Source of the DNA: Gemmata sp. | Lineage (GTDB): Bacteria > Planctomycetota > Planctomycetia > Gemmatales > Gemmataceae | NCBI GenBank assembly: GCA_022843445.1 | Contig: JALHNS010000014.1 | Location: 1-41,163, forward strand | Direction of reading: 5' to 3' | Length of the DNA: 41,163 nucleotides | Shown here: piece by piece, positions 1 to 41,163 of the stretch | How positions within the stretch are numbered: the stretch's first letter is position 1 | Layout: each line of letters starts with the position of its first letter | Translations under genes and position numbers: made by a program | Notes under the pieces: model-generated | Told to the model about the DNA's origin: nothing | The model's database searches: none | The model's input: only the letters and a program-made list of their open reading frames with translations

Positions 1-91
1 TGCGCCGGACGTGCGCGTCGGGGTGGGCGTCACGCTCGGCGTTCACGACCCGTTGCTCGTCCTCGGTCAGGGCGATCGGGAACCAGGCCAT
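1..91 (-). CDS. Partial protein N-terminus, possibly IS630-like/HTH transposase
   Basis: Reading the minus strand from the ATG at 91 gives about 30 residues beginning MAWFPIALTEDEQRVV and continuing open to the window edge. An AGGAG lies a few bases upstream of the ATG, which supports this start. The short sequence has the look of the N-terminal segment of helix-turn-helix/IS630-type transposases that are common in Gemmata-like genomes, where a similar 'LT.DE...V..AR..HP...VR' stretch precedes the HTH. That family call is an inference from about 30 residues. The ORF track omits it because it is cut by the window edge. Confidence 0.45.
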   Translation of the reverse strand, partial: MAWFPIALTEDEQRVVNAERDAHPDAHVRR

Positions 92-175
92 CGGGGTGAC
101 TCCTGCGGGCGGGTTCCCCTGATCTACCGAACCGATTCCCAAATGGATCATTCACGGCCGGGCGGAGTATAACTC

Positions 176-203
176 TTGCGTGGCACCGGGCCGAAGGTAT
201 GAT
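176..203 (+). promoter_or_regulatory. Candidate sigma-70-type promoter before the first DUF1501 gene
   Basis: TTGCGT (176-181) and TATGAT (198-203) are separated by 16 bases and lie about 145 bases before the ATG at 348. The -10 matches five of six consensus bases; the -35 is weaker. The remaining DNA between 92 and 347 holds no convincing ORF; it is presumably the divergent control region between the left-edge gene and the DUF1501 gene. Confidence 0.35.
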
Positions 204-347
204 CGTCTGTGCTAGTGTTGTTCACCGCGCGGGTGACTCCCGCCTTCAACACCGGACCCGCCCCCGACGATCTGCGCTCGCGAACCCGCCGAACCTACCA
301 AACACCCCGCCGCCCTTTCCCCGTTCACCGCTGAAAGGTGTCTTCGC

Positions 348-1667
348 ATGTCCCTGAACACTGGTGCCGCGTCCTACGTTCTCCCGGGCCGCCGCGAGTT
401 CCTCCGCGTGGGCGTCGTCGGCTCGCTCGGCCTTACGCTCGGCGACTACTTCACCATGCAGGCCCGTGGTGACCAGAAGACCTTCGTCAGCAAGGAGGGC
501 GTTGCCAAGAGCGTCATCCAGATCGTGCTACCCGGGGGGATGGCGCACCAAGAGAGCTGGGACCCGAAGCCGGACGCGGCGCTGGAGTACCGCGGACCGT
601 TCGGCGTCGTGAAGACGAAGCTGCCGGGCGTGGTGCTGAGCGAGAACTTCAAGAGCATCGCCGGCGTCGCGGACAAGATGACCATTGTGCGCTCCATCGC
701 CGGGAAGGAAGCGGACCACGGCCGCGCGTCGTACACGATGTTCACCGGCTACCGCAAAAGCCCGGCCCTCGAGCACCCGGCGATGGGGGCGGTCGTGTCC
801 CACGAGTTCGGGCCGCGCAAAGACCTGCCGCCCTACGTCACGGTGCCGAGCGCGTCCGAGTACGGCGGGACCGGCTACCTCGGCTCGCAGTTCGGGCCGT
901 TCGGCATCGGCAGCGACCCGGCCCGCGCCGGCTACAAGGTCCGCGACCTGATGCTCCCGCCGGGCGTGGACGACCGCCGGTTCAGCACCCGGCGCGAGAT
1001 CCGCGGCGTGGTGGACGACCACTTCCGCGCGCAGGCCAAGAGCGCCGAAGCGCTCGGCGCGATGGACGAGTTCTACGCTCGTGCCTACGCCCTCATCAGC
1101 TCGCCGGCCGCGCGCGAGGCCTTCGACATCGAGAAGGAGACCGCCGCGACCCGTCAGAAGTACGGCACCTCGGAAGCCGGCCCGCGGTTCCTGCTCGCTC
1201 GCCGCCTCGTGGAAGCCGGCGTCCGGTTCGTGACCGTGAGCTACGGCGGCTGGGACATGCACGCGGGCATCGAGAACGCGATGCGGCGCCAAGCGCCGGG
1301 CCTCGACACCGCGCTCGCGGGCTTGGTCCGCGACCTCGACGACCGCGGGCTGTTGGCCTCGACCATCGTCCTCGTGACCAGCGAGTTCGGTCGCACGCCG
1401 AAGATCAACGCGTCGGCTGGTCGCGACCACTTCCCCCGCGTGTTCTCGCTGGCCGTCGCGGGCGGCGGGTTCAAGAAGGGGCTGGTGTACGGTTCGTCGA
1501 ACTCGACCGCGAGCGAGCCGGAAGAAGACCCGGTGCGCGTGGAAGACGTGCTGACCACCGTTTACCACCAGCTCGGCATCAACGCCGACAAGGAACTGAT
1601 GGCCCCGGGCGCACGGCCCATCGAGATCATCGACGGCGGCACCGTGGTGAAGGACCTCATCGGCTGA
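348..1667 (+). CDS. DUF1501 family protein, Tat-exported
   Basis: The 439-residue product starts with a twin-arginine leader (GRREFLRVGVVGSLGL, residues ~15-30), so it is probably exported folded. The body has DUF1501 landmarks: 'IVLPGGMAHQESWDPKPDA' near residue 60, a 'VTSEFGRTPKIN' block near residue 347, the following 'GRDHFPRVFSLAVAGGG', and the family ending 'GGTVVKDLIG'. DUF1501 is related to the alkaline phosphatase/sulfatase fold, but its reaction is not established. AAAGGTG lies 6 to 12 bases before the ATG. It heads a same-strand run of six exported-protein genes in which DUF1501 and DUF1549/1553 proteins alternate, as is usual in planctomycetes. It is shorter than the two other DUF1501 proteins in the window (465-466 residues) and clearly a different subfamily. 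Confidence 0.92.
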   Translation: MSLNTGAASYVLPGRREFLRVGVVGSLGLTLGDYFTMQARGDQKTFVSKEGVAKSVIQIVLPGGMAHQESWDPKPDAALEYRGPFGVVKTKLPGVVLSENFKSIAGVADKMTIVRSIAGKEADHGRASYTMFTGYRKSPALEHPAMGAVVSHEFGPRKDLPPYVTVPSASEYGGTGYLGSQFGPFGIGSDPARAGYKVRDLMLPPGVDDRRFSTRREIRGVVDDHFRAQAKSAEALGAMDEFYARAYALISSPAAREAFDIEKETAATRQKYGTSEAGPRFLLARRLVEAGVRFVTVSYGGWDMHAGIENAMRRQAPGLDTALAGLVRDLDDRGLLASTIVLVTSEFGRTPKINASAGRDHFPRVFSLAVAGGGFKKGLVYGSSNSTASEPEEDPVRVEDVLTTVYHQLGINADKELMAPGARPIEIIDGGTVVKDLIG

Positions 1668-1683
1668 GCGTGACAAGACGTAT

Positions 1684-1782
1684 TTCACCGCGGAGACCGC
1701 AGAGGGCGCAGAGGAAGGCCGAAGCCAAGTACAGAATTCCAGTTCTGCCTTTCGCTGCGCCCTCTGCGGTCTCCGCGGTGAA
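1684..1782. repeat. Long inverted repeat with 28-bp perfect arms
   Basis: Left arm 1684-1711 and right arm 1755-1782 are perfect reverse complements (28 of 28), starting TTCACCGCGGAGACCGCAG on the left. The loop holds a second small hairpin (CAGAA/TTCTG around 1731-1746) and a partial GAAGGC/GCCTTT pairing. It fills nearly all of the gap between the DUF1501 stop and the next start, and could act as a transcriptional roadblock, an mRNA stabiliser or a MITE/REP-like element. Sequences of the type 'ttcaccgcggagaccgcagagg' are dispersed in many planctomycete genomes, which favours a mobile repeat; that comparison is from memory. Confidence 0.85.
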
Positions 1783-1821
1783 TACCCCTGCCTTCACTCG
1801 CACTTCGCAGGAATGATCACG

Positions 1822-4299
1822 ATGCGCTCCCTTCGCACGACCCTCGTTTGCGCGATTCTGCTGCTGTTCGCGACGGGTGCCGCGGCCGGCACGCCGAAAC
1901 TCGCGCGGCTGTCGCCCCCGGGCGGGCAGCGCGGCACCACCGTCGAGGTCGAGTTCTTCGGCAAGCACCTAGAGCAACCCCGCGGCGTTCTCTTCTACGA
2001 GAGCGGCATCGCTCTCGAATCCATTGAGGTAGTCGAAAGCGCGGTCGGTCCGACGGGCAAGTCGGTGCCGGTCGAACCCGGACTACGCGTCCGCGCGAAG
2101 CTGAAGATCGCGGCCGACTGCGAACTCGGGGCGCACGGGCTGCGTCTTCGTACCGCCGACGGGCTGACCGAGTACCACCGGTTCTTCGTCGGGCCGTTTC
2201 CCACGGTCGAAGAGAACGAGGTCATCACCAAGCAGCGCAACGACAAGCGCGAGGCCGCGACCGTCGTGCCCGCGAACGTCACCGTTCTGGGCAAACTGAA
2301 CGACCCGACCGACGTGGACGTGTACCGCGTCGAGGTCAAGAAGGGCGAGCGCGTCTCGGCGGAAATCGAGGCCGCGAGGCTCGGTGTGGAGCGCGGCATC
2401 CCCGACCTGCACCTCACCATTTACGACGCGGACGGCAAGAAGCTTGCCGCGGCCGACGACTCCGCGCTGTTCGTGCAAGACCCGGTGCTCTCGATCCTTG
2501 CCCCGCGAGATAGCGCGTACTTCGTGGAGGTGCGCCACAGCATGTACAACGGCGCCAACGACGCGTACCGGCTCCACGTCGGCACGTTCACCCGACCGAC
2601 CGCGATCTACCCCGCCGGCGGGCCGGTCGGCGAAGAGCTGAAAGTGAATGTCCTCGGCGACCCGAAGGGCGCGTTGAACTCCACAGTGAAACTCCCGAAG
2701 ACCGTGGGCGACTTCGGGTTCGTCGCGGTCGCGGACGGCACCCCCGCGCCGTCCCCGAACAAGCTGCGCGCGTCGCCGTTCCCGAACGTGCTCGAAGCCG
2801 AACCGAACGACACTCCGGAGGCGGCGACAGCTCTCGCCGCGGCCCTGCCGGTTGCGTTCAACGGCATCATCGATAAGGCCGGCGACGTGGACTGTTTCCG
2901 GTTCAAGGCGAAGAAGGGCGAGCAGTTCCGCTTCCACGCGCTCGCGCAAGCCCTCGGCTCGCCGGTCGATCCGGTCATCTGGATCAAGCCTGTTGGCGCG
3001 AAAGCCGGAACGCCGGGGCAACGCGCGACCGAGTCGCGCCCGAACCAGCTCGGGCTCGCGCCCGCGGGCGGTCTGGACCGCGTGACCCACGACCCGGTTC
3101 TCGAATTCACGGTTCCCGCTGACGGCGACTACATCCTCGGCGTCGAGGACGAGCGCGGCGAGGGCGGCGCGGACTACGTTTACCGCGTCGAGGTCACGCC
3201 GCTGACGAACGCGGTTTACACCTACATCGCGCCGGAACCCGAGAACCAGTTCGCCCCGCAGTTGCGCCAGTCGATCGCGGTCCCGGCGGGCAACCGGACC
3301 ACGGTGCAGGTTGGTGTGTTCACCACCAACCGGCCGTTCACCGGCGAGTTGGAACTGGTCGGGCTGAATCTGCCGAAAGGCGTCACCATTCGCGCGCCGA
3401 AGATCACCGCGGGCGTGACCCGCGTGCCGGTGGTTTTCGAGGCGGCCGCCGACGCGAAGCCCGAGGCGCTCCTCATCGACCTCGTCGTGCGACCGGTCGG
3501 CGGCGGGTCGGAACTGGCGAGCGGCTACCGCCAAACCGTTCTGATGAACGCCTACGGCAACAACGACTACTACATGCACGTTCCCATCGAGAAGCTCGCG
3601 CTCGCGGTCGGCGAACCGGCTCCGTTCGCGGTGACGGTTGAGGAGCCGAAGTCGGCTCTCGTTCAGAACGGCGAGATGTCGCTCAAGTTCAGCGTGCAGC
3701 GCGCGAAGGGATTCGACGGCCCGGTGACTGTTCAACTGGAGTGGAAGCCGCTCGGCGTGAGTACCGCGACCCCGGTGACGGTCCCCGCGGGCCGGACCGA
3801 AGGCGTGTACCTTATCGGCGCGGCCCGCAACGCGACCGCCGGGGCGCACCAGCTCGCGCTGACCGCGATGAGCGGCACCGGGCGCCGCGGGTACGCCGAC
3901 GGCGAGGGTCGCGCGTACGTCGCGTCGCAGCCGTTCAAGCTGTCGGTGGCCGAACCGCACGTCGAGGCCCGCATCCCGCGCGCGTCCATCGAGCGCGGCA
4001 AGACCACAACGCTCGTGGTCAAGCTGAACCACCTGCAAGCGTTCGAGGGCAAGGCCGCGGTGACGCTCGCCCGGCTCCCGCGCGGCGTGGAGCTGGTCGA
4101 AGGCCCGGGCACCATCACCGCCACCGATAAAGAGATCAAGTTCACGCTGCGGGCCACACAGGAGGCGCTGGTGGGCAACTACCAAGGCGTGGTGCTCGAC
4201 GTGACCGTCACCGACAAGGGCCAAGCGGTGCGACAGCTCAGCGGCAGCGGCGTCCTACGGATCGACGTCGAGCGCGGCGCGCCGGCGAAGGACAAATAG
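1822..4299 (+). CDS. Secreted PPC-domain (pre-peptidase C-terminal-like) protein
   Basis: The product is about 825 residues with a cleavable signal peptide (RTTLVCAILLLFATGAAAG). After an IPT/TIG-like segment ('LSPPGGQRGTTVEVEFFGKH'), two bacterial pre-peptidase C-terminal (PPC) domains are recognisable from 'LNDPTDVDVYRVEVKKGERV' (residue ~155) and 'DKAGDVDCFRFKAKKGEQF' (residue ~350), each ending in a 'D..YFVEV'/'DYILGVED' strand. The C-terminal third looks like Ig-like beta-sandwich modules. No protease or other catalytic domain is seen, so it is probably a structural or binding protein at the cell surface. The ORF track starts at 1813, but AGGA directly abuts that ATG and is well spaced (9 bases) for the ATG at 1822, so I prefer 1822. 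Confidence 0.88.
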   Translation: MRSLRTTLVCAILLLFATGAAAGTPKLARLSPPGGQRGTTVEVEFFGKHLEQPRGVLFYESGIALESIEVVESAVGPTGKSVPVEPGLRVRAKLKIAADCELGAHGLRLRTADGLTEYHRFFVGPFPTVEENEVITKQRNDKREAATVVPANVTVLGKLNDPTDVDVYRVEVKKGERVSAEIEAARLGVERGIPDLHLTIYDADGKKLAAADDSALFVQDPVLSILAPRDSAYFVEVRHSMYNGANDAYRLHVGTFTRPTAIYPAGGPVGEELKVNVLGDPKGALNSTVKLPKTVGDFGFVAVADGTPAPSPNKLRASPFPNVLEAEPNDTPEAATALAAALPVAFNGIIDKAGDVDCFRFKAKKGEQFRFHALAQALGSPVDPVIWIKPVGAKAGTPGQRATESRPNQLGLAPAGGLDRVTHDPVLEFTVPADGDYILGVEDERGEGGADYVYRVEVTPLTNAVYTYIAPEPENQFAPQLRQSIAVPAGNRTTVQVGVFTTNRPFTGELELVGLNLPKGVTIRAPKITAGVTRVPVVFEAAADAKPEALLIDLVVRPVGGGSELASGYRQTVLMNAYGNNDYYMHVPIEKLALAVGEPAPFAVTVEEPKSALVQNGEMSLKFSVQRAKGFDGPVTVQLEWKPLGVSTATPVTVPAGRTEGVYLIGAARNATAGAHQLALTAMSGTGRRGYADGEGRAYVASQPFKLSVAEPHVEARIPRASIERGKTTTLVVKLNHLQAFEGKAAVTLARLPRGVELVEGPGTITATDKEIKFTLRATQEALVGNYQGVVLDVTVTDKGQAVRQLSGSGVLRIDVERGAPAKDK

Positions 4300-4388
4300 G
4301 TTTTGCGCTCCGTGATGGCGCACAGGGTTCCGCCCGAGCGCCGCGAACCGAACGACCAGCACGAAACACCAAACGTAACCCACCCAAT

Positions 4389-7022
4389 ATGCGCACCCTT
4401 CTTACCATTGTCGCCGCTCTGGCCTTCGCGGCCCACGCGGCCGCCGCGCCTGCGCTCAAGGCGTTCCCCGCGGCCGTCGAATTGAAGGGGAAGGACGACC
4501 GGCAGACGCTCGTCGTGCAACTCGTTGACGACGCGGGCGTCACGAAGGACGTCACCACGACGGCGAAGTTCACCCTCGCCGATGACGCGGTCGCGGGCAC
4601 CACCGCTAACGCGCTGACGCCCAAGAAGGACGGGCGCACGAAGCTCGTCGTCGAGGCGAACGGCCTCAAGGTCGAGGTGCCGGTGACCGTCGCGGGCGCG
4701 GGCGAGTCGCGGGCGGTGAGCTTCCGGCTGGACGTAATGCCGGTGTTTATGAAGCACGGGTGCAACAACGGCAGTTGCCACGGCGCGGCGCGCGGCAAGG
4801 ACGGGTTCATGCTGTCGCTGTTCGGGTACGACCCGGCCGGCGACTACTATCGGCTCACGCGCGCTATCGTCGGGCGCCGCGTCGATCTCGCGGTGCCGGA
4901 AAAGAGCCTGCTGCTCGAAAAGGTCGTCGGCACTGTCGCGCACACCGGCGGCAAGCTCTTCGACACGAAACACGACGACTACAAGACGCTGCTCGCTTGG
5001 CTGAAGGCCGGCGCGCCGGACGACGGCACCAACACCCCCGAACCGGTCGGCGTGGAACTGTTGCCGTCGAAGGTCGTGTTCGCCGCGAAGGGCCAAACGC
5101 AGAAGACCGTCGTGTTGGCGAAGTACAGCGACGGTTCGACGCGCGACGTGACCCGGCTCGCGCTCTACATGAGCAACAACGAAGCCATCGCCGCGATCGG
5201 TAAGGACGGCAGCGTGACCGGTGGCGGGCGCGGCGGGGCGTTCGTGTTCGCCCGGTTCGGCAAGTTCACCGTCGGCGCGGAAGTGATCGTGCTTCCCACC
5301 GACGACAAGTTCACGTGGCCGAAAACGCCCGAACACAACTACATCGATACGCTCGTCTTCGACAAACTGAAGAAGCTCCACCTCGCGCCCTCCGAACTGT
5401 GCTCCGACGAGCAGTTCCTGCGCCGGGTGTACCTCGACCTGATCGGGCTGCCGCCGTCGCGCGAGGAGTTCGACGCCTTCCTTGCCGACAAGGACGCTAG
5501 GAAGCGCGAGAAGCTCATCGACGCGCTGATCGAGCGCCCGGAGTTCGTGGACATGTGGACGATGAAGTGGGGCGAGATGCTCCGCGTCCGCGCGTACAAC
5601 CAGGTGCCGCAGTACGGCCGCGACTCGAAGGCGATGTACTCCTACGCCGCGTGGCTCAAAGACCAGATGGCGAAGAACCGGCCGCTCAACGAGTTCGCCG
5701 CGGAACTGCTCGTCGGGAGCGGCAGCAACTTCAAATCGCCGCCCGCGAACCTTTACACCGCGGCCGAGCGGCTCACGCCCGAGAAGACCGCCGAGGACAT
5801 CGCGCAGGTGTTTTTGGGCACGCGCATCCAATGCGCGCAGTGCCACAACCACCCGTTCGACCGCTGGACGATGGACGACTACTACGGGTTCGCCGCGTTC
5901 TTCGCGGGCGTCAACCTGAAGCGCGGCGTGGAAGGCCGCGAGGTCGTCGTCGCGAACAACAATGCCGCGAACACGACCGCGCACCCGGTGGACGGCCGCC
6001 GCATGAAGCCGAAGTTCCTCGGCGGCAACGCGCCGGAGGTCGAGGGGCAAGACCCGCGTAAGGCGCTCGCGAAGTGGCTGACTTCGCCCGATAACGCCGC
6101 GTTCCGCGAGACAATGGCGAACAACATTTGGGCGCACTTCTTCGGTCGCGGGATCGTGGACCCGGTAGACGACGTGCGCATCAGCAACCCGCCGAGCAAC
6201 AAGGAACTGCTCACGGCCATCGGCCAGAAGCTCGCCGACTACGGGTTCGATAAGAAGAAGCTCGTGCGCGACATCTGCAACTCGCGGACGTATCAGTTCT
6301 CGGCCGCGACCAACGCCACCAACGAGCTGGACGAGAGCTACTTCTCGCACTCCTACGTCCGCCGGCTGCGGGCCGAGGTGCTGCTCGACACGATCTCCCG
6401 CGTGACCGGCACCGAGGACTGGTTCGCGCTGTCGCCCCCGGGCACGCGCGCGGTACAGATCCACACCGGCGAGGTGACCAACTACTTCCTAACCACCTTC
6501 GGCCGCGCCCCGCGCGAGACTGCCTGCTCTTGCGAGGTGAACAAGGAAGCCAATTTGTCACAAGCGCTGCACCTCGTCAACGGCGACACCATCACGTCGA
6601 AGGTGGCGCAGGGTAAGCTCATGCCGGCTCTGCTCGCCGAGAAGAAGACGCCTGAAGCGATCATCGAAGAGATGTACGTCCGCACGCTGTGCCGCAAGCC
6701 GACCGAGCGAGAGCTGAAGGGGCTGGCCGAGATCGTGCGCCGCGAGACCGCCCCCGAGCGGCTTCGGGAGATCGCCGACGCCCAACTGAAGACCGACGTC
6801 GCGTTCCAGCGCGCCGAAGATCGCCTCAAGGCGCTCAAAGCCGACCTCGCCAAACTGCCGAAGGACTCGAAGGAGGCCGCGGCGCTCGCCAAGCAGGTGA
6901 CGGCGCTCGAACAGACCCAGAACGCGACCCGCAAGCGGCTCGAAGGCGCCGCGGCGCCGACCGTCTACGGCGACATTCTGTGGGGGCTGTTCAACTCCAC
7001 AGAGTTCACGTTCAACCACTAA
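4389..7022 (+). CDS. Big2 / DUF1549-DUF1553 cytochrome-like protein
   Basis: The 877-residue product has a short signal peptide (LLTIVAALAFAAHAAAA), an Ig-like (Big2) domain to about residue 105, a haem-like site 'HGCNNGSCHGAARGKDGF' near residue 123, a second Big2 domain (~215-305), DUF1549/PSCyt2 (~315-520) with a CxxCH site 'QCAQCHNHPFDRW' near residue 480, and DUF1553/PSD1 in the C-terminal half ('NNIWAHFFGRGIVDPVDD'). A helical, charged stretch near residues 805-850 looks like coiled coil. The first site is spaced CX4CH rather than CxxCH, as is characteristic of this subfamily. The proteins are thought to be exported c-type cytochrome-like, with no proven reaction. Its neighbours encode DUF1501 and other cytochrome proteins on the same strand. 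Confidence 0.9.
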   Translation: MRTLLTIVAALAFAAHAAAAPALKAFPAAVELKGKDDRQTLVVQLVDDAGVTKDVTTTAKFTLADDAVAGTTANALTPKKDGRTKLVVEANGLKVEVPVTVAGAGESRAVSFRLDVMPVFMKHGCNNGSCHGAARGKDGFMLSLFGYDPAGDYYRLTRAIVGRRVDLAVPEKSLLLEKVVGTVAHTGGKLFDTKHDDYKTLLAWLKAGAPDDGTNTPEPVGVELLPSKVVFAAKGQTQKTVVLAKYSDGSTRDVTRLALYMSNNEAIAAIGKDGSVTGGGRGGAFVFARFGKFTVGAEVIVLPTDDKFTWPKTPEHNYIDTLVFDKLKKLHLAPSELCSDEQFLRRVYLDLIGLPPSREEFDAFLADKDARKREKLIDALIERPEFVDMWTMKWGEMLRVRAYNQVPQYGRDSKAMYSYAAWLKDQMAKNRPLNEFAAELLVGSGSNFKSPPANLYTAAERLTPEKTAEDIAQVFLGTRIQCAQCHNHPFDRWTMDDYYGFAAFFAGVNLKRGVEGREVVVANNNAANTTAHPVDGRRMKPKFLGGNAPEVEGQDPRKALAKWLTSPDNAAFRETMANNIWAHFFGRGIVDPVDDVRISNPPSNKELLTAIGQKLADYGFDKKKLVRDICNSRTYQFSAATNATNELDESYFSHSYVRRLRAEVLLDTISRVTGTEDWFALSPPGTRAVQIHTGEVTNYFLTTFGRAPRETACSCEVNKEANLSQALHLVNGDTITSKVAQGKLMPALLAEKKTPEAIIEEMYVRTLCRKPTERELKGLAEIVRRETAPERLREIADAQLKTDVAFQRAEDRLKALKADLAKLPKDSKEAAALAKQVTALEQTQNATRKRLEGAAAPTVYGDILWGLFNSTEFTFNH

Positions 7023-7034
7023 ACAGGTCTACTC

Positions 7035-7062
7035 GCGGCACAGGCGTTCTAGCCTGTGCCGC
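7035..7062. repeat. Perfect hairpin (11-bp stem) between genes
   Basis: GCGGCACAGGC (7035-7045) pairs perfectly with GCCTGTGCCGC (7052-7062) around a 6-base loop (GTTCTA). It lies 12 bases after a stop codon and is followed by an A-rich, not T-rich, run on the plus strand, so it is a poor intrinsic terminator in the gene direction. Hairpins of this 'cacaggc-ttcta-gcctgtg' kind are dispersed in planctomycete genomes (recalled, not searched), so a REP-like repeat is likely. Confidence 0.8.
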
Positions 7063-7089
7063 AAGAAAATTCACCCCACCGACACCACC

Positions 7090-8559
7090 ATGCCGACGCG
7101 CATCCTCTGTTTGTTCACGCTGGCTCTGGTTGCGTTCGGCTTCGCCCACGCGCAGCCGCCGAAGGACGCGCCAAAGGTTGACCCGAAGACCGAACCGCCG
7201 AAGAAGGCCGACGCGGTCACCTACAAGGACCACGTGCTGCCGATCCTGCGCAAGCACTGCCTGAACTGCCACAACGCCGATAAGGCGTCGTCCGATTTGG
7301 ACGTTTCGACCTATCAAGCGCTGATGGCTGGGGGCGCGAGTGGCCCGGCCGTGAAGCACGGGAACGTGGGACAGAGTTCGCTCTACGGCGTCACGTCGCA
7401 CGAACTCGAACCGAAGATGCCCCCGAAGGGCCCGAAGATCCCGGACGCGGACCTCGCGCTCATCAAGAAGTGGATCGAGGGCGGCGCGCCGGAAACCGCG
7501 GTGGGCGCCGCCAAGACCGCCGGGCGCAAGGTCGAGATCGACCCGGTCACGATGACGAAGGGCAAGCCCGACGGCCCGCCGCCGATGCCCGGTGTGCTGC
7601 CGGCGCTGAAGCTCGCGAAAACCGAACGCGCGCACCCGGTTACCGCGATGGCTTCCAGCCCGTGGGCTCCGCTCCTAGCCGTCGCCGGGCACGAGCGCGT
7701 CCTGCTCTACAACACCGACACGTTGAAGCTCGTCGGCGCTCTCGCGTTCCCGGAGCGCGTCCCGTACGTGCTGAAGTTCAGCCGCAACGGGAAGTGGCTG
7801 CTTGCCGGCGGCGGGCGCGGCGCCGCGCAGGGGCGCGTCGTCATCTGGGACGTGACCACCGGCAAGCGCGTGACCGAGATCGGCGACGAGGCCGACGTGG
7901 TGCTCGCGGCGGACGTCAGCCCGGACCACAAACTCGTCGCACTCGGCGGCCCCGGCAAACTCGTGAAGGTCTACGATACCGCGACCGGCGAACTGAAGCG
8001 CAAGATCAAGAAGCACACCGACTGGGTGACGGCGCTGGAGTTCAGCCCGGACGGGGAGACGCTCGCGAGCGGCGACCGCAACGGCGGCGTGTTCGTGTGG
8101 GAGGCGACGACCGGCGGCATCGTGTTCACGCTCGGCGACCACAAGGACGCGATCACCGCTCTCAGTTGGCGCGCGGACTCGCAAATGCTGGCCTCGTCGA
8201 GCGAAGACGGCAAGGTCATCCTGTGGTACGCCGAGGACGGCTTCCCCACGCGCTCGATCAACGCGCAAGTCGACGCGAAGGCTCCGCCCGCGCCGCGGGG
8301 CAAAATACCCGGTGTGCTCGCGGTGAGCTACGCGCGGAGCGGCCAGCTCGTCACCTGCGGGCGCGACAACACGGCCCGCGTGTGGAAGGCCGACGGCTCG
8401 CAAGTCGCGCGACTGGAAGGCTTCACCGACGTGCCCTCGAAGGTGGTGTTCTCGCACGACGGCGAGCGCGTGTTCGTGGGCGACTTCACCGGCAAGGTGC
8501 GGGTGTGGGAGATGAAGGACAAGAAGCCGGTCGGCGAACTGACCACCAACCCGGACTGA
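7090..8559 (+). CDS. Secreted c-type cytochrome domain fused to WD40 propeller
   Basis: The 489-residue product has a signal peptide (LCLFTLALVAFGFAHAQ), a proline/lysine-rich linker, and a planctomycete cytochrome C domain (PSCyt1-like) with the haem site 'KHCLNCHNADKASSDLDVS' near residue 58 and the distal 'LEPKMPPKGPKIPD' methionine region near residue 105. From about residue 180 to the end there are WD40 repeats, for example 'HTDWVTALEFSPDGETLASG' and 'HKDAITALSWRADSQMLASS', giving a seven-blade-like propeller. The family joins an electron-carrier domain to a protein- or ligand-binding platform; the partner is unknown. It sits between two DUF1549/1553 genes, and is probably co-transcribed with them. 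Confidence 0.92.
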   Translation: MPTRILCLFTLALVAFGFAHAQPPKDAPKVDPKTEPPKKADAVTYKDHVLPILRKHCLNCHNADKASSDLDVSTYQALMAGGASGPAVKHGNVGQSSLYGVTSHELEPKMPPKGPKIPDADLALIKKWIEGGAPETAVGAAKTAGRKVEIDPVTMTKGKPDGPPPMPGVLPALKLAKTERAHPVTAMASSPWAPLLAVAGHERVLLYNTDTLKLVGALAFPERVPYVLKFSRNGKWLLAGGGRGAAQGRVVIWDVTTGKRVTEIGDEADVVLAADVSPDHKLVALGGPGKLVKVYDTATGELKRKIKKHTDWVTALEFSPDGETLASGDRNGGVFVWEATTGGIVFTLGDHKDAITALSWRADSQMLASSSEDGKVILWYAEDGFPTRSINAQVDAKAPPAPRGKIPGVLAVSYARSGQLVTCGRDNTARVWKADGSQVARLEGFTDVPSKVVFSHDGERVFVGDFTGKVRVWEMKDKKPVGELTTNPD

Positions 8560-8566
8560 CCGCACT

Positions 8567-8585
8567 CCGCGGAGGCGCTCCGCGG
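8567..8585. terminator. Small GC hairpin after the cytochrome-WD40 gene
   Basis: CCGCGGAG and CTCCGCGG form an 8-bp stem around GCG, starting 8 bases after the stop codon. No T-run follows, so it could be a pause or mRNA-end structure rather than a classical intrinsic terminator. Confidence 0.4.
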
Positions 8586-8660
8586 CAACGACTTGCTCTG
8601 GTGTCGTCGGCGTGCGAAGATGTTGCTTCGCGCCCGCCGCGATTCCCAACCCGGCACGCC

Positions 8661-11021
8661 ATGCGAGCAACCCCGCTCTGCTTTCCTGTTGTCGTCCTTG
8701 CGCTGGCACCGCTGCTCGCCGCGCCCGCACGAGCCGCGGACCCGACGCCCGAGGACGTGAAGTTCTTCGAGGCGCGCGTTCGGCCGCTCCTAGCCGAGAA
8801 GTGCTTCAAGTGCCACGGCCCGGACAAGCAGAAGGGCGACCTGCGGCTCGACTCGGCCGCGGCGCTCGCGAAGGGCGGCGGGTCCGGCGTCCCGCTGTTC
8901 GCGAAGGGCAAACCGGACGAGGGGCTGTTGCTCCGCGCGGTGCGCCACGCCGACGGCGTCGAGAAGATGCCGCCCGACAAGAAGCTCACCGACGCCGAGA
9001 TCGCCGACCTCGCGAAGTGGGTCGCCCGCGGCGCGCCGTTCCCGACCGCAACGGCGGTGGGCGCGGACCCGGCCAAGCACTGGGCGTTCCAACCCGTCCG
9101 AGCGCCCGCGGCACCCGCGGTGAACGACGCGGCGTGGCCGAAGACTGATCTCGACCGGTTCGTGCTGGCGAAGCTCGAAGCCGCCGGGTTGAAGCCCGCG
9201 CCGCCCGCGGATCGGCGCGCCCTGATCCGCCGCGCGACGTTCGACCTCCTCGGGCTGCCCCCGACGCCGGAAGAAATCGACGCGTTCCTGAAGGACACCG
9301 CCCCCGACGCATTCGAGAAGGTCGTTGACCGGCTCCTCGCGTCCCCCGCCTACGGCGAGCGCTGGGGTCGGCACTGGCTCGACGTGGCCCGGTACGCGGA
9401 CAGCAACGGGCTGGATGAGAACGTCGCACACGGCAACGCTTGGCGGTACCGCGACTACGTCATCCAGAGCCTCAACCGCGACAAGCCGTACGATCTGTTT
9501 CTGCGAGAGCAGATCGCGGGCGACTTGCTTCCGGCCGCGACGCAGGCGGTGCGCAACGAACGGCTCGTCGCCACCGGCTTCCTCGCGCTCGGACCGAAGG
9601 TGCTGGCCGAGCCCGACGAAAAGAAGATGGAACTCGACATCATCGACGAGCAACTCGACACGCTCGGGCGCACGGTGCTGGGGCTGACACTCGGGTGCGC
9701 CCGGTGCCACGACCACAAGTTCGACCCGGTTACGCTCGCGGACTACTACGGGCTGGCCGGCGTGTTCGCGGGCACGAAGACGATGGAGCACTTCAAGAAG
9801 GTGGCGCGGTGGCACGAGAACCCGCTCGCCGCGCCCGAAGAGGTCAAGCGCAAGGCCGAACACGACGCCCGCGTCGCGCAACTGAAAGCCGAACTCAAAG
9901 CCCAGACCGCTAAACCCGACGACGCGTCCAAACAGGCCGCGAAGAAGCTGCAGGGGGAGTTGACGGCTCTGGAGCGGGCCGCCCCGGAGCTGCCGTCCGC
10001 GATGGGCGCGACCGAGGGCACGCCCACCGACGTTCCGCTTCTGCGCCGGGGCAACCACTTGACGCCCGGGCCGGTGGTGCCGCGCCGGTTCCCGGTCGCG
10101 CTCGCGGGCGAGAAGCAGCCCGCGCTCCCGAAGGGGCAAAGCGGGCGGCTCGAGCTCGCGAACTGGCTCACCGATCCCAAACACCCGCTCACCGCGCGGG
10201 TGATGGTGAACCGCGTGTGGCGCTGGCACTTCGGCAAGGGACTGGTCCGCTCGACCGACAACTTCGGGCTCATCGGCGAGAAGCCGACGCACCCGGAACT
10301 GCTCGATCGGCTCGCGACCGACTTCGTGAGCGACGGCTGGAGCCTCAAGACGCTCCACAAGCGGCTGATGCTCTCCGCGACCTACCGGATGAGTTCGGCC
10401 CACGACCCGAAGGCCGCGGTCGCGGACCCCGACAACCGCCTGCTGTGGCGCGCCAACGCCCGGCGCCTCGAAGCTGAGGCCGTGCGCGACGCGCTCCTCG
10501 CCGTGAGCGGCCTGATCGACCGCACCCCGGGCGGGCCGGCACTCGCGCACGTCAAGAACCGCGACTACCTCTTCGACCACACGTCGAAGGACAAGACGAC
10601 CTACGCGACCGACCGGCGCTCGGTGTACCTCCCGGTGATCCGGAACAACCTGTACGACGTGTTCCAGTTGTTCGACGCCCCGGACGCGGCGGTTCCGAAC
10701 GGCGACCGCGCCACCACCACCGTTCCGACGCAAGCGCTGTTCTTCATGAACAGCGACCTCGCGAGCCGCGCCGCGGACGCGCTCGCCGGGCGCCTCCTCG
10801 CGAAACCTGACCTCGACGACGCCGGGCGCGTGCGAACGCTGTTCGCGCTCGCGTACGGGCGCCCGCCGTCCGAGAAGGAACTCCGGCGCGTGACCGCGGG
10901 CGTCGCGGACCTTCGCTCGGAGTTCGCGAGCGAGCCGGACGGCGCGAAGCGCACCCGGAAGGCGTGGGCCGCGGTGTGTCAGGCGGTGCTCGCGGGCAAC
11001 GAGTTCATTCACGTTCAGTAA
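8661..11021 (+). CDS. PSCyt1-DUF1549-DUF1553 cytochrome-like protein
   Basis: The ORF track opens this frame at 7470, far inside the preceding gene; the real start is the ATG at 8661, which begins a signal peptide (PLCFPVVVLALAPLLAAPARA) and gives about 786 residues. Domains in order are PSCyt1 with 'EKCFKCHGPDKQKGDLRLDS' (haem CxxCH, residue ~45) and 'VEKMPPDKKLTDAE' (~105), DUF1549/PSCyt2 from 'DLDRFVLAKLEAAGLKPAPP' to 'CARCHDHKFDPVTLADYYGL' (second CxxCH, residue ~350), a charged helical insert (~390-430), and DUF1553/PSD1 ('ARVMVNRVWRWHFGKGLVRS') to the end. It ends 14 bases before the GTG of a DUF1501 gene, the classic pairing in this phylum. It is paralogous to the 815-residue protein at 32189. 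Confidence 0.93.
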   Translation: MRATPLCFPVVVLALAPLLAAPARAADPTPEDVKFFEARVRPLLAEKCFKCHGPDKQKGDLRLDSAAALAKGGGSGVPLFAKGKPDEGLLLRAVRHADGVEKMPPDKKLTDAEIADLAKWVARGAPFPTATAVGADPAKHWAFQPVRAPAAPAVNDAAWPKTDLDRFVLAKLEAAGLKPAPPADRRALIRRATFDLLGLPPTPEEIDAFLKDTAPDAFEKVVDRLLASPAYGERWGRHWLDVARYADSNGLDENVAHGNAWRYRDYVIQSLNRDKPYDLFLREQIAGDLLPAATQAVRNERLVATGFLALGPKVLAEPDEKKMELDIIDEQLDTLGRTVLGLTLGCARCHDHKFDPVTLADYYGLAGVFAGTKTMEHFKKVARWHENPLAAPEEVKRKAEHDARVAQLKAELKAQTAKPDDASKQAAKKLQGELTALERAAPELPSAMGATEGTPTDVPLLRRGNHLTPGPVVPRRFPVALAGEKQPALPKGQSGRLELANWLTDPKHPLTARVMVNRVWRWHFGKGLVRSTDNFGLIGEKPTHPELLDRLATDFVSDGWSLKTLHKRLMLSATYRMSSAHDPKAAVADPDNRLLWRANARRLEAEAVRDALLAVSGLIDRTPGGPALAHVKNRDYLFDHTSKDKTTYATDRRSVYLPVIRNNLYDVFQLFDAPDAAVPNGDRATTTVPTQALFFMNSDLASRAADALAGRLLAKPDLDDAGRVRTLFALAYGRPPSEKELRRVTAGVADLRSEFASEPDGAKRTRKAWAAVCQAVLAGNEFIHVQ

Positions 11022-11035
11022 CCGAGGAAAGCCCC

Positions 11036-12433
11036 GTGAACACCGACTTTCGGTCCTCGCGGCGCCGCGTCCTGCGCGACACCGCGCTCGGGTTCGGCGC
11101 CCTCGCGCTGACCGACCTGCTCCACGCGGACGACGCGCCGGCCGCCGCGAAGACGCACTTCGCGCCGCGGGCCAAGCGGGTCATCTTCCTGTTCATGAAG
11201 GGCGGGCCGTCGCACCTCGACACCTTCGAGCCGAAGCCCCTGCTGGACCGCGACGACGGCAAACCGTACCCGGGTCCGCGCCCGCGGGTGGTGTTCGCCA
11301 AAACCGGAAACCTGCTCAAGTCGCCGTGGAAGTTCAAGAAGCACGGCGCGAGCGGCAGCCCGGTGAGCGAGCTGTTCCCGCACGTCGCGGGGTGCGTGGA
11401 CGACATCTGCTTCGTCCACTCGCTGCACGGCACCAACCCGGCGCACGGCGGCGCGGCGCTGAAGCTCCACACCGGGAGCGACAACTTCGTGCGCCCGAGC
11501 ATGGGCGCGTGGGTCGCCTACGGACTCGGCACCGGGAACGCGAACCTGCCCGCGTTCGTCACCGTGTGCCCGACCCTCGCGCACGGCGGGGTGAACAACT
11601 GGGGGTCCGCGTTCCTGCCCGCGTCGTGCCAAGGCGTGCCGCTCGGCAACGCCAGCACGCCCGTCGAACAGGCGAAGGTGAAGTACATCGAGAACGCGCA
11701 CCTCACCCGCGACGCGCAGCGGAAGCAACTCGACCTGCTCGCGGACCTGAACCGCGAGCACCTCGCGCGCACCGGCCCGGACGCGGCTCTGGACGGGCGC
11801 CTCGAATCGTTCGAGCTGGCCTTCCGGATGCAGAAGACCATGCCCGAGGCCGAAGACATCTCGAAGGAGACCGACAAGACGCGGACGCTCTACGGGTTGG
11901 ACGACCCGGTCACGGCGCCGTTCGGGCGCCAGTGCCTGCTGGCGCGGCGGCTCGCGGAACGCGGGGTGCGGTTCGTGCAGGTCACGCACAGCGACAGCAA
12001 CGTGCAGTGGGACCAGCACGGGAACCTCCGCAAGGGGCACGCGAAGAACGCGCTCGAGGTGGACCGGCCCATCGCCGGGTTGCTGAAGGACCTGAAGGCC
12101 CGCGGGCTGCTGAAGGACACGCTGGTGCTGTGGGGCGGCGAGTTCGGGCGCACCCCGACGGTGGAGGGCGGCGGGAACGACGGCCGCGACCACAACCCCG
12201 AGGGGTTCACGGTGTGGATGGCCGGCGGTGGCGTGAAGGCCGGGTTCCGGTACGGCGCGACCGACGATTACGGCTGGTACGCGGCCGAGAACAAGGTTCA
12301 CGTCCACGACCTGCACGCGACCATCCTCGCGCTGCTGGGGCTCGATCACGAGAGGCTCACCTACCGCCACGCGGGGCGCGATTTCCGGCTCACCGACGTT
12401 CACGGCACGGTGGTCAAGGATCTGTTCGCGTGA
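11036..12433 (+). CDS. DUF1501 family protein, Tat-exported (GTG start)
   Basis: I place the start at the GTG at 11036, with GAGGAAA 6-12 bases upstream; the track's 10964 start lies inside the preceding gene. The 465-residue product then has a Tat-like leader (SSRRRVLRDTALGFGALAL), the 'RVIFLFMKGGPSHLDTFEPK' block near residue 45, 'GGEFGRTPTVEGGGNDGRDH' near residue 370, 'GFTVWMAGGGVKAGF' and the terminal 'RLTDVHGTVVKDLFA'. It aligns along its whole length with the DUF1501 protein at 34658 (466 residues), so the two DUF1549/1553-DUF1501 pairs in this window are paralogous. Role uncertain: alkaline-phosphatase-superfamily fold, exported. Confidence 0.93.
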   Translation: MNTDFRSSRRRVLRDTALGFGALALTDLLHADDAPAAAKTHFAPRAKRVIFLFMKGGPSHLDTFEPKPLLDRDDGKPYPGPRPRVVFAKTGNLLKSPWKFKKHGASGSPVSELFPHVAGCVDDICFVHSLHGTNPAHGGAALKLHTGSDNFVRPSMGAWVAYGLGTGNANLPAFVTVCPTLAHGGVNNWGSAFLPASCQGVPLGNASTPVEQAKVKYIENAHLTRDAQRKQLDLLADLNREHLARTGPDAALDGRLESFELAFRMQKTMPEAEDISKETDKTRTLYGLDDPVTAPFGRQCLLARRLAERGVRFVQVTHSDSNVQWDQHGNLRKGHAKNALEVDRPIAGLLKDLKARGLLKDTLVLWGGEFGRTPTVEGGGNDGRDHNPEGFTVWMAGGGVKAGFRYGATDDYGWYAAENKVHVHDLHATILALLGLDHERLTYRHAGRDFRLTDVHGTVVKDLFA

Positions 12434-12434
12434 G

Positions 12435-12455
12435 GGCGTGAACCAAGTTCACGCC
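12435..12455 (+). terminator. Hairpin after second DUF1501 gene
   Basis: GGCGTGAAC and GTTCACGCC form a 9-bp perfect stem with a CAA loop, starting right after the stop codon at 12433. There is no clear T-run. With the next hairpin it probably marks the end of the left transcription unit. Confidence 0.55.
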
Positions 12456-12473
12456 GCGTTGGGAGAATCGAAA

Positions 12474-12503
12474 CGAACGCATCGGAGTTCGCCGGTGCGT
12501 TCG
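12474..12503 (+). terminator. Second hairpin at end of left gene cluster
   Basis: CGAACGCATCGG and CCGGTGCGTTCG pair over 11 of 12 positions around a 6-base loop. It lies 18 bases after the previous hairpin. Together they form a tandem stem-loop region at the end of the six-gene run. Confidence 0.45.
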
Positions 12504-12634
12504 CTGCTGACGGTGTCAACGGTAACGCCTCCTTGAATTGGTATCGCAGCCGAAGGCGCGGGAGTCCGTCTCGCCCGGCGGTGCCGAGTGCCGTTCGCGC
12601 CGAGTCAGACCGTCACATCGTGTTTCCGGCCGCC

Positions 12635-12775
12635 GAGAATCGGTGTTCGGCCCGAACCCGAGGCGGTCCAGCACGGTCGCGATCAGGTCGCGCGGCTCGA
12701 CGCGGTCGTCGGTCGGGTACGCGGCGTGCCGGTCAGCCCGAAGAAGATGACAGACTCAGCCTTCGGGCGCATCGC
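12635..12775 (-). pseudogene. Decayed DUF1501 fragment (minus strand)
   Basis: Reading the minus strand, one frame gives RADRHAAYPTDDRVEPRD followed by LIATVLDRLGFGPNT, which matches the C-terminal DUF1501 pattern 'sDrhaaYP.d.PV.P.DL.ATvlh.LGi'. Directly upstream in another frame is PKAESVIFF, resembling the DUF1501 N-terminal 'PKAKSVIFLFM'. The simplest reading is a DUF1501 gene with a large internal deletion that fused its start to its end out of frame. No start-to-stop frame survives. The C-terminal match is what I see; the deletion model is inference. Confidence 0.6.
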
Positions 12776-12924
12776 GGGCGAGTCGGCCGCGGCGCGCCGG
12801 GCGAGCAGTGACACGGCGGAGCGCTGCGATTCTGACCGACCCGCAAGCCGTTGGCAACCCGCTTCGGAACTCGCTTGCACGGCCACAGCCCGATCCGCGA
12901 TAATTGGGCGGAAGTTCCCACCGT

Positions 12925-13005
12925 GACCGCGAACTGCGGGCGAGTACGCGAACGGCCGGGCGCGACCAGTGCCTTACCGACGTTCACGGGCGCGTCGTGA
13001 AAGGC
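12925..13005 (+). pseudogene. DUF1501 C-terminal remnant (plus strand)
   Basis: The plus-strand frame gives RTAGRDQCLTDVHGRVVKGA, which lines up with 'RHAGRDFRLTDVHGTVVKDL' at the end of the intact DUF1501 gene that stops at 12433. The preceding residues (DRELRAST) resemble the family's 'DHERLTY'. The stop codon is lost and the upstream body of the gene is gone. It lies just before the frameshifted PQQ gene. The rest of 12504-13057 shows no intact gene; a GATAAT (12900-12905) preceded by CCGC could be a -10 box for the next gene. Confidence 0.65.
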
Positions 13006-13057
13006 GCCCGGGCGCGACCGCCCGGGGCCGCAGCCGCATTCGAGAGAAAGGCACTCG

Positions 13058-14336
13058 ATGAGCAAGTTTTGGGCGATCGCGTGGGTTGCGCTGGCCGCCG
13101 GGCTCTGCGCCGGCGCCGATCCGGTCGGCGACCCGTCGCCTTGGGGGCAGTTCCGCGGGCCGGGCGGACAGGGGCACATCGGCGTGCCCGTGCCGAAGGT
13201 CTGGGGCGAGGGCAAAAACGTCGCGTGGAAGGCGCCGCTCGCGGGCAAAGGGTTGTCGTCCCCGGTGCTCGCGGGCGGCAAGGCGTGGGTGACCGCGGCC
13301 GTCCCGACGATGGGCGCTGGGCTGAGCCTCCGTCTGGTCGGGGTGGACCTGCGGTCGGGCGAGGTCAAGCACGAGGTCGAACTGTTCGCGATCCCCAAAC
13401 CGCCCCCGCTCCACGCGCGGAACTCGCCCGCGTCCCCGACCCCGGCCGTCGTCGGCGGGCGGTTGGTCGCCTCGTTCGGCAGCGACGGCGTGGGGTGCGT
13501 GGACGCGGCCACCGGCAAGGTACTGTGGCGGAACACCGAGTTCAAGGTGGACTACGAGAGCGGTCCGGGTAGCTCCCCGGTGCCGTACAAGGACCGCGTC
13601 ATCTTCCCGTGCGACGCGGCCGACGCGCAGTTCGTCGTCGCGCTCGACGCGGCCACCGGTAAGGTCACTTGGAAGACCGAGCGGCCGGGTGCCAACAAGA
13701 AGGCGCCCAACGAGCGCCGGGCGTTCTCCACGCCGCTGGTCATCACCGTCGACAAACAGGACCAAGTGGTCGTCCCCGGCGCACTGCGTGTACAGCTACG
13801 ATCCGGACACCGGTAAGGAAATGTGGCGGGTGACCTACACGGGGTTCTCGAACGTCCCCCGGCCGGTGTTCGCGAACGGGCCGGTCTATGTCACCAGCGG
13901 GTACTTCAACCACGAGCTGATGGCGATCCGCCCGGACGGCCGCGGCGACGTGACGGCAACCCACGTCGCTTGGCGGTTCAAGAAGAACGTGCCGAACGTC
14001 CCGTCCCCGGTGCTCGCGAACGGGCTGCTGTTCATGGTTTCGGATCAGGGCACCGCGACCTGTCTCGACGCCAAGACCGGGGAAACGAAATGGACCGAGC
14101 GGCTGCCGTGCACATACTCTGCCTCACTACTCGTTCGCGGCGACACGGTCTACGCGTTCGCGGACGACGGCAAGGCCGTTCTCTTCAAGGCGGCGGACGC
14201 GTTTGAAGAGGTCGGCCGGAACCAACTCGGCGGGCGCATTCAAGCCACACCTGCGGCCGTGAGCGACGGACTGATCGTCCGCACCGACGCGGCGCTGTAC
14301 CTGCTCACCGAGGTGAAGCCGCCCGCCAAGAAGTGA
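13058..14336 (+). pseudogene. PQQ-type beta-propeller gene, frameshifted
   Basis: Two overlapping track ORFs (13058-13816 and 13689-14336) are halves of one secreted propeller of about 425 residues. The first half has a signal peptide (FWAIAWVALAAGLCAGA), 'WGQFRGPGGQGHIG' and blades such as 'GCVDAATGKVLWRNTEFKVD'; the second continues with 'VYSYDPDTGKEMWRVTYTGF' and 'TCLDAKTGETKWTERLP'. The frames meet at about 13781, where one extra base (or loss of two) in GGCGCACTGCG moves the frame from VVVPGA to HCVYSYD. The remainder is intact, so the lesion is recent or a sequencing error. GAGAGAAAGG precedes the ATG. It is in the same family as the intact gene at 30403. Likely role: exported quinoprotein-like or structural propeller. 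Confidence 0.8.
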
Positions 14337-14368
14337 CTCGCCGTCGAACTCAAACGGGGACCGCGACG

Positions 14369-15580
14369 ATGAGCGAACGAACCGGACCGACCCGCCGAGC
14401 GGTTCTCGGCACCGCCGCCGCTGCTACGAGCGGGCTTCGGGCGAGCGGCGCGCCCGCGGCACCCTCGACCGCACTGCCCGAGAGCCTCGGCATCGACCCG
14501 AAACAACTTCAGGTCGCCTACGACCTGATGGACAAGTGGACGACCGGGAAAGACGCCCCGATACCGGGCGGGGCGATCCTCGTCGGCCGCAACGGGAAGG
14601 TGGTGTCGCCGCGGTTCTTCGGTCGTCAGGGACCGGAACCCGGCGCCGAACCGATCCGCAGGGACGCGATGTTCTACCTCGCGTCGGTCACCAAGCCGGT
14701 GATCTACATGGCCGCGATGCGCCTAGTCGAGCGCGGCAAACTCAACCTCAGCGACCGGGTCACGCGCTACCTCCCGGAGTTCACCGGCGGCGGGAAGGAC
14801 AACGCGCAGGTGCTGCACCTGTTCACGCACACGTCGGGGCTGCCCGACGAACTGCCGAACAACGCCGAGTTAAGACAGAAGCAATCCCCGCTGAAGGCGT
14901 TCGTCGAGTGCGCACTCAAGACGAAACTGGCGTTCAAACCGGGCACGAAGTCCAGCTACGCGAGTTGCGGCACGATCCTCGTTGCGGAGATCATTCAGCG
15001 GCTGTCCGGGCGGTCGGTGCGCGAGTTCGTGAAGAGCGAAATCATCGATCCACTGGGGCTAAAGTTTACGGGTCTGGGGTCGCAGGGGTTCGCGGCGGAG
15101 CGGTTGGTGCGGGCGGTGGTGCCGGACTACCAGAAGGACAAGGACGCCGACTGGAACAGCAAGTACTGGCGCGAATTCGGCTCACCGGCCGGCGGGATGT
15201 TCAGCGCGCCCGAAGACGTGGCCGTGATCTGCGCATTGATGCTGAACGGCGGCGCGTGGAACGGGGTCAAGGTGCTGTCGCCCGCCGCGGTGCGGATGAT
15301 GACGAGCAACCGGTTGGACGATATGCCTGACATGCCCGAAGGCGTGCGTCGGACGCAACCGTGGGGCCTCGGGTGGCGGCTCAACCACGCGGGCACGGCG
15401 GACAGCTGGGGCGACCTGCTGGACCGCCGCGTGTTCGGCCACACTGGGTCGGTGGGCAACCTCGTCTGGATGGACCCGCAGACGAAGGGCTTCTGCATCA
15501 TCCTGTCGAACTACCTGCGGTCGCGGGCACCGTGGCGCTTAGTCCACCTGTCGAACGCGATCGCGGCCGCGTTCGAGTGA
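14369..15580 (+). CDS. Serine hydrolase of the beta-lactamase / class C family
   Basis: The start is taken as the ATG at 14369 (GGGGAC upstream), giving 403 residues; the track's 14333 start overlaps the previous gene. A Tat-like leader (TRRAVLGTAAAATSG) suggests export. The catalytic SxxK is 'YLASVTKPVIYMAA' near residue 108, a YxS/N-type motif appears at 'GTKSSYASCGTILVAEII', and the KTG box is replaced by HTG in 'VFGHTGSVGNLVWMDP' near the end. This is the pattern of penicillin-binding-protein-like esterases and D-aminopeptidases (EstB/AmpC-like), not of a dedicated resistance enzyme. Substrate unknown. It stands alone between a broken PQQ gene and a decayed stretch. Confidence 0.9.
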   Translation: MSERTGPTRRAVLGTAAAATSGLRASGAPAAPSTALPESLGIDPKQLQVAYDLMDKWTTGKDAPIPGGAILVGRNGKVVSPRFFGRQGPEPGAEPIRRDAMFYLASVTKPVIYMAAMRLVERGKLNLSDRVTRYLPEFTGGGKDNAQVLHLFTHTSGLPDELPNNAELRQKQSPLKAFVECALKTKLAFKPGTKSSYASCGTILVAEIIQRLSGRSVREFVKSEIIDPLGLKFTGLGSQGFAAERLVRAVVPDYQKDKDADWNSKYWREFGSPAGGMFSAPEDVAVICALMLNGGAWNGVKVLSPAAVRMMTSNRLDDMPDMPEGVRRTQPWGLGWRLNHAGTADSWGDLLDRRVFGHTGSVGNLVWMDPQTKGFCIILSNYLRSRAPWRLVHLSNAIAAAFE

Positions 15581-15885
15581 GGCCGGGTCCGCGCCGATAC
15601 AACTTCTTGAGAAGAGCGGTGATTTTGTCGTAGAAGAGCTGTTCCCGCTCGGGCGCGAGGAGGCAGTAGCTGTCCTCTTGGGCGCCGCCGACGTTCGCGG
15701 TGCTCGCAGACGGCCGCAAAGATCAGCGCCCGCACGCCAAGCCGAATCACGCACGCTGCCCGGGTGAACGCGGAACGGGCGACACGAGCCGCAGAACGGA
15801 CGCCCGTTCGCTTGGTGGGAGTGCAACGAGCAGACCGAACCGTGCCACGGAAAGAACAACTTCCTCTCCTCCAACGAGAACCTTC
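15581..15885. other. Intergenic stretch with a possible minus-strand coding remnant
   Basis: No intact gene. The minus strand reads ANVGGAQEDSYCLLAPEREQ followed by LFYDKITALLKKL at about 15600-15700, which has real-protein character (the C-terminal end of something), but I do not recognise the family and it has no proper start; it runs into the end of the serine hydrolase gene. The plus strand from 15770 to 15880 has no recognisable product. Confidence 0.4.
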
Positions 15886-16791
15886 ATGCGCATTCCCTTC
15901 TCCCTCGCGGGCATCGCACTCCTCGTCGGGCCGCTCGCGCCGTCCGCGGTTGCCGCCGAGCCGATCAAGCACGCGTTCCTCGCGACCGGTGGCGAGACGT
16001 ACATTCTCGACGAGTCCGGCAAAGTGACGTGGAAGTACCCGCATTCCTCACGGGACGGCTGGGTGCTCGACAACGGGAACGTGCTCCTCGCGCTCTCCAA
16101 GAGCAAGACGTCTCCCGGCGGGGCAGTCGTCGAAGTCAACCGCGACGGGAAGGCGCTCTTCGAGTTCAAGGGCACTCAGAGCGAAGTGAACACCGTTCAA
16201 CCGCTCGGCGGCGGGAAAGTCCTGCTCACCGAAGCCGGAGACAAGCCGCGCGTCTTAGAGGTCGATCGCGACGGGAAGGTGCTCGCCGAGGTGCCGCTCC
16301 AAGCGCAGACGAAGGACCACCACCTCCAGACGCGCATGAGCCGGAAGCTCGCCAACGGCAACTACCTCGTACCGCAACTGCTCGACCGCGTGGTCCGCGA
16401 GTACGACCCGAAGGGGAAAGTGGTGTGGGAGGTGAAGACCCCACACATGCCGTTCACCGCGATTCGACTGCCCGACGGCAACACGCTCATCGGATGCACC
16501 CTCGGCAATCTCGTGATCGAGGTGGACAAAGACGGGAAAGAGGTGTGGCTGCTGACCAACGACGACCTGCCGAACAAGCCGATCAGCGACGCCTGCGGGG
16601 TGCAGCGTTTAGAGAACGGGAACACGGTCGTCACTAGTTACCGCGCGACCGCCGGGCAGGTGAAGCTCACGGAGGTGACGCGCGAGAAGAAGGTGGTCTG
16701 GACGTACACAGACGACCGGAAGGCCGGCATCCACCACTTCCAGATCCTCGACGCGAAGGGCAAGCCCGCGGGGAAGTATTCCCTGCGCTGA
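15886..16791 (+). CDS. Secreted beta-propeller protein (PQQ-like/arylsulfotransferase-like)
   Basis: From the ATG at 15886 the product is 301 residues with a signal peptide (FSLAGIALLVGPLAPSAVAA). Earlier in-frame residues on the track (from 15700) are low-complexity Arg-rich read-through and not used. The mature part consists of repeated blades in which 'DGK' turns precede a strand and a Trp/Phe, e.g. 'ESGKVTWKYPHSSRDGWVLD', 'YDPKGKVVWEVKTPHM' and 'VDKDGKEVWLLTNDDL', alternating with 'LxNGNxLV' strands. This is the pattern of PQQ-like and arylsulfotransferase-type propellers common in planctomycetes; I see no catalytic histidine signature, so a binding role is as likely as an enzyme. Confidence 0.85.
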   Translation: MRIPFSLAGIALLVGPLAPSAVAAEPIKHAFLATGGETYILDESGKVTWKYPHSSRDGWVLDNGNVLLALSKSKTSPGGAVVEVNRDGKALFEFKGTQSEVNTVQPLGGGKVLLTEAGDKPRVLEVDRDGKVLAEVPLQAQTKDHHLQTRMSRKLANGNYLVPQLLDRVVREYDPKGKVVWEVKTPHMPFTAIRLPDGNTLIGCTLGNLVIEVDKDGKEVWLLTNDDLPNKPISDACGVQRLENGNTVVTSYRATAGQVKLTEVTREKKVVWTYTDDRKAGIHHFQILDAKGKPAGKYSLR

Positions 16792-16854
16792 CCACGACGG
16801 TGTCGGCACCAGCGCGCGCCACGCAACTCCGGCTGAACGCTCCGAGGGCCACGA

Positions 16855-16920
16855 CTGAGCGCCGACAACACCCGCCGCGAGTTCCTCCGGGCGTCCGCCG
16901 CCGGGTTGATCCTGCCAGCA
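16855..16920 (+). pseudogene. Orphan Tat-leader fragment
   Basis: The plus strand encodes SADNTRREFLRASAAGLILP, a textbook twin-arginine leader of the kind that starts DUF1501 or oxidoreductase genes, but the expected ATG is CTG (ctgagcgcc) and the sequence breaks off directly into DNA of another gene on the opposite strand. It is the beginning of a lost exported protein. Confidence 0.6.
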
Positions 16921-17096
16921 CCGAATCGAACATCGTGCGGCCGGCGTCGAGGCACACGTCGACGAGGTGCGACGGCCCCCTTGGCGTCGGTATCGCCCCA
17001 CGCCTTGAAGAACTCGTTCCCGCCGCCGAACGTGCCAGTGCCGAGGCTCAGCGCCGGCACCTTCAACCCGGACCGGCCCAACTGACGGTATTCCAT
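16918..17096 (-). pseudogene. Aldo/keto reductase N-terminal fragment
   Basis: On the minus strand, from an ATG at 17096, the sequence reads MEYRQLGRSGLKVPALSLGT, then GTFGGGNEFFKAWGDTDAKG, then after a one-base frameshift LVDVCLDAGRTMFDS. This is the N-terminal beta-strand and first helix region of an aldo/keto reductase up to the catalytic Asp neighbourhood. It stops where the plus-strand Tat-leader fragment begins, so the remaining ~250 residues are missing. A complete but different aldo/keto reductase follows at 17255 on the other strand. Confidence 0.7.
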
Positions 17097-17254
17097 CGCA
17101 TCCTCGGAGTGCGTCACACGGGCGACCGGACGGTAGGCTGTTATAGCCCGCGTGGCGGCCCCGGCTTACGAACCGATGCGGGGCCGGATCAAGGCAGTCG
17201 GGAGCCCGCGTAAGATGGGTGCTGTTGAGTTCGTCGCGGACGGAGACGCAAATC

Positions 17255-18193
17255 ATGGCTGAGGACGAGCGCTTCACGCCCCGCCGCGAACTCGGCCGCA
17301 CCGGGTTCGTCGCCACGGCTCTGGGAGTCGGCGATCTGGCCGATCGTGCGGTGCCCGTCGAGACGTGCGTCGCGACCGCACGGCGGGCGCTCGACTCCGG
17401 GCTGAACGTGATCGACACGGCCCCGAACTACGAGGACGGGTACTCCGAGGAGATCGTCGGCCGGGCCGTCCGGGAACGGCCGCGGGATTCGGTGTTCGTG
17501 ATCGACAAGATCGACCACTACGACCGGCCCGTTGATACACAGATCGACGGCTCGCTCGCGCGGCTGAAACTCGACCACGCGGACCTGTTCGTGTTCCACG
17601 GCCTGTCCGCGATGGACGCCTTCGACCGCCTGTGCCAGTCGGGCGGCGGGTTCGATGAACTGGCCGACGCGGTGAAAGCTGGCAAGTGCCGGTTCCGCGG
17701 AATCTCGTCGCACAGCCCGGACGTGCTGCACGCGGCCCTTGCCGCGGGCGTGTGCGACGTGGTGATGTTCCCCGTGGGGCCGTTCGTCGATCCGCGATAC
17801 GTGACCGACATCCTTCCTCTGGCGAAGGCGCTGGGCGTCGGGACCGTGTGCTTCAAGACGTTCGGTGCCGGCAAACTCGTGGGCGACACCAGCGGGTACA
17901 ACCAGCCGCTCAAAACGCGACCGCGGGGCAAGCTGTCCAGCGGCGGGTCCGACGACGCGGAAGCGATCCTCCCACGGCTGTCGGTCGCGGAGTGCCTGCA
18001 CTACACGCTGACGCTCGACCCGGACGTGGCACTGCTGGGGTTGAGCTACCCGAACGAGCATGACGCCGCGTTTGCCGCCGCCCGCTCGTTCCGGCCCCTC
18101 ACGGCCGGTCAGATGGACGACGTCCGTCACCGGGCCGCGGACGCGAGGAGGGACAAGGGGCCGTGCTGGTGGAACCCGGACCCGAACGCGTGA
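17255..18193 (+). CDS. Aldo/keto reductase family oxidoreductase
   Basis: I use the ATG at 17255 (GGAG 10 bases upstream), giving 312 residues, rather than the GTG at 17219. The N-terminus 'RRELGRTGFVATALGVGD' is the AKR start; catalytic Asp and Tyr are in 'NVIDTAPNYEDGYSEEIVG', the Lys in 'FVIDKIDHYDRP' and the His in 'DHADLFVFHGLSAMDAF', so the tetrad appears complete. AKRs reduce carbonyls with NAD(P)H in the cytoplasm; the substrate cannot be read from sequence. The C-terminal half is more divergent than in typical AKRs and ends in 'KGPCWWNPDPNA'. It converges with the YaeR-like gene, the two stop codons being 3 bases apart. Confidence 0.9.
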   Translation: MAEDERFTPRRELGRTGFVATALGVGDLADRAVPVETCVATARRALDSGLNVIDTAPNYEDGYSEEIVGRAVRERPRDSVFVIDKIDHYDRPVDTQIDGSLARLKLDHADLFVFHGLSAMDAFDRLCQSGGGFDELADAVKAGKCRFRGISSHSPDVLHAALAAGVCDVVMFPVGPFVDPRYVTDILPLAKALGVGTVCFKTFGAGKLVGDTSGYNQPLKTRPRGKLSSGGSDDAEAILPRLSVAECLHYTLTLDPDVALLGLSYPNEHDAAFAAARSFRPLTAGQMDDVRHRAADARRDKGPCWWNPDPNA

Positions 18194-18196
18194 CTG

Positions 18197-18598
18197 TTAT
18201 CGCTCGTACAGTTCGAGCGGCAATCCGTCCGGGTCGGCGAAGAAGGTGAACTGCTTGCCGGTGTATTCGTCCACCCGCACCGGCTCGACCGCGACCCCGT
18301 GCGTCTGAAGGTGCGCCACCGCCGCGCCGAGGTCGGCGACCGCGAACGCTAGGTGCCGCAGCCCGCACGCCTCCGGGTAACTCGGTCGCGGCGGTGGGTT
18401 CGGGAAGCTGAACAACTCGACCTGTGTGCCGTCCGGCAACTTGAGGTCGAGTTTGTACGAGTCGCGTGCGGCCCGATACACCTCGGAGATCACCTCCAGC
18501 CCCAGCACCTCCGTGTAGAACCGCTTCGAGCGCTCGTAGTCCGAGCAGATGATCGCGACGTGGTGCGTCCCCAAGACGAGCGGTTGTCGAGAGGTCAT
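18197..18598 (-). CDS. yaeR: VOC family protein, YaeR/GloA2-like
   Basis: The product from the ATG at 18598 is 133 residues; the track start at 18730 adds an Arg-rich tail that overlaps the next gene's leader region. It closely follows E. coli YaeR: 'LGTHHVAIICSDYERSKRFY', 'SEVYRAARDSYKLDLKLPDG', 'VELFSFPNPPPRPSYPEACG', 'LRHLAFAVADL' and the C-terminal 'FFADPDGLPLELYER'. These are the two beta-alpha-beta-beta-beta units of the glyoxalase/vicinal oxygen chelate fold, with likely metal ligands His (HHVAI), Glu (VELFSF), His (LRHLAF) and Glu (LELYE). YaeR has no firmly assigned substrate. It is divergent from the beta-helix gene and convergent with the aldo/keto reductase gene. Confidence 0.93.
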   Translation of the reverse strand: MTSRQPLVLGTHHVAIICSDYERSKRFYTEVLGLEVISEVYRAARDSYKLDLKLPDGTQVELFSFPNPPPRPSYPEACGLRHLAFAVADLGAAVAHLQTHGVAVEPVRVDEYTGKQFTFFADPDGLPLELYER

Positions 18599-18632
18599 GC
18601 GATCACCGGATGCGTGGCGAGGGAGATCGCGG

Positions 18633-18638
18633 TATAGT
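18633..18638 (+). promoter_or_regulatory. Candidate -10 box before the beta-helix gene
   Basis: TATAGT lies 54 bases before the ATG at 18693 inside the 13-mer TCGCGGTATAGTC, which recurs exactly before the Kelch-like gene (20322-20334). No strong -35 is visible 16-18 bases upstream. Confidence 0.35.
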
Positions 18639-18692
18639 CGGGACAACCCGCCGACCGTCCCGCCGGTTCGCAACTCCAAGGAATACGCTCTC

Positions 18693-20258
18693 ATGTTATA
18701 CCGTGCCGCTCTCGCTCTCCTCGCGGCCACTCTGGCTCAACCGCCCCTCGTCGCCGCGACCATCCGCGTCCCGGAAGACCACAAGACCGTCCAAGCGGCG
18801 ATCGACACCCCGCAACCCGGCGACACCGTCACGGTTGCACCGGGCAAGTACCCCGAACGCGTCCGCCTCAAAGCCGGCGTCGCTCTGCGGAGCCGCGGTG
18901 ACGATGCCAAGGGAACGGACGGCCTGAAACGAGCCGAGGCGACGGTCATCGACGGCGGCGGCAAGGAGGGCAAGCAGTCCGGCGTGGAGATGGCCGCGGG
19001 CAGCACACTCGACGGCTTCACGGTCACCAACGTCGGGGTGTACGACGAGGCGACGTGGAAGAAACACTTCGACTCGAAGGGCGAGGAACTCGGCGACGAG
19101 GAGGGGGCGGTCCGAGCCGAGGGCACGATCCCGGCGATCGGCATCCGGGGCGTGACCTGTACCGTCACCAACTGCGTCGTCCACCACAACGGGGACGTCG
19201 GGATCGGCGTTCTCGGGGCCGCGAAGACCCGGACCGCACCGCTCATCGCCGACAACGTCGTGTCCCGCAACATGGGCGGCGGGATCGGAATTGCCGAAGG
19301 GGCCGAGCCGATCGTCCGGGGCAACACCTGCCGGGAGAACCTGCGGGCCGGGATCGGGTGCCGGAAGGCGGACCCGGTCGTCACCGACAACGTGTGTACG
19401 GGAAACGTCCGGGCGGGGATCGGGTGTCGGGAAGGTGCGAAGCCCGTTCTGCGGGGCAACACGTGCGTACAGAACCGCCGGGCCGGGATCGGCATTCGGA
19501 TGGAGGGCACGGCCCCGGTCGTCGAGGGCAACACGTGCGACGAGAACGAGATGGCCGGGATCGGGTGCAGCGACGGGGCCAGCCCGATCATCCGCAAGAA
19601 CCTCTGCCGCAAGAACAAGCTCGCGGGGATTGGCTGCCGGGACGGTGCCAAGCCACTCATCGTCGGCAACGAGTGCAAGGACAACGAGGCGTCCGGGATC
19701 GGGCTCCAAGGTAAGGCCGAGGCCGTGATTCAGAAGAACACCTGCCTCGGGAACAAACTGGTCGCCATCGGGATCACGGAGGGCTCGAAGGCGACGATCG
19801 CAGACAACGAGTTGTCCCGCACGGGCGGACAGCCGCCACTCGTCGCCGTGAAGGACGGTTCGTCGGCCACCATCACCAACAACCGAATCACCGGCGGTGG
19901 CGTCGCGGCCGTTCTGGTTCAAGGCAAGGCCACGATCAGCGGGAGCACCTTCACCGGGGGCGGCAAGGGTCAGGGGACCGCCGTCTGGATCTGGGAGGGT
20001 TCGTCCGCGACCGTGTCCGACAACACCTTCGACGGCTACCGGACGGCCGTGTCCGCGACCAAGGCCGCGGTCGTCGTCACCGACAACACGATCCACAACT
20101 TCCAAGGCACCGCGATCGTCGTCAGGGACGGCCGGAAACCGGCCCGCGTGACCGGAAACACGGCGACGTCCGACGACCCGAAGGCGAAGGTGATCGACGT
20201 CCAGGGTCCGTCCGGGGCGGTCGAGGGCAACACGTTGAAGTCGGGCGACAAGAAGTAA
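18693..20258 (+). CDS. Secreted right-handed parallel beta-helix repeat protein
   Basis: From the ATG at 18693 (AAGGA upstream) the product is 521 residues with a signal peptide (YRAALALLAATLAQPPLVAA). The N-terminus has the pectate-lyase-superfamily entry 'TVQAAIDTPQPGDTVTVAPG'. About residues 210-375 hold seven near-regular 22-24-residue coils of the form N-x-C-x-x-N-x-x-A-G-I-G-C-x-x-G-A-x-P, e.g. 'NVCTGNVRAGIGCREGAKP' and 'NLCRKNKLAGIGCRDGAKP'. The Asn, Cys and Gly positions form ladders typical of parallel beta-helices (NosD/right-handed beta-helix family). No pectate lyase catalytic residues are recognisable, so it is probably a surface adhesion, glycan-binding or copper-periplasmic NosD-like protein. 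Cys ladders could be stacked free thiols or disulfides. Confidence 0.9.
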   Translation: MLYRAALALLAATLAQPPLVAATIRVPEDHKTVQAAIDTPQPGDTVTVAPGKYPERVRLKAGVALRSRGDDAKGTDGLKRAEATVIDGGGKEGKQSGVEMAAGSTLDGFTVTNVGVYDEATWKKHFDSKGEELGDEEGAVRAEGTIPAIGIRGVTCTVTNCVVHHNGDVGIGVLGAAKTRTAPLIADNVVSRNMGGGIGIAEGAEPIVRGNTCRENLRAGIGCRKADPVVTDNVCTGNVRAGIGCREGAKPVLRGNTCVQNRRAGIGIRMEGTAPVVEGNTCDENEMAGIGCSDGASPIIRKNLCRKNKLAGIGCRDGAKPLIVGNECKDNEASGIGLQGKAEAVIQKNTCLGNKLVAIGITEGSKATIADNELSRTGGQPPLVAVKDGSSATITNNRITGGGVAAVLVQGKATISGSTFTGGGKGQGTAVWIWEGSSATVSDNTFDGYRTAVSATKAAVVVTDNTIHNFQGTAIVVRDGRKPARVTGNTATSDDPKAKVIDVQGPSGAVEGNTLKSGDKK

Positions 20259-20327
20259 GCGGCTACCGTGACTTACCTTGAAGAGGGAGCAGGTCGGTTA
20301 CCGGGTGCGAACGGAGCGGGTTCGCGG

Positions 20328-20333
20328 TATAGT
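20328..20333 (+). promoter_or_regulatory. Candidate -10 box before the Kelch-like gene
   Basis: TATAGT within TCGCGGTATAGTC (20322-20334), the same 13-mer as upstream of the beta-helix gene. It leaves a 5' leader of about 130 bases before the ATG at 20473. The 20259-20472 gap shows no other feature. Confidence 0.35.
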
Positions 20334-20472
20334 CTACCAACCTGCCTCGAACTGCCCGGTGCCCGAACTGGCGCACTGCCCCCTCGTGCGACCGCATCGT
20401 GACGAGGAACCGCAACATGCACGCCTTCTTCCGAACCGCTTCGAGCACGTCACTTCGTCGAGGAGCACGGAC

Positions 20473-21759
20473 ATGAAGAACGTGTACGGGATCGCTGCGA
20501 TCTGCGTGTCTTTCACGGCGGTTGCCAGTACGTCGCCGACTCTGTTCGCCCGGGACAAGAAGGGGCCGCTCGCCGAACTGCCCAGCAAACCGGGGGCGCA
20601 CGTCGAGAAGATCAAGGCGCTGGGCGACAACGAGTGGCTGAAACTCGGTGCGCCCGCCGCCGACCCGAAGTGGGGCAAGGCGCGGGGCAGTTCGTGGGGC
20701 GCCAAAGCCCTGATCCTCGCACCAGACAAGGGGGGAGCGTTCCTCTTCGGCGAGGGGGTCCACGCCTACGTCAAGCCGGACGGCCACGTCATGGACGACC
20801 TGTGGTTCTACGACATCAACGCCCACGCTTGGACGTGTCTCCACCCCGGAACGAACACGAAGACGTTCACGCAGCGGGTCAAGGACAAGGAACTACTCCT
20901 CGATGAGTACGGGCAGTTGATCGACAAGGACAAACAGCCCATCCCGGTCCACACGCTGGTTCATGCTTGGGGCTATCTCACCTACGATTCCGACCGAAGG
21001 AAGTTCGCCTTCCTGAGTTGGAACGGTACGGCAGGTGGGCCGATTCCCCGGTACTTTTTGGGCGGCGAGAAGGAGATGGACGAGGGGCTGAAGGTGCTCG
21101 AAGGGCAACTGAAGGACAAGAAGAAGCGGGTCTTCTCCCCGTGGTTTTACGACGTGGCGTCGGGCCGGTTCGAACGCTCCCCGGCGACCAACTCGACGGC
21201 CATCAACGCCGGAGGGTTTCCGCAGTTCCACTACCTCCCGTCCGCGAAGCAGTTCTTCGCCGTGGGTTCCGACACCGTGGCGGTCTTCGACCCGGCGAAG
21301 GACGAGTGGACCGACCTCAAGCCGAAAGGACCAAGTCCGAAGGGGTACGACGCCTGCGGTTGCTACGACTCCAAGCGGAACCGCTTCTATCGCAACGACG
21401 GCGACGGCTCCAAGGGGGAAGGGCTCATGGCGTATGACATCGGGAGCAATTCCTGGAGCCACCTGAAACCCACGGGAACCGCCCCGCCGCCGGCGAATAC
21501 GAACGCTGCGTTCTACGAGTACGATGCCCGACTCGACGCCGTGGTGGCGATCCACTTCCGGGGACCGTCGACCGGCATTTTCGTGTACGACCCGAAGGCC
21601 AATTCGTGGGCCGAGCCGATCCCGTTCCCGGCCAACGGTCCCAAGTTCCAGTACGCCGCCAACACCTTTTACGACCGGGAATTAAACGCCTACTGCTGCC
21701 ACGTCGCCAGTGACAGCAAGGACGACGGCGTGATGTGGGTGTATCGGTACAAGAAATGA
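20473..21759 (+). CDS. Secreted Kelch-like beta-propeller protein
   Basis: The ATG at 20473 has AGGAG 8-12 bases upstream and starts a signal peptide (VYGIAAICVSFTAVASTSP), giving 428 residues; the track's earlier start at 20278 adds non-coding-like sequence. The body contains Kelch-style blades where a 'D.W.Y'/'YD...W..L.P' pattern recurs: 'DDLWFYDINAHAWTCLHPGT', 'VAVFDPAKDEWTDLKPKGPS', 'MAYDIGSNSWSHLKPTGTAP', 'IFVYDPKANSWAEPIPFPAN'. It ends with 'GVMWVYRYKK'. Such exported propellers serve as binding scaffolds or, rarely, as enzymes; nothing here fixes a substrate. It shares an upstream promoter-like 13-mer with the beta-helix gene, suggesting similar expression. Confidence 0.88.
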   Translation: MKNVYGIAAICVSFTAVASTSPTLFARDKKGPLAELPSKPGAHVEKIKALGDNEWLKLGAPAADPKWGKARGSSWGAKALILAPDKGGAFLFGEGVHAYVKPDGHVMDDLWFYDINAHAWTCLHPGTNTKTFTQRVKDKELLLDEYGQLIDKDKQPIPVHTLVHAWGYLTYDSDRRKFAFLSWNGTAGGPIPRYFLGGEKEMDEGLKVLEGQLKDKKKRVFSPWFYDVASGRFERSPATNSTAINAGGFPQFHYLPSAKQFFAVGSDTVAVFDPAKDEWTDLKPKGPSPKGYDACGCYDSKRNRFYRNDGDGSKGEGLMAYDIGSNSWSHLKPTGTAPPPANTNAAFYEYDARLDAVVAIHFRGPSTGIFVYDPKANSWAEPIPFPANGPKFQYAANTFYDRELNAYCCHVASDSKDDGVMWVYRYKK

Positions 21760-21772
21760 GGTCGTCTTCCTA

Positions 21773-21892
21773 GGTAACGGCTTCTTCGTGTTCAACGTCG
21801 TGCGGGACGGATTGTTGCCCAAGGGCATCAAGGGCGAAGCCGGGGTCGAGTGGCGGAAGGATTTTCAGCGGAAGTTCGGATACGAGCAGTAA
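21773..21892 (+). pseudogene. Orphan C-terminal coding fragment
   Basis: The 150-base gap after the Kelch-like gene reads in one frame as GNGFFVFNVVRDGLLPKGIK then GEAGVEWRKDFQRKFGYEQ and a TAA stop. The composition and length look like the genuine tail of a protein, but there is no start; the frame runs back into the previous gene out of phase. I do not recognise the family. It was probably left behind by a deletion. Confidence 0.4.
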
Positions 21893-21911
21893 CGGATCGA
21901 GGCTCTGACCC

Positions 21912-22361
21912 ATGAATATCCTCTTCCTCCACGGCTGGCAGTCGGTCCCTCGCGGCGTCAAGCCGACGTACCTCGTCACGCACGGCCACACCGTCATCAA
22001 CCCGAAGCTGCCGGACGACGACTTCGCCGAAGCGATACGCATCGCCCAGGCCGAGTTCGACCAGCACCGGCCCAAGGTCGTTGTCGGTTCCAGCCGGGGC
22101 GGGGCCGTCGCCATGAACATCGACAGCGGCGGGACGAAGCTCGTGCTGCTCTGCCCGGCGTGGATGAATTGGGGAACGGTCAGGACGGTCAAGCCGGGCA
22201 CGGTGATCCTGCACAGCCGAGCCGACGACGTGATCCCGTTTGCCGACAGCGAGGAGTTGGCGAGGAACAGTGGGGCAACGCTGATCGAGGTCGGCACGGA
22301 TCACCGGCTGGCCGACCCGGAGCCGTTGGCGATGATGCTGCGGGCGTGCGAGGGAAACTGA
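21912..22361 (+). CDS. Small alpha/beta hydrolase
   Basis: The 149-residue product begins MNILFLHGWQSVP (first beta-strand and oxyanion HG), has the nucleophile elbow 'VVVGSSRGGAVAMN' (Ser ~60), the acidic residue in 'ILHSRADDVIPFADS' (~105) and the catalytic His in 'EVGTDHRLADPEPL' (~130). The complete triad on a lidless core matches the small YqiA/RBBP9-like hydrolases. Cytoplasmic, substrate unknown. It overlaps nothing, but its stop (TGA 22359-22361) is one base from the ATG of the broken AlkD gene, so the two were once translationally coupled. Confidence 0.88.
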   Translation: MNILFLHGWQSVPRGVKPTYLVTHGHTVINPKLPDDDFAEAIRIAQAEFDQHRPKVVVGSSRGGAVAMNIDSGGTKLVLLCPAWMNWGTVRTVKPGTVILHSRADDVIPFADSEELARNSGATLIEVGTDHRLADPEPLAMMLRACEGN

Positions 22362-22362
22362 C

Positions 22363-22774
22363 ATGACCGCCGAGGACGCCCGGACCAAGCTGAAGTCCCT
22401 CGCACGCCCGCAGCGGCGACGGCGGTGCCCCGGTTCTTCAAGACGGGCCGGTGCAGTACGGCGAGGGCGACACCTTCATCGGGATCAAGGTGCCGACTCT
22501 CCGCACGATTTCTTGTGCGTTCCGGGCACTGCCGCTAGACGAGGTCCGGGCGCTCCTGAACTCGCCGGTCCACGAGGAACGGCACTTGGCACTGTTGATC
22601 TTGGTGCTCCAAGTGGAGAAGTGCGATGGCGATCACCGGAAGCGAGCTTACGACCTGTACCTTGGCAACACGCGGTTCATCAACAACTGGGACTTGGTAG
22701 ACTGCTCGGCCCCGCAGGTCGTCGGCGGGTTCCTGACGACCGGGCCGCGCGGGCAGGCTCTAATCGAGGCATGA
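22363..22774 (+). pseudogene. AlkD-type DNA alkylation repair gene, broken
   Basis: The start at 22363 gives MTAEDARTKLKSLA, then the frame shifts twice within ~80 bases: the next frame carries ATAVPRFFKTG and the third carries QYGEGDTFIGIKVPTLR, which runs on to 'NTRFINNWDLVDCSAPQVVG'. Concatenated, they match the first half of the AlkD/AlkC HEAT-repeat DNA glycosylase family, which removes alkylated purines. The reading ends at TGA 22772-22774, roughly half the normal ~230 residues, and no continuation is found before the kinase gene. Two indels plus truncation make it a pseudogene rather than a sequencing problem. Confidence 0.8.
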
Positions 22775-22824
22775 CCGGACCGCCCGTGGGGTAGTTCCTC
22801 CCTTACGCGGATGCTCTGCCGTCA

Positions 22825-26979
<4,155 letters not shown>

Positions 26980-27049
26980 GGTTCAGCTCCGGGGACGGGA
27001 TCTGCCCTCAATGCCCCGTCCGGGGGAGAAGTATCTCGCGGATTATGGA

Positions 27050-27595
27050 TTATTTGCCCAGAGCTTCGCGGAGCCAGGCCCGCGCGTACTTCCAGTTCCG
27101 ATACGCAACCGCTCGCGACACCCCCAGCGCCTCACCCGCATCCTCGACCGAGATCCCGCCGAACAGGTGCAACTGCGCGAGTTCCGCCGCGGCGGCATCT
27201 TCCGATCCGAGGTGGGTGAGTAGTTCGTCCAGCGACAAGACGAGGTCGGGGTCTTCGGCGAGGAATCCGATCTGGTCGAGCAGCTCGACCCGCACCCGCC
27301 CGCCGCCCCGCTTCTGCCGGTTCCGGTCGCGTGCGTGGTTCACCAGAATGCGCCGCATCGCTTCCGCCGCCGCCGCGAAGAAGTGCCCGCGCCCGTCGAA
27401 CTGCTGACCGCCGACGAGCCGCAGGTACGCCTCGTGAACGAGTGCGGTGGCGTCGAGGGTGTGCCCCGGGGCTTCCGCATTCATCCGTGCGGCGGCGAGC
27501 GCCCGCAACTCGTCGTACACGAGCGGCAGGAGGTCGGCGGCGGCCCGGCGGTCGCCGGCTTGCGCGGCTTCGAGGAGGCGGGTCACGTCGGACAT
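27050..27595 (-). CDS. ECF sigma factor (PF07638-type)
   Basis: I use the ATG at 27595 (MSDVTRLLEAAQAGDRRAAA), giving 181 residues; the track start at 27694 adds an unrelated tail. Region 2 is seen in 'LVYDELRALAAARM' and 'TALVHEAYLRLVGGQQFDGR', with 'HFFAAAAEAMRRILVNHARD' the hallmark of the planctomycete-rich ECF family that lacks a classical anti-sigma factor. Region 4 includes 'LHLFGGISVEDAGEALGVSR' and 'AVAYRNWKYARAWLREALG' for -35 recognition. It is immediately upstream of the large kinase gene, the common genetic arrangement for kinase-controlled ECF factors. Confidence 0.93.
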   Translation of the reverse strand: MSDVTRLLEAAQAGDRRAAADLLPLVYDELRALAAARMNAEAPGHTLDATALVHEAYLRLVGGQQFDGRGHFFAAAAEAMRRILVNHARDRNRQKRGGGRVRVELLDQIGFLAEDPDLVLSLDELLTHLGSEDAAAAELAQLHLFGGISVEDAGEALGVSRAVAYRNWKYARAWLREALGK

Positions 27596-27689
27596 GCGGC
27601 CGAGTGTAACGGCTCCCGACGGCAGCACCACACGAAAACGAGGGTGAGTGGGAGCGCGACGGGGCGATACCGACCGCTCAACGGTGTCG

Positions 27690-28110
27690 CGCACTCGGCC
27701 GGACGGAGTCCGACCCGAGCGTCTCCCGGCCCTTCAACGAGGACTCGTTGAGGAACGGTTGCCCGACGTTGTCGAAGGTCGCGTTGCCGGCAGGGCTGTC
27801 GGCGAGGAGCGCGGCCACCCGCCACCCGAGTGTGGATCAAACTGTTCTGCCGCAGGAGGGCGTCCTCGTAGTCGCGGACGCGGGCGGGGTCGGGGACGTG
27901 CCAGGTGAGGCCGTCGATCTCGATGGCGATCCGCTCGGCCACGGTCCGCAGGGCGAAGTCGATGTACCGGGTGGTGCCCTCGATGTCGGCGACCGGGTGC
28001 TGCGGCACGAGGCGCCGCCCCTGCTCGAGGCCGAAGACCTCGGCGAACAGCCCGGCGAACAGGTCCTCCGGCTGCGTGCTCGTCTCGGCCCGTGCGGTCG
28101 CGTCGCCCAT
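27690..28110 (-). pseudogene. Truncated nuclease-like (PD-(D/E)xK-type) gene
   Basis: From the ATG at 28110 the minus strand encodes ~95 good residues: 'DLFAGLFAEVFGLEQGRRLV', 'GTTRYIDFALRTVAERIAIE', 'IDGLTWHVPDPARVRDYEDA' and 'LLRQNSLIH'. The 'YIDFAL...IAIEIDG' pattern is that of DUF559/Vsr-like nuclease cores that sit at the N-terminus of some DEAD/DEAH helicases. After QNSLIH the frame shifts (expected 'LGWRV' is in the next frame) and then becomes sequence reading LLADSPAGNATFDNVGQPFL, which does not fit the family. So the nuclease domain is cut and joined to foreign DNA. It may once have preceded the sigma-factor gene. Confidence 0.6.
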
Positions 28111-28250
28111 AGCGTCCCTCTGCACACTTCAATTCGCCAGCGACAACGGCGTCTTCTCACGAATGCCGCTCTCTGCAGATTACGAGATTGGCGCCCCCGC
28201 ACACGAGATGCGCCCACCGCCGACCCGGCAGTTGGAGAGCGCTACCGTCA

Positions 28251-28288
28251 GCGTAAAAGCGAGTCGACTCGCGGAGTGTATCTGCGGG
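28251..28288 (+). promoter_or_regulatory. ECF-type promoter block, copy 1
   Basis: A 38-base stretch starting GCGTAAAA and containing GCGGAGTGTAT is repeated without gaps at 28755-28792 with 28 of 38 positions identical. The conserved islands (GCGTAAAA, GTCG, GCGGAGTGTAT) are spaced like -35 and -10 elements: 17 bases between AAAA and GTGTAT. The -10-like GTGTAT (28276-28281) is 52 bases before the ATG at 28333. The rest of 28111-28250 shows no feature. Confidence 0.65.
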
Positions 28289-28332
28289 GCAAACTGTTAC
28301 CCGCTTCAACAACCGCTTGGGAGGGCAATCCG

Positions 28333-28677
28333 ATGAGAAAGTGGCCCGGGCCGGTGGGCGTAATGTTCCTCATGGCCGGACTGGTGGTCGCGGCCGAGGG
28401 GACGATCAGCAAGGTCGATCTGGATAAGAAAACCGTCACGATCAAGGAAGGGGACAAGGACAACGAGTACAAGTTCACCGACACGGTGAAAGTGACCGTC
28501 GCCGGCGGGAAGGCGAAGGGCGGCAAGGGGCAGGCCAAAGAGGGCACCTACGCCGACTTCGAGAAGGCGCTGAAAGTCGGCGAGAAGCTGACGTTCGAGG
28601 CGAAGGACGGCGTGCTGACCGAGGTCAAGATCACCGGGATGGGCAAGGGCAAGGGTAAAGGTAAGGCGAACGAGTGA
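28333..28677 (+). CDS. Small secreted K/G-rich protein
   Basis: The 114-residue product has a signal peptide (PVGVMFLMAGLVVAAEG) and a mature part starting 'TISKVDLDKKTVTIKEGDKD', a beta-rich pattern resembling small OB-like secreted planctomycete proteins, then lysine/glycine-rich 'AGGKAKGGKGQAKEG' and a terminal 'GMGKGKGKGKANE'. The protein at 31719 has the same plan (signal peptide, 'I.KIENGTITFVKRN', 'GKGKGKGG', beta-rich tail), so the two are likely distant paralogs. The basic Gly/Lys tracts could bind polyanions such as nucleic acid, phosphate polymers or acidic glycans. Its promoter block is shared with the following sigma gene. Confidence 0.8.
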   Translation: MRKWPGPVGVMFLMAGLVVAAEGTISKVDLDKKTVTIKEGDKDNEYKFTDTVKVTVAGGKAKGGKGQAKEGTYADFEKALKVGEKLTFEAKDGVLTEVKITGMGKGKGKGKANE

Positions 28678-28699
28678 CGTAAACCGCATCCGCCGCTGA

Positions 28700-28723
28700 A
28701 CGCCCGGCGCGAGCCGGGCGTTC
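28700..28723 (+). terminator. Hairpin terminator after the small K/G-rich gene
   Basis: AACGCCCGGC and GCCGGGCGTT form a perfect 10-bp stem with a GCGA tetraloop (GNRA type), 22 bases after the stop codon, followed by CTCGCGTTCTT. The T-run is poor but the stem is strong. It separates this gene from the sigma-factor promoter. Confidence 0.65.
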
Positions 28724-28754
28724 TCGCGTTCTTGCCCGGCCCACAGAACGAGGG

Positions 28755-28792
28755 GCGTAAAAACGTGTCGGCGTGCGGAGTGTATGGGTGGG
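28755..28792 (+). promoter_or_regulatory. ECF-type promoter block, copy 2
   Basis: Second copy of the block at 28251-28288. Its GTGTAT (28780-28785) ends only 12 bases before the ATG at 28798, so a transcript initiated 6-8 bases after it would have almost no leader. Placement directly before the sigma gene suggests positive autoregulation by that sigma factor. Confidence 0.65.
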
Positions 28793-28797
28793 GGTGA

Positions 28798-29334
28798 ATG
28801 ATGAACGAGGAGCCGGCGTCACGGCACGAGCAGTTCTTGAGGCACTACTCGGCCCACGAACCCGCGATCCGGGCGTTCGTGCGGCGTCTGGTCCCCGCGC
28901 GTACCGACGTGCCGGACGTCATGCAGGAAGTGGCCCTCGTCCTGTGGAAGAAGTTCGAGAACGTGCCCGACCCCGACGACTTTCGCCGCTGGGCGTTCGG
29001 GGTGGCAAAGTACGAAGCCTTTTCGTGGCTCCGCGATAAGCGGCGAGATCGCCTCGTGCTTGCGGAAGACGTTCTCGAACAACTCGCACAGGACGCCACG
29101 GCACTCGAACCGGTCCTCGACTCCCACCGGGTTGGGTTGGAGGCGTGTTTGGAAAAGCTCCCTGCCGACCAAAGGGCGCTCCTGCTTGCCGCCTACGAAC
29201 CGGGCGCGCGCATTCAGGACGTCGCCGAGCGCAGCCGCCGAACGGTCGGAGGCTTCTACCAGTGGCTGCACCGCGTTCGGCTGCAACTGCTCGACTGCGT
29301 GCGCCGGGGAATCGCTCTGGAAGGTGCGAAATGA
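28798..29334 (+). CDS. ECF RNA polymerase sigma factor (Rhodopirellula/Verrucomicrobium type)
   Basis: The 178-residue product has region 2 ('FLRHYSAHEPAIRAFVRRLV', 'PDVMQEVALVLWKKFENVPD', 'FRRWAFGVAKYEAFSWLRDK') and region 4 ('CLEKLPADQRALLLAAYEPG', 'VAERSRRTVGGFYQWLHRVR'). The 'W.FGVA..EA..WLRDKRRD' wording is that of the TIGR02989-like family, which is common in Planctomycetes and Verrucomicrobia. Two ATGs in a row (28798, 28801) follow a GGGGGTG; either may be used. Its stop overlaps the next start by four bases (ATGA), so it is coupled to the anti-sigma-like gene. This is a different ECF group from the one at 27050. Confidence 0.93.
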   Translation: MMNEEPASRHEQFLRHYSAHEPAIRAFVRRLVPARTDVPDVMQEVALVLWKKFENVPDPDDFRRWAFGVAKYEAFSWLRDKRRDRLVLAEDVLEQLAQDATALEPVLDSHRVGLEACLEKLPADQRALLLAAYEPGARIQDVAERSRRTVGGFYQWLHRVRLQLLDCVRRGIALEGAK

Positions 29335-30371
29335 CCGACCCGCAACACGCGATCTGGCTGGAGCGGATCGCCCGCTACATCGAAGGGACGCTCCCGGCCG
29401 AGGAGTTGAAGCCACTCGAAGAGGCATTGCGAACCGATTCGGCACTCCGGCGGGTGTACTTGGAGTACGTCAATCTCGATTCGGCCATCGCTGCGGGTGC
29501 GGCGCTGCCGGAACACGAGTTCGTGGGGTTTGATGAACAGCCCGTCGAGCGTCCTCGCGCCCAGAATCTGCCAACAGTTCGTCGCCGCTGGGCGTCGTTC
29601 GCAGTAGGCGGAATGGCCGTGGCTGCCGCCGTCCTGATCGTCGTTTTCCTCGCACCCCCACAGCAAGTGCGAGCCGATCAGACCCTCCGCGATGCCGAGC
29701 AAGCGCTCCTCCTCCCCGTGGAGCGCGGATACGTCGTCGAGGTGCGGCGCGCGACGGACGACCCGGATGACACCCTGAGCACGCGGCGCATGCGGGTCTG
29801 GACGCACGGCGACCGTTTCCGCGTCGAGGTCGATCAGGACAACGACAGGTGGTCGTGGGGCCGCGACCTCGACGGGTCGGTGTGGGTCGTCGCCACCCCG
29901 CAGCGCGGCTTGAAGATCAACCCGGACGAAATCGGCCCGGCCCTGCAACGGCTCTGCGACCGCTACGGCCTGCAACCGAAATCGGTGCTGAACGACATGC
30001 TGACGGGTGCGGACCTGAACCAGCGCCCCGGCGACCCGAACCGCAAGACCGTGATCGTTCGCGGGCAGTTCCGCACCGGGTTCCACCGCCAGTGGCTCGA
30101 ATCGACCGAGCTGGAACTGGATGCCGCGACGAAGGTGATCCAGAAGTTCACCGTGAACCGGGCGGGCCCGGGCGGCGAGCAGGAGTCGCTCACCTTCGCA
30201 CTGACCGACACACGCCCGATCGACGAATCGCTGTACCGGCTCGAAGGCAACCTGACCCCGCCGTTCGAGGTTCTCGACCGGGACTCCCGGCCGGGGCGCC
30301 GCCGCACGATCCTCGGCACCCGGCTCGGCGGCGGCAACCACCGGTGGCTCGTCACCGGCAAAAAGCCCTGA
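29331..30371 (+). CDS. Anti-sigma / FecR-like membrane protein
   Basis: The product from the ATG at 29331 is 346 residues. The cytoplasmic N-terminus ('WLERIARYIEGTLPAEELKP', 'LRRVYLEYVNLDSAIAAGAA') resembles the helical anti-sigma domain seen before FecR in planctomycetes. A single membrane segment (FAVGGMAVAAAVLIVVFLAP) follows at ~88-107. The exported part (~115-346) is beta-rich and begins 'ADQTLRDAEQALLLPVERGY', a pattern like outer-membrane lipoprotein-carrier (LolA-like) folds seen fused to such sensors. The four-base overlap with the sigma gene and topology argue that it holds the sigma factor at the membrane until an exported signal is sensed. The signal is unknown. Confidence 0.82.
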   Translation: MTDPQHAIWLERIARYIEGTLPAEELKPLEEALRTDSALRRVYLEYVNLDSAIAAGAALPEHEFVGFDEQPVERPRAQNLPTVRRRWASFAVGGMAVAAAVLIVVFLAPPQQVRADQTLRDAEQALLLPVERGYVVEVRRATDDPDDTLSTRRMRVWTHGDRFRVEVDQDNDRWSWGRDLDGSVWVVATPQRGLKINPDEIGPALQRLCDRYGLQPKSVLNDMLTGADLNQRPGDPNRKTVIVRGQFRTGFHRQWLESTELELDAATKVIQKFTVNRAGPGGEQESLTFALTDTRPIDESLYRLEGNLTPPFEVLDRDSRPGRRRTILGTRLGGGNHRWLVTGKKP

Positions 30372-30402
30372 ACAACACCGGCCGTGACCGGAGGAACGCA
30401 TC

Positions 30403-31704
30403 ATGCGGATCGGGTCCGTCTGTTTACTGGTCGGCTGTCTCTTCGCCGCGTCGGGTTCAACCGCGCGCGGGGAGGATTGGCCGCAGTTTCGTGGTCCGAG
30501 CCTGTCCGGTCGCAGCCCGGACACGACGCTGCCGACCAAATGGAGCGACACGGAGAACCTCGGCTGGAAGGCCAAACTGCCCGGCCCCGGTTCGTCCAGC
30601 CCCATCGTCGTGGGCAAGCAAGTGTTCGTGACTTGCTACTCGGGCTACGGCGCGGGCGGTTCTTCCGACGACCAGAAGAACCTGCGCCGGCACCTCGTCT
30701 GCGTGGACGCCGAGAGCGGCAAGGACCTGTGGTCGAAGTCCGTCGCCGCGGTGCTGCCGGAGGACAGCTTCCGGGGGTTCCTCGCTCAGCACGGGTACGC
30801 CAGCCACACGCCGGCCAGCGACGGCGAGCGCGTGTACTGCTTCTTCGGCAAGACCGGCGTCGTGGCGTTCGACCTCGACGGCAAACAACTCTGGCAGACA
30901 AGCGTGGGAACGGGGTCGGCCACGAGCGGTTGGGGAACCGGGGCCAGCCCCATTATTCACGGCGATCTTGTCATCGTGAATGCCAGCGCCGAGAGCGGCA
31001 CACTCCGGGCGTTGAACGCGAAGACCGGCAAAGAAGTGTGGAAAGCGGACGGGGTGAAGAACACATGGTGTACGCCGGTCGTGGTGCAGACCAAAGAAGG
31101 TAAGCCCGAACTGCTCGTCACGGTGCCGGATGAGGTGTGGGGGTTCGACCCAGCCACCGGGAAGAAGCTCTGGTGGGCGAAAGTCGGCATCGGCGAATTC
31201 CCGATCCCCGGTGTGATCGCCGAGAAGGACGTGGCGTTCGTCGCCGGGGGCCGCGGCAAGGGGAGCGGTGCGGTCGCGGCGGTGCGCGGCGGCGGTCGGG
31301 GCGACGTGACGAAATCGCACGTCGTCTGGAAGAGCAACGAGTATTCGCCCGTGCCGACGCCGGTGCTGGTCGGGGGCAAACTGTACTGCCTGAACGACTC
31401 GGGTTTCGCCTTCTGTGTCGATGCCGCGACCGGCAAGCAGGTGTACAAGGAACGGCCACTCGGCGGCGGTGGCGGCGGTAACCGCAGCACCTACGGTTCG
31501 ATGGTGGAAGCGAACGGCAAGCTCTACGCCCTCAGCCGCACGGCCGGGGCGTATGTGATTGCCTGCGGGAGCGAGTACGAACAAATCGCCCGGAACTCGT
31601 TCGCCTCGGACAAGACCGACTTCAACGGCACGCCGGCGATCAGCAACGGGCGACTGTTCCTGCGGTCCAACACCCACTTGTATTGCGTGCGGGCGAGCAA
31701 ATAA
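30403..31704 (+). CDS. Secreted PQQ-type beta-propeller protein
   Basis: The ATG at 30403 has CGGAGG upstream and starts a signal peptide (CLLVGCLFAASGSTARG); total 433 residues. The mature protein starts with the signature 'EDWPQFRGPSLSGRSPDTTL' and contains PQQ blades 'LVCVDAESGKDLWSKSVAAV', 'VVAFDLDGKQLWQTSVGTG', 'LRALNAKTGKEVWKADGVKN' and 'FCVDAATGKQVYKERPLGG'. It is homologous to the frameshifted gene at 13058. Quinoprotein alcohol dehydrogenase-type metal and PQQ ligands are not obvious, so it may bind no cofactor. It is the first structural gene after the sigma/anti-sigma pair, with short gaps through 37345 suggesting one operon. Confidence 0.92.
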   Translation: MRIGSVCLLVGCLFAASGSTARGEDWPQFRGPSLSGRSPDTTLPTKWSDTENLGWKAKLPGPGSSSPIVVGKQVFVTCYSGYGAGGSSDDQKNLRRHLVCVDAESGKDLWSKSVAAVLPEDSFRGFLAQHGYASHTPASDGERVYCFFGKTGVVAFDLDGKQLWQTSVGTGSATSGWGTGASPIIHGDLVIVNASAESGTLRALNAKTGKEVWKADGVKNTWCTPVVVQTKEGKPELLVTVPDEVWGFDPATGKKLWWAKVGIGEFPIPGVIAEKDVAFVAGGRGKGSGAVAAVRGGGRGDVTKSHVVWKSNEYSPVPTPVLVGGKLYCLNDSGFAFCVDAATGKQVYKERPLGGGGGGNRSTYGSMVEANGKLYALSRTAGAYVIACGSEYEQIARNSFASDKTDFNGTPAISNGRLFLRSNTHLYCVRASK

Positions 31705-31718
31705 CCGGAGGACAACTC

Positions 31719-32168
31719 ATGGGTCGGTTCGGGATCGCGGCGTTCGGCTTCTCCGCCGCGCTGGTTGCGGTTCTCGCGTCATCGGGTTCGGCCGACGAGT
31801 CCATCGTCACCATCCAGAAGATCGAGAACGGCACCATCACGTTCGTCAAACGCAACACCGAAGACGGGGCGAAGGGGAAAGGGAAAGGAAAGGGCGGCGC
31901 GAAAGGCGGGGCCGGGGCGGTGACGCTCCCCGTGGCATCGGACGTTCAAGTGACGACGGCCCACCACACCCGCCGCACCGGGGCGTTCCACGTCGGTACG
32001 CCGGTCGGCGGCGGGCTGAAGAACAGCGCCCTTCGCAAACTCGAACCGGGGGCAATGGCCCGCATCGTGACGGACGGGAAGCAGGTGATCGAGTTGAACA
32101 TCGTGTTTGACGACGAGGACGGCAACACCGTCGTCGCCGTGCCGCCCAAACCCGCCCCGAAGAAATAG
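31719..32168 (+). CDS. Second small secreted K/G-rich protein
   Basis: From the ATG at 31719 (GGAGG upstream, 14 bases after the previous stop) the product is 149 residues: signal peptide (GIAAFGFSAALVAVLASSGS), 'ESIVTIQKIENGTITFVKRN', a basic 'GAKGKGKGKGGAKGGAG' tract, then a beta-rich tail ('VQVTTAHHTRRTGAFHVGTP', 'IELNIVFDDEDGNTVVAVPP') and a Pro/Lys end. The plan repeats that of the protein at 28333. The paired His and the Lys/Gly tract could bind metal or polyanions, but no function is known. Confidence 0.8.
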   Translation: MGRFGIAAFGFSAALVAVLASSGSADESIVTIQKIENGTITFVKRNTEDGAKGKGKGKGGAKGGAGAVTLPVASDVQVTTAHHTRRTGAFHVGTPVGGGLKNSALRKLEPGAMARIVTDGKQVIELNIVFDDEDGNTVVAVPPKPAPKK

Positions 32169-32188
32169 GCCCGCTCGCGGAGGACACC

Positions 32189-34636
32189 ATGCGATTCCTG
32201 ATTGCCTGCTGCGGATTGCTCGCGTTCCTGTCGCCGGCGTTGGCCCAACCGGCTGGTGACGCCTTCTTCGAGGCGAAGATTCGCCCGGTGCTGGTGAAGC
32301 ACTGCTACAGTTGCCACTCGGACGAGTCCAAGAAGGCGAAGGGCGGGTTGAAGGTCGATACCCGTGCAACGCTGCTGAAAGGCGGCGACAGTGGGGCCGC
32401 CGTAGTGCCGAAGTCGGTCGAGAAGAGCCTGCTGTACAAGGCCGTCGCCTACCACGACAAGTCGATGCAGATGCCGCCGGACGGGAAACTGCCCGATTCG
32501 GTGATCGCCGACTTCAAGAAGTGGATCGAGATGGGCGCTCCCGACCCGCGCGGGGCCAAGTCCGGGGTGCCGGTTCAAGCCAAGATCGACATCGTCAAAG
32601 GGCGGGACTACTGGGCGTACCGCGCGCCCACCAAGCCCGGCCTCCCGGCGGTTCGAGATGCCAACTGGTCGCTCACCGACATCGACCGCTTCGTCCTCGC
32701 GGGATTGGAGCAGAACAAACTCAAGCCGGTGAAGGACGCCGACGCCCGCACGCTGGTCCGCCGCTTACACCTGACGCTCGTCGGCCTGCCGCCGACGCCG
32801 GAAGCCGTCGAGCTCTGGTCCGCTCGACTTGCTGCCGCCACGACCCCGAAGGCAAAGCAGGAGGTCGTGAGCACACTCGCGGACGAACTGCTCGCCTCGT
32901 CGCGGTTCGGCGAACACTGGGGTCGGCACTGGATGGACGTGGCCCGGTTCGGCGAATCGACCGGCGGGGACGTCAACAACGTCACGCCCCATGCGTGGCG
33001 CTACCGGGATTACGTCCTCGACTCGTTCAACGCCGACACGCCCTACGACCGCTTCATCCTCGAACAACTGGCCGGCGACCTGCTCCCCGCTGCGAACCCG
33101 AAGGAATTCGCCACGAACGTTGTTGCCACCGGGTTCCTTGCCACCGGCGTGAAGCTGGTCAACGAGGAGGAAGGCCGACGGTTCTTCGCCGACATGGTGG
33201 ACGAGCAGATCGACGCGACCACCCGCGTGTTCCTCGGCACCACCGTGGCGTGTGCTCGGTGCCACGATCACAAGTTCGACCCCATCCCGCAGACCGATTA
33301 CTACGCGATAGCCGGCATCTTCCGCAGCACCGAGACGCACTTCGGGCTGTTGAAGTCCCAGGCCCGGCAGGCGAACCCGCTCATCGACCTGACGGGGATG
33401 GGACTGCCCGTGGTCGGCAAGCCGATCACGAAGGAGCAACTGGCGAAGCTGAAAGACGAACGCGACAAGGCGGCGGCGCTAGTGGACGACATCTTCCGCA
33501 GGCGGCGGGCGGGCGAACGAATCGCCCAGAGCGTGTGGCTCCGTTCCCGCACCGACCGGGACCGCACGCAGTTCGCCTACCAGCAGTACGACGAGAAGGG
33601 GAACCCGCGCGTCTTCGCAATGGGCGTGCAAGACCGCGAGTTGCCGGTCGAGACGTGGCTGAACGTGCGCGGTGAGCCGGACAAGTTCGGGCCGAAGGTG
33701 CCTCGGGGCTTCGTGCAGGTCGTCGCCAAACCCGGCAAACACACTCTCCCCACCACGAAGGGGAGCGGGCGGCTCGAACTGGCAAAGTGGATGGCCAGCC
33801 CCGAGAACCCGCTCACTGCACGGGTGATGGCGAACCGTGTCTGGCACCACCTCTTCGGGAGCGGCCTGGTCCGCAGCGTCGATGACTTCGGCGTGACCGG
33901 GGAGCAGCCCTCGCACCCCGAACTCCTCGACCACCTCGCACTGCGGTTCGTGGAACACAAGTGGTCCGTCAAGGCTCTCATCCGCGAGATAGTGCTGACG
34001 CGGGCGTGGCAACTCGCCGGCGACCACGACGAGGCCAACTTCGCCACCGACCCGGACAACCGCTTCCTGTGGCGCATGAAGCCCCGACGGTTGACGGCGG
34101 AAGCGATCCGCGACTCGATGCTGGTCGTGTCCGGTCGCCTCGACGAGAAGCGCCCGCTCGGGACGTTCCTCGTCAGTGTCGGGGAAGGGACCATCGGGCG
34201 CTCGGTGTTCGAGCCTGAGATTCGCAAGATCGAGGCGGACTGCCGGTCGGTCTATCTGCCGCGCGTTCGAAACGTGCTGCCGGAAATGCTCGACCTGTTC
34301 GACGCCCCCGACGCCAGCTTGGTGATGGGCGTGCGGGAGACGACCACCAGCCCGCTGCAAGGGCTGTACCTGATGAACAGCCCGTTCGTTCGCCGTCAGG
34401 CCGAAGGGTTGGCCCGGCGCGTTCAAGAGGCGAAGGGCAACGACCCGATCGCGACCGCCCACCTGTTGGCCTACGGTCGCCCGCCGACCGACAAACAGCG
34501 AGCCACCGCGAACGACTTCATGGCGAGCTTCAAGAAGGCTGCGACCTCCGAGAAACTCGCCGACATCGACCGCCGCAGCCTGCAAGCGTACTGCCACGCG
34601 CTGCTTTGCTCGGCCGAGTTCCGCATCCTCAACTGA
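32189..34636 (+). CDS. PSCyt1-DUF1549-DUF1553 cytochrome-like protein
   Basis: The 815-residue product has a signal peptide (FLIACCGLLAFLSPALA), PSCyt1 with the haem site 'VKHCYSCHSDESKKAKGGLK' (residue ~37) and 'KSMQMPPDGKLPDSVIADFK' (~95), DUF1549/PSCyt2 from 'DIDRFVLAGLEQNKLKPVKD' to 'ACARCHDHKFDPIPQTDYYA' (second CxxCH, ~355), and DUF1553/PSD1 ('MANRVWHHLFGSGLVRSVDD') to 'AYCHALLCSAEFRIL'. GGAGG lies 9 bases before the ATG. It is followed after 21 bases by a DUF1501 gene, the same pair as at 8661-12433. Both CxxCH sites being exported makes electron transfer plausible, but the substrate is unknown. Confidence 0.94.
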   Translation: MRFLIACCGLLAFLSPALAQPAGDAFFEAKIRPVLVKHCYSCHSDESKKAKGGLKVDTRATLLKGGDSGAAVVPKSVEKSLLYKAVAYHDKSMQMPPDGKLPDSVIADFKKWIEMGAPDPRGAKSGVPVQAKIDIVKGRDYWAYRAPTKPGLPAVRDANWSLTDIDRFVLAGLEQNKLKPVKDADARTLVRRLHLTLVGLPPTPEAVELWSARLAAATTPKAKQEVVSTLADELLASSRFGEHWGRHWMDVARFGESTGGDVNNVTPHAWRYRDYVLDSFNADTPYDRFILEQLAGDLLPAANPKEFATNVVATGFLATGVKLVNEEEGRRFFADMVDEQIDATTRVFLGTTVACARCHDHKFDPIPQTDYYAIAGIFRSTETHFGLLKSQARQANPLIDLTGMGLPVVGKPITKEQLAKLKDERDKAAALVDDIFRRRRAGERIAQSVWLRSRTDRDRTQFAYQQYDEKGNPRVFAMGVQDRELPVETWLNVRGEPDKFGPKVPRGFVQVVAKPGKHTLPTTKGSGRLELAKWMASPENPLTARVMANRVWHHLFGSGLVRSVDDFGVTGEQPSHPELLDHLALRFVEHKWSVKALIREIVLTRAWQLAGDHDEANFATDPDNRFLWRMKPRRLTAEAIRDSMLVVSGRLDEKRPLGTFLVSVGEGTIGRSVFEPEIRKIEADCRSVYLPRVRNVLPEMLDLFDAPDASLVMGVRETTTSPLQGLYLMNSPFVRRQAEGLARRVQEAKGNDPIATAHLLAYGRPPTDKQRATANDFMASFKKAATSEKLADIDRRSLQAYCHALLCSAEFRILN

Positions 34637-34657
34637 CCGCCCACGGAGACACCACCC

Positions 34658-36058
34658 ATGTTGAATCTGACCCGCCGCGAGGCACTGAAAGCGGCGTCTG
34701 CCGGTTTCGGTTACCTCGCCTTCTCCGGGCTGGCGACGCTCCACGCCGAGGTGAAGAAATCCCTGCTGGCCCCCCGTACTCCGCACTGGGCGGCGAAGGC
34801 GAAGCGGGTGATCTTCCTGTGCATGCGGGGCGGCCCGTCGCACATCGACACCTTCGACTACAAGCCGCAGTTGAAGAAGGACGACGGCAAGGCGTCGAAG
34901 TACGCCGGGTCGAAACTGTTCACCTCGCCGTGGGCGTTCCAACAACGCGGCAAGAGCGGGCTGTGGATCTCCGACCTGTACCCGGAGTTGTCGAAGCACG
35001 CGGACGACCTGTGCCTGCTGCGGGGGATGCACTGCGACCAGCCGAACCATGCCCAGGCGTTCGTGCAGATGCACACCGGCAACTTCCAATTCGTCCGCCC
35101 GTCGCTCGGGGCGTGGACCCTGTACGGCCTCGGCACCGAGTCCGACAGCCTGCCGGGGTTCATCTCGATCAACCCGCCCACGAGCGTCGGCGGGGCACAG
35201 AACTACGGCAGCGCGTTCCTCCCCGCCGCGTTTCAGGGCACGCGGTTCAACATCGCCGACAGCAGCGCCCGGAACCGCCCGGTGGACCGGATGCGGCGGG
35301 GCGAGACGAACCCGCTCGGCGTCAACCATGTCCGCAACGACCAGCTTTCGCCGAACCTCCAACGGCTCGAACTCGACCTGATTCAGCAGATGAACGGCGA
35401 GGCGATCTACCGCAACGGCCCGTCGCCGCTCGTGGACGGGGCCATCGAGAGCTTCGAGTTGGCGTTCCGCATGCAAGACGCCGTGCCGAAACTGATGGAC
35501 CTGTCGAAGGAGACGAAGGAGACGCTCGACCTGTACGGCATCGGCTCGGACCTCACGGACGGGTTCGGTCGGCAGTGCCTGCTGGCCCGGCGATTCGCCG
35601 AAGCCGGGGTGCGCTTCATCGAACTCGGCCACGGCACTTGGGACCAGCACAACAACCTGAACGACGGCATGACCAAGAACGCCGGCAACACGGACAAGCC
35701 CATCGCCGGCCTACTCGCCGACCTGAAGCGCCGCGACCTGCTCAAGGACACGCTGGTGATCTGGGGCGGCGAGTTCGGCCGCACGCCGCACTCGGACAAC
35801 GGCGACGGCCGCGACCACAACCACAAGGGCTACACGCTGTGGATGGCCGGCGGCGGCGTGAAGGGCGGCGTCTCGCACGGTTCGACCGACGAGTACGGCT
35901 ACGAGGCCGTCGCCGGGAAGGTCCACATCCACGACTGGCACGCCACCATACTGCACCTGCTCGGTCTCGACCACGAGAAACTGACGTTCCGCCACGCCGG
36001 CCGCGCGATGCGACTGACCGACGTGGGAGGCACCGTCGTCAAAGACATCCTCATGTAA
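34658..36058 (+). CDS. DUF1501 family protein, Tat-exported
   Basis: The 466-residue product has a Tat leader (LTRREALKAASAGFGYLAFS), 'RVIFLCMRGGPSHIDTFDYK' near residue 55, 'WGGEFGRTPHSDNGDGRDHN' near residue 368, 'GYTLWMAGGGVKGGVSHG', and the end 'RLTDVGGTVVKDILM'. It aligns end to end with the product of 11036-12433. The acidic and His-rich 'GDGRDHNH' is conserved across the family and could bind metal, consistent with the alkaline-phosphatase-like fold. The next gene starts 63 bases later with its own GGAG. Confidence 0.94.
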   Translation: MLNLTRREALKAASAGFGYLAFSGLATLHAEVKKSLLAPRTPHWAAKAKRVIFLCMRGGPSHIDTFDYKPQLKKDDGKASKYAGSKLFTSPWAFQQRGKSGLWISDLYPELSKHADDLCLLRGMHCDQPNHAQAFVQMHTGNFQFVRPSLGAWTLYGLGTESDSLPGFISINPPTSVGGAQNYGSAFLPAAFQGTRFNIADSSARNRPVDRMRRGETNPLGVNHVRNDQLSPNLQRLELDLIQQMNGEAIYRNGPSPLVDGAIESFELAFRMQDAVPKLMDLSKETKETLDLYGIGSDLTDGFGRQCLLARRFAEAGVRFIELGHGTWDQHNNLNDGMTKNAGNTDKPIAGLLADLKRRDLLKDTLVIWGGEFGRTPHSDNGDGRDHNHKGYTLWMAGGGVKGGVSHGSTDEYGYEAVAGKVHIHDWHATILHLLGLDHEKLTFRHAGRAMRLTDVGGTVVKDILM

Positions 36059-36121
36059 CCGCACGGTGTGTTGACCGAACTTGAACCAAGAACACCAACC
36101 CAACCTTCGGAGAAGACCGCA

Positions 36122-37345
36122 ATGAGATCGCTGACCGTTGGACTGATCGCGCTCGCCCTCAGCGGGCTGTATCCGGCTACCGCTTCGGCACAGAAAGGGA
36201 AGTTCCGCGACGACGCCGAGCGGTTCGGGTGGACCGAAGACCTGCCCGCCGCGATGAAGGAGGCGAAGCGGACCGGCAAGCCCGTCATCGTGATCCTGCG
36301 GTGCATCCCCTGAGCGGACTGTCAGGACTTCTACGGGCAGGTTGTCCGATTAGAGAAGTTCAAGGATCTTGCCGACCGGTTCGTCCGCGTGCGTCTGAGC
36401 CGCGTGATCGACGTCGATATCCACCAGTTGGAGTTCGACTTCGACCTGACCATGATGACGTTCTTCCTCAGCCCCGAGGGCCAGGTCTACAGCCGGTACG
36501 GCGGTCGGGATTCCAAGGACGCGGAGAACCGGCTGTCGCTCGCCGGCTTCCGCCACACGATGGAGTCGGTGCTGGCCGAGCACGCCAAAAAAGCTCCCCG
36601 GTTCGCCGAGCGGACGGTCGAGAAGCCTCAGTACCCGCGCGACATGAACATCGTGAAGCGAGGGTGCGTCCACTGTCACAACGTGAAGGAGCAACAGGAG
36701 AGTACCCTCGCCCGACTCGGTCGGTGGGACCGCGAGCAGGTGTGGCGGTTCCCGCCCCCGGACAACGTCGGCCTGATCCCCGACGTGGATCGCGGCAACG
36801 TGGTCAAGACGGTGACGCCGGAATCACCGGCCGCCAAGGCCGGTCTGAAATCCGGGGACCAACTCCGCTCCCTCAACCGGGTGCCGATCCACTCGTTCGG
36901 CGACGCCCTTTTTGCCCTCGACCGCGCTCCAGCGAAAGGCGGCATTGACGTGGCGTGGGAGCGGGACGGCAAGCCGATGACCGCCAAACTCGAACTGAGC
37001 GAGGGCTGGAAAAAGACGGACATCACTTGGCGGGCGTCGCAGCGGCATCGCATTCCGTCCCTCAAACTGTCCGGCGACGACCTGACGGCGGACGAGAAGA
37101 AGGCCCTCGGGTTGAAGCCGGGCCAACTCGCGTTCCGCCAGCAGAACGAGGTGAGTGCGCACGCGGCCAAGGCGGGATTCAAGGCCGGCGATGTCGTCGT
37201 GGGCGTCGACGACCTCGAACCCGAGTTGACGGTGTCGAAGTTCCTGAGTCTCGTTCGTCGCCAGTACCTCGTCGGCGATCAGGTGACCGTCCACATCATC
37301 CGGGACGGCAAGCGGCTCAAGGTTCCGATGAAACTCATTCAGTAG
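36122..37345 (+). CDS. Thioredoxin-like, c-type haem, double-PDZ protein; in-frame TGA, candidate selenoprotein
   Basis: The track splits this into 36068-36313 and 36389-37345, but both are in one frame, interrupted only by TGA at 36311-36313 (codon 64). Read through, it is 407 residues: signal peptide (VGLIALALSGLYPATASAQ), a thioredoxin-like domain (~30-150) with 'KPVIVILRCIP-TGA-ADCQDFYG', a haem-c site 'KRGCVHCHNVKEQQE' (182-186), PDZ 1 (~225-295, 'SPAAKAGLKSGDQLRSLNRV') and PDZ 2 (~330-405, 'AAKAGFKAGDVVVGVDDLEP'). The TGA replaces the first cysteine of the expected CxxC, making UxxC. CGGAC (36315-36319) can pair with GTCCG (36344-36348) just downstream, as a possible SECIS stem. GGAG precedes the ATG at 36122. 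Alternative: a nonsense mutation (TGC/TGT to TGA). Confidence 0.78.
36314..36348 (+). promoter_or_regulatory. Possible SECIS-like stem-loop after the in-frame TGA
   Basis: CGGAC/GTCCG closes a stem that can extend over 11 positions per arm with two mismatches and two G-U pairs, leaving a 12-base apical loop starting with G, a feature of bacterial SECIS elements. The loop begins only 12 bases after the TGA, shorter than in the E. coli fdhF element, and competing folds exist (GGAC 36325-36328 with GTCC; CCTGA 36309-36313 with TCAGG 36322-36326). Fold not computed. Confidence 0.35.
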
Positions 37346-37368
37346 TCGCGCGCTCTGGAGGAGCAAAC

Positions 37369-37473
37369 GTGTCGATGCACAAGTTCGATCTGCGGGCGCT
37401 CAGGCTTCCGCACCTCGCCTTTCTGGCGTCCGCCCTGCTGGCGCAACCGTTCGCGGTCGCGCAGCCGGTGAAG
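37369..37473 (+). pseudogene. Severed leader of a further secreted operon protein
   Basis: GGAGGAG (37357-37363) is ideally placed before a GTG at 37369 (an ATG follows two codons later), and the frame reads SMHKFDLRALRLPHLAFLAS then ALLAQPFAVAQPVK, a clean signal peptide. From about 37474 the DNA becomes integrase coding sequence in another frame, and this frame ends uselessly at 37530. So a last gene of the operon, starting 24 bases after the previous stop, has lost everything after its leader. Confidence 0.7.
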
Positions 37474-38363
37474 CGAACAGTTGGTCGAGTTGTACCTCGT
37501 GCCGATCCTCGGCGGCCTCAAACTGCATAAACTCCGACCGATGCACGTGGAGCAGTGTTACGCGACCATGCGAGACGGCACCGCCGACCGCAAGCCTGCT
37601 GGGGCCGACACCCGCAAATCCGCCGGCGGTGTGCTGTCGACCGCGCTCAAGCGGGCCGTCGAGTTGCGGCTCATCCCGTACAACCCGGCCGCCGACGTCA
37701 AGAAGCACCGTCCGAAGGCGCGCGAAATGGCGTTCATGACGCAACCGCAGGCGAAGCGGTTTCCTGGCCGCGCGGTCCAACCAGAACTACGCGCTGTTCG
37801 CGGCCGCCCTCGGCACCGGTGCGCGACAGGGTGAGTTGCTCGGTCTCACGTGGGCGGACATCGACTTCGACCGCGGGGTGATGGAGGTCCGGCGGGCACT
37901 CGCGCAGGTGAATGGGAGGTTCACGCTCAAGGAGCCGAAGACGAAGGCCAGCCGCGCCGTGACGCTACCGGCGTTCGTCCGCGACGCGCTCCGCCTTCAC
38001 CGCGAGCAGACCCTCAAAGGCGCGCCGATCGCCGGGCCCGTGTTCTGCACTCGGACGAGGGGCTATCTCGATCGGAAGAACGTGTTGCGGGCGTTTCGGA
38101 CGATTGTAGCCCGCGCCAACACCGCGGAGCGGGAACGGGCCGAACGGACGCAGACGCAACCCGACATGATTCCCGAGTTGCTGCGGTTCCACGACCTGCG
38201 GCACACGCACGCGACGGGGCTGATCACGGCCGGCAACTCGATCAAGGCCGTGTCGCGTCGGCTCGGTCACTGCAACATTGCCATCACCCTGAGCGTCTAT
38301 GCCCACCTGCTGCCGGACGACGACGCGAAACTCGCGGGACAAGCCGACGCGCTATTCGGCTGA
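37472..38363 (+). pseudogene. Tyrosine recombinase/integrase, N-truncated and frameshifted
   Basis: The first frame (from ~37472) reads QLVELYLVPILGGLKLHKLR and 'VELRLIPYNPAADVKKHRPK', i.e. the end of the core-binding domain; the first ~60-100 residues are missing. At 37760-37762 a TTT where TT is expected shifts the frame; the second frame continues FLAARSNQNYALFAAALGTG then ARQGELLGLTWADIDFDRGV. The catalytic set is complete: Arg in 'GARQGELLG', Lys in 'EPKTKASRAVTLP', 'HDLRHTHATGL', His in 'RLGHCNIAITLS' and Tyr in 'VYAHLLPDD'. The gene points at tRNA-Val 98 bases downstream, the usual place for a tRNA-targeting element. Without an N-terminus it is presumably inactive. Confidence 0.85.
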
Positions 38364-38420
38364 GATTGGGAGTACATTGGGCGTACGGACGTATTTTCGG
38401 CCCCACGGGTGCGAAATGAA

Positions 38421-38452
38421 AAACGCCGCAACCCACTATGGTTGCGGCGTTT
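38421..38452 (-). terminator. Rho-independent terminator of tRNA-Val
   Basis: AAACGCCGCAACC (38421-38433) and GGTTGCGGCGTTT (38440-38452) form a perfect 13-bp stem with a 6-base loop. On the minus strand it is followed by a run of five T (CGTTTTTCATTTC), a good intrinsic terminator 9 bases after the tRNA 3' end. It may also stop integrase-side transcription on the plus strand. Confidence 0.85.
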
Positions 38453-38460
38453 CAGTTCAG

Positions 38461-38534
38461 TGCGCGTTACTGGACTTGAACCAGTGACCCCCACAATGTC
38501 AATGTGGTACTCTAGCCAACTGAGCTAAACGCGC
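38461..38534 (-). tRNA. trnV: tRNA-Val (anticodon GAC)
   Basis: The minus strand folds as a full cloverleaf: acceptor GCGCGTT with AACGCGC, D-stem GCTC/GAGT, anticodon stem CCACA/TGTGG with loop TTGACAT (anticodon GAC, reading GUC/GUU Val codons), T-arm ACTGG-TTCAAGT-CCAGT, and discriminator A at 38461. CCA is not encoded. It is a likely attachment site for the adjacent integrase, though no second copy of its 3' end is visible in the window. Confidence 0.95.
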
Positions 38535-38544
38535 GTCTGCTGTT

Positions 38545-38572
38545 TTTTTACGCGATCCGCGGCGCGCGTCAA
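38545..38572 (-). promoter_or_regulatory. Promoter of tRNA-Val
   Basis: On the minus strand TTGACG (38567-38572) and TAAAAA (38545-38550) are 16 bases apart, and the -10 ends 10 bases before the mature tRNA 5' end. The -35 matches five of six consensus bases and the position is as expected for a stable RNA gene. Confidence 0.6.
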
Positions 38573-38588
38573 GGCGAAACGTGCGCGG

Positions 38589-39380
38589 TCACTTCTTCAG
38601 CGGTTGCAACTCGAACCTGCGCACGAACAGCTCGAAGCCTTCCACCTGTAACAGCACCTTCCCGGACGCCGGGAACACGTCGTAGGCGCGGTTCACCTTC
38701 ACCCCGTTCACGAACACCGTGATGGTCGAACCGGCGCACTCCACTTCCACCTTCGTCCACTCGCCCAACTTGCTCTCCACGTCGTCTTTGCCGTTCGTGT
38801 CCAACAGTTCTTTGAAGTCCGGGTCGTGCTTGTGCCACCACAACTGACGCCCGGTGAACGTCACCTTCTCCCCCCCCTCGACCCACCGAGGGCGCTTGTC
38901 CGGGCCGAGTTTCACGTCGCTCGCGAAGCTCACCGGGATCACTTTTCCGTCCGCGCCCGTCCCGCGAATCGGGATCAGGTCGCCCACGCACCCTTGCGCG
39001 AGCTGCACTTCCACGCTCGCCATCCACGTGCCGCCCGCGGCGCCGTCCGGCCCGGTGCCGTGGACCAGCAGCCCGGAGTTGCGCACGTACTTCCCGCCGT
39101 CGGTCTTCTTCCCCCATTTGAATTCCAGCACCGCGCGGTAGTCCTTGTACTCCTTCGCGGTGGCGAGGTAGCCGAAGCCGTCGCCGGTCGCGTGCAAGAG
39201 GCCGTCGGTGACGCGGAACACTTTCTTCGGGTCTTCACGTTTCGTGTCTTTCAGCCAGCTCGAGAAACCGTCTAGGTTGTTCCCGTTGAAGAGCGCGACC
39301 GGTTCCGCCGGCGCGACCGGGGCCGCGGCAGAAAGCGCCAGCGGCGCGAGCAGCACGAGCGCGAGCAGCGTACGGACCAT
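38589..39380 (-). CDS. DUF1080 (3-keto-disaccharide hydrolase-like) secreted protein
   Basis: I use the ATG at 39380 (GGAGG upstream), giving 263 residues with a signal peptide (RTLLALVLLAPLALSAAAP); the track start at 39536 includes the repeat region. DUF1080 landmarks are 'PVALFNGNNLDGFSSWLKDT', 'VFRVTDGLLHATGDGFGYLA', 'KEYKDYRAVLEFKWGKKT', 'YVRNSGLLVHGTGPDGAAGG', 'WMASVEVQLAQGCVGDLIPI' and the terminal strand 'VEGFELFVRRFELQPLKK'. The family has a concanavalin-like jelly-roll fold; some members bind or cleave 3-keto-disaccharides and others are carbohydrate-binding. Here it is single, exported, and downstream of nothing on its strand. Specific substrate not readable. Confidence 0.92.
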   Translation of the reverse strand: MVRTLLALVLLAPLALSAAAPVAPAEPVALFNGNNLDGFSSWLKDTKREDPKKVFRVTDGLLHATGDGFGYLATAKEYKDYRAVLEFKWGKKTDGGKYVRNSGLLVHGTGPDGAAGGTWMASVEVQLAQGCVGDLIPIRGTGADGKVIPVSFASDVKLGPDKRPRWVEGGEKVTFTGRQLWWHKHDPDFKELLDTNGKDDVESKLGEWTKVEVECAGSTITVFVNGVKVNRAYDVFPASGKVLLQVEGFELFVRRFELQPLKK

Positions 39381-39486
39381 GCGGGAACCTCCGGCGGGTG
39401 CGCCGCGAGCATACCCTCGGGAAGGTCCGAGTTCCAGTCGTTCTCCACTGGCCCGGCGTGGAACTGGTCTCGCGACTCGGGGCGCG

Positions 39487-39512
39487 GGAACTTGGAACTT
39501 GGAACTTGGAAC
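39487..39512. repeat. Heptamer tandem repeat (GGAACTT)3-GGAAC
   Basis: Three perfect GGAACTT units and a partial fourth lie in the divergent region between the DUF1080 and DUF6428 genes. Each junction makes TTGGAA, a -35-like hexamer on the plus strand. Short tandem heptamers of this kind are scattered in several planctomycete genomes (recalled). Confidence 0.9.
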
Positions 39513-39527
39513 CGCGCCCGCGATAAT
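39499..39527 (+). promoter_or_regulatory. Candidate promoter before DUF6428, -35 inside the heptamer repeat
   Basis: TTGGAA (39499-39504) and GATAAT (39522-39527) are exactly 17 bases apart, and the -10 ends 26 bases before the ATG at 39554. The -10 matches five of six, the -35 four of six. The hexamer is supplied by the repeat at 39487-39512. Confidence 0.5.
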
Positions 39528-39553
39528 GTCTTGCACCCACGAGGGCCGAACGC

Positions 39554-39985
39554 ATGACCGTTGGCGAGTTGGAGCGCGCGCTCGCGGCGCAGCCGCACGC
39601 GCCCCTGCACCTGATGCTGCCCGGTGGCGCGTTCGTGCCCGCCCACTTCCACGTCACGGAAGTGGGCCGCGTTCAGAAGGATTTCGTCGACTGCGGCGGC
39701 ACCGTGCGCTCGTCTGTATCGTGCGTGCTGCAAGTGTGGGTGGCGAACGACACCACCCACCGGCTGACCGCGGGGAAACTCGCGGGCATCCTGAAACTCG
39801 GCGCGCCGCTGTTGAAATCCGACGCCCTGCCCGTCGAAGTGGAATACGAGACCGTGGCGGTGTCGCAGTACCCGCTCGCGGGCGTCGAACTGACGCCGGG
39901 CGGGTTGCTGGTTCACCTCGGCGCGAAACACACCGACTGCCTCGCCCCCGACCGCTGCGGCGTCGGCGCGACGGCCTGCTGCTGA
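39554..39985 (+). CDS. DUF6428 family protein
   Basis: The 143-residue product shows the DUF6428 pattern: 'LHLMLPGGAFVPAHFHVTEV', 'GRVQKDFVDCGGTVRSSVSC' and 'LQVWVANDTTHRLTAGKLAG', ending with a Cys-containing tail 'DCLAPDRCGVGATACC'. The His pair in 'AHFHVTEV' and the Cys in 'VDCGG' are conserved in what I recall of the family, and the Cys-rich end suggests metal binding. DUF6428 genes are often near arsenic-resistance regulators in Bacteroidetes and others, but there is none here. Cytoplasmic, function unknown. It is followed 23 bases later by a kinase gene on the same strand. Confidence 0.8.
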   Translation: MTVGELERALAAQPHAPLHLMLPGGAFVPAHFHVTEVGRVQKDFVDCGGTVRSSVSCVLQVWVANDTTHRLTAGKLAGILKLGAPLLKSDALPVEVEYETVAVSQYPLAGVELTPGGLLVHLGAKHTDCLAPDRCGVGATACC

Positions 39986-40008
39986 CCGACCCGCCCAGCG
40001 AGACCGCA

Positions 40009-41163
40009 ATGGCCGACGAGTTCCCGACGCTCGACGACTTGGGCGAAGTGCTGACCGCGGCGCGGGTGGTGTCGGCGGCCCGGTGGAAGCGCGCCGCGAC
40101 CCGCGCCAACGGCGACCTCACCCGCCTGCTGGGCGCGCTGGCCGCCGAGCCGCCGGAGTGGTGGAGCGGCAGCGAGGGCGCGTCCGACGAACCGGGACTG
40201 ACCGACTACCAGCGCGGCGTGATCGAGCTGTGGTTCGAGGGCGGGCCGAACCCGGCCAAGGCGCTCGCGCTCAACCAGTTCGTGCTGCTGGACCGGTTGG
40301 GGCAGGGCGGGCAGGGGGCGGTGTTCCGCGCGCGGCAACTGAACCCGTCGCGGTTCGTCGCGGTGAAGGTGCTCACGCAGCCCACCGACGCGGCGCGGGC
40401 GCGGTTCGAGCAAGAGGCCCGCGCCATGATGAAGGTGCGGCACCCCGCGGTCGCGCGGTTCTACCTGTACGAGCGCGTGCGCGACGCCGAGGGCAAACCG
40501 ACCGACCAGTACGCGCTGGCGATGGAGTTCGTGCCCGGGACCAACTTGCACCAGATGGTGCAGGCCCGCGGCGCGGTGCCGTGGCCGTTCGTGGTTCACT
40601 GGGCCGTGGAACTGCTGCGCGGGCTGGTTCACATTCACGAGAACGGCTTCGTGCACCGCGACGTGAAGCCGGCGAACGTGATGATCGCCGGCCCGCCGCC
40701 GGGCACCGGCTCGAAGCCCCGCGACACCGCCGCGAAGTTGCTCGACTTCGGCGCGGCGAAGCTGGCCTCGGCGGACACCGGCGGCGCGACCGGTACCAAA
40801 CGGGTGTTCGTGGGCACGCGCGAGTACGCCGCGCCGGAACAGTGGGACGAGCGCATCGTTCCGGAATCCGACGTGTACGCGCTGGGCGGCACGCTGTTCT
40901 ACGCGCTCACCGGTCGGCCCCCGTTTCAGATCGAGGGGCGCGACGCGGTCGCGTACATGCGCGCGCACGCCGACGCCCCGGTGCCGGACCCGCGCGAGTA
41001 CAACCCCAAGGTGCCCGAGCCGCTGGCGCGGCTGGTGCGCCAGATGCTCGCTAAGGGCACCACCACCCGCGGCACCGCCGCCGAACTGCTGGAACGGTTC
41101 GAGGCGCTTCAGGCGCGCCCGCCGGCCGACCCCAAGAGCGCGCGCGTGGCGGCCGTGAAGCCC
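40009..41163 (+). CDS. Ser/Thr protein kinase, partial (runs off right edge)
   Basis: From the ATG at 40009 the frame is open to the last base (385 codons); the ORF track lists only an off-frame shadow here because no stop is reached. After ~85 residues with 'ELWFEGGPNPAKALALNQFV', a Hanks kinase domain shows 'LLDRLGQGGQGAVFRARQLN' (P-loop), 'VAVKVL' (Lys), 'GFVHRDVKPANVMI' (catalytic loop), 'AKLLDFGAAKLAS' (DFG) and 'GTREYAAPEQWDE' (APE), ending in 'PKSARVAAVKP' just before the edge. The Gly-rich loop carries Gln (GQGGQG) where GxGGMG is usual. Substrates and any membrane or sensor domain lie beyond the window. Confidence 0.92.
   Translation, partial: MADEFPTLDDLGEVLTAARVVSAARWKRAATRANGDLTRLLGALAAEPPEWWSGSEGASDEPGLTDYQRGVIELWFEGGPNPAKALALNQFVLLDRLGQGGQGAVFRARQLNPSRFVAVKVLTQPTDAARARFEQEARAMMKVRHPAVARFYLYERVRDAEGKPTDQYALAMEFVPGTNLHQMVQARGAVPWPFVVHWAVELLRGLVHIHENGFVHRDVKPANVMIAGPPPGTGSKPRDTAAKLLDFGAAKLASADTGGATGTKRVFVGTREYAAPEQWDERIVPESDVYALGGTLFYALTGRPPFQIEGRDAVAYMRAHADAPVPDPREYNPKVPEPLARLVRQMLAKGTTTRGTAAELLERFEALQARPPADPKSARVAAVKP

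Follow-up and report, generated by a model that had tools for sequence, protein, structure and literature searches.

Planctomycete genomes each encode dozens of ECF sigma factors, and they also hold large families of functionally uncharacterised PSCyt/PSD1 proteins. A 41,163-nt stretch of Gemmata sp. DNA (the window; its genome is called G000 below) contains genes of both kinds, and within it are two similar 38-base blocks, one before a small gene and the other before an ECF sigma gene. Are these blocks promoters read by the adjacent sigma factor, and which genes would they serve? Comparison of sequences indicates that the sigma factor very probably activates its own gene together with an adjacent cluster encoding secreted and cytochrome-like proteins.

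The paired blocks and the genes around them

The blocks (28251-28288 and 28755-28792) are 504 bp apart and align without gaps, as the original prediction made from this DNA had it, with identity at 30 of 38 positions and not the 28 counted there. The similarity stops sharply at both edges and the flanks are not similar. Both blocks have the layout CGTAAAA-N14-GGAGTGTAT (predicted promoters P1 and P2, Table 1), and GCGTAAAA and GCGGAGTGTAT are each found in both. There was no further copy of GGAGTGTAT or GCGGAGTGTAT in the window, and one extra copy of GCGTAAAA (minus strand, 38553). The conserved parts had been described as spaced like -35 and -10 elements, 17-18 bases apart. Both parts are present, and the spacing is fixed: 17 from GCGTAAAA to GTGTAT, and 14 from CGTAAAA to GGAG at P1, P2 and every relative counted. 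The placement of one block before the small K/G-rich gene and the other before the sigma gene was borne out, with 51 nt from the end of the -10 to the ATG of the small gene and 12-15 nt to that of the sigma gene. The hairpin between the small gene and P2 (-27.3 kcal/mol, z -4.3) also folds in two relatives, G008 and G035, and probably marks the end of the small-gene transcript.

In five first-order Markov randomisations of the window, no pair of sequences within 600 bases was as similar as the two blocks. The real window contained 115 such pairs, many of them presumably from repetitive coding sequence. The similarity of the blocks alone is therefore weak evidence, and specificity across the genome (below) is the stronger test.

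Table 1. Features of the locus, in window coordinates.
Feature	Position	Strand	Details
Cassette, ~9.1 kb	28252..37344	+	86-91% nucleotide identity to G008, G035, G151
Promoter P1 (predicted)	28252..28281	+	-35 CGTAAAA 28252-28258; N14; -10 region GGAGTGTAT 28273-28281; for small K/G-rich gene
Small secreted K/G-rich protein, 114 aa	28333..28677	+	predicted CusF-like OB-fold barrel
Terminator-like hairpin	28698..28723	+	11-bp stem, 4-nt loop; between small gene and P2
Promoter P2 (predicted)	28756..28785	+	-35 CGTAAAA 28756-28762; N14; -10 region GGAGTGTAT 28777-28785; for sigma gene
ECF sigma factor, 178 aa	28798..29334	+	TIGR02989 (Sig-70_gvs1), 159.1 bits, curated cut-off 124.55
Putative membrane anti-sigma factor	29331..30371	+	~80 aa cytoplasmic, one predicted membrane helix, ~230 aa outer part
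PQQ-repeat beta-propeller protein	30403..31704	+	PF13360
Second small secreted K/G-rich protein	31719..32168	+	no Pfam family
PSCyt1-PSCyt2-PSD1 (planctomycete cytochrome / DUF1549 / DUF1553) protein	32189..34636	+	ortholog with second promoter in G056, G072
DUF1501 protein	34658..36058	+	domain match
PDZ-domain protein	36389..37345	+	last intact cassette gene

The sigma factor has only the sigma2 (Sigma70_r2, PF04542, 17-83) and sigma4 (Sigma70_r4_2, PF08281, 114-164) domains. The start of the next gene overlaps the sigma stop, and this membrane-protein gene stays beside sigma in relatives. From its position and architecture, we infer that its product is an anti-sigma factor. Searches of Pfam and PDB profiles gave no match to the outer part, and we do not claim a LolA/RseB-like fold for it, an idea suggested by its sequence (poor AlphaFold model, pLDDT 37; profile searches empty). 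The outer domain (29658-30368) represents an unnamed family with a match in 45 of 249 genomes of the class; some copies, across the class, adjoin TIGR02989 sigma or PSCyt genes. In relatives, the same anti-sigma N-terminal part is joined to FecR or Laminin_G_3 domains. Because these domains take the place of the outer part in other clade members, one sigma module seems to have been fitted with different sensors. Gaps of 17-31 nt separate the genes from anti-sigma through PQQ, K/G and PSCyt/PSD1 to DUF1501, and the PDZ gene is next. On the other side of the blocks, the minus strand of 22825-27595 encodes an unrelated second ECF factor (TIGR02999) and then a large, repeat-containing Ser/Thr protein kinase.

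The small K/G-rich protein matched no Pfam family over the cut-off; CusF_Ec was below it. Its structural model (pLDDT 69.6, moderate) matched CusF in Foldseek (E=4e-4, TM 0.47/0.69). The mature part has no His, Cys or Trp, and its sole Met is in the C-terminal tail. We rejected a metal-binding (CusF metallochaperone) role because the His/Met/Trp ligands are absent. The gene has unusually few fourfold-site differences between G000 and near relatives (0.06-0.11, versus 0.19-0.25 for sigma), and the small protein is 89% identical to that of G285, compared with only 62% for sigma. Across the genus, members of the K/G-rich family are common where this sigma factor and its motif are absent.

Distribution of the motif within the genome and among relatives

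The pattern CGTAAAA-N13..21-GTGTA matched exactly twice in 7,388,887 bases, at P1 and P2 (reversed control, 0), and the two copies of CGTAAAA-N14-GGAGTGTA in the 7.39-Mb genome are both at this locus. A genome scan had been proposed as a check on the original prediction. Equal frequency of the motif inside genes and upstream of them would have spoken against a promoter; the motif is not frequent inside genes, and the two exact sites in the genome are both upstream. There was no third site above background: with up to 3 mismatches in 15, the whole genome gave 29 matches and the control 32. The two next-best matches (2 mismatches each) sit within long open frames, and no plasmid copies were found.

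Other K/G-rich genes had been suggested as further targets. Two more small K/G-rich secreted proteins (43-51% identity) are encoded at G000:C15:22352-22678 and G000:C60:16210-16521, and neither gene has the motif. With no third site over background and with K/G-rich paralogs elsewhere motif-free, we rejected a genome-wide scattered regulon. The predicted regulon is one locus with two sites, the sigma operon and the small gene. To this extent, and not genome-wide, the autoregulated regulon of the original prediction stands.

Starting from DNA only, a scan with CGTAAAA-N14-GSAGWRTW across 398 genomes of the class found 41 sites, clearly above the reversed control. The 13 sites with exactly GGAGTGTA as their 3' half all directly precede either an ortholog of the sigma gene or the small gene. 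The sigma orthologs behind these sites are 57-93% identical to the product of 28798-29334, and the genomes (G000, G008, G035, G151, G285, G068, G107, G084, G193 and G086) come from four families. Sites with looser 3' halves are elsewhere, except for a second site in G285, before its small gene.

Starting in reverse, from protein only, we inspected up to 170 nt upstream of 28 sigma genes in 27 genomes. The pattern [CT]GT[AT]AA[AG]-N14-G[CG]A[GA] was found in the sense orientation upstream of 22 of the 28, compared with a mean of 0.04 expected from dinucleotide shuffles and 2 in antisense; the relatives are non-independent, as four of the nine closest have one cassette in common. Twenty-six more distant TIGR02989-like paralogs (~27-39% identity) had best matches with 4-7 mismatches of 15, which is background, and there was no such site at the other TIGR02989 genes of G000, G056, G084, G394 and G081 that could be read. 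By the pattern used, the motif was missing from 4 of the 26 sigma genes of the FYQW type (G360, G061, G077 and G314; the type refers to the recognition helix, below). A near form, TGTTAAC-N14-GGAAACTG, was noticed in G077 after the pattern search.

P1 occupies the same position in G008 and G035, and has 2 mismatches in G151 although the sigma gene there is intact. In G068 (locus L082), a stop interrupts sigma near codon 52 and the remaining cassette is lost; P2 is intact, and the P1 equivalent, CGTGAATGCGGTGAAACTGGCGGAGTGCA, has 3 mismatches (a single case of decay).

In G008, G035, G285 and unlinked lineages, the spacer and flanks of the motif have diverged and the two halves are kept. This pattern argues against a recent local duplication of a promoter or repeat with no present regulatory meaning. 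Such an event could explain two copies only 504 bp apart that agree at 30 of 38 positions, but the 38 bases also stand out against non-similar flanks, and we regard it as exceedingly improbable.

Gene order, placement and the recognition helix

We found that the motif accompanies its target genes where gene order has changed. The order in G285 is sigma, anti-sigma, site, small gene, PQQ, K/G, PSCyt, DUF1501, and despite this altered order the second site is still 52 nt before the small gene. G056 and G072 (sigma ~50% identical) have a sister motif, CGTTAAA-N14-GGAAATA, before sigma. Each has a single additional copy, located 44-52 nt ahead of the PSCyt gene, and no others in the genome. All exact matches to this sister motif (9/9, in 9 genomes) were at sigma/PSCyt-type loci, and controls gave 0. 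At the G086 locus (L036/L081), a sulfatase gene has a divergent copy, CGTAAAA-N14-GGAGTAAG, in front of it; at L037, a divergent TGTAAAA-N14-GGAGATAC lies ahead of a gene weakly similar to PSCyt. These layouts point to a conserved plan in which sigma has a promoter and the target gene set has another.

The distance from the end of the -10 to the ATG of the small gene is 50-52 nt in G000, G008, G035 and G285. For the sigma gene it is 12-15 nt in Gemmataceae-type loci and only 4-5 nt in G107, G084, G193 and G086; the sigma start codon is 4-5 nt past the -10 at loci L078, L079, L080 and L081. Leaderless sigma mRNAs are therefore predicted in these four genomes. In G000, a sigma mRNA started from P2 would have a leader of ~6-9 nt, and with such a predicted leader the start-codon use of this sigma gene is uncertain.

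The motif-bearing clade has the domain-4 recognition helix FYQWLHR or FYQWLYR (RTVGGFYQWLHRVR in the sigma factor of 28798-29334), and the helix covaries with the -35. Among motif-bearing FYQWLHR genes, 11 of 13 have A as the fourth -35 base, and 8 of 9 FYQWLYR genes have T there (Fisher p 0.0015; the sequences are related, so this is not an independent-sample probability). In G394 and G081, which form a long branch beside the GGAGTGTA group, the helix LYKxLQR replaces FYQWL[HY]R. Their sites read TGTCCA-N15-GGAGTGT[AT], with the -10 kept, the -35 replaced and the spacing unchanged relative to CGTAAAA-N14; the exact TGTCCA variant pattern occurs once in each of the two genomes. A swap of the -35 together with the helix, with the -10 kept, is as expected if domain 4 reads CGTAAAA and domain 2 reads GGAGTGTA.

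Paired sites conserved at both promoters would also suit a common regulator: the blocks would then be an operator bound by a repressor or an activator, and a different sigma factor would transcribe the genes. However, the halves are a fixed 14 nt apart with a strong sense bias (22 sites versus 2 antisense), which is promoter geometry. In relatives, the 3' half ends 4-5 nt before the ATG; this fits a -10 element with a leaderless start, and an operator has no reason for such placement. Furthermore, the -35 half varies with the sigma recognition helix and no other regulator gene travels with the sites. An operator is thus a quite improbable reading of the blocks.

We think it highly likely that P1 and P2 are promoters of one new specificity for the ECF sigma factor of 28798-29334, and that this factor autoregulates and drives the neighbouring gene set. 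Searches in both directions across 398 genomes, the changes in gene order and the covariation with domain 4 support the original proposal that the blocks are the target of the adjacent sigma factor. The sigma gene has its promoter type in common with the target gene, as would be the case in positive autoregulation.

We also favour, by a small margin, a broader reading: that this entire clade of planctomycete ECF factors has a modular, non-canonical code. The -35 (CGTAAAA, CGTTAAA or TGTCCA) would track the domain-4 helix, and the -10 (GGAGTGTA, GGAAATA or GSAGATTT) would vary separately. Each member would serve one adjacent PSCyt/PSD1 or sulfatase set, and the sigma mRNA would be leaderless in several members.

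The cassette, its predicted regulation and known systems

The cassette (Table 1) is common to G000, G008, G035 and G151 and spans three genera, with two of the three relatives in other genera. Its similarity limits are 28245/28252 and 37344/37478, and the G151 copy is without the PQQ gene. The left edge falls on the -35 of P1, and the genomes are unrelated upstream of it. Sigma fourfold-site divergence between genera is no larger than within the genus, which suggests that the cassette spread horizontally. Directly at the right edge (37480-38363) is a decayed, apparently frameshifted tyrosine recombinase gene (PF00589), and at this end a secreted-protein gene is cut past its signal peptide. No inverted or direct repeats were found within either cassette end, each inspected separately.

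The left edge bears on whether another ECF factor of the genome could read the motif. There are many such factors, and the TIGR02999 factor (27050-27595) is only 0.7 kb from P1. However, the similarity of the four cassettes starts at P1 and leaves this gene out, and across four families the motif goes with the 28798 ortholog. Reading by a different ECF factor is highly unlikely.

Sequence comparison gave the identity and spacing of the motif, its specificity and clade restriction, its placement, and its co-movement with targets. With the sigma factor of 28798-29334 as the reader, regulation might proceed as follows. A putative envelope signal would relieve the membrane anti-sigma factor and free sigma. 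Freed sigma, presumably with no other sigma factor taking part, would direct RNA polymerase to P2, in front of a putative operon of sigma, anti-sigma and the contiguous PQQ, K/G, PSCyt/PSD1 and DUF1501 genes. It would also fire P1, and the resulting short RNA for the secreted K/G-rich protein would probably stop at the hairpin. Sigma would thereby amplify itself while the secreted and cytochrome-like set is produced.

Autoregulated ECF factors with a membrane anti-sigma factor are a standard kind, and autoregulation is predicted for ~55% of all ECF factors (PMC8103513). The locus resembles the RpoE/RseA type in its two-domain sigma factor, the overlapping downstream gene for a one-helix membrane protein, and a sigma-operon promoter common to targets. 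It differs in that the anti-sigma outer part is of no known family, the regulon is one locus, and CGTAAAA and GGAGTGTA are without AAC at -35 and CGT at -10. These two elements are typical and were the original criterion for ECF promoters, since dropped (PMC8103513). In sequence family, the sigma factor is like TIGR02989 Sig-70_gvs1 of Rhodopirellula and Verrucomicrobium (159 bits, cut-off 125). Within TIGR02989, only one clade (FYQWL[HY]R with its LYKxLQR offshoot) has this promoter, and other paralogs are without it.

An ECF gene also adjoins a PSCyt2/PSD1 gene in R. baltica, where RB10049 was proposed as regulator of RB10051 (PSD1/PSCyt2; Studholme et al. 2004, cited in PMC2754498). As cited there, that link is one of gene neighbourhood; here, a common promoter motif backs the link. 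In the literature examined, we found no earlier report of a planctomycete ECF promoter motif, and this one may have been predicted computationally before. The promoter code without AAC/CGT, the predicted leaderless sigma mRNAs and the link to PSCyt/PSD1 genes appear to be new. Beyond known systems, this analysis adds the promoter sequence with its variants across the clade, and a regulon confined to one locus.

The literature that we examined gave no promoter for planctomycete ECF factors, and the link between sigma and cytochrome genes rested on gene neighbourhood. Our analysis gives a specific, testable promoter code and predicts a regulon of one locus per genome. The natural pairs of -35 and recognition-helix variants are useful for decoding sigma-promoter recognition and for orthogonal promoters. 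The code would also tell when the PSCyt/PSD1 gene set is expressed.
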